From Nocardioides pocheonensis (lineage in GTDB: Bacteria > Actinomycetota > Actinomycetes > Propionibacteriales > Nocardioidaceae): a stretch of 64,000 nt of DNA. The notes beneath the pieces were generated by a model. It was given only the letters and a program-made list of their open reading frames with translations, was not told the origin of the DNA and made no database searches. This document shows positions 1 to 64,000 of this stretch, piece by piece. The stretch is taken from assembly GCF_003725535.1 (NCBI RefSeq), contig NZ_RJSF01000048.1:1-64000 (forward strand), read 5' to 3'. The position numbers were made by a program, and so were the translations under genes. Position 1 is the first letter of the stretch, and every line of letters starts with the position of its first letter.

Positions 1-44
1 GCTGCGCAACCGCGCCTCAACCACCCGACGGTCGAGGCACGGGC

Positions 45-88
45 GGTTTCGGCAGGCTCAACCAGCGGTGGTCGAGCCTGCCGAAACC
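45..88. repeat. REP-like palindromic repeat at gene 3' end
   Basis: A perfect 15-bp inverted repeat (GGTTTCGGCAGGCTC at 45-59 and its complement at 74-88) encloses a 14-nt loop containing CAACCAGCGG. It overlaps the 3' end of the minus-strand saccharopine-dehydrogenase-like gene, so the last residues (VSAGSTTAG) and the stop codon are made of repeat sequence. It may also act as a terminator, although no T-run follows. The arm core GAGCCTGCCGAA recurs at 455-466. Confidence 0.85.
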
Positions 89-1314
89 TCCTCCAGCCCC
101 CAGGGCGATCCGTAGGCGGTGAGCAGGTCGAGGAACGGCACGGCGTCGAACGCCTCGGGCCCGAGGATCCCCGTGCCGGACCAGGCGCCGGTGGCCAGCA
201 GCTCGAGCGCGACCACCGGGTTGATCGCGGTCTGCCAGACCACGCACTGGTGGCCGTACTCCTGCATCGACCAGTCGTTGTCGACGACATGGAACAGATA
301 GGAGCTTCGGGGCAGTCCGTCCTTGCCCGTGCCGGTGACGTGCAGGCCGGCACAGGTCTTGCCGTGCATCCGGTCGCCGAGCCTCGCGGGGTCGGGCAGG
401 CAGGCCGCCACCACGTCGCGCGGCGAGACCTCAGCCGTTGCCGCCGCTCGTCCTGAGCCTGCCGAAGGGACCCGCACCTTGTCGGTGCGGTCGAGGCCGA
501 GCTTGTGCAGGGTCTTGAGCACCTCGATGAACTCGTTGCCGAGGCCGTACTTGAAGGTGACCCGCTTCGCCTCGACCCACCGAGGCATGAGGAGCACCTC
601 CTCGTGCTCGACGTTCACGCACTCGACCGGCCCGATCCCTTCGGGGAAGTCGAAGACCTCGGGCTCGCTGAAGGGCGCGGTGGTGAACCACCCGCGGTCC
701 CGCTCCCACACCACGGGCGGGTTGAGGCACTCCTCGATCGTGGTCCAGATCGAGAACGACGGGGCGAAGTCGTAGCCGTCCACGGTGAGGTTCGACCCGT
801 CCCGGGTGCCCAGCTCGTCGATCTCGGAGAAGAGGTGGTCGGCGGCGTACCGGGCGAAGACGTCGGAGAGGCCGGGCTCCACACCCATCCCCACGAGGGC
901 GAGGCGCCCGGCCTGCTCCCAGTCCGCCGCACGGGCGAACTGCTCGTCCCCCAGCTTGACGCCGCACTCCTCGTACGGGCGCTCGGCGTGCGGCCGCGAC
1001 AGGCTCATGGCCATGTCGAGGTAGTCCGCGCCCGCCGCGAAGGCACCGTCGAAGATCGGCATGACGAAGCGCGGGTCGACCGCGTTCATCACGTGCGTCG
1101 CGTTGAACTCCCGCGCCAGCGTCGCGACCGACTCGGCGCTGGACGCGTCCACGCGGGCCGCCGTGAACCGGCCGTCGGCCGCCTCGACCACGGCCTTCTC
1201 GGCCCGCGCCTCGTCGTGGTCGGCGACCAGGCAGGCCTCGAAGAAGTGCCGTCGGCGCGCGATCGCGACGAACGCCGAGCCGACGCCGCCCGCGCCCACC
1301 AGCAGGATCCGCAC
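58..1314 (-). CDS. Saccharopine dehydrogenase family oxidoreductase
   Basis: A 418-residue protein with an N-terminal Rossmann motif (VGAGGVGSAFVA, residues 5-16) and the C-terminal pattern of the saccharopine/carboxynorspermidine dehydrogenase family (HGKTCAG, GILGPEAFDAVPFLDLL). Members act on amino-acid or polyamine conjugates using NAD(P). The start is GTG with GAGG upstream, 4 bp after the stop of the aldehyde dehydrogenase, so the two are one operon in a polyamine locus. That context makes a polyamine-linked substrate plausible, but the substrate cannot be read from sequence. Two oddities: about ten residues near position 283 (PSAGSGR and neighbours) are encoded by a copy of an interspersed repeat, and the C-terminus is encoded by another copy. 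Confidence 0.85.
   Translation of the reverse strand: MRILLVGAGGVGSAFVAIARRRHFFEACLVADHDEARAEKAVVEAADGRFTAARVDASSAESVATLAREFNATHVMNAVDPRFVMPIFDGAFAAGADYLDMAMSLSRPHAERPYEECGVKLGDEQFARAADWEQAGRLALVGMGVEPGLSDVFARYAADHLFSEIDELGTRDGSNLTVDGYDFAPSFSIWTTIEECLNPPVVWERDRGWFTTAPFSEPEVFDFPEGIGPVECVNVEHEEVLLMPRWVEAKRVTFKYGLGNEFIEVLKTLHKLGLDRTDKVRVPSAGSGRAAATAEVSPRDVVAACLPDPARLGDRMHGKTCAGLHVTGTGKDGLPRSSYLFHVVDNDWSMQEYGHQCVVWQTAINPVVALELLATGAWSGTGILGPEAFDAVPFLDLLTAYGSPWGLEEVSAGSTTAG
451..472. repeat. Intragenic copy of GAGCCTGCCGAA repeat
   Basis: TCCTGAGCCTGCCGAAGGGA contains the 12-bp core shared with the hairpin at 45-88. It lies in frame inside the saccharopine-dehydrogenase-like gene and encodes PSAGSG on the minus strand, between segments that look contiguous in the family (DKVRV and EVSPRDVV). 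Confidence 0.7.
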
Positions 1315-1318
1315 GGGG

Positions 1319-2779
1319 TCAGCCCTCCCCGAGGAAGCTCATCACGTGCTTGATCCGGGTGTAGTCCTCGAGCCCGTACATCGAGAGGTCCTTCCCGTAG
1401 CCACTGTGCTTGAAGCCGCCGTGCGGCATCTCGGAGACGAACGGGATGTGCGTGTTGATCCAGACCACGCCGAAGTCGAGGTCCCGGCTCATCCGCAGGG
1501 CGCGCGCGTGGTCGCGCGTCCACACGCTCGAGGACAGGCCGTACTCGACGCCGTTGGCCCAGCGCAGCGCCTCGGCCTCGTCGTCGAAGCGCTGGACCGT
1601 GATCACCGGCCCGAAGATCTCGCTCTGGATCTGCTCGTCGTCCTGCCTCAGGCCGGACAGCACCGTCGGCTGGTAGAAGTAGCCCTGCTCTCCCCCGGCG
1701 ACGTCGGCCCGTCCGCCACCGGCCTCGACGTTCGCGTGGTCCGGCAGCCGGTCGACCATCCCGGAGACCCGGGCGAGCTGGTCGGGGTTGTTCAGCGGAC
1801 CGAAGAGCACGTCCTCGTCGTCGGGCATGCCGGTCTTCAGCGTGCGGGCCTGCTCGGTGAGCGCCGAGACGAAGTCGTCGTGGATGCGCGGACCGGCCAG
1901 CACCCGGGTCGCCGCCGTGCAGTCCTGACCGGCGTTGAAGTAGCCGGCCGTCGCGATCGCCTCGGCTGCCGCCTCGAGGTCGGCGTCGTCGAAGACGATC
2001 ACCGGCGCCTTGCCCCCGAGCTCGAGGTGGACGCGCTTGAGGTCCGTCGCGGCCGCACCGGCGACCTCCATCCCGGCGCGGACCGACCCCGTGATCGACA
2101 CCATCTGCGGCGTCTTGTGGGTCACCAGCAGACGACCGGTGTCGCGGTCGCCGGTCACGACGTTCAGGACTCCCGGCGGCAGGAACTCCTGGCAGATCTC
2201 CGCGAGCAGGACCGACGAGGCAGGGGTCGTGTCACTCGGCTTGAGCACCACGGTGTTGCCGGCGGCCAGGGCCGGCGCGATCTTCCAGATCATCATCATC
2301 AGCGGGTAGTTCCACGGCGTCACCTGACCGACCACGCCGATCGGCTCGCGACGGATCCACGAGGTGTGGCCGGGGAGGTACTCACCGGCGGACTTCCCCT
2401 CGAGCACCCGCGCGGCGCCGGCGAAGAACCGGAAGTGGTCGGAGCTGGGTGGCAGCTCCTCGCTCGCGGTGAGACCGATCGGCTTGCCGGTGTCCTTGAC
2501 CTCGACGGCGACGATCTCGTCGGCGCGGGCGTCGATCGCGTCGGCGATCTTCAGCAGCGCCTCGCTGCGCTCCTTGGGGCTGGTCCGCCCCCAGGTCTCG
2601 AACGCTGCCGCGGCCGCGGCGTACGCGCGGTCGACGTCCTCGGCACCGCTGGCCGGGGCGGCGGCGTAGACCGCACCCGTGGTCGGGTCGACCACGTCGT
2701 ACGTCGCACCGGACGCCGCCTCGACGAGCTCGCCGCCGACGACGTTCTTGAGCACCTTCAGGTCGCTGTTCTCAGGCAT
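1319..2779 (-). CDS. patD: Gamma-aminobutyraldehyde dehydrogenase
   Basis: A 486-residue NAD(P)-dependent aldehyde dehydrogenase. Visible motifs are GNTVVLKPSD and ITGSVRAGMEVA (cofactor site), HLELGGKAP (general-base Glu) and FNAGQDCTAATR (catalytic Cys). The FNAGQDCTA form is typical of the PatD/Prr group, which oxidises 4-aminobutyraldehyde (1-pyrroline) from putrescine to GABA. The ATG at 2779 is chosen over an upstream in-frame start at 2818 because the family begins close to PENSDLKVLKNVVGGE. It is divergent from a class III aminotransferase that would make its substrate, and is followed by the saccharopine-dehydrogenase-like gene. Related betaine-aldehyde dehydrogenases cannot be fully excluded, but the polyamine context supports the call. 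Confidence 0.88.
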   Translation of the reverse strand: MPENSDLKVLKNVVGGELVEAASGATYDVVDPTTGAVYAAAPASGAEDVDRAYAAAAAAFETWGRTSPKERSEALLKIADAIDARADEIVAVEVKDTGKPIGLTASEELPPSSDHFRFFAGAARVLEGKSAGEYLPGHTSWIRREPIGVVGQVTPWNYPLMMMIWKIAPALAAGNTVVLKPSDTTPASSVLLAEICQEFLPPGVLNVVTGDRDTGRLLVTHKTPQMVSITGSVRAGMEVAGAAATDLKRVHLELGGKAPVIVFDDADLEAAAEAIATAGYFNAGQDCTAATRVLAGPRIHDDFVSALTEQARTLKTGMPDDEDVLFGPLNNPDQLARVSGMVDRLPDHANVEAGGGRADVAGGEQGYFYQPTVLSGLRQDDEQIQSEIFGPVITVQRFDDEAEALRWANGVEYGLSSSVWTRDHARALRMSRDLDFGVVWINTHIPFVSEMPHGGFKHSGYGKDLSMYGLEDYTRIKHVMSFLGEG

Positions 2780-2822
2780 GGCAGAAGTCAACCGGCCAGC
2801 GCGACGGTGGTCAAGCAACTCA

Positions 2823-2835
2823 CAACGAAATCCGC
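2823..2835 (+). promoter_or_regulatory. Putative polyamine-locus operator (CAACGAAATCCGC)
   Basis: The 154-bp gap between the divergent aldehyde dehydrogenase and aminotransferase genes contains CAACGAAATCCGC. Close copies stand in the potD/lrp intergenic region (CAACGAAATACGC at 9870-9882 and, on the other strand, CAACGGAATCCC at 9853-9842). This is consistent with one regulator, perhaps the adjacent Lrp-type protein, controlling both units. This is inferred from recurrence only. Confidence 0.5.
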
Positions 2836-2933
2836 AGGTTGTTCGCGCCCGGACCTACGAAAGCATCACTTCAGGCCGCTGGAGCATGCGGATTCACTTG
2901 CTGATCCCGGATCGGCTTGGCACACTGGCGGCC

Positions 2934-4382
2934 ATGACCGACTCCAGCTCCGGCGGTGCCGACCAGGCGCGCCAGCAGGCCGCCCGGGACCACCTGTGGA
3001 TGCACTTCACCCGCCACTCCTCCTACGACCGGGCGGAGATCCCCACGATCGTGCGCGGAGACGGTGCCTACATCTACGACGCCCACGGCCGGCGCTACCT
3101 CGACGGGCTCGCCGGGCTGTTCGTGAGCCAGGTCGGCCACGGTCGCACCGAGCTCGCCGAGGCCGCCGCCAAGCAGGCCTCCGAGCTGGCCTTCTTCCCG
3201 CTGTGGTCCTACGCCCACCCGAGCGCGATGGACCTCGCCGCGCGCATCGCCGGCTACGCGCCCGGCGACTTGAACCGGGTCTTCTTCACCACCGGGGGCG
3301 GCGAGGCCGTCGAGACCGCGTGGAAGCTGGCCAAGAACTACTTCAAGCTCACCGGCAAGCCCACCAAGCACAAGGTGATCAGCCGGGCGATCGCCTACCA
3401 CGGCACCCCCCAGGGCGCGCTCTCGATCACCGGCCTGCCCGGGATGAAGGCGCAGTTCGAGCCGTTGGTGCCGAGCACCTTCCGGGTGCCGAACACCAAC
3501 CTCTACCGCGCGCCCGACCAGTTCCAGGGCGGCCGGCCCGAGGACGCCACGGCGTTCGGGCGCTGGGCCGCGGACCGCATCGCCGAGGTGATCGAGTTCG
3601 AGGGCCCCGACACGGTCGCCGCCGTCTTCCTCGAACCGGTGCAGAACTCCGGTGGGTGCTTCCCGCCGCCGCCGGGCTACTTCGAGCGCGTGCGCGAGAT
3701 CTGCGACGAGTACGACGTGCTCCTGGTGAGCGACGAGGTGATCTGCGCGTTCGGGCGGCTGGGCCACATGTTCGGGGCCGAGCGCTACGGATACCAGCCC
3801 GACATCATCACCTGCGCCAAGGGCCTGACCTCGGGCTACGCGCCGCTCGGCGCGATGATCGCCACCGACCGGCTCTTCGAACCGTTCGCCAAGGGCACCG
3901 AGTCGTTCCTGCACGGCTACACCTTCGGCGGCCACCCGGTCTCGACCGCGGTCGCGATGGCCAACCTGGACATCTTCGAGCGCGAGCAGCTCAACGAGCA
4001 CGTCCGCGACACCGAGGGCGCCTTCCGGGCGACGCTGGAGAAGCTGCTCGACCTGCCGCTGGTCGGCGATGTCCGCGGCGACGGGTACTTCTACGGGATC
4101 GAGCTGGTCAAGGACAAGGCGACCAAGGAGACCTTCGACGACGCCGAGTCCGAGCGGCTGCTGCGCGGCTTCCTGTCCAAGGCGCTCTTCGAGGCAGGGC
4201 TGTACTGCCGTGCCGACGACCGCGGCGACCCGGTCGTCCAGCTCGCGCCCCCGCTGATCTGCGACCAGCAGCACTTCGACGAGATCGAGTCGATCCTGCG
4301 GGCCGTGCTGACCGAGGCGGAGAACCACATCGACCCGCTCGAGCACGGGCGCCCGCACCATCGCACCACCGCGGCGGGCTGA
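2934..4382 (+). CDS. Class III aminotransferase, putative putrescine/polyamine aminotransferase
   Basis: A 482-residue PLP-dependent class III aminotransferase. The PLP lysine lies in ITCAKGLTSGYAPLGA, the cofactor-phosphate glycines in FFTTGGGEAVETAWKLA, and the aspartate preceding the lysine in LLVSDEVICAFGR. The length and the substrate-loop sequence resemble the SpuC-like polyamine:pyruvate aminotransferases, which convert putrescine to 4-aminobutyraldehyde. The ATG at 2934 is used because the family N-terminus (RDHLWMHFTRHSSY) starts soon after it. It is divergent from the aldehyde dehydrogenase and convergent with a DAO flavoenzyme (11-bp gap). Other omega-amino-acid substrates are possible. 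Confidence 0.85.
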   Translation: MTDSSSGGADQARQQAARDHLWMHFTRHSSYDRAEIPTIVRGDGAYIYDAHGRRYLDGLAGLFVSQVGHGRTELAEAAAKQASELAFFPLWSYAHPSAMDLAARIAGYAPGDLNRVFFTTGGGEAVETAWKLAKNYFKLTGKPTKHKVISRAIAYHGTPQGALSITGLPGMKAQFEPLVPSTFRVPNTNLYRAPDQFQGGRPEDATAFGRWAADRIAEVIEFEGPDTVAAVFLEPVQNSGGCFPPPPGYFERVREICDEYDVLLVSDEVICAFGRLGHMFGAERYGYQPDIITCAKGLTSGYAPLGAMIATDRLFEPFAKGTESFLHGYTFGGHPVSTAVAMANLDIFEREQLNEHVRDTEGAFRATLEKLLDLPLVGDVRGDGYFYGIELVKDKATKETFDDAESERLLRGFLSKALFEAGLYCRADDRGDPVVQLAPPLICDQQHFDEIESILRAVLTEAENHIDPLEHGRPHHRTTAAG

Positions 4383-4393
4383 CCGAGGACGCG

Positions 4394-5824
4394 TCAGGAG
4401 TCGAAGCCGAGGCCCAGCCGGTCCATCGCGCGCAGCCAGAGGTTCTCGCGGCCGCCGTGGCGGTCGGCCCGGGCCAGCGACCACGTGGTCGCCCGGACGC
4501 CGGCCCAGCGCAGCGGTTCGGGCGGGAACGGCAGCGGCCGCTCGCGCACCATCCGCAGCGACGTGCGCTCGGTCTCCAGCCCGGCGAGCTGGTCCAGCGC
4601 GACCTCGGCGGCGAACCGGGTGGCGCCGACCCCGAGCCCGGTGAAGCCGAGCGCGTAGGCCACGCGTCCGCCGTACGCCGTGCCGTGGAACGCCGTGAAC
4701 CGCGTGCAGGTGTCGATCACGCCGCCCCACCGGTGCGTGAACCGCAGGCCCTCGAGCTGGGGGAAGGTCGTGAAGAAGTTCGCCGCGAGCGTCTCGAAGG
4801 TTTCCGGTCGCTGCTCGTACGTCGCCCGCTGCCGGCTCCCGAAGTGGTAGATCGCGTCGTACCCGCCCCACAGGATCCGGCCGTCGCGCGTGGTGCGGTA
4901 GTAGTGGAAGCGGTTGGTCCGGTCCGAGATGCCCTCCCGGCCCTCCCAGCCGATCGCGGCCCGCTGGGCCGGTGACAGCGGCTCGGTCATCAGCGCGTAG
5001 TCGTAGACCGGCACCGTCATCAGCCGCAGCCGGCGCAGCAGCGGCCGGGCCGCGTTGGTCGCCAGCACGACCCGGTCCGCCGAGACGAACCCGCCGGCGG
5101 TGCGTACCTGCAGGCGCCCGCCCTCGTCCGAGAGCCCCTGCACACGCGTGTGCTCGGCGATCCGCACACCGGCGCGCAGGCAGGCCTGCCGCAACCCCCA
5201 GGCCAGCCGCGCGGGCTCCACGAGCGCGCAGTCCGGGTCGTGCAGCGCCGCGCGGTAGGTGGGCGAGGACACTCGCCGGCGCAGGGCATCCTCCCCCAGC
5301 AGGGCCAGGGTGTGCCCGATGGCTGACGCGGCCTGCTGCTCCTCACGCAGGTCGGCGACCTGGTGCTCCGAGGTCGCGACACTGAGCGAGCCCGACCGCA
5401 GGAAGTCGCAGTCGATGCCGTGCTCGGCGATGGCCGTCTCGATCGCGTCGAGGTTCTCGCGGCCCAGCCTGACCAGCGTGGGCATCTCCTCGGGCCAGCG
5501 GGCCAGGCCGTTGCCCAGGCCGTGCGTGAGGCTGGCCTCGCAGAAGCCGCCGTTGCGACCGCTCGCCGCGTGGCCGCAGGTGTCCGCCTCGACCACGAGC
5601 ACGTCGCGATCCGGCTCCCGCGTGACCGCGAGCAAGGCGGTCCACAGGCCGAGGTACCCACCGCCGACGACGACGAGGTCGGCGTGCACCGGCCCGGTCA
5701 GCGGCGCCGCCGGCTCCGGCCTCCTCGGGTCGTCGAGCCAGTACGGCACCGGGGCCGCGTCGGCAAGGGCAGCTCCCGGGTCAGCGGGCGAGCGCACGGG
5801 TCTGGCGCCGGTTGTTGACCTCAC
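4394..5824 (-). CDS. DAO-family FAD-dependent oxidoreductase (PuuB-like)
   Basis: A 476-residue flavoenzyme of the D-amino-acid oxidase fold. The dinucleotide-binding motif DLVVVGGGYLGLWTALLA lies near residues 49-66 and the SGRNGGFCEASL signature just after. The C-terminal FAD segment is ALGFTGLGVGATRFAAE. PuuB-type members oxidise gamma-glutamylputrescine or related amines. It is the last gene of the pot operon, so it probably oxidises an imported polyamine or conjugate. The GTG at 5824 overlaps potC by 44 bp. An in-frame GTG at 5797 would leave a 17-bp overlap and is equally possible. The gene at 10408 is a second enzyme of the same family. Confidence 0.8.
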   Translation of the reverse strand: MRSTTGARPVRSPADPGAALADAAPVPYWLDDPRRPEPAAPLTGPVHADLVVVGGGYLGLWTALLAVTREPDRDVLVVEADTCGHAASGRNGGFCEASLTHGLGNGLARWPEEMPTLVRLGRENLDAIETAIAEHGIDCDFLRSGSLSVATSEHQVADLREEQQAASAIGHTLALLGEDALRRRVSSPTYRAALHDPDCALVEPARLAWGLRQACLRAGVRIAEHTRVQGLSDEGGRLQVRTAGGFVSADRVVLATNAARPLLRRLRLMTVPVYDYALMTEPLSPAQRAAIGWEGREGISDRTNRFHYYRTTRDGRILWGGYDAIYHFGSRQRATYEQRPETFETLAANFFTTFPQLEGLRFTHRWGGVIDTCTRFTAFHGTAYGGRVAYALGFTGLGVGATRFAAEVALDQLAGLETERTSLRMVRERPLPFPPEPLRWAGVRATTWSLARADRHGGRENLWLRAMDRLGLGFDS

Positions 5825-6605
5825 CGCCGACGACGAGCACGATCGCGATCAGGAACATCACCGTGCCGATCACGTTCACCTGCATCGGCACTCCGCGCTG
5901 CGCGGCACCCCAGACGAACATCGGGAAGGTCGTCGTCTGACCGGCGTTGAGGTTCGTGATGATGAAGTCGTCGAACGACAGCGAGAACGCCAGCAGCGCG
6001 GCCGCGAGGATGCCCGGCAGCACCAGCGGGAAGGTCACCCGCCAGAACGTCTCCCGTTCGTTGGCGTAGAGGTCCATCGCCGCCTGCTCGAGGTTGTCGT
6101 CCAGGCCGGACAGGCGGGCCTTGACCGTGACGATCACGAAGGACAGGCAGAACATCACGTGGGCGATGAAGATCGTCCAGAAGCCGAGCCGGCCCCCGAA
6201 ACCCCGGGCCACGAACAGCGCCAGCAGGGAGGAGCCCATCACGATCTCCGGCGAGGCCATCGGCAGGAAGATCACCGTGTTCGCGAACGACCGGCCCCTG
6301 AACTCGTGCCGGACCAGCCCGAAGGCGGCCATCGTGCCGATGATCGTGGCGACCAGCGTGGCCAGCAGGCCGATGCCGACGCTGATCCCCACCGCGTGGC
6401 ACATCCCGGCCGGACCGCACGGGTGCGCCCAGTTGTGCAGGGTGAAGTCGTGGAACCGGTAGACGTTCTTGGACTTGCCGGGGTCGTTGAAGCTCATCAG
6501 GACCACGACCGCGATCGGCACGAACATGTAGACGAGGACCACGATCCCGAGCGCGAGGACCAGGTGTGCCTTGGTCCAGCGGAGTGCCTGCGCGACCAGG
6601 CTCAT
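5781..6605 (-). CDS. potC: Polyamine ABC transporter permease PotC
   Basis: A 274-residue integral membrane permease with six predicted hydrophobic segments, beginning VLALGIVVLVYMFVPIAVVV. The conserved permease loop that contacts the ATPase lies in EQAAMDLYANERETFWRVTFP, the EAA motif of spermidine/putrescine systems. It forms the inner-membrane channel with PotB. Its ATG overlaps the potB stop by 4 bp (ATGA), indicating translational coupling. The call rests on both sequence and the complete potABCD set. Confidence 0.93.
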   Translation of the reverse strand: MSLVAQALRWTKAHLVLALGIVVLVYMFVPIAVVVLMSFNDPGKSKNVYRFHDFTLHNWAHPCGPAGMCHAVGISVGIGLLATLVATIIGTMAAFGLVRHEFRGRSFANTVIFLPMASPEIVMGSSLLALFVARGFGGRLGFWTIFIAHVMFCLSFVIVTVKARLSGLDDNLEQAAMDLYANERETFWRVTFPLVLPGILAAALLAFSLSFDDFIITNLNAGQTTTFPMFVWGAAQRGVPMQVNVIGTVMFLIAIVLVVGGEVNNRRQTRALAR

Positions 6606-7501
6606 ACCAGCTCCTCCGTCCCGACCTTGCGGATGTAGACGAGGACGAGGCCCACGATCAGCGCCATCAGGATCACCGAGAGCGCCCCCGCCGCGGCGTA
6701 GTCCTGGGTCGAGGTGAACAGGCTCTGGATCACGTTGCCGACCATCCGCTGGCCCGGGCCGCCGAGCAGCTGGGCGTTGATGAAGTCACCCGCGGCCGGG
6801 ATGAAGGTGAGCAGGGTGCCCGCGACGACGCCGGGGAGCGACAGGGGCCAGGTCACCTTGAAGAACGCGGTGAACGGCGAGGCGTACAGGTCCCCGGCCG
6901 CCTCGATCAGGCGCCCGTCGATCTTCTCCAGGCTGGCGTAGAGCGGGAGCACCATGAAGGGCAGGAAGTTGTAGACGATGCCCGACACCACGGCGAACCA
7001 GGTGTTCAGCAACCGGCCGTCGCTGCCGAGGATGTGCACCTTCTGGAAGAGGTCCACGATGAAGCCGTGGTCGGAGAGGATCAGCTTCCACGAGAGCGTC
7101 CGGAGCAGGAAGCTGGTGAAGAACGGGGCGATCACCAGCACCAGCAGCAGGTTGCGCCACCGCCCGGCCTTGAAGGCGATCGCGTAGGCGAGCACGTAAC
7201 CGATCACCAGGCAGACCAGGGTCGCCAGCCCGGCGTACCAGAGCGAGCGGAGCAGCTCGGGGTAGTAGTTCTTGACCGCCGTGCCGAAGTTGCCGACGTG
7301 GTAGGTGACGTCGTACCCGGTCAGCACCGAGCCGTTCGGGTCGAACAGGCTCGCCGAGACCAGCGAGTAGAACGGCACCACGAAGAACAGCAGCAGCCAG
7401 AGCGCGCCCGGCGCCAGCAGCCAGTACGCCGTCCAGCGGCCGCCGCCGACCCGCTTCGCGGTGTCCTCGGTGGCCCGTGCCGGCGCTGTGATCGCCGCCA
7501 T
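6602..7501 (-). CDS. potB: Polyamine ABC transporter permease PotB
   Basis: A 299-residue permease with six hydrophobic segments (first WLLAPGALWLLLFFVVPFY) and the EAA-type loop EAAGDLYASPFTAFFKVTWP. It pairs with PotC to carry polyamines across the cytoplasmic membrane. The ATG at 7501 shares one base with the potA stop (TGATG) and is preceded by GGAGGAG, which decides this start over longer upstream readings that lie inside potA. Confidence 0.93.
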   Translation of the reverse strand: MAAITAPARATEDTAKRVGGGRWTAYWLLAPGALWLLLFFVVPFYSLVSASLFDPNGSVLTGYDVTYHVGNFGTAVKNYYPELLRSLWYAGLATLVCLVIGYVLAYAIAFKAGRWRNLLLVLVIAPFFTSFLLRTLSWKLILSDHGFIVDLFQKVHILGSDGRLLNTWFAVVSGIVYNFLPFMVLPLYASLEKIDGRLIEAAGDLYASPFTAFFKVTWPLSLPGVVAGTLLTFIPAAGDFINAQLLGGPGQRMVGNVIQSLFTSTQDYAAAGALSVILMALIVGLVLVYIRKVGTEELV

Positions 7502-8631
7502 CACTCCTCCTCGATGCCGGCGTGTGCGTCCTGGCTGGCGTCGAGGAGGAAGGCGTACTCGGGCCGCCAGGAGATGTCCACCTTCTCGCCGTGGGTGAAC
7601 AGCCGACGCCGTCCGGTGTTCTGCTCGAACACCTGGAGCTCCTGCCCCCACGGCATCCGGACGAGGTACTGCGTGCTGACCCCGACGAAGCTGACGTCGG
7701 TGACGACGCCACCCTCGAGGTGGTTGCCCGGGGCGTCGATGTCCTCACCGACCTCGGCGACGAGCACCTTCTCCGGCCGGATGCCGACCCAGCCCTCGCC
7801 GCCGTCGGTGTGCGCCCGGTCGAACGGGACCGACACGACGATGCCGTGCATGTCCACCTTGACGAAGTCGCCCTCGCGACCGACGACCTTGCCGGCGATG
7901 AGGTTGGACTGGCCGAGGAAGTTGGCGACGAACGTCGTCCGCGGGTTCTCGTAGAGCTCGGCGGGCGCACCCATCTGCTCGATCACGCCGGCGTTCATCA
8001 CCGCGACCGTGTCGGCCATGGTCATGGCCTCCTCCTGGTCGTGGGTCACGTGCACGAACGTCAGCCCGACCTCGGTCTGGATCCGCTTCAGCTCGATCTG
8101 CATGGACCGGCGCAGCTTGAGGTCGAGCGCGCCCAGCGGCTCGTCGAGCAGCAGCACGTCGGGCCGGTTGATCAGCGCCCTGGCCAGTGCGACCCGCTGC
8201 TGCTGACCGCCGGAGAGCTGCGCCGGCTTCTTGCGCGCCTGGCTCTCGAGCTCGACCAGCGCGAGCATCTCGCTGACCTGCCGGTCGACCTCCTTGGACT
8301 TCCGGCGCCGCAGCCCGAACGCGACGTTCTCGTGGACGTCGAGGTGCGGGAAGAGCGCGTAGCTCTGGAAGACCGTGTTGACCGGGCGCTGGTACGGCTT
8401 GGCGTAGGTGATGTCGGTGTCGCCGATCCGGATCGTGCCCGAGGTCGGCGTCTCCAGGCCCGCGACCATCCGCAACGTCGTGGTCTTCCCGCAGCCGGAC
8501 GGTCCGAGCAGGGCGAAGAACGACCCGTGCGGCACGTCGAGGTCCAGCGAGTCCACGGCCCGGAACGCAGCGAACTCCTTCGTGACCTGGGACAGGTGGA
8601 GACTGCGCGAGCCCTCAGACGCCTGTGACAT
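7501..8631 (-). CDS. potA: Polyamine ABC transporter ATP-binding protein PotA
   Basis: A 376-residue ATPase. Walker A is GPSGCGKTT (about residues 43-51), the signature LSGGQQQRVALARAL, Walker B VLLLDEP, and the switch histidine lies in HVTHDQEEAMTM. The C-terminal TOBE-type region (from about residue 280) contains VGIRPEKVLVAEV. It energises uptake through PotBC. The ATG overlaps the end of potD by 17 bp. Confidence 0.94.
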   Translation of the reverse strand: MSQASEGSRSLHLSQVTKEFAAFRAVDSLDLDVPHGSFFALLGPSGCGKTTTLRMVAGLETPTSGTIRIGDTDITYAKPYQRPVNTVFQSYALFPHLDVHENVAFGLRRRKSKEVDRQVSEMLALVELESQARKKPAQLSGGQQQRVALARALINRPDVLLLDEPLGALDLKLRRSMQIELKRIQTEVGLTFVHVTHDQEEAMTMADTVAVMNAGVIEQMGAPAELYENPRTTFVANFLGQSNLIAGKVVGREGDFVKVDMHGIVVSVPFDRAHTDGGEGWVGIRPEKVLVAEVGEDIDAPGNHLEGGVVTDVSFVGVSTQYLVRMPWGQELQVFEQNTGRRRLFTHGEKVDISWRPEYAFLLDASQDAHAGIEEE

Positions 8632-9787
8632 TGGAGAACTGCCTTTCGAACTCGCGGGTCTGGAATTCCTTGAGCGCCATGAAGCGGTGGGTCTGCTTCA
8701 GCGTCTCCTCGGTGGGGAAGATGAGAGGGTTCTCGACGTTGTCCTTGTCGACCTTCTCCATCGCCTGCTGGGCGCCCTTCACCGGGCAGATGTACTGGTT
8801 GTAGTCGGCCAGCTTCGCGGCGTTGTGCGGGTCGTAGTAGAAGTCGATCCACTTCTCGGCGTTGCCCCGATGGGTCGCCAGGTTGGGCACCAGCATGTTG
8901 TCGGCCCAGATCATCATCCCCTCCTCCGGGGGGACGAAGACCAGGTTGTCGTCGCCGGCGTTGGCGATGTCCCCCGACCACGCCTCGCAGGCCAGCACGT
9001 TGCCGGCGGAGAGGTCCTGGACGTAGTCGTTGCCCGTGAACCGGCGGATCTGGCCGTCGCTGGTCGCCTTGGTCAGCGCGTCCATCGCCTGGGCCCACTG
9101 GTGGTCGGTGAAGTCGGCCGGGTCGGTGCCCTGACTGAGCATGATCAGGCCCATGGTGTCGCGCAGCTCGGTGAGCATCGTGACCCGGCCGGTGAGGTCC
9201 TTGCGGGTCAACAGCTCGCCGAACGACTTCACCGGCTTCTTCAGGTACTTCTTGTTGTAGGCCATCCCGGTCAGCCCGCTCTGCCAGGGAGCCGAGTACG
9301 CGCGCTTCGGGTCCCACGCGGGCTGCGCCAGGGAGTCGATCAGGTTCTCGTGCAGGTTCGGCACCTTCGCCGGGTCGATCGGCTGGATCCAGCCCACGTC
9401 GATCATCCGGGCGGCCATCCAGTCGGTCAGGACGAACATGTCCCGCTTGGTCGACTGGCAGCCACCGAGCTGGTTCTTCACCTTGGCGAAGAACTCGGAG
9501 TTGTCGTTGACGTCGTCGGTGTAGCTGACCTTGATGCCGGTCTGCTTCTCGAAGTCCTGCAGCGTCGAGTGGTAGCCCTTGTCGGGCTCGTCGATGTACA
9601 GCGGCCAGTTCGAGATCACGAACCGCTTGTCGCGGGCGGACACGTCGGTCGACGTGCACGTCGCCGGGTCCTGCTTGAGCCCCGCGGTGCCGAATCCCTT
9701 CAGCGCCGCGATGCTCCCGAGGCCGAACACCGCACCGGCGCCGCCCCTCAGGACCGTCCTCCGGCTGATCCCGGATGTGTCGACCAC
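8615..9787 (-). CDS. potD: Polyamine-binding lipoprotein/periplasmic protein PotD, Tat-exported
   Basis: A 390-residue extracellular substrate-binding protein. The N-terminus holds a twin-arginine signal (S-R-R-T-V-L at residues 8-13, then a glycine/alanine-rich hydrophobic stretch), unlike the Sec signal of E. coli PotD. The mature part matches PotD-type proteins (FVISNWPLYID, GWIQPIDPAKVPNL, YDPHNAAKLADYNQYICPV). The start is GTG at 9787, with AGGGGAGG 4 nt upstream. The nearby ATG is out of frame. It is the first gene of the potDABC-oxidoreductase operon, which is divergent from the Lrp regulator. Confidence 0.92.
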   Translation of the reverse strand: MVDTSGISRRTVLRGGAGAVFGLGSIAALKGFGTAGLKQDPATCTSTDVSARDKRFVISNWPLYIDEPDKGYHSTLQDFEKQTGIKVSYTDDVNDNSEFFAKVKNQLGGCQSTKRDMFVLTDWMAARMIDVGWIQPIDPAKVPNLHENLIDSLAQPAWDPKRAYSAPWQSGLTGMAYNKKYLKKPVKSFGELLTRKDLTGRVTMLTELRDTMGLIMLSQGTDPADFTDHQWAQAMDALTKATSDGQIRRFTGNDYVQDLSAGNVLACEAWSGDIANAGDDNLVFVPPEEGMMIWADNMLVPNLATHRGNAEKWIDFYYDPHNAAKLADYNQYICPVKGAQQAMEKVDKDNVENPLIFPTEETLKQTHRFMALKEFQTREFERQFSNVTGV

Positions 9788-9841
9788 ATGACCTCCCCTG
9801 CGTATTGCGAGGATCGTGGCACGGCATTTCGGGTACGACAA

Positions 9842-9882
9842 GGGATTCCGTTGTGAATATCTTGTTTCGCAACGAAATACGC
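9842..9882. promoter_or_regulatory. Divergent operator dyad between potD and lrp
   Basis: ATTCCGTTG (9845-9853) and CAACGAAAT (9870-9878) form an 8-of-9 inverted repeat around a 16-nt AT-richer spacer. Within it TTTCG-CAA-CGAAA is a smaller perfect dyad. The right arm recurs at 2823-2835. The position between divergent promoters and beside an AsnC/Lrp gene suggests the regulator's binding site. Confidence 0.6.
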
Positions 9883-9919
9883 GGCTGGGTGCTTGCCGCC
9901 GAGGTCCCGGAACGAGAGC

Positions 9920-10411
9920 ATGTCCAGCATGGCGGACCACGGCGACCACACGACGGGACGACACACCCACCTCGACGAGGTGTCCAAGGCGATCATCGCC
10001 CAGCTCCAGCAGGACGGTCGGCGCGCCTACGCGAAGATCGGCCAGGCGGTCGGGCTGTCCGAGGCGGCCGTCCGCCAGCGGGTGCAGCGGCTGATCGACA
10101 GCGGTGTGATGCAGATCGTGGCGGTCACCGACCCGATGGAGCTCGGCTTCGCCCGCCAGGCCATGATCGGGCTGACCGTCGAGGGCCAGCTCGAGCCGGT
10201 CGCCGACGCGCTCGCGGAGATGGACGAGATCGAGTACGTCGTGATCACCGCCGGCGGCTTCGACATCCTGGTCGAGGCGGTCTGCGAGAGCGACGAGCAC
10301 CTGCTCTCCGTGCTGTCGTCGCGGATCCGCGCGATCCCGGGCGTGCGCGGCACGGAGACCTTCGTCTACCTGAAGCTGAAGAAGCAGACCTACTCCTGGG
10401 GTGTGCGCTGA
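9920..10411 (+). CDS. Lrp/AsnC family transcriptional regulator
   Basis: A 163-residue regulator. An N-terminal winged helix (LDEVSKAIIAQLQQDGRRAYAKIGQAVGLSEAAVRQRVQRL) is followed by the RAM ligand-binding domain (VVITAGGFDILVEAVCESD). Lrp-type proteins bind small amines or amino acids and usually regulate a divergent operon, here potDABC. ATG 9920 or ATG 9929 may be the start, as no strong ribosome-binding site separates them. Its stop overlaps the start of the following DAO gene. Confidence 0.9.
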   Translation: MSSMADHGDHTTGRHTHLDEVSKAIIAQLQQDGRRAYAKIGQAVGLSEAAVRQRVQRLIDSGVMQIVAVTDPMELGFARQAMIGLTVEGQLEPVADALAEMDEIEYVVITAGGFDILVEAVCESDEHLLSVLSSRIRAIPGVRGTETFVYLKLKKQTYSWGVR

Positions 10412-11814
10412 CCGATCGCTCCCACGGGTCGTCGCCCGGTGACGCCCTGCGCTCGTTGTCGCTCTGGCACGACACCGCGGACGACGACTTCAGCCCGCGC
10501 AGCCCGCTGCCGGGCCCGGCGTCGTACGACGTGGTGGTCGTCGGCGCGGGCTTCACCGGCCTGTGGACCGCCTACTACCTGGCGCGCGCGGATCCGTCGC
10601 TGCGGATCGCGGTGCTGGAGGCGGAGGTCGCCGGCTTCGGCGCCTCGGGCCGCAACGGCGGCTGGTGCAGCGCACTGTTCCCGACTCCGTGGCGATCCCT
10701 GGTCGCGCGCTCCTCCCCCGCCGAGGCGCTGCGGCTGCACCGGGCGATGGCGGCCACGGTCGTCGAGGTGGGCAGCGTGCTCGACCGGGAGGGCATCGAC
10801 GCGCACTACCGGCGCGGCGGCACGGTGACGCTCGCACGGTCGAAGGCGCAGCTGGCCCGGTTGCGCGAGGACCTCCGGGTGGCACGCGAACGCGGGTTCG
10901 GCGAGGCCGACCTGCGCCTGCTCGACCAGGACGAGGCCGTGGCCCACGTGGCCGCCGGCGGTGTCCGCGGCGGCCTGTTCACCCCGCACTGTGCGGCCGT
11001 TCACCCGGCTCGACTGGTCCGCGGGCTGGCCCGCGCGGTCGAGGCACGCGGTGTCGTGATCCACGAGCACACGCGGGTGCTGGCGATCCGGCCCGGCGCG
11101 GCCGTGACCGCGGCAGGCGAGGTGGCCGCGGACGTCGTGGTCCGTGCCACCGAGGGCTACACCGCCGCCCTGCCCGGAGCCCGGCGCGCGATCGCACCGG
11201 TGTACTCGCTCATGGTCGCCACCGAACCGCTGCCCGCCTCGACCTGGGACGAGATCGGGCTGACCTCGCGACCCACCTTCACCGACGGCCGGCACGTCGT
11301 CGTCTACGGGCAGCGCACCGCGGACGGACGGCTGGCGTTCGGCGGTCGCGGCGCGCCGTACCACTACGCCTCGCGCGTGCGGCCGGCCCAGGACCGGGAG
11401 CCGCGCGTGTTCGGGATGCTCCAGGAGACGCTGAGAGAGCTGCTCCCGCAGCTGGGCGGCGCGCGCTTCACGCACGCCTGGGGCGGTCCGCTCGGCATCG
11501 CCCGCGACTGGGCGGCGTCGGTCGGCCTCGACCGCCGGACCGGTCTCGCATGGGCCGGCGGCTACGTCGGCGACGGCGTCGGCACCAGCAACCTCGCCGG
11601 CCGCACGCTGGCCGACCTCGTGCTCGCGCGTGACACGGACCTGGTCTCGCTGCCGTGGGTCAACCACCGCAGCCGTGCCTGGGAGCCCGAGCCGCTCCGC
11701 TGGCTCGGCATCAACGCCGGCCTCCGCGCGATGCGGCTCGCCGACTGGGAAGAGGGCCGCACCCACCGCGCGAGCGTCGTCGCGCGGGCGATGGCGCCGC
11801 TGATCCACGGATGA
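10408..11814 (+). CDS. Second DAO-family FAD-dependent oxidoreductase
   Basis: A flavoenzyme of about 468 residues with YDVVVVGAGFTGLWTAYYLA (FAD-binding), SGRNGGWCSALF, and the C-terminal AGGYVGDGVGTSNLAGR. It belongs to the same family as the protein at 4394-5824 but is clearly divergent in sequence. The reading frame has no ATG or GTG near the needed N-terminus. A CTG at 10408 overlaps the lrp stop in a CTGA arrangement like the usual ATGA coupling, and a TTG at 10456 is the alternative. Its substrate is probably an amine linked to polyamine catabolism. It is co-transcribed with the regulator. Confidence 0.78.
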   Translation: MTDRSHGSSPGDALRSLSLWHDTADDDFSPRSPLPGPASYDVVVVGAGFTGLWTAYYLARADPSLRIAVLEAEVAGFGASGRNGGWCSALFPTPWRSLVARSSPAEALRLHRAMAATVVEVGSVLDREGIDAHYRRGGTVTLARSKAQLARLREDLRVARERGFGEADLRLLDQDEAVAHVAAGGVRGGLFTPHCAAVHPARLVRGLARAVEARGVVIHEHTRVLAIRPGAAVTAAGEVAADVVVRATEGYTAALPGARRAIAPVYSLMVATEPLPASTWDEIGLTSRPTFTDGRHVVVYGQRTADGRLAFGGRGAPYHYASRVRPAQDREPRVFGMLQETLRELLPQLGGARFTHAWGGPLGIARDWAASVGLDRRTGLAWAGGYVGDGVGTSNLAGRTLADLVLARDTDLVSLPWVNHRSRAWEPEPLRWLGINAGLRAMRLADWEEGRTHRASVVARAMAPLIHG

Positions 11815-12034
11815 GCGCACCGCCAGCGGACCGGCCGGAGCATCCGTGTTACGGTGCCAAGGCGTATATAGCAGGCAATTCGGACTTGACGTCCTGAGTA
11901 TCCGACGGGCCTGCTGAGGTTCCTTGACTGACTGACACCGGTTTGCCGAGACATCCCCGATGCGTGGCCCTGGGCTGGAATCGCCGGTCACCCGACCGGC
12001 GGCACAGCGGGCCAACCAGCGGACCGGAGCCGCC

Positions 12035-13081
12035 ATGTCCACTCCACCAACGTCCTTCTCCCCCTTCGCCCCTCGCCGAGGTGTGGCGGCAGCGTTCGGC
12101 GTCGCCTCGCTCGGACTGCTCGTCGCCGGCTTCGTCGGCGCGACGACCCCGGCGAGCGCTCTGGGCGCACCCGTGGGACTCGGCACCGCGGCCAGCTACG
12201 CCGTGCTCGCCGGCTCGACCGTCACCAACGCCGGGTCCTCGGTGATCCACGGGGACCTGGGCGTCAGCCCGGGCACGGCTGTCGTGGGCTTCCCTCCCGG
12301 GACGGTCGTGCCGCCCGGCGTGATCCACGCCGGCGATGCGCCTGCGGCCCAGGCGCAGCTCGACCTGACCACGGCCTACAACGACGCGGCCGGACGAGCC
12401 TCCAACGCGTCCATCACGGGCCAGGACCTCGGCGGCAAGACCCTGACCACCGGCGTCTACACGGCCTCCACCTCGCAGCAGCTGACCGGCGCGCTCACCC
12501 TGGACGCGAAGGGGGATCCGAGTGCGGTGTTCGTCTTCCAGATCGGCTCGACCCTGACCACCGCAAGTGCCAGCAGCGTCGTGCTGGTCAACGGCGCCTC
12601 GCCGTGCAACGTGTACTGGCAGGTGGGCTCGTCGGCGACGCTGGACACCGGCACCGCCTTCGCGGGCACGATCATGGCGCTCACCTCGGCGACCCTGAAC
12701 ACCGGCGCGACCGTGGAGGGCCGGGTCCTGGCCCGCAACGGGGCGGTGACGCTCGACGACAACGTGATCACGGCACCGGACTGCGCGACCAGCTCGGGGG
12801 TCACCGCCACGCCCACGAGTGCGGCGACCCCGACGAAGAAGCACCACACCTCCACGAACCACGGCTCCACGGACCACACCGCCTCGACGCCGTCGACCCC
12901 CACGACACCGGTCATCCCGACCGGTCACCCGAGCACCGGTGTCGGCGTCGCGCCTTCCTCCAGTGACACGGGCGGGAACGGCAGCGGCATCCTCTTCGCC
13001 CTGGCCGGACTCGCCGGGATCGCTGCGCTGATCGCGGCCCTGCTCGCGGCCGGGCCCGTCGCCGTCCGCACCCGCAGGTAG
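12035..13081 (+). CDS. Ice-binding-family (DUF3494) surface protein
   Basis: A 348-residue exported protein. Residues 1-43 are a signal peptide ending ASA. The DUF3494 ice-binding-like beta-solenoid domain spans roughly 45-235 (LGTAASYAVLAGSTVTN, GDLGVSPGT, FVFQIGSTLTTASASSVVL, FAGTIMALTSATLNTGATVEGRVLARNGAV). A Thr/Ser/His/Pro linker follows, then a hydrophobic helix and a basic tail. The helix is preceded by SSDTGG where LPDTGG would be expected for sortase anchoring. A class F sortase begins 2 bp downstream. ATG 12035 follows GGACCGGAG. The family includes antifreeze and adhesin proteins, so ice binding itself is unproven. Confidence 0.85.
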   Translation: MSTPPTSFSPFAPRRGVAAAFGVASLGLLVAGFVGATTPASALGAPVGLGTAASYAVLAGSTVTNAGSSVIHGDLGVSPGTAVVGFPPGTVVPPGVIHAGDAPAAQAQLDLTTAYNDAAGRASNASITGQDLGGKTLTTGVYTASTSQQLTGALTLDAKGDPSAVFVFQIGSTLTTASASSVVLVNGASPCNVYWQVGSSATLDTGTAFAGTIMALTSATLNTGATVEGRVLARNGAVTLDDNVITAPDCATSSGVTATPTSAATPTKKHHTSTNHGSTDHTASTPSTPTTPVIPTGHPSTGVGVAPSSSDTGGNGSGILFALAGLAGIAALIAALLAAGPVAVRTRR

Positions 13082-13083
13082 TC

Positions 13084-13731
13084 GTGCGGACGGCGGGCCA
13101 CGCGGCGGCGGTTCGGGGCCGTGGACGGTGGGTGCTCATGGCGGCGCTCGGCGTTCTCGCCCTGATCCTGGGCGCGGCCGGCTGGATGGGTCTGACGCCG
13201 CCCTCGAAGGAGCGGACCCGAGCGGCGCCGGTCACCACGACGACGGTTCCCGTCGCCGGGGGGACGGTCCTGAAGGCCGCCCGGCCGACGCACCTGCGCA
13301 TCCCCGCGATCGACGTCTCGGCGACCGTCACGTCCCTGGGGATCCACCCGGACCGGACCGTCGAGGTGCCCGCGAACCCTGACCAGGCGGGCTGGTACCG
13401 CCTGGGGTCTCACCCGGGTCAGGCCGGGTCGGCCGTGATCCTCGGGCACGTGGACTCCACGCACGGCCCTGCGGTGTTCTACCGGCTGCGCTCACTGACA
13501 CGAGGGGACGGGATCGCCGTGCGAGCCTCCGACGGGTCGATCACCCACTTCGAGGTGACGTCGATCTCGACGTACGCCAATGCTGACTTCCCCGCGCAGA
13601 AGGTCTACCGGTCGACGGGCCGGCCCGGGCTCGCGCTGGTGACCTGCGGCGGCCGGTACGACGCCGCCCACGGTGGCTACCAGGCGAACGTCGTCGTGTT
13701 CGCCGACCTCGTGAGCAACGAGCCTCGCTAG
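13084..13731 (+). CDS. Class F sortase
   Basis: A 215-residue membrane-anchored transpeptidase. One N-terminal membrane helix (VLMAALGVLALILGAAGW) precedes a short linker and the sortase fold, with catalytic His in VILGHVDS and Cys in LALVTCGG. Sortases attach surface proteins to the cell wall. The end of the domain reads GGYQANVVVFA where many relatives have YRDNVVV, so the usual catalytic Arg is not obvious. The GTG start lies 2 bp after the ice-binding-like gene, making that protein the likely substrate. A terminator overlaps the stop. Confidence 0.88.
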   Translation: MRTAGHAAAVRGRGRWVLMAALGVLALILGAAGWMGLTPPSKERTRAAPVTTTTVPVAGGTVLKAARPTHLRIPAIDVSATVTSLGIHPDRTVEVPANPDQAGWYRLGSHPGQAGSAVILGHVDSTHGPAVFYRLRSLTRGDGIAVRASDGSITHFEVTSISTYANADFPAQKVYRSTGRPGLALVTCGGRYDAAHGGYQANVVVFADLVSNEPR

Positions 13732-13746
13732 CCCGGGAGGCTCGTT
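13717..13746. terminator. Bidirectional terminator hairpin
   Basis: AACGAGCCTC and GAGGCTCGTT form perfect 10-bp arms around a 10-nt loop. The hairpin spans the sortase stop codon and touches the stop of the convergent NYN-domain gene. Confidence 0.8.
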
Positions 13747-14306
13747 CAGAGGAACTGTGCGGGGTCGAACTCGTCGATCGGGATGATCCGGACGCGCGGC
13801 AGTCGCTCGTTGAACGAACGCACGTCGTACTCGAGGTCGAAGAACTCCAGGCCCTGGCCGGCGAGCTCGAGGAAGCCCTGGTTGCGGAACTCGGCGAACC
13901 CCACGACGCCCACCCGCCGACCGTCGAGCAGGTCCTCCACCTGCTCGACGAAGTCGCCGTCGTTGCTGACCAGCAGCACGTCGCCCTTGCGGCTCCGCAG
14001 CTCGGCGAGGGTGCGCTGGATGGCGATGTCGACCACCTTCTCGCCGGGCGCACCGGAGAGCGGGATCGGCCGGTAGCCGATCGCGAGCAGTGCCTGGACG
14101 AACGCCATCGGGAGCTCGTTGTTGGCGGCGAGGAAGAAGAGGCCCGTCGTCGGCTGGTCCCACCGCTCGGCGGCGAACTGGAGCAGCCGCTCCCAGCGTG
14201 GCCGCTCCTCCGGTCGAGGACGCCGCCCCAGGATCGAGCCACCCAGGGTGGCGTCGATGTTCTCCCCGTCCACCAGGACGTACGTCGTCCCCGCTGCGTC
14301 GTCCAT
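13746..14306 (-). CDS. NYN-domain protein (PIN-like nuclease fold)
   Basis: A 186-residue protein of the NYN/LabA-like type. Acidic residues expected for a metal-dependent PIN-like fold are seen in VLVDGENIDATL, VVDIAIQRTL and VLLVSNDGDFVEQVEDL. Such proteins are thought to act on RNA, but the target here is unknown. The start ATG lies 6 nt after a minus-strand TAGGGT hexamer, so the mRNA is probably leaderless. It ends at the terminator shared with the sortase. Confidence 0.85.
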   Translation of the reverse strand: MDDAAGTTYVLVDGENIDATLGGSILGRRPRPEERPRWERLLQFAAERWDQPTTGLFFLAANNELPMAFVQALLAIGYRPIPLSGAPGEKVVDIAIQRTLAELRSRKGDVLLVSNDGDFVEQVEDLLDGRRVGVVGFAEFRNQGFLELAGQGLEFFDLEYDVRSFNERLPRVRIIPIDEFDPAQFL

Positions 14307-14312
14307 GGGTCG

Positions 14313-14318
14313 ACCCTA
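14313..14318 (-). promoter_or_regulatory. -10 element of leaderless NYN gene
   Basis: TAGGGT on the minus strand fits TANNNT and ends 6 nt before the ATG at 14306, placing the transcription start at the start codon. Confidence 0.55.
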
Positions 14319-14969
14319 GGGCCCGTACCTGCTCCTCGCCCAGACGGTGAGCGAGTCCTGGATCCCGTCGAAGAACACTGTCTTCGCCCGGGTGTAGTCG
14401 TCGTAGTCGGGCTTTCCGGCGTTCTGTGCCGACAACGCCCGCTTGGTCGCCTCGTAGCGGGCCCGTTCGGCGGGGTGGGCACGCAGCCAGTCGCGGAACC
14501 ACACGGTGTACCGACCCCACGGCGAGTCGCTGCGCCGGACGTGGAGGACCACGGAGGCCTGCCGCTGCACGTAGAGCCGCTTCTCCCAGACCTCCGGAGG
14601 CGCCGGTTCGTCGCCCCGCGGGATGTCGTGGCTGACGCCGGGAGAGTCGGGGCGCGCGCCGAGCGCGCGGTCGAACCCGAGCGGTCCCAACCGGCGGGCG
14701 AGCACGTCGTGGTCGGGAAGCGGGAGGATCCGGACCTGCAGGTCGAGGTACGGCTTCGCCGCGAGACCGGGCACCGAGGTCGAGCCGATGTGGTCGTACG
14801 CCGCGACGTCGGCACCCGGCAGCCCGCTGAGGACCCGGCGTACGTCCGTGAGGTGTGCGGCGGCGCGATCGGCCCAGGCGCCGTCGGGCTCGCAGAGCGC
14901 GGCCGGGTTCGGCTGGTCCACCACGTCACGGTAGCGGCCGCGCCGAGTCCAGCCGGTGGACGGGGACAC
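14316..14969 (-). CDS. GrpB family protein
   Basis: A protein of about 217 residues with the GrpB/UPF0157 signature YDHIGSTSVPGLAAKPYLDLQV. This is a nucleotidyltransferase-like fold whose acidic pair sits in the KPxxDLQ segment, followed by the family's GVSHDIPRGDE and WFRDWLRAHP. The biological role of the family is not settled. The start is uncertain: GTG 14969 gives the longest form, and GTG codons near 14921-14924 would also leave the domain intact. It is divergent from glgE. Confidence 0.8.
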   Translation of the reverse strand: MSPSTGWTRRGRYRDVVDQPNPAALCEPDGAWADRAAAHLTDVRRVLSGLPGADVAAYDHIGSTSVPGLAAKPYLDLQVRILPLPDHDVLARRLGPLGFDRALGARPDSPGVSHDIPRGDEPAPPEVWEKRLYVQRQASVVLHVRRSDSPWGRYTVWFRDWLRAHPAERARYEATKRALSAQNAGKPDYDDYTRAKTVFFDGIQDSLTVWARSRYGP

Positions 14970-14975
14970 CTGTTA

Positions 14976-15001
14976 GTCCCTTTGATCCCGGGTATAGGGA
15001 C
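14976..15001. promoter_or_regulatory. Inverted repeat upstream of glgE
   Basis: GTCCCT and AGGGAC enclose 14 nt containing GATCCCGGGTA in the 93-bp gap before glgE. It may be an operator or part of the 5' leader. No clear -35/-10 pair could be assigned. Confidence 0.35.
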
Positions 15002-15062
15002 CAGCGTCGTCGCCGAGAGGCGTTGTTTGCGTGTTCGGTCCGGATTCGGAAGGGTGGAGGGC

Positions 15063-17050
15063 ATGGTCGGTCGCATCCCTGTCTTCGATGTGACGCCGGT
15101 GGTGGAGCACGGGCGCTACCCGGCGAAGGCTGCCGTCGGTGAAGCGTTCCCGGTGACCGCCCTGGTGTTCCGCGAGGGGCACGACCAGCTGGGCGCGGAG
15201 GTCGTGCTCACCGACCCCAAAGGCGTGCGCCGAGCACCGGTGCGGATGACCGAGACCGGCACCGAGGTGAGCCGCATGGCCGCCACCGTGGCCGCCGACA
15301 AGGAAGGCTCCTGGACGTTCGCGATCGAGTCCTGGAGCGACCCGCTGGCGACCTGGCTGCACGACGCGGGCATCAAGATCCGGGCCGGCGTCGACGTCGA
15401 CCTGATGTTCACCGAGGGCGTGCTCCTCCTGGAGCGCGTGCTGCCCCAGACCAAGGGCGCCGCCCGCAGGACCGTCGCCGGCGCGATCAAGGCGCTCGGG
15501 GACGAGCGGCGACCGGTCCAGGCGCGGCTCGCCGTGGCCGAGAGCCCGCAGCTGGCCGCCGTCTTCGCGAAGCACCCGCTGCGCGACCTGGTCAGCGTCG
15601 AAGGGCCCTACCCGCTCGAGGTCGACCGCAAGCGCGCGCTGTTCAGCGCGTGGTACGAGTTCTTCCCCCGCTCCGAGGGCGCGTACGTCGACGACGCGGG
15701 CCACGTGCACAGCGGCACGTTCGTGACGGCGGCCGAGCGCCTCGACGCCGTGGCCGCGATGGGCTTCGACGTCATCTACCTGCCGCCGATCCACCCGATC
15801 GGCGAGGTCAACCGCAAGGGCAGGAACAACACGCTGACCCCCAGCCCCGAGGACGTCGGCTCGCCCTGGGCGATCGGCTCGCGCAAGGGCGGCCACGACG
15901 CGATCCACCCCGACCTCGGCAAGCTCCGCGACTTCGACGCGTTCGTCCGCCGGGCCAAGAAGCTCGGCCTCGAGGTGGCAATCGACCTCGCCCTCCAGGC
16001 GGCCCCCGACCACCCCTGGGTCCGCAAGCACCAGGAGTGGTTCACCACCCGCGCCGACGGCACGATCGCCTACGCGGAGAACCCTCCGAAGAAGTACCAG
16101 GACATCTACCCGATCAACTTCGACAACGACCCCGACGGCATCTACGCCGAGGTGCTCCGCGTCGTGCGCCACTGGATGAAGCACGGCGTCCGGATCTTCC
16201 GCGTCGACAACCCGCACACCAAGCCGGTCGCGTTCTGGGAGCGGCTGCTCGGCGAGATCCGGGAGACCGATCCCGACGTGCTCTTCCTGTCCGAGGCGTT
16301 CACCAAGCCGCCGATGATGCACGCCCTCGGCAAGGTGGGCTTCCACCAGAGCTACACCTACTTCACGTGGCGCAACACCAAGGAGGAGATCGAGACCTAC
16401 CTCCAGGAGGTCGCCCACGAGAGCGCGCACTTCATGCGGCCGAACTTCTGGCCGAACACCCCCGACATCCTCCACGAGTTCCTCCAGTACGGCGGCCCGC
16501 CGGCCTTCAAGATCCGTGCGGTGCTCGCCGCGACCGGGTCCCCGAGCTGGGGCGTCTACGCCGGCTTCGAGCTGTGCGAGCGGGTGGCGCTCAAGCCCGG
16601 CAGCGAGGAGTACCTCGACTCGGAGAAGTACCAGATCAAGATCCGCGACTGGGCGACCGCCGAGGCGGAGGGGCGGTCGCTGGCGCCGTACCTGACGCGC
16701 CTCAACCAGATCCGCCGGGCGCACCCGGCCCTCCAACAGCTGCGCGACCTCACCGTGCACCACAGCGAGGACCCGAACATCGTGGTGTTCAGCAAGGGGC
16801 GTGTGCGCACCGACCCGGAGGCCGACAGGATCGACGGCGACGCGGTCATCGTCGTGGTGAACGTCGACCCCCACGGCGCCCACGCGACCATGGCGCACCT
16901 CGACCTGGCGGCGCTCGGCCTGCCGCCCGACGCGCCGTTCGACGTGCACGACGAGATCAGCGACCAGACCTGGCAGTGGGGCGCACACAACTACGTGCGG
17001 CTCGACCCCGCGGTCGAGGTGGCACACATCTTCACGGTGAGGAGCAGGGT

Positions 17051-17054
<4 letters not shown>
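15063..17054 (+). CDS. glgE: Alpha-1,4-glucan:maltose-1-phosphate maltosyltransferase GlgE
   Basis: A 663-residue GH13_3 enzyme that transfers maltosyl units from maltose 1-phosphate onto alpha-1,4-glucan. The catalytic set is in place: nucleophile Asp382 ([11 protein letters not shown]), acid/base Glu411 (FLSEAFTKP) and Asp468 ([11 protein letters not shown]). Their spacing equals that of Streptomyces GlgE (29 and 57 residues). The N-terminal beta-domain occupies roughly residues 1-115. ATG 15063 follows GGGTGGAGG. It is first in the glgE-treS-mak-glgB operon. Its stop overlaps the treS TTG. Confidence 0.96.
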
Positions 17055-18773
<1,719 letters not shown>

Positions 18774-18784
<11 letters not shown>

Positions 18785-20159
18785 GCAGACCCGCGAGTCC
18801 GCGTTGCGGGCCTTCGTGACCGAGGCCCGGTGGTTCGGCGGAAAGGGGCGCGACTTCGAGGTGGTCGACGTGCGCGACGTCGCCCTCGCCGACGACCTGT
18901 CCACGACGCTGGTGACCCTCCGGTTCGCCGACGACGGCGAGACCGCGGCGTACCAGGTCCCGATGGCGGCCTACGAGGAGCAGCAGGAGCGCATCTCCCA
19001 CGCCTTCGTCGGCGAGTGGGACGACCGCTACCACTACGACGCCGTGCACGACCGGGAGTCGATGCAGCGCTGGCTCGAGGCGTTCGCGGCCGCGACCATG
19101 GCGCAGCCGCACGGCGCCTTCCACCGCACCGCCGAGCACGACCTCGACCTGGAGTCGCACTCGACGCTGTTCTCCGGCGAGCAGAGCAACTCCTCGGTGG
19201 CCTTCGGCGAGGACAGCCTGATGAAGCTGTTCCGCCGGGTGACCACCGGCCCGAACCCCGACATCGAGATCCTCGAGGCCCTCACCCGTGCCGAGAACAC
19301 CCACGTCGCCCCGCTGTACGGGTACGTCGGGGTCGAGGACCTCCACCTGGCGATGCTGCAGAAGTTCCTGCGCACGGCCAGCGACGGCTGGGGTCTCGCG
19401 CTGGCCAGCACCCGCAACCTGTTCGCCGAGGGCGACCTGCACGCCGACGAGGTGGGCGGCGACTTCGCCGGCGAGTCCCACCGCCTCGGCGTCGCGGTCG
19501 CCGAGGTCCACGAGGTGCTGGCCCGGTCGTTCCCGACCCGGCCGCTCGACCTGCCCGCGGTCGCGACGGCGATGCGTGAGCGTCTGGACGCGGCCGTCGG
19601 CGTCGTACCCGCGCTGGCGGAGCACCGCGATGCCCTGGCGGAGCGCTTCGACGCGGTCGCGGGGATCAGCGACGTCGGGGCGCAGCCCGCGCAGCGGATC
19701 CACGGCGACCTCCACCTCGGCCAGACGCTGCGCACCTCGCTGGGCTGGAAGCTGGTCGACTTCGAGGGCGAGCCCGCCAAGCCGCTGGCCGAGCGCCGGC
19801 TGCCCGACTCCCCGTGGCGCGACGTCGCGGGCATGCTGCGCTCCTTCGACTACGCCGTCCGTGCGGTCGCGCGCGACCTGGACAGCACCGAGGAGGAGGC
19901 AGCGCAGATCGCCTACCGCTCCGAGGAGTGGGTGCAGCGCAACACGATCGCGTTCCTCGACGGGTACGTCGAGCAGCGTGGCACCGCGCTCACCCCCGAG
20001 GAGCACGCCCTGATCACCGCCTACGTGGCCGACAAGGCCGTCTACGAGGCGGTCTACGAGACGCGGAACCGGCCGTCGTGGGTGGACATCCCGATGGCCG
20101 CACTGCACCGGCTCGCCGCCGGCACCGAGTACGCCACCACGACATCCGGCACGGAGTGA
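18774..20159 (+). CDS. mak: Maltokinase (Mak/Pep2)
   Basis: A 461-residue kinase that phosphorylates maltose to maltose 1-phosphate, the GlgE donor. It has the aminoglycoside-phosphotransferase-like core with [13 protein letters not shown] (catalytic loop) and KLVDFEGEP (metal-binding Asp), and the actinobacterial maltokinase N-terminus ARWFGGKGR. The ATG overlaps treS by 11 bp and has GGAGGGAGG upstream. The next gene begins 2 bp after its stop. Confidence 0.93.
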
Positions 20160-20161
20160 CG

Positions 20162-22201
20162 ATGACGAGACCCGCACCGAACCTGTCCAGGACCAGCGTC
20201 CCGAAGACCCGCGAGCCCGCGGCGTCGCCGGACGCACCGGCGGCACCCGCCGCGCCGGCCTCCCCCACCGACGCCCCGGCGGCCGCGAGTCCGGCCGCGC
20301 CGACCGCGCCGGTCGAGGAGAAGCAGCTCGCGTCGCCGCTCGGCGACCTCGACCTGCACCTCATCGGCGAGGGTCGCCACTTCCGGCTCTGGGAGGCGCT
20401 CGGCGCCCAGGTCGAGGAGGGTGGCGTGCGGTTCTCCGTCTGGGCGCCCAACGCCCGCGAGGTACGCCTGATCGGCGACTTCAACGGCTGGGACCGCTCC
20501 ACGATGCCGATGTCTCGCCGCCCCGAGTCCGGTGTCTGGGAGCTCGTCGTCCCGGGCGTGAAGTCCGGTGCCCGCTACAAGTTCGTCGTCGCCGGCGCCG
20601 ACGGGCAGTGGCGCGACAAGGCCGACCCGATGGCCCAGCACACCGGCGTGCCTCCCGAGCAGCACTCCGTGGTCTTCGAGAGCAAGCACACCTGGACCGA
20701 CGACGCCTGGATGGCGCAGCGGCCCGAGATGGCCGACCCGGCCCGCCCGATGTCGGTCTACGAGGTCCACCTCGGGTCGTGGCGCAAGCACCTCGACGGC
20801 TCCTGGTACGGCTACGACGCGCTCGCCGACGCCCTCGTCGAGTACGTCGTCGAGATGGGCTTCACGCACGTGGAGTTCCTGCCGGTGATGGAGCACCCGT
20901 TCGGTGGCTCGTGGGGCTACCAGGTCACGTCGTACTACGCCCCGACGTCGCGGTTCGGCGACCCCGACGGCTTCCGCCGGCTGGTCGACCGGCTGCACCA
21001 GGCCGGCATCGGCGTGATCCTGGACTGGGTGCCCGCCCACTTCCCGAAGGACGACTTCGCGCTCGCGCGCTTCGACGGCACGCCGCTCTACGAGGACCCG
21101 AACCCGCTGCGCGGAGAGCACCCCGACTGGGGCACGCTCGTGTTCAACTTCGGGCGCCTCGAGGTGCGCAACTTCCTGATCGCGAACGCGCTGTACTGGA
21201 TGGACGAGTTCCACATCGACGCGCTGCGGGTCGACGCGGTCGCCTCGATGCTCTACCTCGACTACTCCCGCGGCGCCGGGCAGTGGAGCCCCAACGTGCA
21301 CGGCGGTCGCGAGAACCTCGAGGCCGTGGCGTTCCTCCAGGACCTCAACCGCGCCGTCGACGACCACATCCCCGGCGGTCTGGTGATCGCCGAGGAGTCC
21401 ACCTCGTGGCCCGGCGTCACCGCACCGACGTCCGACCACGGGCTGGGCTTCGCGCTGAAGTGGAACATGGGCTGGATGCACGACTCGCTGAGCTACATCC
21501 AGCGCGACCCGATGTACCGCTCCCACCACCACGGCCAGCTGACCTTCAGCCTCGTCTACGCCTGGTCGGAGCGCTACGTGCTGCCGATCAGCCACGACGA
21601 GGTCGTGCACGGCAAGGGGTCCCTGCTCCGCAAGATGCCGGGCGACCGGTGGAAGCAGTTCGCCGGCCTGCGGGCCTTCCTGGCCTACCAGTGGGCGCAC
21701 CCCGGCAAGCAGCTGCTGTTCATGGGCACGGAGTTCGGACAGGACGGCGAGTGGGCCGAGTCCCGCGAGCTGGACTGGTGGTCGCTGCAGGACCCCGACC
21801 ACGAGGGCGTCAGCCGGCTGGTGCGCGACCTCAACGCGACGTACAAGGACTCCCGGGCGCTGTGGACCCAGGACCACATCCCCGGCGGCTTCACCTGGCT
21901 GATCGCCGACGACGCCGCGTCGAACGTGATCGCGTTCGTCCGCTGGGGCAACCAGGGCGAGGCGCTGGTCTGCGTGTGCAACTTCTCCGGCATGCCGCAC
22001 GAGAACTACCGGCTGCCGCTGCCCTTCGCCGGCGACTGGAACGAGGTCGTGAACACCGACGCGACCGCGTACGCCGGCTCCGGCGTCGGCAACCTCGGCA
22101 CGGTGACGGCCCACGCCGACCCGTACCACGGCCAGCCGGCCAGCGCGACGCTCCGCCTCCCCCCGCTGGCCACCCTCTGGCTCACCCCCTCCGCTGGTTG
22201 A
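20162..22201 (+). CDS. glgB: 1,4-alpha-glucan branching enzyme GlgB
   Basis: A 679-residue GH13_9 enzyme introducing alpha-1,6 branches into the GlgE product. Residues 1-58 are an Ala/Pro-rich extension of low complexity. A CBM48 follows ([20 protein letters not shown]), then the catalytic barrel with Asp358 ([10 protein letters not shown]), Glu411 ([11 protein letters not shown]) and Asp479 ([13 protein letters not shown]). The final residues and stop (SAG and TGA) come from CGCTGGTTGAG, the start of a repeat block that continues downstream, so the natural C-terminus may have been replaced. Confidence 0.95.
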
Positions 22202-22370
22202 GTCGCCGACCGCTGGATGAGGTCGCCAAGGGTGGTTTCGAGGCTCGCTGGCGCTCGCACCTCAACCAGCTTATGGTTGAGGTCGCCCCGGGTGGTTTCG
22301 AGGCTCGCTGGCGCTCGCACCTCAACCAGCTGATGGTTGAGGCGCGGTCGCGCAGCGACCGCCTCGAAAC
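22191..22370. repeat. Tandem 60-bp palindromic intergenic repeat
   Basis: Three units start at about 22211, 22271 and 22331 with an exact 60-bp period. The first two share GGTGGTTTCGAGGCTCGCTG and the following GCGCTCGCACCTCAACCAGC. The third diverges after TGGTTGAGG and carries GCGGTCGC-GCA-GCGACCGC. A partial unit (CGCTGGTTGAG) overlaps the glgB stop. Elements of this style are dispersed in Nocardioides-type genomes. The block separates glgB from the NUDIX gene and contains no convincing gene. Confidence 0.9.
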
Positions 22371-22412
22371 CCCTGTGGACATGCCCACGAGAACACGTTC
22401 CGCCGGTCCCCG

Positions 22413-22418
22413 TAGTCT
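22413..22418 (+). promoter_or_regulatory. -10 element of leaderless NUDIX gene
   Basis: TAGTCT ends 6 nt before the GTG start at 22425. No ribosome-binding site is visible, which fits a leaderless mRNA. Confidence 0.6.
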
Positions 22419-22424
22419 GTCCGC

Positions 22425-23204
22425 GTGTCCGCCGAACTGACCCCGATCGCCCCCGGCGTGGCCAGGCTGAGCTGGCCGAGCGACCTGCAGGCGCAGGGCC
22501 TCGGTCCGACCGTGGACGTCGTCCGCGTGGCCCTGGCGAAGGCGTTCAGCGACGGCCACCACCGGGTCGAGGTGCTCGTCGATCCCGACGACGAGGTCGC
22601 CCAGCGGATCGCGACCTTCTCGGGCCTGATGCGCGAGGGGATCGCCCGCAAGATCGACGCCGGCGCCGACCGGATCGTCTACGCCCGTCTCGCCGACGAC
22701 ACCCCCGTGGAGGAGCCGATGGGCTTCCGGCGCCTGCTCAACTCCTTCCTGCCGCGCAAGCGGGCGATCAGCCAGATGCTGATCCGCGCGCACGGCGAGT
22801 CCGGCGAGCAGCGCGTGCTGCTGTGCCAGCTGACCTACAAGAACGACTGGGACCTGCCCGGTGGCGTCGTGGAGGTGGGTGAGTCACCCCAGCTCGCGGT
22901 GTCGCGCGAGGTCGAGGAGGAGCTCGGCCTCGCCCTCGAGGCCGGGCCGCTCGTGCTGACCGACTGGCTCCCGCCCTGGGGCGGTTGGGACGACGCCGTG
23001 TGCCTGGTCTTCGACGGCGGCGTGCACCACGAGTCGATCCTCGAGCAGGTCGTGCGCCAGCAGCGCGAGATCCGGGCGGTGCGGTTCTGCACGCTCGAGG
23101 AGGTCCACGAGCTGTGCGCCGACTTCACGGCCCGACGCCTGGTGGCCGCGCTGCGCAACCTGTCGGACGACCCCGGACCGTCGTACACGGAGAGCGGTCG
23201 CTGA
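22425..23204 (+). CDS. NUDIX hydrolase with N-terminal GNAT-like region
   Basis: A 259-residue protein. The NUDIX box is GGVVEVGESPQLAVSREVEE followed by ELGL, with the expected glutamates, so it likely hydrolyses a nucleoside-diphosphate-linked substrate. The first 110 residues contain RVEVLVDPDDEVAQRIATFSG and IVYARLADD, which recall the C-terminal half of a GNAT acetyltransferase without the full acetyl-CoA loop. This may be a degenerate or substrate-binding domain. The GTG start is leaderless-type. The substrate is unknown. Confidence 0.8.
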   Translation: MSAELTPIAPGVARLSWPSDLQAQGLGPTVDVVRVALAKAFSDGHHRVEVLVDPDDEVAQRIATFSGLMREGIARKIDAGADRIVYARLADDTPVEEPMGFRRLLNSFLPRKRAISQMLIRAHGESGEQRVLLCQLTYKNDWDLPGGVVEVGESPQLAVSREVEEELGLALEAGPLVLTDWLPPWGGWDDAVCLVFDGGVHHESILEQVVRQQREIRAVRFCTLEEVHELCADFTARRLVAALRNLSDDPGPSYTESGR

Positions 23205-23220
23205 CCCTCGGTCCTTGTGC

Positions 23221-23249
23221 TTTAAACAGTTGTGTTCAAGTCCACTTGA
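23221..23249. promoter_or_regulatory. Overlapping palindromes upstream of FAD oxidase
   Basis: TTTAAACA-GTTG-TGTTCAAG (6 of 8 paired) overlaps the perfect TCAAGT-CC-ACTTGA (23236-23249) in an AT-rich island 42 bp before the oxidase ATG. It has the look of a TetR- or MarR-type operator. No cognate regulator adjoins it. Confidence 0.5.
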
Positions 23250-23290
23250 GCTCCTAGCGTGACGCGCGACGACACGGACGGGAGCTCCTG

Positions 23291-24577
23291 ATGACCATCG
23301 ACCACATCGCCATCCGCCCCGGCGACGCCGAGTACGACGCCGCCCGCACCACGATCGCCGGCACGGCCGCCCCGGCCGTCGTGATCCGGCCGACCACGAC
23401 CGACGAGGTGGTCGACGCGATCGCCTACGTCCGCGAGCACGGCCTCGAGCTCGCCGTCCGCAGCGGCGGCCACAACGCCCTCGGGTTCGGCAACAGCGAC
23501 GGCGGAGCCGTGATCGACGTCAGCCGGCTCGACTCCGTCGACGTGCTCGGCGACGGCCGCGTCCGGATCGGCGCCGGAGCCCGGTGGGGCGACGCCGCCG
23601 CCGCGCTCGCCGACCACGGCCTGGCGATCACGTCCGGCGACACCGTCTCGGTCGGGGTCGGCGGCCTCACCCAGGCCGGTGGCATCGGCTGGATGGTGCG
23701 CAAGCACGGCCTCACCGTCGACAGCGTCCTCGGAGCGGAGCTCGTGACGGCCGCCGGTGACGTCGTGCGCGCCGACGCCGGCACGAACCCCGACCTCTTC
23801 TGGGCCCTGCGCGGCGGAGCCGGCAACTTCGGGATCGTGACGGCGTTCGAGTTCCAGGCGCAGCCCGTGACCACGATCCACTTCGGCACGATCGCGTTCG
23901 CGCTGGACGAGGTGCCCCAGCTGCTCAAGGGGTGGGCGGCCGCGATGGACGCCGCCCCCGAGGAGCTCAGCACGGCGCTGGCGCTGATGCCGGGCTTCGG
24001 GGACTTCCCCGCGGGCGCGATGATGTGGGTCGCGTACTGCGGCGACGACCCGTCCGAGATCGACCCGCTCCGCTCGCTCGGCAACGTCGTCTCCGACACG
24101 GTCACCGAGAAGCCGTACGCCGAGGTGCTCGAGGAGGCGCACCCGCCCGAGGGCATTCAGCCGGTGCTCGGCAACGCCTTCCTCGAGCAGCTCTCGGGCG
24201 AGGTGATCGACGCGGTCGCGGCGGCGTACGCGCAGGGCACCGCCGGTCGGGTGGTGTTCTTCCGGAGCCTCGGCGGCGCGATGGGGCGCGTGGCCCCGGA
24301 TGCGACGGCGTTCGCGCACCGGGCCGCGCAGGTGCTCGTGGTGTCGGCGAAGTTCCTCCCCCTGGACGCGCCCGACGAGGCCGTCGCGGGCGCCCGCGCG
24401 GAGTGGGAGACGATCGGTCGCCACGGCATCGGCGCGTACGCCGGCTTCCTCGGCTCCGACACCGCCGACGACCTGGCCGCGCTCTACCCGGCCGAGACCC
24501 TCGCACGCCTGACCGAGGTGAAGCGGGCGTGGGACCCGGAGAACCTGTTCCGCCGGAACTTCAACATCAAGCCCTGA
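23291..24577 (+). CDS. FAD-binding oxidoreductase (BBE/PCMH family)
   Basis: A 428-residue oxidase with a PCMH FAD domain (VVIRPTTTDEVVDAI; RSGGHNALG supplies the histidine for covalent FAD) and a C-terminal berberine-bridge segment ending WDPENLFRRNFNI. The second covalent-attachment cysteine of bicovalent members is absent at GGIGWMVRKHGL, so FAD is probably linked only through His. Relatives include 6-hydroxynicotine oxidase and sugar oxidases. The substrate is not predictable. The ATG follows GGACGGGAG. Confidence 0.83.
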   Translation: MTIDHIAIRPGDAEYDAARTTIAGTAAPAVVIRPTTTDEVVDAIAYVREHGLELAVRSGGHNALGFGNSDGGAVIDVSRLDSVDVLGDGRVRIGAGARWGDAAAALADHGLAITSGDTVSVGVGGLTQAGGIGWMVRKHGLTVDSVLGAELVTAAGDVVRADAGTNPDLFWALRGGAGNFGIVTAFEFQAQPVTTIHFGTIAFALDEVPQLLKGWAAAMDAAPEELSTALALMPGFGDFPAGAMMWVAYCGDDPSEIDPLRSLGNVVSDTVTEKPYAEVLEEAHPPEGIQPVLGNAFLEQLSGEVIDAVAAAYAQGTAGRVVFFRSLGGAMGRVAPDATAFAHRAAQVLVVSAKFLPLDAPDEAVAGARAEWETIGRHGIGAYAGFLGSDTADDLAALYPAETLARLTEVKRAWDPENLFRRNFNIKP

Positions 24578-24584
24578 GCACCGC

Positions 24585-24590
24585 GATAAT
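24585..24590 (+). promoter_or_regulatory. -10 element of leaderless methyltransferase gene
   Basis: GATAAT (one base from TATAAT) ends 6 nt before the GTG start at 24597. TTCAAC lies about 19 nt upstream as a weak -35. Confidence 0.6.
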
Positions 24591-24596
24591 CGCCGC

Positions 24597-25613
24597 GTGG
24601 GGGACGGACCCGGATTCTTCGAGGCGTACGACGCCGCGCTGACGCCGCTGCTCGGCGCCCAGGGCTTCCTGGCGCTGCTGCAGGGCGCCGAGGAGATCGG
24701 CCTGCTCGACGTGCTGCGCGAGGCAACCACCACCGGCGAGCTGGCGGCGGCGACCGGCCTGACCGAGCGCCGGGCCCGCACTGTCGTCCAGGCTCTCCTG
24801 CTGCACGGAGTCGTCGCGCCCGACGGCGACGGCCACCGGCTGACCCCGGCCTGGGCGACGCTCACGGCGGAGCACGCCTTCGTCACGCTGCGCGACGCGC
24901 TGGCCTCGGCCCAGATCGAGGCCCGGCTGCTGCGCGACGTCGCGGCCGGGCCGGACTACTGGACGATGCCGGCCGCCGACCGGATCCTGTTCGCCCGGGC
25001 GATCTCGCCGAACCCGTTCTCGGCGGGCCTCGTCGAGGGTTTCCGCCAGGGGCTCGCCCACGACCCGGCCGGCGAGGTGCTGGCCGGCGGCGGGCTGCTG
25101 CTCGAGCTCGGCTGCGGGGTGGCCGGGCGCGTGCTCACGCTGCTGCAGGCGGCGCCCAAGCTCCGGGCGGTGGGCGTCGAGCTGAGCGAGGACCTCGCCG
25201 ACGAGGCCCGGCTGCGCGCCGAGATGCTCGGCGTCGCCGACCGGTTCGAGGTCGTCTGCGCGGACGCCGGCGACTTCTCCCGGCCGGAGTCGTTCGACGT
25301 CGCGTTCTGGAGCCAGTTCTTCTTCCCCGACGAGGCTCGGCCCGCCGCGCTGCGCACCCTGTTCACCTCGCTGCGGAGCGGCGGTCTCGTCCAGGCGCCG
25401 CTGCTCGGCGACGACACCTCGCTCACCACCGAGGATCCCGGCCCCGAGGCGCGCGAACGCTCAGTCTTCCGCGTGATCCTCGACGGCTGGGGCGTGCCCG
25501 ACCGCGACCGCGACGGGCTCGCCGCGGAGCTCGAGCAGGCCGGCTTCGTCGACGTACGGTGGGTCGGCGGCGGCGCGGCCGGTCCCCTGCGCATCGTCGC
25601 GCGCAAGCCCTGA
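24597..25613 (+). CDS. SAM-dependent methyltransferase with winged-helix N-terminus
   Basis: A 338-residue protein. Residues 20-80 form a dimerisation/winged-helix domain (GLLDVLREATTTGELAAATG). The SAM-binding motif is LLELGCGVAGRVL, with acidic VGVELSED and FEVVCADAGDF downstream, typical of class I methyltransferases. The methyl acceptor is unknown. Its last 153 bp overlap the 3' end of the EamA gene on the other strand. Confidence 0.8.
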   Translation: MGDGPGFFEAYDAALTPLLGAQGFLALLQGAEEIGLLDVLREATTTGELAAATGLTERRARTVVQALLLHGVVAPDGDGHRLTPAWATLTAEHAFVTLRDALASAQIEARLLRDVAAGPDYWTMPAADRILFARAISPNPFSAGLVEGFRQGLAHDPAGEVLAGGGLLLELGCGVAGRVLTLLQAAPKLRAVGVELSEDLADEARLRAEMLGVADRFEVVCADAGDFSRPESFDVAFWSQFFFPDEARPAALRTLFTSLRSGGLVQAPLLGDDTSLTTEDPGPEARERSVFRVILDGWGVPDRDRDGLAAELEQAGFVDVRWVGGGAAGPLRIVARKP

Positions 25614-26471
25614 GGAACGCCGCCAGACGGTGACCAGCACGCCGGCCAGCACGACCAGTCCGCCGACGCCCTCGGCCGGGTTGACCGCCTGGCCGAGCAG
25701 CAGCCAGCCGCTGGCCATCGCCACCGGTGGAGCGATCAGCACGAACGGGACCACCGTCGACGCCGGGTAGCGGGCCAGCAGGCCGTTGAAGATCGAGTAG
25801 CCGACCAGTGACGCCAGTACCGCGGTGTACGCCGTCGAGGCGATCGCCTCGGGGCCCAGGTGGGCCAGCGCGTGGCCCACCGTGCTCGGCCCGTCCAGGG
25901 CGAGGCTGAGCACGAACAACGGCACCGGCACCACGAGCGACGACCAGACCACCAGGGAGAGGCCGGACGAGCTCGGCACCGCAGCGCGCCGCGCCACCAC
26001 GTTGCCGATGCCCCAGGAGAGGGCCGCGGCGACGCAGAGGCCGAGCGCACCGAGCGGCACGTGGCCGCCGCGGCCGGCGCCGACGACCACCAGTCCGGCT
26101 GAGGCCAGCAGGATCCCGCCGACCTGGCGGCCCGTGGGCCGCTCGCGCAGCCACACCGCCGCGATCAGCACCGTGAAGAGCACCTGCGCCTGGAGCACGA
26201 GCGCGGCGAGGCCGGGCGGCATGCCCAGGTGCATGGAGGTGTAGAGCAGCCCGAACTGGCCCAGCGACATGAACGTGCCCACCGCGGCCACCACCCGCCA
26301 CGAGACCGCCGGACGCGGGACGAGGAAGACCGCAGGGACGACGACCGCGGTGAACCGCAGCGCGACGAACAGCAGCGGCGGCACGCCGGTCATGCCCCAC
26401 TCGATCACCACGAAGTTGAACCCCCAGATCACCGCGACGAGGGTGGCCAGGAGCGCGTGCCGGAGGTCCAT
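25461..26471 (-). CDS. EamA-family (DMT) transporter
   Basis: A 336-residue membrane protein with ten hydrophobic segments in two EamA repeats (LLATLVAVIWGFNFVVIEWG; AALSWGIGNVVARRAA), as in amino-acid or metabolite exporters. The transport domain ends near residue 285. The remaining 50 hydrophilic residues are encoded antisense to the methyltransferase, an extension not needed by the family. It is divergent from a LysR regulator that probably controls it. The ATG lies 7 nt after minus-strand GAGACT, so translation may be leaderless. Confidence 0.87.
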   Translation of the reverse strand: MDLRHALLATLVAVIWGFNFVVIEWGMTGVPPLLFVALRFTAVVVPAVFLVPRPAVSWRVVAAVGTFMSLGQFGLLYTSMHLGMPPGLAALVLQAQVLFTVLIAAVWLRERPTGRQVGGILLASAGLVVVGAGRGGHVPLGALGLCVAAALSWGIGNVVARRAAVPSSSGLSLVVWSSLVVPVPLFVLSLALDGPSTVGHALAHLGPEAIASTAYTAVLASLVGYSIFNGLLARYPASTVVPFVLIAPPVAMASGWLLLGQAVNPAEGVGGLVVLAGVLVTVWRRSSGLARDDAQGTGRAAADPPYVDEAGLLELRGEPVAVAVGHAPAVEDHAED

Positions 26472-26532
26472 GCCGACCAGTCTCGGTTCCGCGATCGTGA
26501 AGCACCAGCGATTTGATCTGCGCGAAACCATG

Positions 26533-26538
26533 TAGCCT
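26533..26538 (+). promoter_or_regulatory. -10 element of leaderless lysR gene
   Basis: TAGCCT ends 6 nt before ATG 26545 and fits TANNNT. No Shine-Dalgarno sequence precedes the start. Confidence 0.55.
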
Positions 26539-26544
26539 GCCTGC

Positions 26545-27453
26545 ATGATGGATCTCGCCGCCCTCCGCTCGCTCGAGGCCGTGCAGGCACACGGGTCGGT
26601 CGTCGCGGCGGCCCAGGCCCTCGGCTTCACGCCGTCCGCGGTGTCCCAGCAGATCAAGCGCCTCGAGCGGCAGTCGGGGGTCGAGCTGCTCGAGCGCGTC
26701 GGTCGTGGCGTGATCCTCACCGGACCCGGCCGGGTCCCGGTCGAGGAGGGCGCACGGATCGCCGCGGACCTCGAGCGCCTCGAGACCGACCTGCACGCAC
26801 ACGCCGGCGAGGTGACCGGCGACCTGGAGCTGGTCGGGTTCTCGACGTCGATGCGGGGCCTGATCGGGCCCGTCGTCGCCGACCTCGCGGCCGCGCACCC
26901 GGCCCTGCGGATCAGGCTGCGCGAGCTCGAGCCCTGGGACGCCGTCGACGAGGTGGCCCGCGGCCAGGCCGACGTCGCGCTGGTGCATCGCTGGGGAGAC
27001 GTGGTGCTGGAGATCCCGGAGCACCTGGACCGACGTACGGTGCACCGCGACGAGGCGGAGGTGATCCTCCGCGCGGACCACCCCCTCGCCGACCGTGACC
27101 GGCTCACCCCGCTCGACCTGGCCGACGAGCCGTGGATCGCCACGCCCGAGCACACGATCTGCCGCCAGTGGCTCTCCCGGATGTACGCCGGCACCGGCCG
27201 GCTGCCCCGCATCGAGCACGTCGCGATGGAGTTCGCCTCCCACCTGGCACTCGTCGCCGCCGGGCTCGGCATCGCGCTCGTGCCGCGCCTCGGCCGCGGA
27301 CCGCTGCCCGCCGGGACCACCGCCGTGCGCGTCCACGACCCCGTCCCGGCCCGCCAGACGATCGCGATCTGGCGCCACACCCAGGCCCGCTCCCCCGCTG
27401 TCAGAGCGGTGGTCGACGCCCTCGGTGCGGCAGCCGAGCGGCTCGGCAGCTGA
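26545..27453 (+). CDS. LysR family transcriptional regulator
   Basis: A 302-residue LysR-type protein. Its N-terminal helix-turn-helix (SVVAAAQALGFTPSAVSQQIKRLER) is followed by a periplasmic-binding-like effector domain (GDLELVGFSTSMRGLIGPVV; LVAAGLGIALVPRLG). LysR regulators commonly control a divergent gene, here the EamA transporter 73 bp away. ATG codons at 26545 and 26548 are adjacent. The first fits the leaderless -10. Confidence 0.9.
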   Translation: MMDLAALRSLEAVQAHGSVVAAAQALGFTPSAVSQQIKRLERQSGVELLERVGRGVILTGPGRVPVEEGARIAADLERLETDLHAHAGEVTGDLELVGFSTSMRGLIGPVVADLAAAHPALRIRLRELEPWDAVDEVARGQADVALVHRWGDVVLEIPEHLDRRTVHRDEAEVILRADHPLADRDRLTPLDLADEPWIATPEHTICRQWLSRMYAGTGRLPRIEHVAMEFASHLALVAAGLGIALVPRLGRGPLPAGTTAVRVHDPVPARQTIAIWRHTQARSPAVRAVVDALGAAAERLGS

Positions 27454-27463
27454 GGATCGGGGG

Positions 27464-27484
27464 CAGCCACGGCTCGTGGGGCTG
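27464..27484 (+). terminator. Terminator-like hairpin after lysR
   Basis: CAGCCACG pairs with CGTGGGGCTG (two-base bulge) 10 bp after the lysR stop. No T-run follows. Confidence 0.45.
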
Positions 27485-27617
27485 CACGGCGACCGGCCCA
27501 CCCAACCGCAGGCGCCCGCTGCAGCGCGGGGTTGTCGTCGCATGGCGCGCTGCCGGCGGCGTACCAGGCGACGTCAGACCCGCGGCAGAAGTGGCGTCGC
27601 CGGAGGCATCGACTGCG

Positions 27618-27652
27618 CGTGGGCCACGGGATGGCGGCGGCACTGGCCCACG
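27618..27652. terminator. Inverted repeat between lysR and cobO
   Basis: CGTGGGCCA and TGGCCCACG are perfect 9-bp arms around 17 nt, 17 bp beyond the cobO stop, and could end cobO transcription. The rest of the 215-bp convergent gap (27454-27668) shows no supported gene. Confidence 0.5.
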
Positions 27653-27668
27653 GCACGCCCCGTCGGGC

Positions 27669-28202
27669 TCAGTACTCGATGCCCTTGCGGGCCCCGATGC
27701 CCTCGTCGTACGCGTGCTTGACCTTGCGCATCTCGGTGACCGTGTCGGCGATCTCGACGAGCTCGGGGGCGGCGTCCCGACCCGTGATGACGACGTTGGT
27801 GCGCGGGTGTCGTCCGACGACGGCATCCACGACGACCGCCGGATCGAGCCACCCGTAGGTGATCGTGTACGTGAGCTCGTCGAGGATGAGGAGGTCGTAG
27901 TCACCGCTGCTGAGCTTCTCCGCGGCGACCTCCCAGGCGTGCCGGTTCTTGGCCGCCGACTCGTCGAGGTCCTCGGACTCCCAGGTGAAGCCGTCGCCGA
28001 GGGTGTGCCACTCGATGCCCAGGTGGTCCGCGAGCTTCTTCTCGCCGACCTGCCAGCGGCCGCCCTTGACGAACTGGACGACGGCCACCGTCCAATCCCG
28101 CGCCCAGGCGCGACCCATGACACCGAACGCGGCGGACGACTTCCCCTTGCCGTCCCCGGTGTTGACGAGCACTCGCGTCTGCGTCCGCGACTTCGCTTCC
28201 AT
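27669..28202 (-). CDS. cobO: Corrinoid adenosyltransferase CobO (BtuR type)
   Basis: A 177-residue ATP:cob(I)alamin adenosyltransferase that makes adenosylcobalamin. The P-loop is VNTGDGKGKSSAAFG, with VVQFVKGG and LLILDELTYTI (Walker B) and the family's arginine-rich N-terminus. The codons read ATG-ATC-ATG, and GGAGG lies directly against the first ATG but 6 nt before the third codon, so the start is placed at 28202. A cobalamin riboswitch precedes it. It stands alone, without other cobalamin genes in the window. Confidence 0.95.
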   Translation of the reverse strand: MEAKSRTQTRVLVNTGDGKGKSSAAFGVMGRAWARDWTVAVVQFVKGGRWQVGEKKLADHLGIEWHTLGDGFTWESEDLDESAAKNRHAWEVAAEKLSSGDYDLLILDELTYTITYGWLDPAVVVDAVVGRHPRTNVVITGRDAAPELVEIADTVTEMRKVKHAYDEGIGARKGIEY

Positions 28203-28208
28203 GATCAT

Positions 28209-28213
28209 CCTCC
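28209..28213 (-). promoter_or_regulatory. Ribosome-binding site deciding the cobO start
   Basis: GGAGG with a 6-nt spacer to ATG 28202. The ATG at 28208 would leave no spacer. Confidence 0.75.
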
Positions 28214-28243
28214 GAACGTGGGGAGGACGAGGCGTGCTCGCCG

Positions 28244-28261
28244 CGACACCGCCGGGTGTCG
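28244..28261 (-). promoter_or_regulatory. Leader hairpin between riboswitch and cobO
   Basis: CGACACC-CGGC-GGTGTCG is a perfect 7-bp stem with a tetraloop in the cobO leader, about 30 nt before the ribosome-binding site. It may be part of the expression platform. There is no U-run, so translational control is more likely than termination. Confidence 0.55.
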
Positions 28262-28289
28262 AAGCGATCCGCCCTTCCTCCGAGGGACA

Positions 28290-28405
28290 GCCGCTGGACG
28301 TGTGTCAGGTGGTCGGTCTCATCCCCGGAGGGCATCACCGTTGCGGGACAGCGCCGGGTTCGCACCGGCTTCCCTGCCAAACGCCATCGCGCCGCGCACC
28401 GCGGC
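28290..28405 (-). ncRNA. Cobalamin riboswitch upstream of cobO
   Basis: On the minus strand the conserved core reads GGGAAGCCGGTGCGAA, then CCCGGCGCTGTCCCGC and AACGGTGA, followed by the B12-box-like GAGACCGACCACCTGAC (28321-28305). These match the cobalamin (adenosylcobalamin-class) aptamer. It should reduce cobO expression when B12 is plentiful. Outer boundaries are approximate. Confidence 0.92.
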
Positions 28406-28626
28406 GAGATGGCCGGACGCTACCACGGCCCTGTGCCTGCTCTGCTGGCCAAGAACGCCGGTGCCATCTTTCGGCACGGAGCTGATGGGACGTCACATCG
28501 CCGGGTGTCGGTGTCTGCCGAGCCCGAGACCGGTGCGGGTCACGATGACTGCTCCCGGCCGGGTCGCCTTCGGTCCGCGATCGCCGCGTCTGTGTTTCCA
28601 CGCTGCAGCGGCGGGTAACGAGCCCC
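28406..28626. other. Non-coding gap between riboswitch and membrane-protein gene
   Basis: About 220 bp hold the presumed minus-strand promoter of the riboswitch transcript and the plus-strand promoter of the membrane protein. A weak hairpin (CCGGTGCC...GGCACGG near 28460) is the only structure seen. Confidence 0.4.
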
Positions 28627-29625
28627 ATGGAATCGATCCGCGTCGGACTCGTGGCTGATCCGGCCGCGCCGACCGACATCGCGCGACGGATGACAGACCT
28701 GAGCCCGGTGGACGGCTCCGGGGCTTGGGACATCACCGTGGTCAGTCAGCCGTTCACCACCGGCTCGGAGGAAGTCGCGACCGCGATGGGCCGACTGCAG
28801 CACCAGGCTCGCCAGCACGACTGGGACTACGTCGTCGGCCTGACCGAACTTCCACTCCACGATCACGAGGGCAACCACCTGGTGGTCGAGTCCGATCCGG
28901 ACGGACGGACCGCGGTGCTGTCCCTGCCTGCCTTGGGCGGACTGCGGATGCACGCCCGCGCCCGTCGCGCGGTGCGCTCGCTGGTCGATGCGATGGCAGG
29001 CCCGAAAACGGACGACGAGCACCGCGTCGCTCTCTCGCAGCCCCGCGGTCGCCCACGCGTGCTCCTCGGCATGGTGCTCGCCAACCGTCCGTGGCTCCTG
29101 GTGCCAGGGCTGAAGTCTGCACTCGTCGCCGCGCTGGCCACCGGAGCCGTGGCCACGATCAACTCGACGGTCTGGCTGCTTGCGGACTCGCTGGCGTGGT
29201 GGCGGTTGGTGGTGGCGACGGTCGTTTCGGTGATCCTCGTGGTCGCCTGGCTCGTGATCGACGGTGAGCTGTGGGACCGGCCCGACGACGACTCGCCCCA
29301 GGCGCGGGAAAGGTCGCGGATGTACAACGCCTCGACACTGGTGACGCTGATGGTCGGGGTGTCGATCTGCTACGTCGCGCTCTACCTCGTGAACCTTGCC
29401 TGGGCCTTCTTCGTCCTGGAACCCGGGTTGATGGGCAGCTACCTCCACGCCCAGCTCGGCTACGGCGACTTCTTCGTTCTGGCTTGGTTCGTCGCCTCAG
29501 CGGCCACCGTGGGCGGAGGCCTCGGCTCCGGACTCGAGTCGGACGAGGCGATCCGCGCCGCGGCGTACTCCAAGCGCGAGGAAGACCGGCGCGGCCGCCT
29601 CGCGCGTGATCAGCCTTCCAGGTAG
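28627..29625 (+). CDS. Membrane protein of unknown function
   Basis: A 332-residue protein not recognised as a named family. Residues 1-140 are soluble (IRVGLVADPAAP, WDYVVGLTELPLHDHEGNHLVVE) and may form a small alpha/beta domain. Four membrane helices follow (AALATGAVATINSTVWLLA, LVVATVVSVILVVAWLVI, TLMVGVSICYVALYLVNLAW, FFVLAWFVASAATVGG), then a charged tail. No ribosome-binding site is clear, and TAACGA lies 5 nt before the ATG. Neighbours give no functional hint. Confidence 0.75.
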   Translation: MESIRVGLVADPAAPTDIARRMTDLSPVDGSGAWDITVVSQPFTTGSEEVATAMGRLQHQARQHDWDYVVGLTELPLHDHEGNHLVVESDPDGRTAVLSLPALGGLRMHARARRAVRSLVDAMAGPKTDDEHRVALSQPRGRPRVLLGMVLANRPWLLVPGLKSALVAALATGAVATINSTVWLLADSLAWWRLVVATVVSVILVVAWLVIDGELWDRPDDDSPQARERSRMYNASTLVTLMVGVSICYVALYLVNLAWAFFVLEPGLMGSYLHAQLGYGDFFVLAWFVASAATVGGGLGSGLESDEAIRAAAYSKREEDRRGRLARDQPSR

Positions 29626-29940
29626 TGAATCGAGGACTCGCACGGAGCGCGGTTCGGTAGTCGACCGGGAACTCACCTTGATGCATGAGGCGAGAACCGA
29701 CCGCCGCGACCTCAACCGTGGCGTCGGCAGGCTGCGTCGATCCGCACTCCTCGCACGGCCCGGGGCCGCGCGACCGCCCCCCATCCTGATCTGGCGTGCA
29801 GTAGGCACGGAACGCACCCATCGGTCCGGAATGCGCACTCCCGTTCCGTCGGCTCGCCCGGAGCGCCGGGTCGCTGCCGCGGAGCCGGCGAGCCCGGCCG
29901 CGAGCACCAGGCCGAGCGCGGTGGCGACGACCGATCACCC
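29626..29940. other. Gene-poor stretch with probable decayed coding sequence
   Basis: No intact gene is supported. The minus strand near 29930-29870 encodes a signal-peptide-like run (VVATALGLVLAAGLAGSAAA), and a further frame holds CTPDQ and CEECGS motifs, but frames are broken. Together with the adjacent LuxR fragment this looks like a decayed segment. Confidence 0.45.
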
Positions 29941-30126
29941 GTGCCGGTCCGGGGCGACGTGGTGCTGCCGAAGCGCCTCGACGCAGCCGTCCAGGCGGCC
30001 GCGTACTTCGTCGTCAGCGAGGCGGCTGTCCGCAAGCACGTCGGCAACATCTTCGCCAAGCTCGACCTGCCCGGCGGGACGGACCGCCGTGTGTCCACGG
30101 TGCTCGTCTACCTGCGCGGGTCGTAG
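29941..30126 (+). pseudogene. Remnant of LuxR/NarL-type response regulator C-terminus
   Basis: The segment from about 30004 encodes VVSEAAVRKHVGNIFAKLDL and then RRVSTVLVYLRG, which matches the last helix-turn-helix and tail of NarL/LuxR response regulators (usual pattern VSERAVEKHVGNIFAKL...RRVLAVLAYL). The upstream receiver domain and first HTH helices are missing and the preceding sequence does not belong to the family. The end overlaps the convergent marR gene. It is probably non-functional. Confidence 0.75.
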
Positions 30127-30626
30127 CCGGCGCCCGGCCCTCCCCCATCGGTCGTCACCGGGTTCGGCGCGCGCGTGGACACGCGCTTCCAGATCCGGCG
30201 CAGCGTGCGCCGGTCCGCAGGCGAGGTCGCTGAGATCAGCGTCCTGCGCAGGACTGCGTTGTGGGTCGGCCGGGCTTCCTGCAACGCGCGGTCGCCGTCG
30301 TCGGTGAGCACCGTGAACCACTTGCGACCGTCGGCGGGGTCGGCCTCGCGCCGCACCAGGCCGTCGCGCTCGAGGCGCGTGACGAGGTGCGTCGTTCCCG
30401 CGGGGCTGAGGAGCACCCGCTCGGCGAGCTCGGACATGCGCAACCGGTGGTCGGGGGCGTTGAACAGGGTGATCAGCACGTCGAACTCGATGACAGCGAG
30501 GCCGTGGTGACGCCGGAGGTCGGCGTCGAGCTCCTGGAGAACCGAGCGGTGGAGCATCATCAGCGCTCCCCAGGACTCCCACTCCTCCGGGTCGAGGAAC
30601 TCGTGATCGGGTCTTGACGTGGCCAT
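30108..30626 (-). CDS. MarR family transcriptional regulator
   Basis: A 172-residue winged-helix regulator (LRMSELAERVLLSPAGTTHLVTRLERDGLV; wing DPADGRKWFTVLTDDG). It is divergent from a two-gene operon (small ABM-like protein and a VOC protein) and probably represses both. Its ATG lies 7 nt after minus-strand TATACT, an excellent -10 giving a leaderless mRNA, and the palindromic operator sits immediately upstream, inside the promoter spacer. Confidence 0.9.
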   Translation of the reverse strand: MATSRPDHEFLDPEEWESWGALMMLHRSVLQELDADLRRHHGLAVIEFDVLITLFNAPDHRLRMSELAERVLLSPAGTTHLVTRLERDGLVRREADPADGRKWFTVLTDDGDRALQEARPTHNAVLRRTLISATSPADRRTLRRIWKRVSTRAPNPVTTDGGGPGAGYDPRR

Positions 30627-30633
30627 GCCCCTG

Positions 30634-30663
30634 AGTATATTTCGTTTCGTACGAAAATACTAT
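30634..30663. promoter_or_regulatory. MarR operator inside overlapping divergent promoters
   Basis: The perfect 12-bp palindrome TTTCGTACGAAA (30645-30656) is flanked on the minus strand by -10 TATACT (30639-30634, for marR) and on the plus strand by -10 TACTAT (30658-30663, for the operon). A dimer bound to the palindrome would occupy both promoter spacers at once. Confidence 0.75.
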
Positions 30664-30686
30664 CTCGGCCTTGAGAGGAGACAGTC

Positions 30687-30971
30687 ATGACGTTCGGAGT
30701 GGTTCATCACTTTCCCGGCGGCACTCGGGAGAACTACGAAGCATCCATCGCGGCGGTGCATCCCGCGGACGGGCTCCCCGACGGCCAGATCTTCCACGCG
30801 GCCGGTCCCTCGGCCGACGGTTGGACCATCGTGGCCATGCACGAGTCCCAGCAGAGCTGGGAGGCCTTCCGCGACGGCGTCCTGATGCCCCGGATGCAGG
30901 CAGGCATCGAGGGCGGCTTCCCGACGCCGCCGGAGGAAACCGTCTTCGACGTCACCACGCTCCAGCCCTGA
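30687..30971 (+). CDS. Small ABM-like protein of unknown function
   Basis: A 94-residue protein with an N-terminal GVVHHFPGGTRENYEASIAAVHP and later GWTIVAMHESQQSWEAFRDGVLMPRM. This pattern resembles small dimeric alpha/beta-barrel (antibiotic-biosynthesis-monooxygenase-like) proteins. GAGAGGAGA precedes the ATG. It forms an operon with the VOC gene 13 bp downstream and lies opposite the MarR gene. No substrate can be proposed. Confidence 0.75.
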   Translation: MTFGVVHHFPGGTRENYEASIAAVHPADGLPDGQIFHAAGPSADGWTIVAMHESQQSWEAFRDGVLMPRMQAGIEGGFPTPPEETVFDVTTLQP

Positions 30972-30984
30972 GGGGGCACCGACC

Positions 30985-31368
30985 ATGCTCAACCACAACC
31001 GCGTCTCCGCCGTCCTCGTCTCGACCGACCTCGAGCGGAGCCAGACCTTCTACACCGACAAGGTCGGACTCACCCTCTCGCCGGAGACCATCAAGAACCA
31101 CCTCGTCTTCGAAGCCGGCGACGGCACGAGCCTCTTGATCTACGGCCGTCCGGCCGGCAACAAGGCGGACCACACCCAGGTCCGGTTCTGGTCGAACGAC
31201 ATCGAGAAGGACGTGGCCGCGCTCGCTGCCAGCGGCGTCGAGTTCGAGGAGTACGACACCGACACGTTCAAGACCGTCGACCACATCGTCACCACCGCCG
31301 GCATCGGGCGTTCGGCGTGGTTCAAGGACCCGGACGGCAACACGATCGCGGTCTTCCAGCCCGAGTAG
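30985..31368 (+). CDS. VOC-family (glyoxalase/bleomycin-resistance-like) protein
   Basis: A 127-residue protein with paired beta-alpha-beta modules (VSAVLVSTDLERSQTFYTDKVGL; SAWFKDPDGNTIAVFQPE). Members bind a metal or sequester toxic small molecules. It has GGGGGC before the ATG and is the second gene of the MarR-controlled operon, which suggests a detoxification role. Confidence 0.85.
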   Translation: MLNHNRVSAVLVSTDLERSQTFYTDKVGLTLSPETIKNHLVFEAGDGTSLLIYGRPAGNKADHTQVRFWSNDIEKDVAALAASGVEFEEYDTDTFKTVDHIVTTAGIGRSAWFKDPDGNTIAVFQPE

Positions 31369-31458
31369 CAGCTCGGAGGCACGCCCGGATGTCTCGAGCT
31401 CCTCGAGCTCGCCTGGCCCGACCGCTGGGGAGAGTCATCGCCCCGGCCGCGCTGCCAT

Positions 31459-31474
31459 CCTCCGGTTCCGGAGG
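31459..31474. terminator. Hairpin between convergent VOC and tetR genes
   Basis: CCTCCGG-TT-CCGGAGG is a perfect inverted repeat 2 bp beyond the tetR stop, in the 108-bp convergent gap. A second palindrome (GAGCTC-CT-CGAGCTC) lies about 50 bp before it. Confidence 0.6.
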
Positions 31475-31476
31475 CC

Positions 31477-32139
31477 CTACTTCACCTTGCTGAGATGGAC
31501 CATGGCGTCGTAGAGCTGCTCGTCCGTCATCGGCGGCTCGGGGATCGGATGAGCCCGCTCAGCCCGATAGGCGTCCAGCATGAGGTGGAGCTGGCGTCTC
31601 CAGGCCGTGGGGGCCTTGGCGCTCGTGGCGTCGATGATCCGGCCGTTGGACCAGATGAGGTTGACGATGTCGGCCTGCGTGATGTCGGCGCGAGCCTTGC
31701 CTGCCGCCTGGGCTCGGGTGAGAACGGTCTCGATCTGCTGGCACATCACGTCGTGGATGTGCTCGGTGTGGGCGTTGCCGGGGAAGCGGCGAGAGAGGAA
31801 GTCGTTGAAGCCTCGGTCCCCTGCCTGCACAGCGAACAGGTTCTCCAGGTAGGAGGTGAAGGCGTCCCAGGGATCAACCATCTCCAGGGCCTGGGCGGCT
31901 CCGTCGAGGAAGGCCTGCAGTCGAGGCTCGAGGGCGGCCAGGAGCAGGTCCATCCGTGTGGGGAAGTGGCGATACAGGGTGCCGATGGCGACGTCGGCGT
32001 CGCGGGCGATCTTCTCCAAGGAGGCATCCACGCCGTGGGCGGCGAACTCGGCCTGCGCCGCGGCGACGAGCCGGTCACGGCGCTCCCGGGCGTCGCGGCG
32101 CAGCGACCGCTGCATCGGCGCGACGTCGGTCTGGCTCAC
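31477..32139 (-). CDS. TetR family transcriptional regulator
   Basis: A 220-residue regulator with N-terminal helix-turn-helix (AAQAEFAAHGVDASLEKIARDADVAIGTLYRHFP, about residues 27-61) and an all-helical ligand domain. It is divergent from a 14-helix MFS exporter and is its probable repressor. The GTG start lies 6 nt after minus-strand TAGACT, a leaderless arrangement. Confidence 0.9.
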   Translation of the reverse strand: MSQTDVAPMQRSLRRDARERRDRLVAAAQAEFAAHGVDASLEKIARDADVAIGTLYRHFPTRMDLLLAALEPRLQAFLDGAAQALEMVDPWDAFTSYLENLFAVQAGDRGFNDFLSRRFPGNAHTEHIHDVMCQQIETVLTRAQAAGKARADITQADIVNLIWSNGRIIDATSAKAPTAWRRQLHLMLDAYRAERAHPIPEPPMTDEQLYDAMVHLSKVK

Positions 32140-32145
32140 TCCCCC

Positions 32146-32151
32146 AGTCTA
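32146..32151 (-). promoter_or_regulatory. -10 element of leaderless tetR gene
   Basis: TAGACT on the minus strand ends 6 nt before the GTG start at 32139. Confidence 0.55.
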
Positions 32152-32231
32152 CGACCACGCTGAGGGTGGCCTCCGCTTCGCGTCCTCCGGCGAGCCGCTC
32201 AGCAGTCGATCATCGAGCTTCTCCCTCAATT

Positions 32232-32304
32232 CGAGGCACCCCTCCGGAATAGATCGAGGCACCCCTCCGCTTACACCGGTAACAGTGAACCGGAGGGGTG
32301 CCTC
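32232..32304 (+). promoter_or_regulatory. Triple-repeat control region of the MFS exporter
   Basis: GAGGCACCCCTCCGG occurs at 32233-32247. GAGGCACCCCTCCG recurs directly at 32256-32269, and the exact complement lies at 32290-32304. Either upstream copy can pair with the inverted copy in RNA (15- or 14-bp stem). The inverted copy contains GGAGGGG, the ribosome-binding site of a short leader ORF. Between copies two and three lies TTAC-ACCG-GTAA (32271-32282), a TetR-like half-site pair. The region could be a set of DNA operators, an RNA switch, or both. Confidence 0.75.
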
Positions 32305-32307
32305 ACC

Positions 32308-32346
32308 ATGGCGCTCCGACTTGACCCCCCAGGAGTGAAGAGATGA
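32308..32346 (+). CDS. Putative 12-codon leader peptide
   Basis: ATG at 32308 opens a short frame (MALRLDPPGVKR) whose TGA overlaps the exporter ATG in an ATGA arrangement. GGAGGGG lies 9 nt upstream, a stronger ribosome-binding site than most in the window, and is buried in the inverted-repeat arm. Translation of the leader would feed ribosomes to the exporter start. It is too short to judge by composition, so the support is positional. Confidence 0.5.
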   Translation: MALRLDPPGVKR

Positions 32347-33884
32347 GCACCAACGAGCCCTTCGGGGCCTCCGGCACCTTGGTGGCCCCCGAAGCCGTCG
32401 ACGTGCAGTCCACGGCCCCACCCAACCCCCACCACGAGCGACGCTGGCTGGCGCTCGGCGTCATCCTGATCGCCCAGATGATGCTCCTGCTGGACGCGAC
32501 GATCGTGAACGTCGCTCTGCCCTCGATCCAGGCAGACCTCGGCTTCTCCGACGACACCCGCCAGTGGGTCGTCACTGCCTACCTGCTGGCCTTCGGAAGC
32601 CTGCTCCTCCTCGGAGGACGGCTGGCCGACGCGTTCGGCCGCAAGAACATCTTCATCGTCGGCCTCGTCGGATTCGCGATCGCCTCCGCAGTGGGTGGCG
32701 CGGCCCCCAACATCGAGACGCTCGTCACGGCCCGCGCGGTCCAGGGCGCTTTCGCCGCGGTCATGGCGCCTGCTGCGTTGTCGCTGATCACGGTGATCTT
32801 CACCGACCTGAAGGAGCTGAGCAAGGCGTTCGCGATCTTCGGCGCGGTTGCAGGAGGCTCCTCGGCAGTCGGCCTGATGTTGGGTGGGGTGCTGACCGAC
32901 TATGCCAACTGGCGCTGGACCTTGTACGTCAACGTCGTCTTCGCCGTCGTCGGGATCATCGGTGGCCTCGCGCTGCTGCACAACTCCTCCGAGCCCAACA
33001 GGCCCAAGCTCTCTGTACCGAGCACGATCCTGGGCACCGCGGGGGTCTTCGGGTTGGTCTTCGGAGCATCGAGAGCCGAGACCGATGGTTGGGACGCGGC
33101 AGTCACGCTGACCTCTCTCGTCGCCGGCGGCCTTCTGCTGATCGTCTTCGTCGTGTTCCAGAGGATCGACCGTCACCCGCTCGTCCCGGTGCGCGTGGTC
33201 GCCGACCGCAACCGCGGCGCCGGCCTCCTGACGCTCCTGCTGGGTCAGGCCGGGGTCTTCGCCCTGTTCCTGTTCCTGACGTACTACTTCCAGGGCGTGT
33301 TGGGCTACTCCCCGATCACGACCGGGCTCGCGTTCCTGCCGATGATGGTGACGGTGGCCGTGGTCGCGACGCTGACCCAGAGCGTGCTGGTGCGGCACCT
33401 GACCATGCGCGCCATCGTCGCCGGCGGTTTGACCATCGGCGGAGCCGGGGCGGCGTTGCTGACCCAGGCCGACGCGAGCAGTCAGTACGCGGCCTGGGTG
33501 CTGCCCGGCCTGATCCTGGCCGGGGCAGGCATCGGGTCGGCCATCGTGTCAGCGGTCGCGCTCGCGCAGATGGGTGTCGAACCGCGTGACGCCGGCGCTG
33601 CGGGCGCGCTCAACAACGTCTCGCAGCAGCTCGGCGCGGCGCTCGGCATCGCCGTGATCAGCACCTTCGTCGCCACCGCCCACAGCAACTACCTGGTCGA
33701 CCACGGCAGCGCCGCGGTCGTCGACGCGACCGTGCACGGGTTCACCATCGGCTACTGGTGGGCCGCGGGCGCCTTCTGGGCGGGTGCCGTCATCTGCGGC
33801 GCCCTGATCAGGGGTGGCACTCGGTTCCACACGGAGCCGGGTGAGCCCGAGCCCCTCGACGAGATCGCCGGCGGACTGATCTGA
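32343..33884 (+). CDS. MFS exporter, DHA2 (14-TM) drug:H+ antiporter type
   Basis: A 513-residue transporter with 14 hydrophobic segments. Motifs include LDATIVNVALPSIQADLG (motif D1 of the 14-TM group), GGRLADAFGRKNIFI (motif A) and RAVQGAFAAVMAPAALS (motif B/C region). Such proteins expel drugs or toxic metabolites. AGGAG lies 7 nt before the ATG. The gene is divergent from tetR and is preceded by the triple-repeat leader and the short overlapping ORF. Confidence 0.92.
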   Translation: MSTNEPFGASGTLVAPEAVDVQSTAPPNPHHERRWLALGVILIAQMMLLLDATIVNVALPSIQADLGFSDDTRQWVVTAYLLAFGSLLLLGGRLADAFGRKNIFIVGLVGFAIASAVGGAAPNIETLVTARAVQGAFAAVMAPAALSLITVIFTDLKELSKAFAIFGAVAGGSSAVGLMLGGVLTDYANWRWTLYVNVVFAVVGIIGGLALLHNSSEPNRPKLSVPSTILGTAGVFGLVFGASRAETDGWDAAVTLTSLVAGGLLLIVFVVFQRIDRHPLVPVRVVADRNRGAGLLTLLLGQAGVFALFLFLTYYFQGVLGYSPITTGLAFLPMMVTVAVVATLTQSVLVRHLTMRAIVAGGLTIGGAGAALLTQADASSQYAAWVLPGLILAGAGIGSAIVSAVALAQMGVEPRDAGAAGALNNVSQQLGAALGIAVISTFVATAHSNYLVDHGSAAVVDATVHGFTIGYWWAAGAFWAGAVICGALIRGGTRFHTEPGEPEPLDEIAGGLI

Positions 33885-34002
33885 CCACAGCACCTGGTGG
33901 AGGGCGCCCCGATGCCCACACGGATCGCGGCGTCACCGCCCGGGCAGGCACCACTCGCTCCACGCACGATCACCAACCACACACCACGGAGGAACATCCA
34001 TC

Positions 34003-34620
34003 ATGACCACCATCAGCATCATCGGTTCGGGCAACATGGCCACCGCCATCGGCACCCGGGCAACGAAGCACGGCCACACCGTCGAGCTCATGAGCCGCGA
34101 CACCGCCAAAGCCCAGGCACTCGCCGACCAGATCGGCAACGGCGCCACGGTCGGCGCTTTCGGCGCTCGGCCGGCCGGTGACATCGTCATCGTGGCCGTC
34201 CTCCACGCCGCCGCGGCTGGCGTCGTGGCGCACTACGGCGATGCCCTGGCCGGCAAGGTCCTCGTCGACATCACCAACCCGTTCAACGCCGACGCCAGCG
34301 GACTCGCGACCACCGTGGACAACTCGGTGTCCGAGCAGATCGCCGCAGCCGCCCCCGCGGGCACACACGTGGTGAAGGCGCTGAACACGATCTTCGGTCA
34401 CGTCCTTGCTCACGACACGCCGCTGGACGCGTTCCTCGCCGGCGACGGCGCCGAGGCGAAGGCACGTGTCGCGGAGTTCCTGGAGAGCTTGGACCTGCGG
34501 CCCCTCGACGCAGGAGGGCTCGAGATGGCCCACACCCTCGAGTGGGCCGGCATCCTCCTGATGGGCCTGGCACGCAACGGCGCCGGCTTCGACCTCGCCC
34601 TGGGCGCCGAGGTCCGCTGA
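34003..34620 (+). CDS. NADPH-dependent F420 reductase-like oxidoreductase
   Basis: A 205-residue Rossmann protein (ISIIGSGNMATAIGTRATKHGH; LVDITNPFNAD) of the NADP oxidoreductase/coenzyme F420-dependent family. Authentic enzymes pass hydride between F420 and NADP. It follows the MFS exporter by 118 bp, is preceded by GGAGG, and ends at a strong terminator. Whether it uses F420 or only NAD(P) cannot be decided from sequence. Confidence 0.8.
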   Translation: MTTISIIGSGNMATAIGTRATKHGHTVELMSRDTAKAQALADQIGNGATVGAFGARPAGDIVIVAVLHAAAAGVVAHYGDALAGKVLVDITNPFNADASGLATTVDNSVSEQIAAAAPAGTHVVKALNTIFGHVLAHDTPLDAFLAGDGAEAKARVAEFLESLDLRPLDAGGLEMAHTLEWAGILLMGLARNGAGFDLALGAEVR

Positions 34621-34631
34621 CCCTCCCTTCC

Positions 34632-34670
34632 AGGTCTGGGCGGACCGGCTCGTTCGGTCCGCCCAGACCT
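34632..34670 (+). terminator. Strong hairpin terminator
   Basis: AGGTCTGGGCGGACCG and its exact complement form 16-bp arms around a 7-nt loop, 12 bp after the F420-reductase-like stop. The remaining sequence to 34856 holds no supported gene. Confidence 0.85.
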
Positions 34671-34856
34671 GCCTTGACCACGGCAGCGGGGAGAGCCGGC
34701 GGTGGTCCGGGTGACGAGCGGGTCCAGTCGCTCTCTGCTTCCGGCGTGGCGAGGTCGTCGCCCCGGTGAAACCCGGTCAGACCCGTTCTTACCTGCGACT
34801 CGACCCGGACGCGCTCCGCTGCTGCGAAGTGCCAGGCGCTCCGGCGGGCAGTCCGG

Positions 34857-35618
34857 TCAGGCCGACCGGGTCTTCACCTGGCCGCGCCACCGGGCGAACG
34901 AGCTGCTGGTCTCCGCCCAGGCGGGGAGCAACGACTCGTCGCCGGAGCGCAGGCGCGCGCCCATGAACAGCGCATGGGTGTCGGGTACGACGGGCCTGGT
35001 GTCGTGCTGGGCCGCGAGCACCTCGCGGGCGAGCGCGTCGAGGAACCAGTCCTCCGGCCCGGCCAGCTCGAACGACCCGTTCAGCGGCACACCGCGCGCG
35101 AGACGACACAATGTCGCGGCCACGTCGTCCGCCGAGACCGGGCGCACCCGGACGGGAGGCAGCCGCACCATGTGGGTGGTCGCGACGTGGTCGACGAGCC
35201 TGGGGACGTTCTCGTAGAACAAGGTCGTCCGGAGCACGGAGTGCGGGATCGGTGACTGCGCGACCAGCTGCTCCTGGGCGACCTTGCCCCGGAAGTAGTT
35301 GCTGTCGAGCCGCTCCGCCCCGATGACCGACAGGCCCACGTGGTGTCGAACGCCAGCGGACTCCTCGGCACGCAGCACGCTGCGGGTGCAGGTGTCGAAG
35401 AAGCTCAACCCCTGCTCGTACTCGTACGACGGGCGGTTCACGTTCAACACGTCGACGACGACGTCGACCCCGTCGAACGCCTCCCGGAGTCCCTCACCGG
35501 AGTAGGCGTCGACCCCGGTCCTTCGCGAGGCGACGCGAACGTCGTCGCCGTGATCCCGCAGCAGCCTCACGACCCGCGCGCCGATCAGGCCAGTACCTCC
35601 GACAACAGTCACGTGCAT
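34857..35618 (-). CDS. NAD(P)-binding epimerase/NmrA-like oxidoreductase
   Basis: A 253-residue atypical SDR protein with VTVVGGTGLIGARVVRLL at the N-terminus and HVGLSVIGAERL and YFRGKVAQEQLV in place of the classical YxxxK region. It resembles the protein at 37431-38177, the 'epimerase' type of COE partner typical beside ECF41 sigma genes. A CGTCACA-N16-GGTC element on the minus strand, 35 bp upstream of the ATG, suggests control by the neighbouring sigma factor. Confidence 0.85.
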   Translation of the reverse strand: MHVTVVGGTGLIGARVVRLLRDHGDDVRVASRRTGVDAYSGEGLREAFDGVDVVVDVLNVNRPSYEYEQGLSFFDTCTRSVLRAEESAGVRHHVGLSVIGAERLDSNYFRGKVAQEQLVAQSPIPHSVLRTTLFYENVPRLVDHVATTHMVRLPPVRVRPVSADDVAATLCRLARGVPLNGSFELAGPEDWFLDALAREVLAAQHDTRPVVPDTHALFMGARLRSGDESLLPAWAETSSSFARWRGQVKTRSA

Positions 35619-35652
35619 GGGCTCGACCTTTCTCTCGGGATGTCGACGTGTT

Positions 35653-35679
35653 GACCGGAGACCGAGCCCGGATGTGACG
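35653..35679 (-). promoter_or_regulatory. ECF41-type promoter, divergent
   Basis: CGTCACA (35679-35673) followed after exactly 16 nt by GGTC (35656-35653) on the minus strand. It differs from TGTCACA-N16-GGTC by one base and points at the epimerase-like gene. Confidence 0.7.
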
Positions 35680-35691
35680 ACACCCGTGCGA

Positions 35692-35718
35692 TGTCACAGA
35701 GTCGTGGCCGATCCGGTC
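35692..35718 (+). promoter_or_regulatory. ECF41-type promoter of the Cys-rich protein/sigma unit
   Basis: TGTCACA (35692-35698), 16 nt, GGTC (35715-35718). The expected transcription start near 35725 lies downstream of ATG 35723, so the gene must use the later TTG at 35759. Confidence 0.82.
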
Positions 35719-35758
35719 ACAGATGCAGCGCAGGAACCCGGAGAGGAGGGTCGTCGCG

Positions 35759-36307
35759 TTGGCCGCACCGTCAGACTCGGACGCGGGGCCACGATGTCGC
35801 TGCGGGTGTCCCTACCTCCGCGGCCTCGTCCTGATGCCTGTGGTCCTGACCGTGTCCGAGAGCCGCGGTGTTCGCCTCGTCGGGCCGCCGATCCTCGACC
35901 TGCCGGTCGAGTCCCTGGTCTGCAAGGCGTGTGACGGGCGAACCGTGACCCGCGACCTGCCTCCGATCGGCATCGACGTGGCCGCGGTGCTCGAGCAGCT
36001 GGCCGGGGTCGGGCGATCCGACGTCGCGGCGCCCGGGACGCACGACGCGGCGCCGACCTGCGCGTGCGGCGCGCCGGACCTCACCTGGTCGACCGTCGTC
36101 CCACTCACGGTCCACACGGCCGGCACGACGATGACCGGCGAGGTCCCCACGACACCGTCGTCGGCATCTCCCACCGGCATCCTGTCGTGTGCCGCGTGCT
36201 CGGGATCCTGGGACGCCACGCACCCCGACCTCCCAGCGCGCATCCTGAACGCGTTCAGCGCGTTCGACGCTGCGCTCTCCCGCGGAGAGGTCGGCATCGA
36301 TGGGTGA
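35759..36307 (+). CDS. Cysteine-rich, probable zinc-binding protein
   Basis: A 182-residue protein of unknown family with two paired cysteine modules: RCRCGCP with CKACDG, and CACGAPDLTW with CAACSGSWD. The spacing suggests two zinc ribbons or rubredoxin-like knuckles. The start is set at TTG 35759 because GGAGAGGAGG lies 9 nt upstream and the promoter leaves the ATG at 35723 outside the transcript. It precedes the sigma gene by 121 bp and shares its likely promoter. A redox- or metal-sensing role beside an ECF sigma factor is only a hypothesis. Confidence 0.7.
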   Translation: MAAPSDSDAGPRCRCGCPYLRGLVLMPVVLTVSESRGVRLVGPPILDLPVESLVCKACDGRTVTRDLPPIGIDVAAVLEQLAGVGRSDVAAPGTHDAAPTCACGAPDLTWSTVVPLTVHTAGTTMTGEVPTTPSSASPTGILSCAACSGSWDATHPDLPARILNAFSAFDAALSRGEVGIDG

Positions 36308-36428
36308 CAGGCGCGATCTGGTGCGGCCGGCGCGTCGGTGGGACGCTGTCGACGAGGGTTCGGCCGCCACACGCGCCGGTTCCCCTGGTCGTCGAGGTGA
36401 TCCGATCGCGGGCAAGGACGAGACCGAC

Positions 36429-37325
36429 ATGACGTCAAGCAAGGCCGGTGACGAGTCCGGCGCAGGCATCGAGGCGGCGATCGGCGCGTTCAACGAGTCG
36501 CGGCCACGCCTGTTCGGCATCGCGTACCGCATGCTCGGCAGCGTCGCCGAGGCCGAGGACATCGTCCAGGAGGCCTGGGTGCGCTGGCAGGGAACCGACC
36601 GCAGCGTCGTGCGCAACCCCGCGGGATTCCTGACCACCGTGACCACCCGACTCGCACTGAACACCGCCGAGTCCGCACGCGTACGACGCGAGCAGTACGT
36701 CGGCCCGTGGCTGCCCGAGCCCGTCGACACCAGCGCCGACCCGAGCCTCGGCGCCGAGAGGGCCGAAGCCCTGGAGTCCGCAGTGCTGGTGCTGCTCGAG
36801 AAGGTCAGGCCTGACCAGCGGGCGGCGTACGTGCTGCGCGAAGCCTTCGACTACTCGTACGACGAGGTCGCCGACATCCTGGACACGTCCGCGGCGAACG
36901 CCCGTCAGCTGGTCAGCCGCGCGAAGAAGTCGGTCCAGTCCGACCGCAAGGAACCGGTCGACCCGGCCACGCACCGGACCCTGCTCGAGGCGTTCGTCGC
37001 GGCCGCCCGCGACGGGGACGTGAAGCGGCTCGAGCAGGTGCTCTCCGCGGACGTCGTCAGCACCACCGACAGCGCCGGAGAAGCCCCTCGGGCGGCCCGC
37101 CGGCCGGTCAGCGGGCGGGACAACGTCGCCCGGTTCATCGCCGGGTGGTCCGACTGGTGGGAGGGAACGACCCTGTCGTGGGTCGAGACGAACGGCCAGA
37201 CCTCGCTGCTCGCCCGACGCGACGGTGCCCCGGCGGTCCTCCTCAGCGTCAGCGCGTCGGGCTCCGGCATCGACCGGATCATGTGGGTGATGGCGCCCGA
37301 CAAGCTCACGCGCGTCCCGGCGTAG
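36429..37325 (+). CDS. ECF41-type RNA polymerase sigma factor (SigJ-like)
   Basis: A 298-residue sigma factor. Region 2 is FGIAYRMLGSVAEAEDIVQEAWVRW; region 4 is VLREAFDYSYDEVADILDTS with SAANARQLVSRAKK. A fused SnoaL-like C-terminal domain (from about residue 185) contains DSAGEAPRAARRPV and ends PDKLTRVPA. ECF41 proteins carry such a domain with DGGGK and NPDKL motifs instead of using an anti-sigma factor. Here the first motif is degenerate. Four promoter-like elements with GGTC -10 motifs surround it. Confidence 0.92.
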   Translation: MTSSKAGDESGAGIEAAIGAFNESRPRLFGIAYRMLGSVAEAEDIVQEAWVRWQGTDRSVVRNPAGFLTTVTTRLALNTAESARVRREQYVGPWLPEPVDTSADPSLGAERAEALESAVLVLLEKVRPDQRAAYVLREAFDYSYDEVADILDTSAANARQLVSRAKKSVQSDRKEPVDPATHRTLLEAFVAAARDGDVKRLEQVLSADVVSTTDSAGEAPRAARRPVSGRDNVARFIAGWSDWWEGTTLSWVETNGQTSLLARRDGAPAVLLSVSASGSGIDRIMWVMAPDKLTRVPA

Positions 37326-37348
37326 CGAGAGGTCGAGCGCCGCATCGG

Positions 37349-37375
37349 TGTCACAGCCGCGAGGCCTCCCCGGTC
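37349..37375 (+). promoter_or_regulatory. ECF41-type promoter of the SDR partner gene
   Basis: TGTCACA (37349-37355), 16 nt, GGTC (37372-37375), 55 bp before the SDR start and 24 bp after the sigma stop. Confidence 0.82.
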
Positions 37376-37430
37376 AGTAGGGCGGAGGCGGATCAGCCGC
37401 GCTCGTCGGAATCCCAGAGAGGGGCCACTC

Positions 37431-38177
37431 ATGAAGGTCGTCGTCATCGGCGGAACCGGGCTCATCGGTTCGAAGGTCACCGAGCTGCTCAACGCTCACG
37501 GTCACGAGGCGGTGCCCGCCGCGCCCCAGACCGGCGTCAACACCCTGACAGGAGAAGGACTGGACGACGTGCTGACCGGCGCGGACGTCGTGGTCGACGT
37601 CTCCAACTCGCCGTCCTTCGCGGACGACGACGTCATGGCGTTCTTCGTCACCGCCACCACCAACATCCTCGCCGCCGAGAGGAAGGCCGGCGTCAAGCAC
37701 CACGTCGCGCTCTCCGTCGTGGGCACAGGGACCCTGCCGGACAGCGGATACCTGCGCGCCAAGGCCGCTCAGGAGGACCTCATCAAGGGGTCCGGCGTCC
37801 CCTACTCGATCGTGCACGCGACTCAGTTCTTCGAGTTCACCCGGGCGATCGCCGACGGGTCGATGGTCGACGGGAAGCTGCACCTGGCGCCGGTCCACTA
37901 CCAGCCGATCGCGTCCGACGACGTGGCCTCGGCCGTGAGCCACGTCGCCGTCGGCGCACCGCTGCAGGGCGTCAAGGAGATCGGCGGCCCCGAGCGGGTG
38001 CGGATGGACGAGTTCATCCCGGCTGCGCTCGCCAGGTCGGGCGACACGCGCGACGTCGTCGTCGACGAGCACGCCACGTACTTCGGCACCGAGCTGGCCG
38101 ACGACAGCCTCGTGCCCGGCCCCGACGCCGAGCTGGGCTCGATCACCTACGAGGCCTGGGCCAAGGAACCTGCCTGA
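37431..38177 (+). CDS. NAD(P)-binding epimerase/SDR, ECF41 partner (COE) protein
   Basis: A 248-residue atypical SDR (VVIGGTGLIGSKVTELLNAHGH; HHVALSVVGTGTL; YLRAKAAQEDLI) similar to the protein at 34857-35618. ECF41 sigma genes are typically linked to a carboxymuconolactone decarboxylase, oxidoreductase or epimerase (COE) gene whose promoter they drive. This is the expected partner, with such a promoter upstream. GAGAGGGG precedes the ATG. Its substrate is unknown. Confidence 0.88.
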   Translation: MKVVVIGGTGLIGSKVTELLNAHGHEAVPAAPQTGVNTLTGEGLDDVLTGADVVVDVSNSPSFADDDVMAFFVTATTNILAAERKAGVKHHVALSVVGTGTLPDSGYLRAKAAQEDLIKGSGVPYSIVHATQFFEFTRAIADGSMVDGKLHLAPVHYQPIASDDVASAVSHVAVGAPLQGVKEIGGPERVRMDEFIPAALARSGDTRDVVVDEHATYFGTELADDSLVPGPDAELGSITYEAWAKEPA

Positions 38178-38254
38178 GGCCGTGGGTCCCGCCACGTGTC
38201 GTGGCGGGACCCGCGGCTCGAGGAGCGCTCCGTGCACACGCCGGGTGCCCTCCG

Positions 38255-38281
38255 TGTCACAGATTCCGGCCGTGGTCGGTC
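38255..38281 (+). promoter_or_regulatory. ECF41-type promoter of a 71-residue protein gene
   Basis: TGTCACA (38255-38261), 16 nt, GGTC (38278-38281). The next ATG (38290) is 8 nt beyond the -10 motif, so the transcript is leaderless or nearly so. Confidence 0.8.
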
Positions 38282-38289
38282 ATCGGTTC

Positions 38290-38505
38290 ATGACCAACCT
38301 TCCGAACAACGCCGATCTGCCGGGCATCGCCTTCGAGGCAGATCTCGAGATCCTGGTCGCCGAGACGATCGAGGCAGCAGTGCCGGTGTCCGACGATGCC
38401 GCACGCGCGGTCGACACGATCGAGATCGGCTACTACGAGGCCGAGCTCAAGAGCCTCCGCGATGCGGCCACGACGCTGAACGAGGCTGAGCAGCACACCG
38501 GATGA
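38290..38505 (+). CDS. Small acidic protein of unknown function, probable ECF41 target
   Basis: A 71-residue acidic protein (MTNLPNNADLPGIAF...AEQHTG). Its middle (LEILVAETIEAAVPVSDDAARAVDTIEIGY) and end (YEAELKSLRDAATTLNEAE) are predicted helical. There is no cysteine, membrane helix or recognised domain. It starts 8 nt after an ECF41-type -10 motif and is translated without a ribosome-binding site. The promoter is the best evidence that it is a real gene. Confidence 0.65.
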   Translation: MTNLPNNADLPGIAFEADLEILVAETIEAAVPVSDDAARAVDTIEIGYYEAELKSLRDAATTLNEAEQHTG

Positions 38506-38666
38506 CCGCGGCAGAGCTCTGACCTGCGGAGCCGTGGGCGGTTCGGTGGGAGCAGCTGCGCCGGCCAGGTCGCGTGACCTCCGCCGGTGAGTGGTCGTTG
38601 ACCCCGACGTACGCCCCCGCTGCCTGCGCTCTGGGGAGGAGTGCCGGGCGACCAAGGAGATGCCCC

Positions 38667-41030
38667 GTGGCCACTCGCTCACTGCGGACCCGGATCCCTG
38701 TCCTGCTGGCTGCGCTCTCGGTGGTGCTCCTGGCCGCGACCACGCTGGCCCTGCCCAGCGCGCGAGCGACGGACGCCTTCACCGCCCACGGGAGTGCGCG
38801 TCAGGTGTACGGCGTCGGGCTGCCCGCCGGGGCAGGCGCGACGCTGCTCGACGGCACCGGCCAGACGGTGGCCACGCAGCACGCCGACTCCCTCGGTGGC
38901 CTGCTGTTCCGCGACGTGGCCCCGGGCAGCGGCTACTCGGTGCGCGAGGACGCGACCGGTGCGACCTCCGGGCCGGTCACCGTGCACTCCGAAGCCGCGG
39001 CGCCGTGGGACCCGAGCATCTACGACCAGCCGATCCCGGACGACGGCTACTCCTACCTGACCACTCGCGACGGCACCCAGCTCGCGCTCACCGTGCACCC
39101 GCCGACCCACCCCGCCGGCATCGGCGGCCTGCCCGAGGGCTTCCCGGTGCCGAACGGCCCCGACTACATGCCGCCGTACCCGACGCTGATCGAGTACTCC
39201 GGCTACGGGTACGCCGCCCCGGCCAGCCCGGTCAACGGGATCGCCGCGATCGCCAACCTGATGGGCTTCGCGGTCGTCGACGTGAGCATGCGCGGCACCG
39301 GCTGCTCCGGCGGCGCCTTCGACTTCTTCGAGCCGCTGCAGAACCTCGACGGCTACGACGTCGTCGAGACCATCGCCCACCAGCCCTGGGTCAAGGGCCA
39401 CAAGGTCGGCATGATGGGCATCTCCTACGGCGGCATCAGCCAGCTGTTCACCGCCCAGCTCCAGCCGCCGGACCTCGCCGCGATCTCGCCGATGTCGGTG
39501 ATCGACGCGACCGCGACCACTCTCTACCCCGGCGGCGTCCTGAACACCGGCTTCGCGGTCGCCTGGGCCCAGGAGCGCCAGCAGGAGGCGCAGCCGGCCG
39601 GCACCGGCGCGACCGGCACGCAGGCGTACGCCGAGCAGCGGGTCGCCCAGGGCGACGCGACCTGCATCGCCAACCAGGCGCTGCACGGCGAGGCCGCCGA
39701 CCTGATGGCCAAGATCCGCGCGAACAGCCACTACGTGCCCGCGGTGGCCGACCCGCTCGACCCGGTGACGTTCGTCGACAAGATCAACGTGCCCACGTTC
39801 ATGGCGTGCCAGTGGGAGGACGAGCAGACCGGCGGCCACTGCCCCGCGCTGGTCTCGCACTTCACCGGCACCACCAAGAAGTGGTTCACCTTCACCAACG
39901 GGGCCCACATCGACTCCCTGGATCCCGAGACGATGAACCGCTGGTACGACTTCCTCGAGCTGTACGTCGCCCACCAGCCGCCCGCTATCAACCAGGCGAT
40001 CCTGCGTGCCTCCGCGCCGCTGATCTACCAGACCGCGATGGGTCTCCCCCAGACCGACCTGGTCACGCTGCCGGTCGATCCCGTCCAGCTGCAGCCGACC
40101 TACGCCACCGCTCTGGCTGCGTTCGAGCAGGCACCGGCCGTCCGGGTCCTGTTCGACAACGGCGCCGGCACCTCGCCCACGGGCAGCAGGACGGCCGGGG
40201 ACCCCTACCCGGCGTACGAGCGCTCGTTCTCCACGCTCCCGGTCCCGGGCGTGCAGGCGGCGTCGTGGTACCTCAACGCGAACGGCGCGCTGGGCACGGC
40301 CGCGCCGCCGAAGATGCACGTCGACCGGTACACCTCCGACGCGAACGCGCTGCCGAGGACCGACTACACCGGCGGCACGGGCACCGGCGGCCTGTGGGGC
40401 AACGCCTCGCAGTGGAGCTGGGACTGGCAGCAGAACAAGCCCGGCACCGCCGTCTCCTACCTCTCCGCGCCGCTCACGCAGGACGTGACCACCGTCGGAG
40501 CCGGATCGGTGCAGCTCTGGGTGCGGTCGTCGACGCCCGACGTCGACCTGCAGGCAACGGTCAGCGAGGTCCGCAACGGCCAGGAGACGTACGTGCAGAG
40601 CGGCTGGCTGCGCGGCAGCGAGCGCAAGCTCGCGACGACGGCGGACAACATGTTGAAGCAGCCGAGCACGCTGCTCCAGCCGATCCCGACCATGCTCGCC
40701 GGCGACGTGCAGCCGATGCCGCAGGACGAGTACACCCTGGTGACCATCCCGCTGTACTTCCAGGGCCACGCCTACCGCGCCGGCTCCCAGGTCCGGGTGA
40801 CCATCACCGCACCGAACGGCACCCAGCCGATCTGGTCCTTCGACGAGACCCAGCCGGCGGGCACGACCTCCGACGTGTACGTCGCCTCCTCGCCGAAGCT
40901 GCCCTCGCGCCTGGTCCTGCCGGTCGTCCCGCTGACCACGGTCGGCTCGGCCCAGCCGACCTGCCCGAGCCTGCGCAACGAGCCCTGCCGTCCGGCGGTC
41001 CCCTTCACCAACACCAGCTTCCCCCAGTAG
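38667..41030 (+). CDS. Secreted CocE/NonD-type (X-Pro dipeptidyl-peptidase S15) hydrolase
   Basis: A 787-residue exported protein. Residues 1-35 are a Sec signal peptide (RTRIPVLLAALSVVLLAATT). The alpha/beta-hydrolase core has nucleophile Ser253 in MGISYGGIS, preceded by VDVSMRGTGCSGGAFDFFE. The C-terminal jelly-roll domain of S15/CocE proteins follows (AGSVQLWVRSSTPDVDLQAT). GTG 38667 is chosen because AAGGAGA lies 6 nt upstream. Likely an extracellular esterase or peptidase of unknown substrate. Confidence 0.87.
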   Translation: MATRSLRTRIPVLLAALSVVLLAATTLALPSARATDAFTAHGSARQVYGVGLPAGAGATLLDGTGQTVATQHADSLGGLLFRDVAPGSGYSVREDATGATSGPVTVHSEAAAPWDPSIYDQPIPDDGYSYLTTRDGTQLALTVHPPTHPAGIGGLPEGFPVPNGPDYMPPYPTLIEYSGYGYAAPASPVNGIAAIANLMGFAVVDVSMRGTGCSGGAFDFFEPLQNLDGYDVVETIAHQPWVKGHKVGMMGISYGGISQLFTAQLQPPDLAAISPMSVIDATATTLYPGGVLNTGFAVAWAQERQQEAQPAGTGATGTQAYAEQRVAQGDATCIANQALHGEAADLMAKIRANSHYVPAVADPLDPVTFVDKINVPTFMACQWEDEQTGGHCPALVSHFTGTTKKWFTFTNGAHIDSLDPETMNRWYDFLELYVAHQPPAINQAILRASAPLIYQTAMGLPQTDLVTLPVDPVQLQPTYATALAAFEQAPAVRVLFDNGAGTSPTGSRTAGDPYPAYERSFSTLPVPGVQAASWYLNANGALGTAAPPKMHVDRYTSDANALPRTDYTGGTGTGGLWGNASQWSWDWQQNKPGTAVSYLSAPLTQDVTTVGAGSVQLWVRSSTPDVDLQATVSEVRNGQETYVQSGWLRGSERKLATTADNMLKQPSTLLQPIPTMLAGDVQPMPQDEYTLVTIPLYFQGHAYRAGSQVRVTITAPNGTQPIWSFDETQPAGTTSDVYVASSPKLPSRLVLPVVPLTTVGSAQPTCPSLRNEPCRPAVPFTNTSFPQ

Positions 41031-41091
41031 CGTCCCGGACGACCACGAGGGCCGGCCTTCCGCCGGGCGGTCGCGCGATGCCGATCGCGCG

Positions 41092-41097
41092 TACGCT
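41092..41097 (+). promoter_or_regulatory. -10 element of leaderless small-protein gene
   Basis: TACGCT ends 6 nt before the GTG at 41104. Confidence 0.5.
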
Positions 41098-41103
41098 CGA
41101 GAG

Positions 41104-41298
41104 GTGACACGGAGTCTCCTCCAGCGGGTGCACAACCCCCGCAACCGCGTCTGCGGGTGCGACCCGGAGTGCTGGTGTCGTCGCACCGCCCTCGGTCGAG
41201 CCGTGAAGTGGTGGTTCCCGGCCAGGCTCGTGGGTCTCCACCACCGGAGCGAGCACTCGGCGGAGTGGAAGCGAGCGCACGGCGAGGCCACGACCTGA
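41104..41298 (+). CDS. Small basic Cys/Trp protein of unknown function
   Basis: A 64-residue basic protein (VTRSLLQRVHNPRNRVCGCD...). The CGCDPECWCRR cluster holds four cysteines in nine residues, which could bind zinc, followed by ALGRAVKWWFPARL. It is preceded by a TANNNT element at the leaderless distance. Composition and the ordered cysteines suggest a real gene. Function is unknown. Confidence 0.6.
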   Translation: MTRSLLQRVHNPRNRVCGCDPECWCRRTALGRAVKWWFPARLVGLHHRSEHSAEWKRAHGEATT

Positions 41299-41340
41299 GC
41301 CGGCGTGCCCGGCCGGTGAGCCCGGGCGCGATGCCGTGGC

Positions 41341-41346
41341 TAGCGT
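41341..41346 (+). promoter_or_regulatory. -10 element of leaderless nitroreductase gene
   Basis: TAGCGT ends 7 nt before ATG 41354. No ribosome-binding site is present. Confidence 0.55.
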
Positions 41347-41353
41347 GGTGCCC

Positions 41354-42019
41354 ATGGACCTGTACGACGTGATGCGCACGACCGCCGCGGTGCGGGACTT
41401 CACCGACGACCCGCTCCCCGACGACGTGCTCCACACGATCCTCGACAACGCCCGGTTCGCCCCGAGCGGCGGCAACCGCCAGGGCACCCAGATCGTGGTG
41501 GTCCGCGACTCCGTGACGCGCGAGCGGCTCGTCGAGATCACCGCACCGGGAGCACGGCGGTACCACGCGCAGCGGGCGGCCGGCGAGACGCCGTGGAGTG
41601 CCTTCACCCCGAGCGCGGTCACCGAGGAGCAGGTGGCGCAGACCGCCGTACCCGCCTCGGTCACCGACCCGATCCGCGCCGCGCCCGTGGTCCTCGTCGT
41701 CTGCGTCGACCTGCGCGCGGTCGCGGCGCTGGACCAGCACCTCGACCGGGTCGGCATCGTCGGCGGGGCGTCGGTCTACCCCCTGGTCTGGAACATCCTG
41801 CTGGCCGCGCGCAACGAGGGGTTCGGCGGCACGATCACCACGATGGCCATCGCCGAGGAGCCGGCGCTGAAGCAGCTGCTCGGCATCCCCGAACCGTACG
41901 CCGTCGCGGCCGTCGTGCCGCTCGGCAAGCCGGTCAAGCAGCTCACCCGCCTCACCCGAGCGGCGGTCGAGGACCTCACCCACCTCGAGCACTGGGACGG
42001 CGGGCCGCTCCGGGCCTAG
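41354..42019 (+). CDS. Nitroreductase family protein
   Basis: A 221-residue FMN-dependent oxidoreductase. FMN-phosphate residues are in MRTTAAVRDFTDDPLPDD and FAPSGGNRQGTQIVVV; the C-terminal part has WNILLAARNEGFGGTITTM. Members reduce nitro groups or quinones with NAD(P)H. The short ATG form at 41354 fits both the family N-terminus and the leaderless promoter. Its TAG stop is part of the -10 of the next gene. Confidence 0.87.
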   Translation: MDLYDVMRTTAAVRDFTDDPLPDDVLHTILDNARFAPSGGNRQGTQIVVVRDSVTRERLVEITAPGARRYHAQRAAGETPWSAFTPSAVTEEQVAQTAVPASVTDPIRAAPVVLVVCVDLRAVAALDQHLDRVGIVGGASVYPLVWNILLAARNEGFGGTITTMAIAEEPALKQLLGIPEPYAVAAVVPLGKPVKQLTRLTRAAVEDLTHLEHWDGGPLRA

Positions 42020-42022
42020 TCT
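42017..42022 (+). promoter_or_regulatory. -10 element overlapping the nitroreductase stop codon
   Basis: TAGTCT begins with the TAG stop of the nitroreductase gene and ends 7 nt before ATG 42030. Confidence 0.6.
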
Positions 42023-42029
42023 CAGGGCC

Positions 42030-42527
42030 ATGACCGAGATCGACCTCGCCACGATCGACGCCGAGCGCGAGCGGATCCGAGCGACGTACCTGCAGCCCGC
42101 CGACAGCCGCCCGGCGTCGAGTGCCCGGGGCCTGCACCACTTCGCCGTCGTCGCGCGCGACGTCGAGGAGACCGTGCGGTTCTACCAGGAGGTGCTGGAG
42201 TTCCCGCTGACCGAGATCTTCGAGAACCGTGACTACCCCGGCTCGAACCACTTCTTCTTCGACCTCGGCCACGACAACCTGCTGGCGTTCTTCGACTTCC
42301 CCGGCCTCGACGTGGGCCCGTACGCCGAGGTGCTCGGCGGCCTCCACCACATCGCGATCTCCGTCGAGCCGGACCGCTGGCAGCACCTGAAGGACAAGCT
42401 CCGCGACGCCGGCATCGAGTACCTGGAGGAGAGCGGCACCTCGATCTACTTCCGCGACCCGAACGGTGCGCGGCTCGAGCTCATCGCCGACCCGCTCGGA
42501 GAGATGTACGGCACCAAGGTGCTCTGA
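42030..42527 (+). CDS. VOC-family dioxygenase/glyoxalase-like protein
   Basis: A 165-residue protein with the VOC fold and candidate metal ligands in LHHFAVVARDVEETVRFYQE (His), GGLHHIAISV (His) and NGARLELIAD (Glu). This is consistent with a metal-dependent enzyme rather than a simple binding protein. It is leaderless and lies between the nitroreductase and a second, shorter VOC gene. The substrate is unknown. Confidence 0.85.
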   Translation: MTEIDLATIDAERERIRATYLQPADSRPASSARGLHHFAVVARDVEETVRFYQEVLEFPLTEIFENRDYPGSNHFFFDLGHDNLLAFFDFPGLDVGPYAEVLGGLHHIAISVEPDRWQHLKDKLRDAGIEYLEESGTSIYFRDPNGARLELIADPLGEMYGTKVL

Positions 42528-42536
42528 GGTCACGCG

Positions 42537-42542
42537 TAGGGT
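42537..42542 (+). promoter_or_regulatory. -10 element of leaderless second VOC gene
   Basis: TAGGGT ends 6 nt before ATG 42549. Confidence 0.55.
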
Positions 42543-42548
42543 CGACGG

Positions 42549-42899
42549 ATGATCATGGGCAGCCACGTCATCGTCCACAGCCGTGACGCGGAGGCGGACC
42601 GCAGGTTCTTCGCCGAGGTGCTCGGGCAACCCCATGTCGACGCCGGCGGCGGCTGGCTCATCTTCAAGCTGCCGCCCGCGGAGGTGGCCGTGCACCCGTC
42701 GGACGGCCCGACCGGCCACGAGCTGTACTTCGTGTGCGACGACCTGGACGCGACGATGGGTGAGCTGCGAGCCAAGGGCGTGGAATTCACCCAGGACGTC
42801 TCCGAGGAGCGGTGGGGACGGCTGACGCGGCTGCGACTGCCCGGAGGCGGCGAGGTCGGGATGTACCAGCCCCGCCACCCCCTGGCGATCGACCTCTAG
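42549..42899 (+). CDS. VOC-family protein
   Basis: A 116-residue VOC protein (IMGSHVIVHSRDAEADRRFFAEVLG; HELYFVCDDLDATMGELRAKGVEF; GGEVGMYQPRHP). It is shorter than its neighbour and resembles binding or dioxygenase-superfamily members. ATG codons at 42549 and 42555 are both possible, and the first matches the -10 spacing. It is convergent with the large unknown gene, with a 27-bp gap. Confidence 0.82.
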   Translation: MIMGSHVIVHSRDAEADRRFFAEVLGQPHVDAGGGWLIFKLPPAEVAVHPSDGPTGHELYFVCDDLDATMGELRAKGVEFTQDVSEERWGRLTRLRLPGGGEVGMYQPRHPLAIDL

Positions 42900-42926
42900 C
42901 GGCTCCGCGCCGCAACGTCACGGGCG

Positions 42927-45900
42927 CTACTCGACGCTGATCCGCTCGACGTGGCCGCCCTCGTGCGCCAGCACCAGGGACACCGTGAGGTCGTGCCGCA
43001 GGGCTCGGAGCACGATCCGGGCGATGCCGCGCGAGCAGCTGCGCACGGCGTGCCCCTTCTCGCACCCGCAGGCGCAGGCACCGAGCACGAGGCCCTCGAA
43101 CGCGCCGTTGCAGTCGTACCGGACCTCGCTCACCTTGCCCCGGACGACCCGGCCGTGCTCGTGGCCGTGGTCGCGATCGCCGAGCGCCAGCGAGATCGGC
43201 ACGCCGTTGGGCGACGGCTCGATGCTCGAGGCGTCACCGCCGAGGCCGTCGACCCTGGCCGCGACGTACTCGACGAGCCGCTTCAGGACCGGGACCCAGC
43301 GGTCCGTGAGCGGGCGGTTCAGCAGCCGCCACCGCAGGATGGCGAGCGTGTTCTCCTCGGCGAACAGCATGTGGTCGGGCGTCGAGACCGGGATCGTCAC
43401 CTGGAACGTGCCGGTGACGACACGCCACCCACCGAGGGGCCGCTTGCGCCCGTCGCCGCCGGGGCGCTTCGTGCCCTCGAGCTCGGCAACGGTCACACCC
43501 TTGTCGCCCTTGCCCTTGCCCTTGCCGTTCACGTTGGCGGGGAGCGTGCGGATCTCGACAGGCGGCGGGGCCTCCTTGTCGGTGAGACGTCGTACGACGA
43601 TCGAGTACTCCTCGCCGGCGTGGATGCCGACGGGGAGGTCGACGGTGAACAGCCCCGCGAAGTTGTCGCCGCTGCGCGCCGGGATCGGGATGTAGCTGAC
43701 GCCGCCGGTGACCTCGCACGCGATCGTGTTCGTGTCGACGACCTTCAGCGTGTGGGTCGCGTACAGCGCATCGGCCAGGTCGAGCACCTCCTGCGCCTGG
43801 ACGGCCGGCCAGAAGATGTGCGCCGTGCTCCCCGTCGGCACGCGGCCCCAGTCGATCATCAGCTCGTCCGGCCGCGCGGTGCCGGTCGGGTCCGGTGCGG
43901 ACGGACGGAGGTCGAAGGTCTGCGGCACCCGGTGGGTCTCCGCCGGTCCGGGGTTGTCGGACACCGTCACCTGCAGGTTGCGCTGCGCCAGCTTGTCCGA
44001 GCTCTGCGGGCTCTCACCGGTGAAGAGCGGCGTGTCGTCGTAGGCGATCTGCGCGACGAGGCAGTGGTGCGTGCCGTTGAGCCACTGCTGGACGGGGCGA
44101 CCGTCGACGACGTTGCCGCCGTCGTACACGTTGAGGAAGCAGCCGTAGTAGACCCAGACGCTGTCGCCGGTCGCGATCGTGACGTCCTTGTTGTTCGGAC
44201 CGCCTGCGGCGTAGTCGGCGGACGCGCCGTTGTTGCCGGTGGCGAAGAACGGCAGTGTCGTGTGACCGGCGCCCGCTCGCGGCCGTCCGGGCTGGCCGGC
44301 GGCGTCGTTGTCGCTGAGGTAGGTCGTCGTGGGCTGGTAGTCGGTGTCCGCAGTGCTCGTCGACCAGAGTCGGAAGAAGACCTTCGTGCCGTTGGCGGCG
44401 CCGGAGGGCCCGGCCGTCCCGCGCAGCCGGACCCGGGCGATCGCGAAGTTGAAGTTCTGCGCCAGCCGGGGCGGGAAGTGGCTCCAGTCGACGGTGAAGG
44501 GCGTCACCGACGAGTCCCCGGTCAGCGCGCCACCCTGGCCGGGCAGCACCGACGTGAACGGGTCGGTCCCCGTGGGGTCGGAGTACGTCGTGTTGAGCCA
44601 GCCGAGCAGGCTCTGGACGTACCCGTACGCCCCGGCAGGGGTGGGGCTGGTGAACGCGGGCCCACCGGGCACGGGAGTGCCGTTGAGGTCGGGCGTCGCG
44701 GTGAACACCCGCACGTCCTGGCTGAGGTAGAAGACGTTGTTCTGGCTGGGGTCGATGTTGGTGAAGTACGGGTCCGACCCGGCCACGAGCTCGAACAGCA
44801 TCGACGCCTGCCCGCCGGGGACGGTCGTGCCGCCCGCGGCGACGCTGCCGTCGAGCTCCTTCGTGGTCGACCCCGAGGACGGGAACCCGGCCAGCGCGGT
44901 CGAGGAGAACGTCACGTCGTACGGGATCCGGATGCGCTGCGGCTGCCGGGGGTGCGTGGCGTTCTCGTAGTCGATGTCGGGCCGCTGGGTCAGGGTGACG
45001 CCCGCCATCGACGCGAACGGCCCGGAGAGCGGCGCGGGCGCGATGCCCAGCGACTGGTACGACGCCTGCGAGAAGCCGTCGACGGCGAGCCAGAACGCTC
45101 GCGGCCACCGGCCGGCGCTCGTCGTGATGATGTCCTGGACCTCGTCCCTGCCGAAGGTGTTCTTGTCGGCGAGGAAGCTCAACGCCGCGATCGGGAACGG
45201 GTCGTCCGACACGGGCCCCGGAATGGTCGCCGTCGACGAGCTCGGGTAGGCGCGCTCGAGCAAGGACGCGAAGAACGGGAACGGGTTCCCCGGGTCACCG
45301 GTGAGCGCGTTGTAGGTCTTCATCAGGTTGGTGTCGTAGGCCGCGATGATCTCGTTGATCGAGAACCCGAGCTGGGTGTTGAGGTAGTAGAGGAACCCGA
45401 GCGCGCAGCCGAAGCTGACGGCGTTGCCGTCGGTGCCCTCGGTGCTGGTCACCCAGTCGGGCCGGCCCGCGGTGTTCAGCCACGTGGCGACCCAGGAGCC
45501 GTAGTAGGCGTAGTGGCCCTGCTGGAAGCGGACGATGCCGCAGTACTGCGAGAGCGCCTCGCCGCTGGAGTCGCCGGCGTTCCACTTCCCGTTGGTCAGA
45601 GACATCAGGATCTCGACCCACTCGTTCATCCAGACCATCTTCACCTGCTCGGCCGCGACCGCCGCCGTCACGCCACCGGTGCCGAGCGAGTCGAGGTTGA
45701 TGTCGTTGCCGTAGCCGCTGTTGTTCGCCCCGGAGCCGCCGCCGCGGTTGAGCAGGACCCGCTGCCGATGACTCGCGCCGAACTTCCCGGACGGCGTGTT
45801 GAACCACCCGGTGGTCACCGTGAACTCGGTCTCGACCGCGGCGATCAGGGCGTTGGCGTTGGCGATCACCCGCGTCTGGTTCGGGAGGCTGTCGTCGTAC

Positions 45901-45974
45901 CAGATCTCGAAGTTGGGGGTGATTCCTCGCCCGAGTCCGTAGCTGTCGTTGAGGTTGTCCTGCTTGAGTGCCAT
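42927..45974 (-). CDS. Large (1015-residue) protein of unknown function
   Basis: No named family was recognised. The N-terminal 400 residues lack a signal peptide and include NFEIWYDDSLPNQTRV, VKMVWMNEWVEILMSL (placed like a zincin helix but without HExxH) and YCGIVRFQQGHYAYYGSWV. The middle 400 residues are Gly/Thr/Pro-rich beta-type sequence with VRLRGTAGPSGAANGTKVFF and GDSVWVYYGCFLNVYDGGNV. A low-complexity GKGKGKGDKG linker leads to a C-terminal domain with the cysteine cluster GACACGCEKGHAVRSC. GGAAGGGG precedes ATG 45974. It is a single-gene unit divergent from the MOSC gene. It may be a scaffold, structural or inactive-peptidase protein, but this is open. Confidence 0.85.
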   Translation of the reverse strand: MALKQDNLNDSYGLGRGITPNFEIWYDDSLPNQTRVIANANALIAAVETEFTVTTGWFNTPSGKFGASHRQRVLLNRGGGSGANNSGYGNDINLDSLGTGGVTAAVAAEQVKMVWMNEWVEILMSLTNGKWNAGDSSGEALSQYCGIVRFQQGHYAYYGSWVATWLNTAGRPDWVTSTEGTDGNAVSFGCALGFLYYLNTQLGFSINEIIAAYDTNLMKTYNALTGDPGNPFPFFASLLERAYPSSSTATIPGPVSDDPFPIAALSFLADKNTFGRDEVQDIITTSAGRWPRAFWLAVDGFSQASYQSLGIAPAPLSGPFASMAGVTLTQRPDIDYENATHPRQPQRIRIPYDVTFSSTALAGFPSSGSTTKELDGSVAAGGTTVPGGQASMLFELVAGSDPYFTNIDPSQNNVFYLSQDVRVFTATPDLNGTPVPGGPAFTSPTPAGAYGYVQSLLGWLNTTYSDPTGTDPFTSVLPGQGGALTGDSSVTPFTVDWSHFPPRLAQNFNFAIARVRLRGTAGPSGAANGTKVFFRLWSTSTADTDYQPTTTYLSDNDAAGQPGRPRAGAGHTTLPFFATGNNGASADYAAGGPNNKDVTIATGDSVWVYYGCFLNVYDGGNVVDGRPVQQWLNGTHHCLVAQIAYDDTPLFTGESPQSSDKLAQRNLQVTVSDNPGPAETHRVPQTFDLRPSAPDPTGTARPDELMIDWGRVPTGSTAHIFWPAVQAQEVLDLADALYATHTLKVVDTNTIACEVTGGVSYIPIPARSGDNFAGLFTVDLPVGIHAGEEYSIVVRRLTDKEAPPPVEIRTLPANVNGKGKGKGDKGVTVAELEGTKRPGGDGRKRPLGGWRVVTGTFQVTIPVSTPDHMLFAEENTLAILRWRLLNRPLTDRWVPVLKRLVEYVAARVDGLGGDASSIEPSPNGVPISLALGDRDHGHEHGRVVRGKVSEVRYDCNGAFEGLVLGACACGCEKGHAVRSCSRGIARIVLRALRHDLTVSLVLAHEGGHVERISVE

Positions 45975-46194
45975 GGGGGTCACCCCTTCCATCCCGAGTC
46001 GGCTGGTCCGGCCCGACATTCCTCCAGAGGGGCGCAGCCGGTGGAGTGATACAGCCGGCTCAGGGCGGCAGCGGAGACCCCCGGGTCGGGTCTGACGAAG
46101 TCCTGACGCCGACGCCGACGCCATCGACAGGTACGGGCTCCGAAGGCGATCGTTGTCGTCGAGGCGACCCACGGATGCGGAGGCGGAGGCGGAG

Positions 46195-46959
46195 ATGGAG
46201 GTTGTCGGCCTGTGGCGGTATCCCGTCAAGTCGCTCCAGGGCGAGACGGTCGACACCGCCCGGGTGGAGACCGACGGCATCGCCGGCGACCGGATCTGGG
46301 GTATTCGTGACCAGCGCACCGGGCGGATCCTGACCGCCCGCCGCCGCCCCGAGCTGCTCGCCGCCGCCGCGAGCTACGACGACGGCGACCAACCGGTGAT
46401 CACGCTCCCCGACGGCAGCACGCTCGTCGGCCCGAGTGCGCGGACCGATCGCGAGCTCTCGCGATGGTTGGCGAGCCCGGTCTCGCTCGTGTCCTCGTCG
46501 GGTCGTGCAGGCAGGGCCGAGTTCTTCGCAGATGCGACCGACGACACCAGCCCGGCCATCGAGTGGACGATGCCGCTCGGACGGTACGTCGACGCCTCCC
46601 CGATCCTGATCGTGACCACGGCGTCGTTGCGCACCGGCGCGGCTCACCACCCTCGGGGCACCTGGGACGTGCGCCGGTTCCGACCCAACGTGCTGATCGA
46701 CGTCGACGGCGACGGCTGGCTCGAGGATTCGTGGGTGGGCCACCACGTCGAGGTCGGGTCGGTCACGCTCCGCCCCCTGCAACCCTGCGTGCGCTGCACG
46801 ATGGTCACCCGACCGCAGCCCGGGCTCGAGGCCGACGTCGAGATGTTCCGCACGCTCGCGCGCCACCACGGCGGACTGTTCGGGGTCTGGTCCGACGTCG
46901 TCGCGCCGGGACGTCTGTCCGTGGGTGATCTCGCAGCCGAGCACGCTTCCTCGGCCTAG
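46195..46959 (+). CDS. MOSC domain-containing protein (mARC-like)
   Basis: A 254-residue protein with an N-terminal MOSC beta-barrel domain (LWRYPVKSLQGETVDTARV; GIAGDRIWGI) and a C-terminal MOSC domain containing RFRPNVLIDVDG and LQPCVRCTMVTRPQPG. In mARC-type proteins a cysteine in this last segment binds the molybdenum cofactor, so it may reduce N-hydroxylated compounds. ATG 46195 is preceded by a GGAGGC triplet run containing the ribosome-binding site. An electron donor is not apparent nearby. Confidence 0.87.
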   Translation: MEVVGLWRYPVKSLQGETVDTARVETDGIAGDRIWGIRDQRTGRILTARRRPELLAAAASYDDGDQPVITLPDGSTLVGPSARTDRELSRWLASPVSLVSSSGRAGRAEFFADATDDTSPAIEWTMPLGRYVDASPILIVTTASLRTGAAHHPRGTWDVRRFRPNVLIDVDGDGWLEDSWVGHHVEVGSVTLRPLQPCVRCTMVTRPQPGLEADVEMFRTLARHHGGLFGVWSDVVAPGRLSVGDLAAEHASSA

Positions 46960-46990
46960 CAGCGGCCGAGCGGACGTCACCGGGCGTGGA

Positions 46991-47017
46991 TGTCACAACT
47001 CGCGGCCGGCCGGCGTC
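46991..47017 (+). promoter_or_regulatory. ECF41-type promoter of the CMD-sigma operon
   Basis: TGTCACA (46991-46997), 16 nt, CGTC (47014-47017), an exact match to the published ECF41 target motif, 33 bp before the CMD start. Confidence 0.88.
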
Positions 47018-47050
47018 TTGATGTCGTACCGACCGACCGAGGAGGACGAC

Positions 47051-47641
47051 ATGAGTGGAAACACCCGCATCCCGGCTGCCGAGATCACCGGACTCAAGGG
47101 CGCCGTGATCAAGCGGTTCGCGAGGAAGAGCCTGGGCCAGGTGCCGAGCTCCCTCGGCGTCTACTGGCACAACCAGAAGGTGCTGATGAGCATGGCAGGC
47201 ATCGGGGGCAAGGTGCAGAAGTGGGACGCGTGCGACGAGCAGCTGAAGTCGTTCGCGCACATGGCGGTCGCCGCGCAGGTCGGTTGCAGCTGGTGCCTGG
47301 ACTTCAACTACTTCGAGGCCCACAACAAGGACCTCGACATGGTGAAGGCACGGGAGATCCCGCGGTGGCGCGAGTCCGAGGCGTTCTCGCCGCTCGAGCG
47401 CGAGGTGCTGGCGTACGCCGAGGCGATGACCGAGACCGAGCCGACGGCGACCGACGAGCTGGTGGCGTCCTTGCGGGAGCAGCTGGGAGACGCGGCCCTG
47501 GTCGAGCTCACCGCGATCATCGCGTTCGCCAACTTCACGACGCGTGCGAACGTCGCGCTCGGCATCGAGTCGGACGGCTTCGCCGCGGCATGCGGTCTGA
47601 AGCCGCTCGCGCAGCCCACCGCCGTAGGGTCTCGACCGTGA
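47051..47641 (+). CDS. Carboxymuconolactone decarboxylase (AhpD-like) family protein
   Basis: A 196-residue protein with the AhpD-core redox motif CSWCLDFNYFEAH (Cys-x-x-Cys and His), suggesting peroxidase or decarboxylase-like chemistry. It is the 'C' type COE partner of ECF41 sigma factors. GAGGAGG lies before ATG 47051. The gene overlaps the sigma gene by 4 bp (GTGA), so both are co-translated from the ECF41 promoter upstream, implying autoregulation. Confidence 0.9.
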   Translation: MSGNTRIPAAEITGLKGAVIKRFARKSLGQVPSSLGVYWHNQKVLMSMAGIGGKVQKWDACDEQLKSFAHMAVAAQVGCSWCLDFNYFEAHNKDLDMVKAREIPRWRESEAFSPLEREVLAYAEAMTETEPTATDELVASLREQLGDAALVELTAIIAFANFTTRANVALGIESDGFAAACGLKPLAQPTAVGSRP

Positions 47642-48519
47642 CCGACGACCCGTTCGTGGCCCACCGGGGGCTGCTGTTCACCGTCGCCTACGAGATGCTC
47701 GGCTCCGCCGCCGACGCCGAGGATGTGGTGCAGGAGACCTGGCTGCGATGGGACGCCATCGGTGCGGGCGAGCGCGCCGAGGTGCGCGACGCCCGGGCGT
47801 TCCTGGTGCGGATGGTGACGCGCAAGGCGCTCGACCGGCTGCGCTCCAACGCCCGGCGGCGCGAGGAGTACGTCGGCGAGTGGCTGCCGGAGCCGCTCCT
47901 CACCGCGCCGGACGTGGCCGACGACCTCGAGCTCGCCGAGAGCGTGTCGTTCGCGATGCTCACCGTGCTCGAGACGCTCACGCCCACCGAGCGAGCGGTG
48001 TTCGTGCTGCGCGAGGTGTTCGACACGCCGTACGGCGAGATCGCGGAGGCGGTCGGCAAGTCCGAGGCCGCCGTGCGCCAGACCGCGCACCGGGCACGCG
48101 GGCACGTCGCGGCGCGGAGGCCCCGGATGGAGGTCAGCCCGCGGGAGCAGCAGGAGGTCGTCGACCGCTTCCTCGCGGCCGCGAGCCGCGGCGACCTCCA
48201 GGGGCTCCTGGACGTGCTGGCTCCCGACGTCGTCCTCGTCGCCGACGGCGGCGGCATCGTGCAGGCGGTCGTGACCCCGGTCGTCGGCGCGAAGAAGGTC
48301 GCGAACCTGCTCCGGCCGTTCCCACGGCTCGCCCCCGGTGCGACGTTCCTGCCCGTGCTCCTCAACGGCGCCCCGGGCGCCCGTCTGGTGGGCACCCTCG
48401 ACGGCTACGACACCGCGATCAGCTTCGTGGTCGAGGACGGGCGGATCACCCGGATCTACGCCGTGCGCAACCCCGCCAAGCTGGGCCGGATCGACGTCGA
48501 GGCGACGATCCGGCGGTAG
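47638..48519 (+). CDS. ECF41-type RNA polymerase sigma factor
   Basis: A 293-residue sigma factor. Region 2 is FTVAYEMLGSAADAEDVVQETWLRW and region 4 VLREVFDTPYGEIAEAVGKS with EAAVRQTAHRARGH. The fused SnoaL-like domain carries the conserved DGGG (VLVADGGGIVQA) and NPAKL near the C-terminus, which are more canonical than in the sigma factor at 36429. The GTG start overlaps the CMD stop. The C-terminal domain is expected to gate activity in place of an anti-sigma factor. Confidence 0.93.
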   Translation: MTDDPFVAHRGLLFTVAYEMLGSAADAEDVVQETWLRWDAIGAGERAEVRDARAFLVRMVTRKALDRLRSNARRREEYVGEWLPEPLLTAPDVADDLELAESVSFAMLTVLETLTPTERAVFVLREVFDTPYGEIAEAVGKSEAAVRQTAHRARGHVAARRPRMEVSPREQQEVVDRFLAAASRGDLQGLLDVLAPDVVLVADGGGIVQAVVTPVVGAKKVANLLRPFPRLAPGATFLPVLLNGAPGARLVGTLDGYDTAISFVVEDGRITRIYAVRNPAKLGRIDVEATIRR

Positions 48520-48545
48520 GACGGATGACGCGGCTCGCGCTCTGC

Positions 48546-48551
48546 CATAGT
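48546..48551 (+). promoter_or_regulatory. -10 element of leaderless small membrane protein gene
   Basis: CATAGT (one base from TATAGT) ends 7 nt before GTG 48559. Confidence 0.5.
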
Positions 48552-48558
48552 CGAGTGC

Positions 48559-48813
48559 GTGGACCCCCCGCCCCGCGCCGTCCGGCCCGTGCTGCAGGAC
48601 CTGCCGCTCCCGCTGCGGTGGGGCGTCGTCGGTGCGGTCGTCCTCGGCCTCGCGGGAGCGCTCACCGGGCTGGTCGTCGGCGTACGGGTGTACTGGCCGA
48701 CGGCCTGGGCGGCCGCGATCGAGGTGGGAGCTCCGGCGACCTTCGTCGGCTTCGCCCTCGGCCTGGTCGCCGGCGCCCTCGTCCGTGCGTTCCACCGGGT
48801 CCACCAGGTCTGA
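48559..48813 (+). CDS. Small two-helix membrane protein
   Basis: An 84-residue protein with two hydrophobic helices (VVGAVVLGLAGALTGLVVGV and APATFVGFALGLVAGALV) and a short basic C-terminus. It has no named family. The GTG start has no ribosome-binding site but a TANNNT-like element at the leaderless distance. It lies between the sigma operon and the hydrolase. Confidence 0.65.
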   Translation: MDPPPRAVRPVLQDLPLPLRWGVVGAVVLGLAGALTGLVVGVRVYWPTAWAAAIEVGAPATFVGFALGLVAGALVRAFHRVHQV

Positions 48814-48881
48814 GAGACACGTGACGGCGGCGTGACGAGACGCACGGGGATGGACCGCGTCGCCGTGGGAACCTGCATCGC

Positions 48882-49820
48882 GTGACCACGCAGCTCGCCG
48901 ACTGGCCCTCCGTGACGGACACCCACCTGGACCTGCCCGGGCGTCGCGCCCGCATCCTCGAGGTGCCCGGGCGTCCCTCGTCCGGTGGCCGACCTCAGCT
49001 GCTCGTGCACGGGCTCGGTGGATCCTCGGTCACCTGGGTGCCGGTGATGGAGGGGCTCGCCGAGCACGGCCCGGTGGTCGCCGTCGACCTGCCCGGCTTC
49101 GGCCGCACCCCGATCGAGGCGAGCGACCCGCTGACGGTGGAGGGGTACGTCGACTTCGTGCTCGAGGTCGCCAACGCCCTCGGCTGGGACCGGTTCACGC
49201 TGCACGGCAACTCGATGGGCGGCCTGGTCGGCACGCTCCTCGGGGCCGCCCATCCGCACCGCCTGGACCGGCTCGTCCTCGTCTCGCCTGCCCTCCCGCC
49301 GCGATCGCCCCTCGGCTTCCTGCGGCCGAGCCGAGCGACGATCGACGGGGTGCTCCCCCTCGCCACGTCGTCCCTCGGTGCGCTGGCCCTCGGAGCCGTC
49401 GGCCTCGCCGGCCCGGAGCTGGACCAGCGTCGCAACCGGGCCCTGCTCAGCCTGATCTACTCCGAACCCGAGGGGATCGATCCTGCGGTGCTCGGCCTCA
49501 TGGCGGCCGAGTTCGCCGACGCGGGCGCGGGCGTCGACCGCCGGCGCGCGCTGCTCGCCCTCACCCGCTCGATCTCCCGACTCTGGGCGAACCCCCGCAG
49601 CACCTGGAGCGCGATCCGGGCCGTGCAGGCCCCGACGCTCCTGCTGGGTGGCACGCACGACGCGCTGGTCCCGGCCAAGGTGCTGCGTGCGGTGATCGCC
49701 TCGCGGCCCGACTGGGAGGGGCACGTGCTCGACGACCGTCGGCACGCGCTCATGCTCGAGGACCCGGAGTCCTACCTCGACCTCGTCGCCGGCTGGCTGA
49801 CGCGCGCCGTCGCCGTCTGA
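48882..49820 (+). CDS. Alpha/beta hydrolase
   Basis: A 312-residue hydrolase with an oxyanion region LLVHGLGGSSVTW, nucleophile elbow LHGNSMGGLVG and the catalytic Asp/His pair expected in LLLGGTHDALVP and DDRRHALMLEDPE. The sequence resembles esterase/lipase or C-C hydrolase members. The substrate is unknown. The start is GTG 48882. It is convergent with the HemD-like regulator, 18 bp apart. Confidence 0.88.
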   Translation: MTTQLADWPSVTDTHLDLPGRRARILEVPGRPSSGGRPQLLVHGLGGSSVTWVPVMEGLAEHGPVVAVDLPGFGRTPIEASDPLTVEGYVDFVLEVANALGWDRFTLHGNSMGGLVGTLLGAAHPHRLDRLVLVSPALPPRSPLGFLRPSRATIDGVLPLATSSLGALALGAVGLAGPELDQRRNRALLSLIYSEPEGIDPAVLGLMAAEFADAGAGVDRRRALLALTRSISRLWANPRSTWSAIRAVQAPTLLLGGTHDALVPAKVLRAVIASRPDWEGHVLDDRRHALMLEDPESYLDLVAGWLTRAVAV

Positions 49821-49838
49821 GTCGCTGGAGTGCCGGGC

Positions 49839-50960
49839 TCAGCTCGTCTGGAGCACGTAGCCGCGCTTGATCACGGTGCGCACCAGGGGGTGGGAGCCCA
49901 GGTAGGGGCTCAGCGCCTCGCGGAGCCGCGCCACCGCGACCTCGGCGGTGTGCGGGTCGGCGGAGTCACCGGGCAGCACCTCGAGCAGACGGTCGCGGCT
50001 GACCACCTCGCCCGGGTTGCGTGCCAGCCGGCGCAGGATCGCCAGCCCGTTGGGCGACAGCGGGAGGACGCCGTGGTTCAGCGTCGCCGCGGACGCGCGC
50101 ACGTGCAGCACGCCTGACGGCGTGGGCACGCTGTGCGCCTCGTCGCCGAGGGTGAGGATCACCAGGCGCACGAGGGCGCCCATCCGCGAGCGGTCGGGGT
50201 GGACCGGGCGCAGGCCGGCGTTGACCAGGGGGTCCGCGGTGACCGGCCCGACCGCCGCCACGAGCAACCGGCCCGAGGCCACCAGGTCGCGGACGATGTC
50301 CGTGACGCCCTGCTCCTCCAGCTCGGCGATCCACGCAGTGGCGGCCGGTGCGGAGGTGAACATCACCGCGTCGAACGCGCCCGCCGCCACCTGCAGCGCC
50401 GTGTCGGTGACCGCGGCCGGGTCGGTGGGCGGACCCCAGCGGTAGACCTCGAGCGGGATCACGCTCGCGCCGCCCGCGACGAGCTTGGCCTCCAGGTGCG
50501 GGTCACCGGCTCCGTGGTGCTGGACGGCGATCCGACACCCGTCGACGCCCTCGGCCAGCAGGAAGTCGACGATCTCCGCCGACGTCTCGGACTCGGCGAC
50601 CCAGTCGGCCTTGAGCCCGACCGCCTGCAGCGCGCCGCGCGCCTTCGGTCCGCGCGCGACCAGTCGCACCGCCGCGAGGGCCTGGACCAGCTCGTCGCCC
50701 AGCCCGGCCGCCTCGGCGGTGTCCATCCAGCCACGGAAGCCGATCCCGGTGGTGACCACGACCGTGTCGACGCCCGCCTCGAGGACCTCCTGGGTACGTC
50801 GCAGCAACGCATCCTCGTCGATGTGCGGCACGACGCCCAGGGTCGGCGCGATCACCACCTCGGCACCGCGCCGCATGAGCGCGCCCGCGAGCTCGTCGGA
50901 GCGGCGCTGCGCCGTGACGAGGATGCGGGTGCCGGCCAGGACCGGGGTGAGGTCGGTCAT
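49839..50960 (-). CDS. Uroporphyrinogen-III synthase-like protein fused to winged-helix DNA-binding domain
   Basis: A 373-residue two-domain protein. Residues 8-265 form a HemD-type domain (ILVTAQRRSDELAGALMRRGAEV; AVMFTSAPAATAWI). The last 95 residues are an OmpR-type winged helix (LSPNGLAILRRLARNPGEVVSRDRLLEVL; HTAEVAVARLREAL; VIKRGYVL). Similar fusions occur beside nitrite reductase genes in actinobacteria, where they act as regulators and may sense a tetrapyrrole such as the siroheme precursor. It is the last gene of the operon, 9 bp after nirD. Whether it retains synthase activity is unclear. Confidence 0.88.
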   Translation of the reverse strand: MTDLTPVLAGTRILVTAQRRSDELAGALMRRGAEVVIAPTLGVVPHIDEDALLRRTQEVLEAGVDTVVVTTGIGFRGWMDTAEAAGLGDELVQALAAVRLVARGPKARGALQAVGLKADWVAESETSAEIVDFLLAEGVDGCRIAVQHHGAGDPHLEAKLVAGGASVIPLEVYRWGPPTDPAAVTDTALQVAAGAFDAVMFTSAPAATAWIAELEEQGVTDIVRDLVASGRLLVAAVGPVTADPLVNAGLRPVHPDRSRMGALVRLVILTLGDEAHSVPTPSGVLHVRASAATLNHGVLPLSPNGLAILRRLARNPGEVVSRDRLLEVLPGDSADPHTAEVAVARLREALSPYLGSHPLVRTVIKRGYVLQTS

Positions 50961-50969
50961 CGGGCTGGC

Positions 50970-51410
50970 TCAGGCGACCAGCGCCGGGGTGACGGGGACG
51001 GGATGCACGTAGACCACTCCCCCGGCGATCCAGGTGCGGTAGACGGGCAGCCGACCGTTCGGGTCCGTCAGGCACTCGCCCGTCGCGAGGTCGAAGACGT
51101 GCTTGTACATCGGCGACGCGACCGTGTCGCGCTGGGCGTCACCCTGCCCGACCGACCCGACGATCCCGCGCGCGATCACGTTGGCGTCGGCGAACGGGTC
51201 CCGGTGGCCGACGGCGTACACGAAGTCGGCCGGCTCACCGGTCCGCGGGTCGGTGCCGGTGACCCGGAACAGGGCCACCTGCTGGTCCTTCACGAGCACG
51301 GCGACGCCGCGCTCCGGGATCAGTTGCCTCTTGGTGCACACCGCGACCCACTCGTTGCGCGGGGTCTCGCGAGCCAGCGGCTCGGTCGGCGACTCGGCCT
51401 GCAGCGTCAT
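50970..51410 (-). CDS. nirD: Nitrite reductase small subunit NirD
   Basis: A 146-residue Rieske-fold subunit (NEWVAVCTKRQLIPERGVAVLV; FADANVIARGIVGSV; SPMYKHVFDLATGECL). As in other NirD proteins the paired Cys/His ligands of a Rieske cluster are absent, so it is structural rather than redox-active. Its ATG overlaps the nirB stop (ATGA), supporting coupled synthesis of the NirBD complex. Confidence 0.94.
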   Translation of the reverse strand: MTLQAESPTEPLARETPRNEWVAVCTKRQLIPERGVAVLVKDQQVALFRVTGTDPRTGEPADFVYAVGHRDPFADANVIARGIVGSVGQGDAQRDTVASPMYKHVFDLATGECLTDPNGRLPVYRTWIAGGVVYVHPVPVTPALVA

Positions 51411-53986
51411 GAACGCACCTCCAGTCTGGGTCCGGCGATCAGCTGTCGCTCGTCGGGAGTCGCGGGCCGCCGCTGGCCGCGCTCCTCGACGTAGGTGAGG
51501 TCGGGGTCCGAGGACTCCGGGCTGTTGATGAAGGAGACGAACTGCGAGAGCTTCTCCGGGTCGGCCAGCGTCGCCGCCCACTCGTCGCGGTAGTTCTCCA
51601 CGTGCGCGGCCATCGCGGCGTCGAGGTCGGCGCAGATGCCGAGCGAGTCCTCCATGACGACCGCGCGGATCGCCTCGAGACCGCCCTCGTGCTCCTCCAC
51701 CCAGGGAGCGGTGCGCTGGAGCCGGTCGGCGGTGCGCACGTAGTACATGAGGAACCGGTCGATGGTGCGGACCAGGGACTCGGTGTCGAGGTCCTCCGCG
51801 AACAGCTGCGCGTGCCGCGGGGTGAAGCCACCGTTGCCCCCGACGTACAGGTTCCAGCCCTTGTCGGTGGCGATCACGCCGATGTCCTTGCCGCGCGCCT
51901 CGGCACACTCGCGGGCGCACCCCGAGACGCCCAGCTTGAGCTTGTGCGGTGACCGCAGGCCGCGGTAGCGCAGCTCGAGGTCGATCGCCATGCCGACGGA
52001 GTCCTGCACGCCGTAGCGGCACCAGGTGGACCCGACGCACGACTTCACCGTGCGCAGCGCCTTTCCGTAGGCGTGGCCCGACTCGAAGCCCGCGTCGACG
52101 AGGCGCCGCCAGATCGCCGGCAGCTGCTCGAGGCGGGCCCCGAACAGGTCGATCCGCTGTCCGCCGGTGATCTTGGTGTAGAGCCCGAAGTCCTTGGCCA
52201 CCTCGCCGATCGCGATCAGCCCCTCGGGCGTGATCTCACCGCCCGGCACCCGCGGTACGACGGAGTAGGTGCCGTCCTTCTGCAGGTTGGCCATCACGTG
52301 GTCGTTGGTGTCCTGCAGCCGCGCCAGGTCCTTGTCCATCACGTGACCGGCACCGAGCGAGGAGAGGATCGACGCGACCACCGGCCGGCAGATGTCGCAC
52401 CCGCGACCGGTGCCGTGCGCGGCGATGATCTCGCTGAAGGTGCGCAGTCCCGTGACCGAGACGATGTCGAACAGCTGCGCGCGGCTGAACGCGAAGTGCT
52501 CGCACAGCGCCGTGCTGACCTCGGCGCCGGACTTCTTCAGCTCGGCGTTGAGGATGTTCTTGACCAGCGGCAGGCACGAGCCGCAGCTGGTGCCGGCCTT
52601 GGTGCACGCCTTCAGCGACCCCAGGTCGGTGCAGCCCGCGTCGCAGACGGCGGACCGGATGGTGCCGGCCGTGACGTTGTTGCAGGAGCAGACGTTGGCA
52701 GCGTCCGGCAGCTCGCCGGTCGGCGGGGCGACGCCGCCCTCGGGCAGCAGCCAGGCGTTCGGGTCCGACCCGAGCGCGGATCCCAGCATCGGGCGCAGCG
52801 AGGCGTAGGCGCTGGCGTCGCCGACCAGCACGCCGCCGAGCAGCGTGGTGGCGTCGTCGGACATCACGAGCTTCTTGTAGACCTTGGCCACCGGGTCGGC
52901 GTACACGACCTCGAGGCTGCCGGCGGAGTCGGCGAACGCGTCGCCGAACGACGCGACGTCGACGCCGAGGAGCTTGAGCTTGGTGCTCGTGTCGGCGCCC
53001 GGGAAGGTCGCCTCGCCGCCGAGCAGCCGGTCGACCACGACCTCGGCCATCGTGTTGCCCGGTCCGACCAGGCCCCACGTGCGGCCGTGGATGCACGCCA
53101 CCTCGCCGACCGCGTAGACGTCGGGGGCCACGGTGCGGCACGCGTCGTCGACGACCACGCCACCACGCTCACCCACCACGAGCCCGGCCTCCCGGGCCAG
53201 CTCGTCGCGGGGGCGGACGCCCGTGGCGAACACGACCACGTCGGCCTCGACGGTGGTGCCGTCGGCGAACTCCATCGAGCCGACGTTGCCGTCGCTGCCG
53301 GCGTGCAGCGCCGCGGTGGCGGTGGAGGTGCGCACCTGGACGCCCATGCCCTCGATGATCCGGCGCAGCGCAGCCCCGCCGCCCTCGTCGACCTGGAGCG
53401 GCATCAGCCGGTCGGCGAACTCCACGACCGTGCTCCGCACGCCCATGCCGTGCAGCGCGCCGGCGGCCTCCAGGCCGAGCAGCCCGCCGCCGACGACGAC
53501 ACCCTGGAGCGGCCGTCCGCCGTCCTGGACCCAGCGCTCGAGCGCCTGCACGTCCTCGATCGTGCGGTACACGAAGGCGCCGGGCAGGTCGGCGCCGGCG
53601 ACCGGCGGCACGAAGGCCGAGGAGCCGGTGGCGAGCACGAGGGCGTCGTACGCCTCCGCGCGGCCGTCCACGGTGAGCGTGCGGGTCTCGGGGTCGATCG
53701 CGGTCACCCGGGTGCCGACGTGCACGGTCACCAGGGGGTCGTGGTCGAGCGGGTCGTCACCGAGGAGGAGGTCGTCGGGGCTGCTGCCGGAGAAGTACGA
53801 CGTCAGGGCGACCCGGTCGTACGGCGCCCGCGGCTCCTCGCAGTAGAGGTCCACCGTCCAGGTGCCGTCGACGTCGCGGTCGCGCAGGGCCTCGACCAGG
53901 CGGTGGGCGACCATGCCGCCACCGATGACGTGCAGGCGGCGGGGACGGTCGGTTCGGCTGGCCAGCGTGGGGTGAGTACTGGACAT
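51407..53986 (-). CDS. nirB: Assimilatory nitrite reductase large subunit NirB
   Basis: An 859-residue NAD(P)H-dependent siroheme enzyme reducing nitrite to ammonium. Domains in order: FAD/NAD-binding (LHVIGGGMVAHRLVEAL; GVVVGGGLLGLEAAG), BFD-like [2Fe-2S] domains (VCSCNNVTAG, GTSCGSCLP; GCDICRPVV), then siroheme/[4Fe-4S] repeats with the four cluster cysteines in KSCVGSTWCRYG and GVSGCARECAEA. The length matches E. coli NirB. It starts 9 bp after the upstream flavoprotein gene. Confidence 0.96.
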   Translation of the reverse strand: MSSTHPTLASRTDRPRRLHVIGGGMVAHRLVEALRDRDVDGTWTVDLYCEEPRAPYDRVALTSYFSGSSPDDLLLGDDPLDHDPLVTVHVGTRVTAIDPETRTLTVDGRAEAYDALVLATGSSAFVPPVAGADLPGAFVYRTIEDVQALERWVQDGGRPLQGVVVGGGLLGLEAAGALHGMGVRSTVVEFADRLMPLQVDEGGGAALRRIIEGMGVQVRTSTATAALHAGSDGNVGSMEFADGTTVEADVVVFATGVRPRDELAREAGLVVGERGGVVVDDACRTVAPDVYAVGEVACIHGRTWGLVGPGNTMAEVVVDRLLGGEATFPGADTSTKLKLLGVDVASFGDAFADSAGSLEVVYADPVAKVYKKLVMSDDATTLLGGVLVGDASAYASLRPMLGSALGSDPNAWLLPEGGVAPPTGELPDAANVCSCNNVTAGTIRSAVCDAGCTDLGSLKACTKAGTSCGSCLPLVKNILNAELKKSGAEVSTALCEHFAFSRAQLFDIVSVTGLRTFSEIIAAHGTGRGCDICRPVVASILSSLGAGHVMDKDLARLQDTNDHVMANLQKDGTYSVVPRVPGGEITPEGLIAIGEVAKDFGLYTKITGGQRIDLFGARLEQLPAIWRRLVDAGFESGHAYGKALRTVKSCVGSTWCRYGVQDSVGMAIDLELRYRGLRSPHKLKLGVSGCARECAEARGKDIGVIATDKGWNLYVGGNGGFTPRHAQLFAEDLDTESLVRTIDRFLMYYVRTADRLQRTAPWVEEHEGGLEAIRAVVMEDSLGICADLDAAMAAHVENYRDEWAATLADPEKLSQFVSFINSPESSDPDLTYVEERGQRRPATPDERQLIAGPRLEVRS

Positions 53987-53995
53987 GGAGGCACC

Positions 53996-55630
53996 TTAGG
54001 AAGTCGATGGGGCGGTGATGTTTCGCTGTGTTACGTCCGTGCTACGGCCGCCTCCCAGCGGCGAGGTGGCGTCGGTGAGGGGGCGGTCCGCGGGCCCGGT
54101 GCCGGCGTCGGACAGCGGCGAGGCCGGGTCGCTGGCGTTGAGCCAGTCGACGAGTCCGCAGACCACGTCCTTGCAGCCGCCGCAGCCCGTGGTGGCTCGC
54201 GTCCGGCCGGCGATCGCCTCGACGGTGCCGGCACCTGCCTCCCAGGCGGCGACGATGTCCTTCTTCGACACGCCGTTGCAGCGGCACACGGTGGTCGACC
54301 CGGGCATGCGCACCGGCGAGGTGGACTCCTCGGCCCGGCCGCCGTCGGGCAGCAGCAGCGCCAGCGGGTCCACCGGCAGCGGGGTGCGCCGGTCGAAGGC
54401 GACGCTCAGCGTCGCGGAGACGTCGGCGGCGCCGAGACAGGTCACCCCGACCAGGGTCGGCTCGCCCCGGTCGTCGGGGCGCACCACCAGGTCGACGTGC
54501 CGGCGACCGGCGGGGTCGCTGAGCGTGATGACCCGGTCGGTGTCGCGCGCGGTCGAGGCGCGCACGCCCATCGTGACCAGGTCGACGCCCGCGGCCTTCA
54601 GGCGCACCGGCTCCTGGCTCGCCGCGGGGCCGGCGGTCTCGTCGGCCTCCTCGGCGTACGTCGGCTCGGTGAGCATCCGGGCGAGCTGCTCGGCCTGGCG
54701 CCATCCCGGCGCCAGCAGGCCGGGCATCCCGCCGGGTGCCTGCGCGCAGTCGCCGATGGCGTGCACGCGGGGGTCGGTGGAGGTCAGCGTCGCGTCCACC
54801 ACCACGCCCCGGTCGACGTCGAGGCCGGCTCCACGGGCGAGCTCGACGTTGGCCCGGACGCCGCAGGACACGAGCATCAGGTCGGCGGCCACGATCCGGC
54901 CGTCGGTGAGCCGGACCGCCACCAGCTCGTCGTAGGCGCTGATCACCTCGGCCACGCTCGTGCCCGTGACCACGTCCACGCCGAGGTCGGCGAGCTGGGC
55001 GGCGAGCACGTGGGCGGCCGGTGCGTCGAGCTGGGTGGCCATGACGTGGGCGTCGAGGTCGACGACGGTGACCGGCACGCCGCGGCGGCGGAGCCCGCAG
55101 GCCGCCTCGAGACCCAGCACGCCACCACCGAGGACCACCGCGTGCTTGGCGTTGATCGCCCGTGCGGCGATGTTGCGGCAGTCGTCGAGCGTGCGGAGCA
55201 CGTGGACGTGGCGCGGCTGGCCGCCCTCGTCGGACACACCGAGGCCGGGCACCGGCGGCACGAACGCGCGGGCGCCCGTGGCCAGGACCAGCCGGTCGTA
55301 GGGCCGCGTGCTGCCGTCCGAGAGGTGCACGACTCCGGACTCGCGGTCGATCGCCGAGGCCGCGACGCCGCGCCAGAACTGCACCCGCCCCGGGTCGGGC
55401 ATCGGCAGCGAGATCGCCTTGAGGTCCGAGCGGCCGGCGAGCACGTCGGAGAGCAGGATCCGGTTGTACGGCTCGTACTCCTCCTCACCGACCAGCTCCA
55501 CGGCGTACCGCTGGTCGCGGTCGCCTCGGACCAGCTCCTCGACGAAGCGGTGCCCGACCATGCCGGCGCCGATCACCAGGACCTTCTCGGGAGCCTGGCC
55601 AGAGGCCTTCTCGGGGGCATTGAGCGTCAT
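53996..55630 (-). CDS. FAD-dependent electron-transfer subunit of assimilatory nitrate reductase (NasB/NasC-like)
   Basis: A 544-residue flavoprotein. Two dinucleotide-binding folds (VLVIGAGMVGHRFVEELV; AVVLGGGVLGLEAACGL) are followed by a C-terminal BFD-like [2Fe-2S] domain with TVCRCNGVSKKDIV and TTGCGGCKDVV. It resembles the N-terminal half of NirB and probably passes NAD(P)H electrons to the adjacent molybdopterin nitrate reductase. Its ATG overlaps the nasA-like stop (ATGA). A NirB-like role in nitrite reduction is excluded by the missing siroheme domain. Confidence 0.88.
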   Translation of the reverse strand: MTLNAPEKASGQAPEKVLVIGAGMVGHRFVEELVRGDRDQRYAVELVGEEEYEPYNRILLSDVLAGRSDLKAISLPMPDPGRVQFWRGVAASAIDRESGVVHLSDGSTRPYDRLVLATGARAFVPPVPGLGVSDEGGQPRHVHVLRTLDDCRNIAARAINAKHAVVLGGGVLGLEAACGLRRRGVPVTVVDLDAHVMATQLDAPAAHVLAAQLADLGVDVVTGTSVAEVISAYDELVAVRLTDGRIVAADLMLVSCGVRANVELARGAGLDVDRGVVVDATLTSTDPRVHAIGDCAQAPGGMPGLLAPGWRQAEQLARMLTEPTYAEEADETAGPAASQEPVRLKAAGVDLVTMGVRASTARDTDRVITLSDPAGRRHVDLVVRPDDRGEPTLVGVTCLGAADVSATLSVAFDRRTPLPVDPLALLLPDGGRAEESTSPVRMPGSTTVCRCNGVSKKDIVAAWEAGAGTVEAIAGRTRATTGCGGCKDVVCGLVDWLNASDPASPLSDAGTGPADRPLTDATSPLGGGRSTDVTQRNITAPSTS

Positions 55631-57774
55631 GCGGGGATCTCCTCGGTGTCCGGTCGTGGAGCCTCATGGAGCGCCGTCGCCAGGTCGGCGCGCGCGACGG
55701 AGACGGCGCAGACCTTGAACTCCGGCATTCCGGAGATCGGGTCCGTGGCGTCGTTGGTGACGGCGTTGGCCATGCCCGCGCCGGGCCAGTGGAACGGCAT
55801 GAACACGGTGTCCGGGCGGATCCCGGTCGTGATCCGTGCGCGGGCGACCGCGGTGCCGCGCGGCGACGTGACCGCCACGTCGTCGCCGTCGTCGACGGCG
55901 AGCCGCCGAGCCAGCTGGGGATGCAGCTCGACGAAGGGCTCGGCCGACGCCCGGTTGAGGGCGGCGACCCGGCGGGTCTGCGCGCCGGACTGGTAGTGCG
56001 CGAGCACCCGCCCGGTGATCAGGTAGACGGGTCGGTCCGGCTGCAGGTCGTCGGCGGGCGCCCCGGGGGTGGTGGCGACCATCCGCGCCCGGCCGTCGGG
56101 GTGCGCGAACCGCTCGGTGAACATCCGGGGCGTGCCGTCCGAACCGGCGGGGCACGGCCAGAAGAGCCCCTCCTCGACGGCGTCGAGACGTGCGTGCGAC
56201 AGGCCGGAGTAGTCCGCGCGCCCGCCCGCGCTGGCCCGGGCGAGCTCGTCGAAGACGGTCGCCGGGTCGGTCTCGAAGGCTGCCGGGGAGTCGAGCAGAC
56301 GCGCCAGGTCGGCGAGGATGTCGAGCTCGCTCCGGGCCTCACCCGGAGGGTCGAGCGCCTTCCGCCGCCGCAGCACCCGACCCTCCAGGTTGGTCATCGT
56401 GCCCTCCTCCTCGGCCCACTGGGTGACCGGCAGGACGACGTCGGCCAGCTGCGCGGTCTCCCCCGGCACGAAGTCGCAGACCACGAGGAGGTCGAGCTCG
56501 GAGATCCGGCGGCGCACGGCCAACGCGTCGGGAGCGCTGACCAGCACGTTCGCGCCGTGCACGAACAGCCCGCGGACCTCGCCGCCGAGCTTGCCGAGCA
56601 GCTCGACCGCGGGAACGCCCTTGCCGGGCAGCAGGTCGGGGTCGACCCCCCAGACGCCGGCCACGTGCGCGCGGGCCTCGGGGTCGTCGATCATCCGGTA
56701 GCCGGGCAGCTGGTCGGACTTCTGCCCGTGCTCGCGGCCACCCTGGCCGTTGCCCTGCCCGGTGAGGCAGCCGTAGCCGCTGGACCGGCGGCCCGGCAGG
56801 CCGAGGGCCAGCGCGAGGTTGATCGCGGCGGTCACGGTGTCGGTACCGTCGGTGTGCTGCTCGGCGCCGCGTCCGGTGAGCACCACCGCGCCGGCTCCTC
56901 CCCGGGCCGGCGAGGCGTCGGCGAGCAGGTGCGCAGCCCGGCGCAGCAGCGCCTCCGGTACGCCGGTCACGCGGGCGACCCGGTCGGGCCACCACAGCGC
57001 CACCGAGCGGCGTACGTCGTCCCAGCCGGTCGTGCGGGCCGCGAGGTACTCCTCGTCGGCGAGCCCGTCGGCGACGACGAGGTGCAGCAGCCCGAGCAGC
57101 AGCACCTGGTCGGTGCCCGGCAGTGCCCGCAGGTGCAGGCCGCCCGCACCGGTCGATTCCGCATCGGTCAGCGCGGCGGTCGCCGAGTGCCGGGGATCGA
57201 CCACGACGAGGCCGCCCTTGGCCCGGACCGGGCCGAGGTGCTGGACCAGCGGCGGCATCGTGTCGGCGACGTTGCTGCCGACCAGCAGGACCGCGTCGGC
57301 GCCGGCGACGTCGGCGAGCGGGAACGGCAGCCCGCGGTCGACGCCGAAGGCCCGGTTGCCCGCGGCCGCTGCCGAGGACATGCAGAAGCGCCCGTTGTAG
57401 TCGATGTGCCGCGTGCGCAGGGCGACCCGGGCGAACTTCCCCAGCTGGTAGGCCTTCTCGTTGGTCAGACCGCCGCCGCCGAAGACCGCGACCGCGTCGT
57501 GACCGTGGGCGGCCTGGATGGCACGGACACGCGCCGCGACGTACGCGAGCGCCTCGTCCCAGCTCACCGGCTCCAGGTCGCCGGACTCACCGCGGACGAG
57601 CGGCCGCGTGATCCGGTCCGGCGCACGCAGCACGTCGGCGCTGGTCCACCCCTTCTGGCACAGCCCCCCGCGGTTGGTCGGGAAGTCCCGGGGCGTGACG
57701 CTGACCCCCTCCTCGGAGGGGGTCAGCGTCATCCCGCACTGCAGCGCGCAGTAAGGACAGTGGGTCCGCGTCAC
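55627..57774 (-). CDS. nasA: Assimilatory nitrate reductase, molybdopterin catalytic subunit
   Basis: A 715-residue bis-MGD enzyme reducing nitrate to nitrite. The N-terminal [4Fe-4S] cysteines are in THCPYCALQCGM with the fourth in GGLCQKGW. The Mo-cysteine lies in YNGRFCMSSAAAAGNRAFG, and the C-terminal MopB-binding domain begins near LITGRVLAHYQSGAQTRRV. The GTG start overlaps the narK stop (GTGA). No C-terminal [2Fe-2S] domain is present, which fits a separate flavoprotein partner encoded next. Confidence 0.93.
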   Translation of the reverse strand: MTRTHCPYCALQCGMTLTPSEEGVSVTPRDFPTNRGGLCQKGWTSADVLRAPDRITRPLVRGESGDLEPVSWDEALAYVAARVRAIQAAHGHDAVAVFGGGGLTNEKAYQLGKFARVALRTRHIDYNGRFCMSSAAAAGNRAFGVDRGLPFPLADVAGADAVLLVGSNVADTMPPLVQHLGPVRAKGGLVVVDPRHSATAALTDAESTGAGGLHLRALPGTDQVLLLGLLHLVVADGLADEEYLAARTTGWDDVRRSVALWWPDRVARVTGVPEALLRRAAHLLADASPARGGAGAVVLTGRGAEQHTDGTDTVTAAINLALALGLPGRRSSGYGCLTGQGNGQGGREHGQKSDQLPGYRMIDDPEARAHVAGVWGVDPDLLPGKGVPAVELLGKLGGEVRGLFVHGANVLVSAPDALAVRRRISELDLLVVCDFVPGETAQLADVVLPVTQWAEEEGTMTNLEGRVLRRRKALDPPGEARSELDILADLARLLDSPAAFETDPATVFDELARASAGGRADYSGLSHARLDAVEEGLFWPCPAGSDGTPRMFTERFAHPDGRARMVATTPGAPADDLQPDRPVYLITGRVLAHYQSGAQTRRVAALNRASAEPFVELHPQLARRLAVDDGDDVAVTSPRGTAVARARITTGIRPDTVFMPFHWPGAGMANAVTNDATDPISGMPEFKVCAVSVARADLATALHEAPRPDTEEIPA

Positions 57775-59336
57775 ACGTGCTCCGCGGCCATCTCGGACTT
57801 CGGGCGCAGGTAGACGAACCAGGTCACCGACAGGCAGATCACGTAGAAGACCGTGAAGATCACGAACGCGCTCCGCACGGCGGCGACGGGGTCGGCGATC
57901 CAGGGGGAGCTGAACGTGATCGGGATCAGGAACCCGCCGAGGGCGCCGACGGCACCCACGATGCCCAGCACCGCCGAGGCCTCCTTGGTGGCCTTCCCCT
58001 CCGCGGCGATCCGGGCCGGCGAGCCGGCGGCGCCGGCCTTCTTCGCGTTCACCTTCCAGATCGCCGGGATCATCCGGTACGCCGAGCCGTTGCCGATCCC
58101 GGTCGCGGCGAACACGAAGAGGAAGCAGACCAGGAACCACGGGAACAGGTCGGAGTTGTGGTTCACCGCGGTGACCACCGCCGGCGGGAAGCCGGGGAAG
58201 CTCGACGGGTCCTTCGTCCAGGCCGCGATCTTCGCCGGGTCCGGGGCGGGCACGGTGTCGAGCTTCGACAGCGTGAGCAGCACTCCGAGCGTGCCGACGA
58301 TCATGGCGGCGAACGACCCGAGCGTGACCTTCGCGCCGCCGTACTTGTCGGCCAGCCAGCCACCGAAGGGGCGGGCGATCGAGCCGACCAGGGCGCCGAG
58401 GAACGCGTAGTAGGCGAAGTTGATGCCGATCGAGGCGGTCGGGATCGGCGAGCGGAAGAAGTTGATCTTGATCAGCAGCGGCATCGCGGCGGAGTAGCCG
58501 ATGAACGAGCCGAACGTGCCGATGTAGAGGAACGCCATCACCCAGGTGTGCTTGTACTTCACGACCGCCATCTGCTCGCGCGGCTTGGAGTACGCCGCGT
58601 GCAGGTTGTTCATGAAGAGGTAGGCGCAGACCGCGGCGAGCACGGCCAGGGCGGCGTAGAGGTAGCCGGCGCGCTGCAGCACGATGCCGCTCTGGCTGGC
58701 CTTCACCAGGCCGAAGGCGCCGGCGCCGCCGACGATGATCGGCAGGAAGAACTGGATCACCGCGACGCCAGCGTTGCCGCCGGCGGCGTTGAGGCCGAGC
58801 GCGGTCCCCTTCGCCCTGGTCGGGAAGAAGAAGTTGATGCTGGCCATCGACGAGGCGAAGTTGCCGCCGCCGAAACCGGCCGTCGCGGCGATCGCGATGA
58901 ACACCCAGAACGGGGTGTCGGGGCGCTGCACGAAGAACGCGAACAGCATCGTCGGGATGACGAGCAGCAGGGCGCTGACGACCGTCCAGTTGCGACCGCC
59001 GAACTTCGGCACCGCGAAGGTGTAGGGCAGCCGCAGCAGCGAGCCGACCAGGTTGGGCACCGCCACCAGCCAGAACAGCTGCTGGGGGGTGAAGTTGAAG
59101 CCGACCTTGGCGAGCAGGGCTGCGCTCACGCTCCACAGCAGCCAGACCGAGAACCCGAGGTGCTCGGCAAGGATCGAGAAGATCAGGTTGCGACGGGCGA
59201 CCGGCTTGCCGTACGACTCCCAAAAGTCGGGGTTCTCAGGCGTCCAGTGCTCGATCCAACCGCTTCGGGGGAGATGCGGGGGCGCGCTCTCGACTGTGGC
59301 CGACGAGGCGGCGGTCTCGGTCTCGGTGGCGGACAT
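57771..59336 (-). CDS. narK: Nitrate/nitrite MFS transporter NarK
   Basis: A 521-residue MFS protein with 12 hydrophobic segments and both nitrate signatures: AATAGFGGGNFASSMASINF and LGIVGAVGALGGFLIPITF. The conserved substrate arginines are expected in LLRLPYTFAVP and in SIARPFGG. The long N-terminal and central loops (PAPDPAKIAAWTKDPSSFPG) are those of NarK2/NasA-type porters. It is first in the operon narK-nasA-flavoprotein-nirB-nirD-hemD-like, and the 300-bp upstream region holds several dyads and a GlnR-like box. Confidence 0.94.
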   Translation of the reverse strand: MSATETETAASSATVESAPPHLPRSGWIEHWTPENPDFWESYGKPVARRNLIFSILAEHLGFSVWLLWSVSAALLAKVGFNFTPQQLFWLVAVPNLVGSLLRLPYTFAVPKFGGRNWTVVSALLLVIPTMLFAFFVQRPDTPFWVFIAIAATAGFGGGNFASSMASINFFFPTRAKGTALGLNAAGGNAGVAVIQFFLPIIVGGAGAFGLVKASQSGIVLQRAGYLYAALAVLAAVCAYLFMNNLHAAYSKPREQMAVVKYKHTWVMAFLYIGTFGSFIGYSAAMPLLIKINFFRSPIPTASIGINFAYYAFLGALVGSIARPFGGWLADKYGGAKVTLGSFAAMIVGTLGVLLTLSKLDTVPAPDPAKIAAWTKDPSSFPGFPPAVVTAVNHNSDLFPWFLVCFLFVFAATGIGNGSAYRMIPAIWKVNAKKAGAAGSPARIAAEGKATKEASAVLGIVGAVGALGGFLIPITFSSPWIADPVAAVRSAFVIFTVFYVICLSVTWFVYLRPKSEMAAEHV

Positions 59337-59349
59337 CAGGGCTCCTTGT

Positions 59350-59378
59350 GGTCACCGATCCTCGGGTGGATCGTGACC
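59350..59378. promoter_or_regulatory. Dyad just upstream of narK
   Basis: GGTCACCGATCC pairs with GGATCGTGACC around 6 nt with one bulged base, 14 bp before the narK start. It could be an operator or a leader hairpin near the ribosome-binding site. Confidence 0.45.
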
Positions 59379-59397
59379 TGCAAGGTCTCAAGCCGAT

Positions 59398-59413
59398 GTT
59401 TCGCAGCCGTCAC
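59398..59413 (-). promoter_or_regulatory. GlnR-type box upstream of narK
   Basis: On the minus strand GTGAC-GGCTGC-GAAAC matches the actinobacterial GlnR a/b pair gTnAc-n6-GaAAc exactly, 62 bp before the narK start. GlnR activates nitrate assimilation under nitrogen limitation in related bacteria. A second a/b pair could not be found at the usual spacing. Confidence 0.6.
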
Positions 59414-59473
59414 GCGCGGCGTGACGCCGACGTAAACCGTTTCTCGCAGGCGCTGCGAGGAGCGCGTGAAGTG

Positions 59474-59489
59474 CGTGAGCCTGCTCACG
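59474..59489. promoter_or_regulatory. Palindrome CGTGAGC-CT-GCTCACG
   Basis: Perfect 7-bp arms with a 2-nt centre in the narK upstream region. Candidate operator of unknown protein. Confidence 0.4.
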
Positions 59490-59542
59490 TGGGCCGGGAT
59501 CGGGTGAGAAGCGGCTGTAACACGGCGGTCGCCGGCTGCGGC

Positions 59543-59568
59543 GAATTCGCTACCCGAGTTGCGAAATC
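59543..59568. repeat. 26-bp dyad, copy 1, upstream of narK
   Basis: GAATTCGCTACC-CG-AGTTGCGAAATC is an imperfect 26-bp dyad with the same layout as the perfect one at 59605-59630. A 12-bp direct repeat, GTGAGAAGCGGC (59504-59515 and 59593-59604), accompanies the pair. Confidence 0.7.
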
Positions 59569-59604
59569 AACGCTCGCCACACCGAATCCGGTGTGAGAAG
59601 CGGC

Positions 59605-59630
59605 GAATTCACTACCGGGGTAGTGAATTC
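59605..59630. repeat. 26-bp perfect dyad, copy 2
   Basis: GAATTCACTACC-GG-GGTAGTGAATTC has perfect 12-bp arms, 7 bp beyond the stop of the thioredoxin-fold/TPR gene. It may terminate that gene, act as an operator for narK, or belong to a dispersed repeat family. The GTGAGAAGCGGC repeat abuts it. Confidence 0.8.
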
Positions 59631-59636
59631 TGCGTC

Positions 59637-60581
59637 TCAGAACAGGGCGGACGCCAGGTCGCGGCGCGCGCGCTGCACCCGGGGATCGGCGTTCCCGACC
59701 GCGCCGAACAGGTCGATCAGGTGGGTGCGCGCCCGGTCACGGTCGGCGTCGGCGGAGCGGCGGACCAGCTCGATCAGGCGGTTGAACGCGTCGTCGACGT
59801 GGCCGCCGAGCAGGTCGAGGTCGGCGACCATGGTCTGGGCGTCTACGTCGTCGGGGTTCGCCGCGGCCGCGGCCCGGGCCGCGTTGAGGTCCACCCCGGC
59901 GGTGCGCTGCAGGACCTGGGCCATCGCGAGCCCGGCCGCGGCCTCGGCGTCGGCCGGGTTGGCGTCGACCAGCTTCTGGTACTCGGCCACCGCGGCGTCG
60001 ATGTCGCCGCGCTCGAGGGCGTCCTGCGCCGGGGCGTACCGGGGGTCGAGGGTCTCCTCGCCGGTCTCGGCGTCGACCTCGCCCGCCCGGGGCTGGTGGC
60101 GGCCCGCGAAGCCGCTCGTGGCCAGCTGCTGGAGCACCTGCGTGATCGCGGTGCGCAGGTCGTCGATCGGCGCGGCAGCCTGGAGCAGCGGCATCGGCCG
60201 GCCCTGGGCGACCAGGAAGACGTAGGGCACCGAGGGCACCTGGACGGCCTGGGCGATCTGCGGGTGGGCGTCGACGTCGACGCGGCCGAGCAGGAAGCGG
60301 CCCTCGAACTCGTTGGACAGCGCCTGCAGGTCGTCGGCGAGGCGTGCGCTCTCGGGCGACCGCGAGGCGCTGTAGAAGGCCAGCAGCACGGCGGCGTTCA
60401 TCGAGCCCTCGAGGACCGACTGGAAGTTCTGCTCGTCGACCTGCACCGTGTAGGCGCCGCTGACGCCGGGGCCGCCGGCGGACGCGGGCCCCGGCTGGAG
60501 CCCGGAGAGGTCCACGGCGCCCGGCCGCGAGAACGGGGTGGGACGTGCCTGGTCGGAGGGCTGCTGCGTCATGGATCCCAT
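59637..60581 (-). CDS. Co-chaperone YbbN-like thioredoxin-fold/TPR protein
   Basis: A 314-residue protein with a thioredoxin fold (about residues 45-150; AVLLAFYSASRSPESARLADDL, VPSVPYVFLVAQGRPM) followed by TPR-like helices (AQDALERGDIDAAVAEYQKLV; DLDLLGGHVDDAFNRLIEL). The CxxC active site is replaced by SRSP, so it cannot act as a disulphide reductase and is probably a holdase/co-chaperone, as proposed for YbbN (CnoX). ATG 60581 or 60572 may start it. No strong ribosome-binding site is seen. Confidence 0.9.
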   Translation of the reverse strand: MGSMTQQPSDQARPTPFSRPGAVDLSGLQPGPASAGGPGVSGAYTVQVDEQNFQSVLEGSMNAAVLLAFYSASRSPESARLADDLQALSNEFEGRFLLGRVDVDAHPQIAQAVQVPSVPYVFLVAQGRPMPLLQAAAPIDDLRTAITQVLQQLATSGFAGRHQPRAGEVDAETGEETLDPRYAPAQDALERGDIDAAVAEYQKLVDANPADAEAAAGLAMAQVLQRTAGVDLNAARAAAAANPDDVDAQTMVADLDLLGGHVDDAFNRLIELVRRSADADRDRARTHLIDLFGAVGNADPRVQRARRDLASALF

Positions 60582-60718
60582 TGTGGCCGATCCCGGGTCG
60601 TGCCCGACCGCCGGTCCGCTCAGGCAGCAAACCGGGGCAAACCGTGGCTAATTGTCCGGGTCGCCCTGATACTGGAGGAGTGACCGGGCCGCGTGCCCGG
60701 ACTCGGGACCGGGGGACC

Positions 60719-62818
60719 GTGAGCCTCGACGCGATGGGGGCGCCGGGGCCCTCCGGCGTGCCGTCCCGGTCCGGCCCGGCCGCCGTGACCCGCACACTCG
60801 CCTGGGCGGTCGCGTACGCCGCCACGACCTGGCTGGGCCTGCGTACCGTCTCCGACGGGTCGGGTTTCGCGATGGTCTGGCCCGCTTCCGGGGTGGCCCT
60901 GGCCTGGCTCGCGACCAGCTCCCCCGGTCGCCTGCGCGCGGTGGAGCTCACCCTGGTCGGAGTCATCGCCGGAGTGGGAGCGCACGGTCTCGATCCGTCC
61001 GGCTGGGCCGTCGTGAACGGCCTGCTCGGAGTGCCCCTGGGACTCGTCACCTTCCTCTTCCTCTCCCAGCTCTGGACGCCCGGGCTCTGGGGCACGGGCG
61101 GGACCGACGAGGTCGAGACGCTGCGCCACTACGGGCTGCTGGTCGCCGCCGCCGCGGCGGCGGGGCTCGTCGAGGTCCTGCTCGCGCTGGCCCTGCTGGT
61201 GCCCGAGCCCGGGTCGCCGGTCGAGCGCGCGGGTGAGATCGGGGTCACCCACACCGTCTCGATGGCCGCCGTCGGTGTGACCCTGCTCGTCATCGGCGGG
61301 TGGCTCGTCGCGCTGCCCACGAGGGGCGGGTCAGGCCGGCTGGGCTGCGTGCGCGCATCGATCAGACGGATCGACGTCCTGCTGGTCGCGGCCGGTCTCG
61401 GGGTCACCGTGCTGGTGTTCCTGGCCGGCTTCCTGTGGGTGACCGACGCGCCGGTGAGCTTCGTGCTGCTGATGGCGGTCGCCCTCGTCGGCATCCGGTA
61501 CGCCGCGCCGCTCACCGGCGCCTACGCGCTCGCCGTCGTGGCCGCCGCCGCGTGGCTGACGACCGAGGGGTACGGCCCCGTCGCCGCCCTCCCCGAACCG
61601 CACCGGCGCGCGCTCGCGTTCGGTGTCTTCACGCTCACGCTGCTGGGGACCGGCCTGACGATCGCTCTCAGCCGTCGTGAGCGCGACGTGACCATCGGGC
61701 GACTGCGGGAGTCCGAGCACGCGGCGGAGGTGCTCGCCGACGACCTGACCCTGGTGCTGGCCAACCTCGAGGAGGGGGTGGCCGTGGTCGAGGAGAGTGG
61801 CCGGTTCCTGCTGGGCAACCCCGCCGTGACCCGGCTGCTGGCCCCGCTGCACTTCCACACGAAGAAGGACGCGCCTCCGGACGCCCACCGGCTCACCGAC
61901 GCCCAGGGACGAGCGCTCGGGGACGCCGACATGCCGCACACGCGCGCGTTCGCGGGCGAGGGCGAGGTCCACGAGGTCGTCCACCTGGCCCGGCCGGGCC
62001 GTCCGGCCGACCGCATCTACGACGTCTCCGCACGCCTGCTCCCCCAGATCCGGGACACCGACCCCAGGCGGGCGGTCACCACCATCCGCGACGTGACCGA
62101 GGAGCAGCAGCAGCGCACCGCGCTCACGGCGTTCGCGCAGGTGGTCGCGCACGACCTCCGCAGCCCGCTCACCTCGGTGGAGCTCTGGGCGGCCGAGCTG
62201 CTCGAGGCGCTCGACGCCGGGCCGGTCGACCCGGACACGGCCCGGATGATGCTCCGCCACGTCGAGTCGGCGACCGGGCGGATGCAGAACTTCATCTCCG
62301 ACCTGCTCGCCTACGCGCTGGCCCGTGACCAGGCCCCGAACCCGTCGCACGTCGAGCTCGAGGACGTGCTCGACGCCGTGGTGGAGACCACCGCAGTGGT
62401 CGAGGGCGTCCAGCCGCGCGTGCACTACGGAGACCTCCCGGCGGTGTGGTGCGACCCTGTCCTCCTCCCGCAGGTGTTCGACAACCTGATCGGCAACGCC
62501 CGCAAGTACGTCGACCCCGGCGTCGTGCCCGATGTGCGAGTCGAGGCCGAGGCGGACGACGGCTGGGTGCGCGTCCGCGTGGTCGACAACGGGATCGGGA
62601 TCGCCCCCGAGGACCGGGAGCGCATCTTCGACACCTTCGAACGCGCTCGCGCTACCGAGTACGAGGGCACCGGCCTCGGCCTGGCGATCTGCCGGCACAT
62701 CGTGGAGCGCCACGGCGGGACCATCGCCGTGACCACGCCGGCCGGGACCTCCGGGACGCAGATCGAGCTCACCCTGCCGGCCACCAAGGAGACGTTCGCG
62801 CAGGCGACGGTCATGTGA
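60719..62818 (+). CDS. MASE1-domain sensor histidine kinase
   Basis: A membrane kinase of about 699 residues. An N-terminal MASE1-type sensor of eight or so helices (WLGLRTVSDGSGFAMVWPAS; LLVAAGLGVTVLVFLAGF) is followed by a PAS domain (NLEEGVAVVEESGRFLLGNP). Then comes HisKA with phospho-acceptor His478 (QVVAHDLRSPLTSVEL) and HATPase (FDNLIGNARKY; DNGIGIAPEDRERIF; GTGLGLAICRHIVERHGG). No receiver or response regulator adjoins it. The start is uncertain: GTG 60680, GTG 60719 and ATG 60734 are all in frame. The ligand is unknown. Confidence 0.9.
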   Translation: MSLDAMGAPGPSGVPSRSGPAAVTRTLAWAVAYAATTWLGLRTVSDGSGFAMVWPASGVALAWLATSSPGRLRAVELTLVGVIAGVGAHGLDPSGWAVVNGLLGVPLGLVTFLFLSQLWTPGLWGTGGTDEVETLRHYGLLVAAAAAAGLVEVLLALALLVPEPGSPVERAGEIGVTHTVSMAAVGVTLLVIGGWLVALPTRGGSGRLGCVRASIRRIDVLLVAAGLGVTVLVFLAGFLWVTDAPVSFVLLMAVALVGIRYAAPLTGAYALAVVAAAAWLTTEGYGPVAALPEPHRRALAFGVFTLTLLGTGLTIALSRRERDVTIGRLRESEHAAEVLADDLTLVLANLEEGVAVVEESGRFLLGNPAVTRLLAPLHFHTKKDAPPDAHRLTDAQGRALGDADMPHTRAFAGEGEVHEVVHLARPGRPADRIYDVSARLLPQIRDTDPRRAVTTIRDVTEEQQQRTALTAFAQVVAHDLRSPLTSVELWAAELLEALDAGPVDPDTARMMLRHVESATGRMQNFISDLLAYALARDQAPNPSHVELEDVLDAVVETTAVVEGVQPRVHYGDLPAVWCDPVLLPQVFDNLIGNARKYVDPGVVPDVRVEAEADDGWVRVRVVDNGIGIAPEDRERIFDTFERARATEYEGTGLGLAICRHIVERHGGTIAVTTPAGTSGTQIELTLPATKETFAQATVM

Positions 62819-62875
62819 CCGACCGAACCCCGCCATAACGGCGTACAGCGGGGCGACATGCCTCAAGATGGACAT

Positions 62876-64000
62876 ATGGATCGCGCCCCTGCGACCTCGC
62901 CGATGCCGCCGCCTGCCCGACGGCTGCTGCGTGTTGCCCTCGGCACGGTGCTCTTCGTGGCATTCGGCTTCCTCGGGCGCCTCACCGTCATCGACGAGAC
63001 CTCGCTGAGCCTGATCTGGCCCGCGGCCGGCGTCGCGGCGCTCTGGCTGTCGACCGGCGACCGCCGCACCTGGCCCACCGACTTCGCAGCCCTGGCGGTC
63101 GCGAGCTTCGGGGTGAACGTCGTCACCGGCGCCTCGGTGCCGGCGGGCCTCGGTTTCGCGGCCTCGAACACCCTCCAGGTCGCGCTCTTCGTGCTCCTCA
63201 CGCGGCGCTGGACCACTGACGTGTGGGGCCTCGGCGGCCACGTCCCGCTGCACCGGCTGGCCGACCTCGGCAGGCTCGTGGCCATCTCCGCGCTCGCCTG
63301 CCTGGCCGGAGCGCTCACCGGCGCCCTGGCCCTCTGGGCCGCGCACGCCGACTTCGCCCCGATCAGCGTGGCCGTCTGGTGGGGCCGCAACTCCGTGAGC
63401 ATGGTCGTGATCACGGTCTTCGGCCTGATCGCCGGGCCTCCGCTCTTCGCCGCCACCGGCGCGAAGGACCTCGCCCGGATCCTGTACGACGCCGCGCGCG
63501 CCCGCACCCTCGCCCGACTGGTCGAGGCCGAGCTCCTCGTCGCCACCACGGTCGGCCTGTACGCCGCGATCTTCGGCGAGCGCACGGCGGAGCCGCTGTC
63601 GTTCCTCGTGCTGTCCGTGTCGATCTGGGCCGGCCTGCGGTTCACGCCGACGGCGGTCATGGTGCACGGCCTCGCGATCGGCGCCGCCGGCCTGCTGTTC
63701 ACGCTCAACGGCCTCGGGCCGCTCGCCGACATCCACTCCCCGCACTACCGCGCCCTGGTGGCGCAGGTGTTCATGGCGACGACCGTGCTGACCGGGCTGG
63801 CCCTCGCCTTCAGCCGGGTCGAGCGCGACCAGGCGACGCGGCACCTCCGCCAGGCCCGACGCGAGTCCGACGAGCGCACTCGCCTGCTCCGCGCGGTCCT
63901 GGACTCGATGAACGAGGGCCTCGTGGTGGTCGAGGAGGGCGGCCGGATCGTGCTCACCAACGCCGCCACCCCCATCCTGCTCGGCATCGAGGACCTGCAT
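62876..64000 (+). CDS. Second MASE1/PAS sensor protein, 3' end outside window
   Basis: At least 375 residues are encoded in frame to the window end without a stop (MDRAPATSPMPPPARRLLRV...). The MASE1 sensor (LTVIDETSLSLIWPAAGVAA; SVSIWAGLRFTPTAV) is followed by a helical segment (FSRVERDQATRHLRQARRES) and the start of a PAS domain (LDSMNEGLVVVEEGGRIVLTNA). The layout parallels the kinase 57 bp upstream, so it is probably a paralogous histidine kinase or another signalling output. The output domain is not visible. ATG 62876 is used. An ATG at 62868 is out of frame. Confidence 0.88.
   Translation, partial: MDRAPATSPMPPPARRLLRVALGTVLFVAFGFLGRLTVIDETSLSLIWPAAGVAALWLSTGDRRTWPTDFAALAVASFGVNVVTGASVPAGLGFAASNTLQVALFVLLTRRWTTDVWGLGGHVPLHRLADLGRLVAISALACLAGALTGALALWAAHADFAPISVAVWWGRNSVSMVVITVFGLIAGPPLFAATGAKDLARILYDAARARTLARLVEAELLVATTVGLYAAIFGERTAEPLSFLVLSVSIWAGLRFTPTAVMVHGLAIGAAGLLFTLNGLGPLADIHSPHYRALVAQVFMATTVLTGLALAFSRVERDQATRHLRQARRESDERTRLLRAVLDSMNEGLVVVEEGGRIVLTNAATPILLGIEDLH

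Follow-up and report, generated by a model that had tools for sequence, protein, structure and literature searches.

The repeats upstream of an MFS exporter gene in Nocardioides pocheonensis are most likely DNA docking sites, or predicted operators, of the TetR repressor encoded beside it, and one of them most likely lies inside an oxidative-stress promoter of the SigR/SigH type. In the reading favoured here, to which a probability of roughly 0.8 is given, this TetR would repress both the SigR/SigH-type promoter of the MFS pump and its own promoter, through sites denoted O1, O2, O3 and OT. The window, meaning the entire 64,000-nucleotide stretch that was analysed, had been reported in a first-pass annotation to contain two direct copies and one inverted copy of a repeat ahead of the exporter, and these were confirmed at 32233-32246 and 32256-32269 (direct) and at 32291-32304 (inverted). 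That annotation allowed for the repeats being either the arms of an RNA switch or the operators of a regulator. The latter possibility is strongly supported by the conservation of the sites beside 50 TetR orthologues, by their form as a dyad with a variable centre, and by their positions inside or over both divergent promoters. Its further suspicion, that the region holds more than a simple TetR operator, was borne out by the finding of four sites and of a promoter of stress-sigma type.

The regulator and the exporter are encoded divergently. The TetR-family repressor gene occupies 31477..32139 on the reverse strand (Pfam TetR_N, 1.1e-10; TetR_C_43, 1.3e-10), with a GTG start codon at 32139-32137, and a gap of 203 bp separates it from the gene for a DHA2/EmrB-type MFS exporter at 32343..33884 on the forward strand (MFS_1, 1.7e-47; TIGR00711, 212 bits, just under the 230-bit cut-off). 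Downstream of the exporter, on the same strand, is a gene for an NpdG-like NADP/F420 oxidoreductase (34003..34620; PF03807, 2.8e-14). Where less than approximately 200 bp separates a TFR from a divergent gene, the TFR is usually the regulator of that gene (PMC3511530). The repressor combines a TetR_N domain, containing a TetR-type N-terminal HTH (PF00440; 41.6 bits, cut-off 24), with an SbtR-like C-terminal domain. Its orthologues, at 71-86% identity, are spread across the Actinobacteria, with close ones in Nocardioides, Marmoricola, Phycicoccus, Frankia, Subtercola, Humibacter, Curtobacterium and other genera, and the recognition helix VAIGTLYRHF is identical in 42 of the 50 orthologues, the rest having only VSIG or VSTG variants.

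The repeats are not attributable to chance, as GAGGCACCCCTCCG has three exact occurrences in the 4.92 Mb genome, all inside these 72 bp, against none for a reversed-pattern control. Both direct copies, O1 (32233..32246) and O2 (32256..32269), have the sequence GAGGCACCCCTCCG on the forward strand, and are identical over 16 nt when extended to 32231 and 32254, at an offset of 23 bp; the inverted copy, O3 (32291..32304, reverse strand), has arms of 15-17 nt. In relatives, the repeat family is not a fixed 14-mer but a GAGG-N4-CCTC dyad, mostly followed by CG (GAGG-N4-CCTCCG), the four central bases of which differ among sites and species, carrying approximately 0.5-1.5 bits per position in OT, O1 and O2. 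Such a small dyad with a free centre is the trace expected of a dimeric DNA-binding protein. The fourth copy, OT (GAGGGTGGCCTCCG, 32162..32175, forward strand), lies over the tetR promoter, and was absent from the first-pass annotation because its centre differs. The variability of the centre also made a single-mismatch search with the 14-mer uninformative, its matches in 148 genomes being mostly at background level.

For the comparison of sites, fifty loci, including that in the window, were oriented and read. A GAGG-N4-CCTC site stands beside the TetR gene in all 50 of these orthologous loci, which share kinship and are not independent, and the unit formed by O2 and its promoter is present in 49. 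The accompanying sites vary: O1 is found in 26 of 49 loci, at a distance from O2 of 23 bp (25 loci) or 22 bp (one locus); O3 in 35 of 49, lying 30-37 bp from O2; and 27 of 49 have an OT-type site in the stretch from tetR to the promoter, which is 25-31 nt from tetR in 24 of those. O1, O2 and O3 occur all together at only 15 of the 49. The site searches required GAGG and CCTC, so it is partly by construction that these letters do not vary in OT, O1 and O3; that the strict pattern was passed at O2 in 49 of 50 loci is itself a result.

What distinguishes O2 is its position within a promoter. In the window, it lies inside the 19-nt spacer between a -35 element, GGAAT (32246..32250, forward strand), which O1 abuts on its upstream side, and a -10 element, CTT (32270..32272, forward strand). 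Across the family, O2 stands between GGAAT (48 loci) or GGAAC (one locus) and a GTT-like trimer in 49 of 50 loci. The -35 element is GGAATA in 47 of these 49, with one GGAATG and one GGAACA, while GTT directly follows CCTCCG in 37, and the two elements are separated by 19 nt in 37 loci and by 18 nt in 12. Published consensus sequences have this same architecture, both for SigR in Streptomyces, GGAAT-N18-19-GTT (PMC9205884), and for SigH of C. glutamicum, GGAAt-N18-19-GTT, where an earlier consensus gave gGGAAta (PMC10012870). GGAAT-N18/19-GTT was found in 43 of the 49 intergenic regions, versus 0.15 expected from dinucleotide shuffles, and GGAAT and GTT flanked O2 in register in 37 of 49 loci, versus none of the 88 sites of the other classes (27 OT, 26 O1 and 35 O3), read on either strand.

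The genome itself points to a sigma factor of this type. Judged from an RsrA homologue (98.6 bits, over the cut-off) and the promoter at its locus, a SigR/RsrA-type pair is probably encoded: GGAAT-N18-GTT occurs upstream in the sigR-rsrA region, and again approximately 60 nt upstream of trxB, which is among the known SigR targets (PMC9205884). SigR is the factor predicted to use the exporter promoter. The window’s own -10 element, like that of a few other loci, is CTT instead of GTT, so this particular promoter may be weak; furthermore, as the operator abuts the -10 element, contacts with the operator may explain part of the conservation of GTT. The composite of the GGAATA type was found in 12 of 197 family genomes, at the locus of this TetR in 11 of the 12, and once in this genome, such that the switch looks local.

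The promoter match also predicts where transcription starts. With the T of GGAAT taken as -31, following PMC10012870, the predicted exporter +1 falls at approximately 32281, hence both upstream arms (32233-32269) would be outside the exporter mRNA, with only the inverted copy inside it, O3 corresponding to approximately +11 to +24 of the predicted transcript. At two loci (L034 and L035), where O2 and the promoter are present, the same rule puts +1 at the npdG ATG, leaving no 5′ UTR, and these npdG mRNAs are therefore predicted to be leaderless. On the opposite strand, a -10 element of the TANNNT type, TAGACT (32146..32151), lies 6 nt before the tetR GTG, giving a predicted +1 of 32139, and most orthologues with an aligned N-terminus have TANNNT at an equal distance from the start codon of tetR. 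The tetR transcript is therefore also predicted to be leaderless, arising from a sigma-A promoter. OT would span approximately -23 to -36 of that promoter, which suggests autoregulation.

Taken together, these features describe a circuit in which the recognition unit of TetR would be the GAGG-N4-CCTC dyad, usually followed by CG, with TetR on O1-O3 blocking the exporter promoter, and TetR on OT blocking its own gene. Mostly, in relatives, the same promoter would drive an NpdG-like oxidoreductase. Expression of the exporter would need the release of TetR as well as an active SigR/SigH-type factor, the latter presumably activated by thiol or electrophile stress. Release might be triggered by an efflux substrate or an electrophile, perhaps sensed via the single invariant cysteine, Cys133 (HDVMC): an HDxMC-type cysteine is kept in 50 of 50 orthologues, and is the sole cysteine in most. 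The cysteines of CssR, a stress-linked actinobacterial TetR, are redox-inactive (PMC8176726), hence Cys133, despite its invariance, is a candidate thiol sensor only as a lead. The most elaborate version of the circuit would be a conserved actinobacterial AND-gate, in which a single-cysteine TetR, sensing thiols or electrophiles and bound inside a SigR/SigH promoter, controls the uncharacterised NpdG-like oxidoreductase as well as the MFS exporter inserted in some lineages, while a 5′-UTR hairpin that has bases in common with O3 adds a further layer; as a whole, this version is speculative, and unlikely to hold in every part.

The hairpin in question, GGGGUGCC-ucaccau-GGCGCUCC (32295..32317, forward strand), appears in the minimum free energy fold of the predicted transcript’s 5′ end, where 32295-32302 pairs with 32310-32317, overlapping O3. 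It raises the possibility of a second, RNA-level layer, in which the 3′ half of O3 pairs with sequence further downstream to give a short hairpin, GGUGCC-N6-7-GGCACC, that acts on mRNA stability or translation. Consistent with this, the centre of O3 is better conserved than those of the other sites, and 22 of 44 loci preserve all six inner base pairs, among them six that have lost O3 (L037, L041, L045, L059, L076 and L086), although part of the hairpin served as the anchor at loci without O3. However, a consensus fold of 47 5′ UTRs gave no common structure, the hairpin is missing from most Microbacteriaceae loci, base changes are mostly one-sided, and the fold found in the window is no better than those of shuffled sequences (z -0.99). 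Such a layer is therefore a tentative addition, with the odds clearly against it. As a separate observation, GGTGCC-N6/7-GGCACC persists just past the predicted start at loci where O3 has decayed (L041, L045, L076 and L086), where it may be an RNA element or the dyad of another protein.

A less probable alternative is that the TetR operators surround an ordinary sigma-A promoter, with the GGAAT and GTT flanks representing an extended operator or UP-type contacts. The divergence of the window’s -10 element from GTT would fit this explanation, as would the TANNNT-like letters following GGAA in some loci, and the fact that O3, in its inverted reading, also ends in GGTT. Yet GGAAT is kept where O1 is absent, and flanks O2 only; the spacer length, 18 or 19 nt, agrees exactly with that published for SigR/SigH; the TANNNT reading breaks down in the loci with the shorter spacer; and a consensus scan for a sigma-70 promoter returned no match here. 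A SigR/SigH-type promoter is hence the better account of these flanks, and the sigma-A explanation is improbable.

The repeats are probably not an RNA switch. The first-pass annotation had proposed that O3 could pair with one or other of the upstream arms, burying the ribosome-binding site of a short coupled leader ORF, and the elements on which this relied are indeed present: a 12-codon ATG frame (MALRLDPPGVKR, 32308..32346, forward strand), preceded by GGAGGGG, has a TGA that overlaps the exporter ATG at 32343. Transcription of the whole region would allow very strong pairing (32230-32345: -50.5 kcal/mol, z -4.4; 32254-32310: -36.1, z -7.5), but strong folding is expected of any inverted repeat. 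At the four central positions, the 35 loci with both O2 and O3 show mismatches and G-U pairs without a single compensating double change, as do the 15 loci in which O1 can be compared with O3, and no more than 15 of the 49 loci combine all three copies. The two loci with predicted leaderless npdG mRNAs nevertheless keep O2 and the promoter. The coupled frame was found in none of the 34 relatives with O3, five of which hit a stop after three codons, and it is probably not a gene; moreover, AGGAG (32331..32335, forward strand), 7 nt ahead of the exporter ATG, provides a separate ribosome-binding site that the repeats do not bury, and makes the exporter independent of translational coupling. Rfam yielded no match over a gathering score, the only hit being a chance-level miRNA match (22.8 bits versus 62). 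With its arms upstream of the predicted start, its pairing uncompensated and its frame not conserved, the switch and its leader peptide were rejected, as very improbable indeed.

The genes behind the promoter differ among relatives. The first is an NpdG homologue in approximately 35 of the 50 loci, and an MFS exporter in approximately 10, the assignment at L062 having been made from gene position. Five loci (L038, L042, L046, L050 and L062) keep an MFS-type leader with npdG approximately 0.16-1 kb downstream, and no full exporter was found in them; these leaders look like deletion scars of an exporter gene. The short gap before npdG behind an MFS-like leader suggests that the exporter was inserted, or lost, between the promoter and npdG. 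Elsewhere, four Frankia/Pseudofrankia loci (L044, L047, L052 and L074) have the exporter promoter approximately 385 bp from tetR, versus mostly 20-150 bp in other loci, with an extra GAGG-N4-CCTC site, GCGAGGGGCRCCTC, between tetR and the exporter promoter. The sole locus of the 50 without the O2/promoter unit, L060 of Herbiconiux ginsengi, keeps an OT-like site only, and no MFS or npdG homologue was found near it.

This arrangement has precedents in its parts. It resembles the thiol-stress promoters of SigR in Streptomyces and SigH in Corynebacterium and Mycobacterium in its GGAAT(A) element, its 18-19 nt spacer and, in most relatives, its GTT, as well as in the RsrA homologue of this genome, where a promoter of this kind precedes both the sigR-rsrA region and trxB; it differs in the CTT of the window, and in having a predicted TetR operator fill the spacer. 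Equally, divergent TetR/efflux modules, such as that of CssR (PMC8176726) and those in a Streptomyces survey (PMC3511530), share the divergent repressor and exporter, the intergenic palindromes and probable autoregulation. However, CssR of C. glutamicum acts on an ABC exporter through one 25-bp site, TAA(G)TG-N13-CA(G)TTA (PMC8176726), whereas the modules described here have short GAGG-N4-CCTC sites, three to four in number, together with a promoter of ECF type and, in most relatives, an NpdG-like first target. The cysteines also contrast, those of CssR being redox-inactive and that of this TetR invariant, if only a candidate sensor. RNA attenuators and leader-peptide switches of resistance genes are similar on paper, through the short frame and alternative pairing, but not in the arms falling outside the predicted transcript, the lack of compensating changes or the unconserved frame. 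A search of the open-access literature returned no description of a TetR with an NpdG-like target, nor of a TetR operator inside a SigR/SigH promoter. Hence the parts are of known kinds, while their combination, for an uncharacterised TetR subfamily, was not found in that literature.

The consequence is that a testable transcription circuit replaces a speculative RNA switch, and the case illustrates how operators at a start site can look like strong RNA hairpins. It also provides a probable binding motif for a TetR subfamily that is found in many Actinobacteria, and lacks a description in the literature searched. Through the circuit, the response to thiol stress would be connected with this TetR regulator, with an MFS pump and with an NpdG-like oxidoreductase.

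Follow-up and report, generated by a model that had tools for sequence, protein, structure and literature searches.

A gene island of Nocardioides pocheonensis can be regarded with good confidence as a compact, probably autoregulated ECF41 regulon with four promoters, in which the first base of the -10 element is most likely set by residue 78 of the sigma factor. This explanation is based on what was observed in the sequence, the genome-wide specificity of the promoter pattern, its conservation, and the covariation between residue and base. The window consisted of positions 1 to 64,000 of contig NZ_RJSF01000048.1 (64,000 nucleotides).

The ECF41 locus and its promoter sites

Four [T/C]GTCACA-N16-GGTC sites were present at the positions and on the strands originally predicted (P1 to P4 in Table 1), and each faced an island gene, as claimed: an ORF was located downstream on the correct strand in 4/4 cases. 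The distances between the -10 element and the ORF start were 34 bp (divergent SDR), 40 bp (Cys-rich protein, TTG start), 55 bp (SDR2), and 8 bp (71-residue ORF). The window contained five matches to YGTCACA-N16-SGTC, whereas 100 shuffles averaged 0.40 matches and never gave more than 3. When the genome-wide search proposed with the original prediction was performed, TGTCACA-N16-SGTC was found four times in the 4.92-Mb genome, 4/4 inside the window. TGTCACA-N16-NGTC gave five matches, all confined to ECF41 loci (5/5): three in the island and the other two before the genome's two operons of carboxymuconolactone decarboxylase (CMD) and ECF41. This pattern is essentially ECF41-locus-specific in the source genome. 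A looser -35 element (BGTCACR) for extending the regulon was rejected: its 93 genome matches were mainly background. Neither sigma-70-type promoters nor terminators were found in the island by a site search. The four sites are very probably promoters of the island sigma factor, and the island is expected to give rise to multiple local transcripts. Separately, an identical 27-mer, TGTCACGTTGTCTCTGTGCCACCGGTC, was detected at G000:C5:135280-135306 and G000:C40:649731-649757, perhaps as a repeated element.

Table 1. Coordinates of promoter sites and genes in the window.
Feature	Position	Strand	Remarks
P1, CGTCACA-N16-GGTC	35653..35679	-	Predicted promoter of the divergent SDR gene
P2, TGTCACA-N16-GGTC	35692..35718	+	Predicted to serve the Cys-rich and sigma genes; candidate for autoregulation
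P3, TGTCACA-N16-GGTC	37349..37375	+	SDR2; same promoter type before the orthologous SDR in many loci
P4, TGTCACA-N16-GGTC	38255..38281	+	Predicted promoter of the 71-residue ORF
Comparator, TGTCACA-N16-CGTC	46991..47017	+	Promoter of the second ECF41 operon (fifth window site)
Divergent NAD(P)-binding SDR/NmrA-like protein	34857..35618	-	43% identical to SDR2
Cys-rich protein	35759..36307	+	TTG after GGAGAGGAGG is the probable start; a further in-frame ATG lies at 35723
ECF41 sigma factor	36429..37325	+	SnoaL-like C-terminal extension, WLPEP linker, Asn78 (codon 36660-36662)
SDR2, NAD(P)H-binding (PF13460)	37431..38177	+	Conserved COE-type target
71-residue ORF	38290..38505	+	Frame favoured by codon usage
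CMD family protein, CxxC	47051..47641	+	Comparator
Second ECF41 sigma factor	47638..48519	+	Asp66 (codon 47833-47835), equivalent to residue 78

The assignment of the sigma factor as ECF41/SigJ-like was confirmed by nearly full-length profile matches to the SigX4 (326.9 bits; cut-off 323.25) and SigJ models (280.5; cut-off 271). Sigma70_r2 and Sigma70_r4_2 were above the cut-off, corresponding to the ECF layout with regions 2 and 4 only; SnoaL_2 in the extension scored 20.8, below its own cut-off of 27. The linker contained the WLPEP motif (VGPWLPEPVD). The ECF41 extension carries conserved DGGG- and NPDKL-like motifs. The corresponding sequences were DSAGE and APDKL in the island factor, DGGGK and NPDKL in the consensus of factors outside its sub-clade (see below), and DSNGK in SigJ. 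Two NAD_binding_10/NmrA/Epimerase-type proteins, neighbours of the ECF41 type, adjoined the sigma gene, and the TGTCACA -35 element and spacer agreed with the ECF41 promoter (16±1 bp). The consensus -10 element of ECF41, CGTC, was absent, with GGTC at 4/4 island sites. GGTC is a variant of the sub-clade and no ground for exclusion from ECF41, since the source paper itself reports departures from CGTC, which is a consensus and not invariant: the -10 element of Bacillus licheniformis ECF41 is TGTT (PMC3426412).

The site at 35692 was predicted to drive the Cys-rich gene; this remains likely, and the sigma gene is probably included too, adding an autoregulation absent from the original prediction. 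P2 most likely drives both genes together, and would hence be autoregulatory, because the ORFs overlap and no terminator-like site was found. An alternative ATG of the sigma gene at 36300, with a good ribosome-binding site, overlaps the stop codon of the Cys-rich gene; homology of the sigma factor starts after 36429. Codon statistics supported the frames in Table 1; this support was clear in the 71-residue ORF and weak in the Cys-rich ORF. The Cys-rich protein is built from a pair of similar halves that both contain CxC(G)...CxxC, and resembles a duplicated zinc-ribbon. No family was found for it, Pfam and PDB matches at high E-values being noise, nor any relatives among 58 related genomes or in a wider genome-contig search; the mean pLDDT of its AlphaFold model was 36. 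The 71-residue protein was helical in a low-confidence prediction (pLDDT 60). Its candidate relatives were rejected: E values were about 0.001-0.01 only, and the best one had no ECF41 promoter in front. Since the -10 element of P4 ends 8 bp before the ATG, its transcript is likely leaderless.

Three further ECF41 loci were found in this genome. A classical CMD-ECF41 operon with a CGTC promoter (46991-48519) is located 10 kb from the island, a CMD-ECF41 pair on contig C42 has a TGTCACA-N16-TGTC site in front, and a fourth ECF41-like gene on contig C43 had no TGTCACA-N16-NGTC site.

Promoter classes and residue 78

Orthologous loci with flanks were collected at 49-69% identity of the sigma factor, by a sampling that favoured close relatives of the query. 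We propose a sub-clade A of 65 factors with at least 49% identity, Asn78, and G or T as the first -10 base. The island factor grouped within this actinobacterial sub-clade with a node support of 0.65 (0.995 one node deeper). The first -10 base was G at 62, T at 26, and C at 2 sites of the sub-clade, and C at 27, T at 10, and G at 1 site outside (G versus other bases, p = 3e-13, the sites not being independent of descent). The idea that GGTC is unique to the island was dropped, GGTC/TGTC being the normal -10 element of the whole sub-clade. Directly before the -10 element, sub-clade sites had a GGCTGYCC-like sequence, and CMD-type sites had CCGGYCGG. The island sites matched the sub-clade spacer (p = 0.015, 0.007, 0.057, and 0.031), P4 being the weakest of the four (p = 0.057; p = 0.14 in the 64-locus analysis), and the sites at 46991 and on C42 fitted the CMD-type spacer (p = 0.0004 for the second operon). 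Thus, GGTC or TGTC with a GGCTGYCC-like spacer is the normal promoter of the sub-clade.

The top-ranked alignment column between sub-clade and CGTC-type factors was residue 78 (island numbering) in region 2.4. This residue was Asn in 63/65 sub-clade factors, and its equivalent was Asp in 25/25 CGTC-type loci and Asn in 11/11 non-CGTC loci outside the sub-clade. Counted by site, the combinations were Asn-G (63), Asn-T (36), Asn-C (2), Asp-C (27), and Asp-G/T (0), giving G/T:C ratios of 99:2 for Asn and 0:27 for Asp; the exceptions were Asn78 factors near a CGTC site in two sub-clade loci (L072 and L151). Among Asn/Asp loci added after the rule was formed, 36/36 obeyed it (Asn-T 23, Asn-G 1, Asp-C 12), and the same later set also gave Ser-C 2; these actinobacterial relatives of the second factor are a new sample, phylogenetically not fully independent. 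By published alignment landmarks (W81, I85, and N88 of sigma H), residue 78 corresponds to N92 of sigma H, which contacts the -11 base pair, and SigJ has Arg at the N88 position (PMC6411747). For sigma L, the corresponding helix has been suggested to recognise the two bases that lie upstream of the melted ones, a point that the structures left unsettled (PMC6372665). Asn78 most likely sets the first -10 base to G or T; factors with Asp at this position, including the second one of the window, use CGTC.

On the other hand, many positions set sub-clade A as a whole apart, and the link may be a by-product of shared ancestry, with no contact between residue and base. We consider this unlikely. The tree contained seven residue changes and six base changes, with joint switches in both directions and at shared places (e.g., L007 and L172), so that residue and base switched together several independent times (L007, L172, L083/L200/L181, and Ser-C in L233/L234). 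Furthermore, the later-added loci kept the Asn/Asp rule with zero exceptions, and the residue position belongs to the helix located at these bases in other ECF complexes (PMC6411747, PMC6372665). The second factor of the window was itself an Asp/CGTC factor inside an Asn/TGTC group on the tree. The factors of L233 and L234 were of the CMD type, with Ser at the residue-78 position and CGTC sites among Asn/TGTC relatives.

Local regulons and proposed regulation

SDR2 and its promoter formed the conserved core across orthologous loci. The alignment of related loci suggested as a check therefore bore out the SDR promoter; the Cys-rich and 71-residue genes had no detectable relatives for comparison. 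With tolerated -35 variants included if their spacer matched, at least two sites were found in 31/65 sub-clade loci, at least three in 16/65, and at least four in 9/65, and the richest loci contained six to seven promoters. With the exact -35 element, at least two sites were present in 22/65 sub-clade versus 2/53 outside loci (p = 5e-5), and a scrambled -35 control gave no sites in 37 loci. The view that the island goes beyond the arrangement of one sigma factor and one COE gene was supported for its four very probable local promoters, but not as something special, about half of the sub-clade having at least two promoters. All four genome sites of a Streptacidiphilus (7 Mb) were located inside 4.8 kb, and 5/6 of a Nocardiopsis within 10 kb. 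In 64 related loci, TGTCACA-KGTC was found 88 times at N16, and the spacings N13-15 and N17-19 yielded no more than one match each; the -35 variants GGTCACA and TGTCACG were also enriched at N16, most other single changes not.

Besides SDRs, the targets in the sub-clade by Pfam were CMD, FAD_binding_2/fumarate-reductase-like flavoprotein, cupin, OsmC, pyridine-nucleotide reductases, alpha/beta hydrolase, and the metallo-beta-lactamase fold; these target types suggest a role in redox or electrophile stress. In one genus-level group (L070, L071, L095, and L096), an SDR was paired with an NDH-2-like pyridine-nucleotide reductase, mostly with its own promoter for each. Several multi-promoter islands encode an additional SigJ-like protein behind a promoter of this type, near -2417 from the sigma gene in L134 and similarly in L143, L156, L161, and L072. 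The one scanned showed no Pfam sigma match, scored below the SigJ and SigX4 cut-offs, and had a seemingly degenerate sigma region 2; such proteins might serve the ECF41 factor as a partner or act as its antagonist.

The divergent site P1 was unremarkable by pattern count alone, because CGTCACA-N16-NGTC had 10 genome matches including P1, and its non-consensus -35 element counts against it. Among these ten sites, P1 had the spacer closest to that of the sub-clade promoter (p = 0.03; 0.13-0.92 for the other nine). P1 and P2 stand back to back with their -35 boxes 12 bp apart, and seven other loci (L074, L075, L091, L079, L093, L164, and L165; L075 and L091 are near-identical) likewise contained divergent pairs, their -35 ends separated by 8-33 bp. 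In the 64 related loci, CGTCACA-Nx-KGTC had 19 matches at N16, against zero or one at every other spacing in the N13-N19 range. The near-restriction of CGTCACA to N16 in related islands, together with the recurrence of closely spaced divergent pairs, indicates that P1 is probably a real promoter.

A more conventional explanation is that the sigma gene and one SDR are the only real targets, with P1 and/or P4 being chance matches, in keeping with the one target per ECF41 factor reported in two species by Wecke et al. 2012 (PMC3426412), the weak spacer of P4, and the nine other CGTCACA sites of the genome. However, the N16 enrichment and recurrent divergent pairs speak against chance for P1, and for P4, 8 bp before an ATG, a fortuitous match is improbable, given that the pattern (TGTCACA-N16-NGTC) had no match outside ECF41 loci in this genome; we therefore regard this explanation as quite unlikely. 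Also unlikely is cross-regulation, in which the three promoter-bearing ECF41 factors share all five sites: the -35 element and spacing are identical at 5/5 sites, but the spacer and first -10 base track the sigma sequence (Asn/GGTC, Asp/CGTC, and Asn/TGTC), and it is GGTC and TGTC factors that could overlap in sites.

Returning to the four-promoter regulon, we infer promoter activity, autoregulation, physical contact, signal, and physiology as follows, with sites assigned to factors by proximity in genomes that carry several ECF41 paralogues. The ECF41 extension inhibits yet is partly required (PMC3426412), and, by analogy with the proteins studied, a signal may relieve the SnoaL-like extension. 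The sigma factor would then guide RNA polymerase to the four [T/C]GTCACA-N16-GGTC promoters, yielding the divergent SDR, the Cys-rich and sigma operon, SDR2, and the 71-residue protein on a likely leaderless mRNA. Transcription of the sigma gene from P2 would provide positive feedback, and the co-ordinated output would be two SDRs and two private proteins. Because P1 and P2 nearly touch, they might compete for polymerase.

Comparison with known systems

Taken together, ECF41 factors probably fall into specificity classes determined largely by a single region 2.4 residue (Asn with [G/T]GTC; Asp or Ser with CGTC) and by a class-specific spacer, one actinobacterial class controlling local multi-gene regulons around its sigma gene, with a probable role in redox or electrophile stress and insulated paralogues in the same genome. 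We know of no inducing signal for ECF41, a widespread ECF group; the target types of the sub-clade supply reporters for finding it. The local regulons of up to seven promoters in the sub-clade stand against the published one-target rule (PMC3426412). With the Asn/Asp rule, swapping one residue could test specificity just upstream of the melted -10 bases, a question that PMC6372665 did not settle, and both natural versions of the residue are located 10 kb apart in the window.

Todor et al. (2020, PNAS) are reported to have described a general code in which residues in domains 2 and 4 of ECF factors are connected with -10 and -35 bases; it resembles the present rule in tying sigma residues to promoter bases and may already contain the residue-78/base pair. 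The closest solved structure, SigJ from Mycobacterium tuberculosis (PDB 5xe7), was aligned over residues 18-241; unlike the island factor, it has Asp at the position equivalent to Asn78, which predicts the CGTC class. The island shares with group ECF41 (PMC3426412) the ECF sigma domains, WLPEP linker, large C-terminal extension, COE-type neighbour, TGTCACA -35 element, 16-bp spacer, and lack of an anti-sigma gene. It differs in GGTC instead of CGTC, the conserved spacer beside the -10 element, four local promoters (one of them divergent), and two uncharacterised target proteins.
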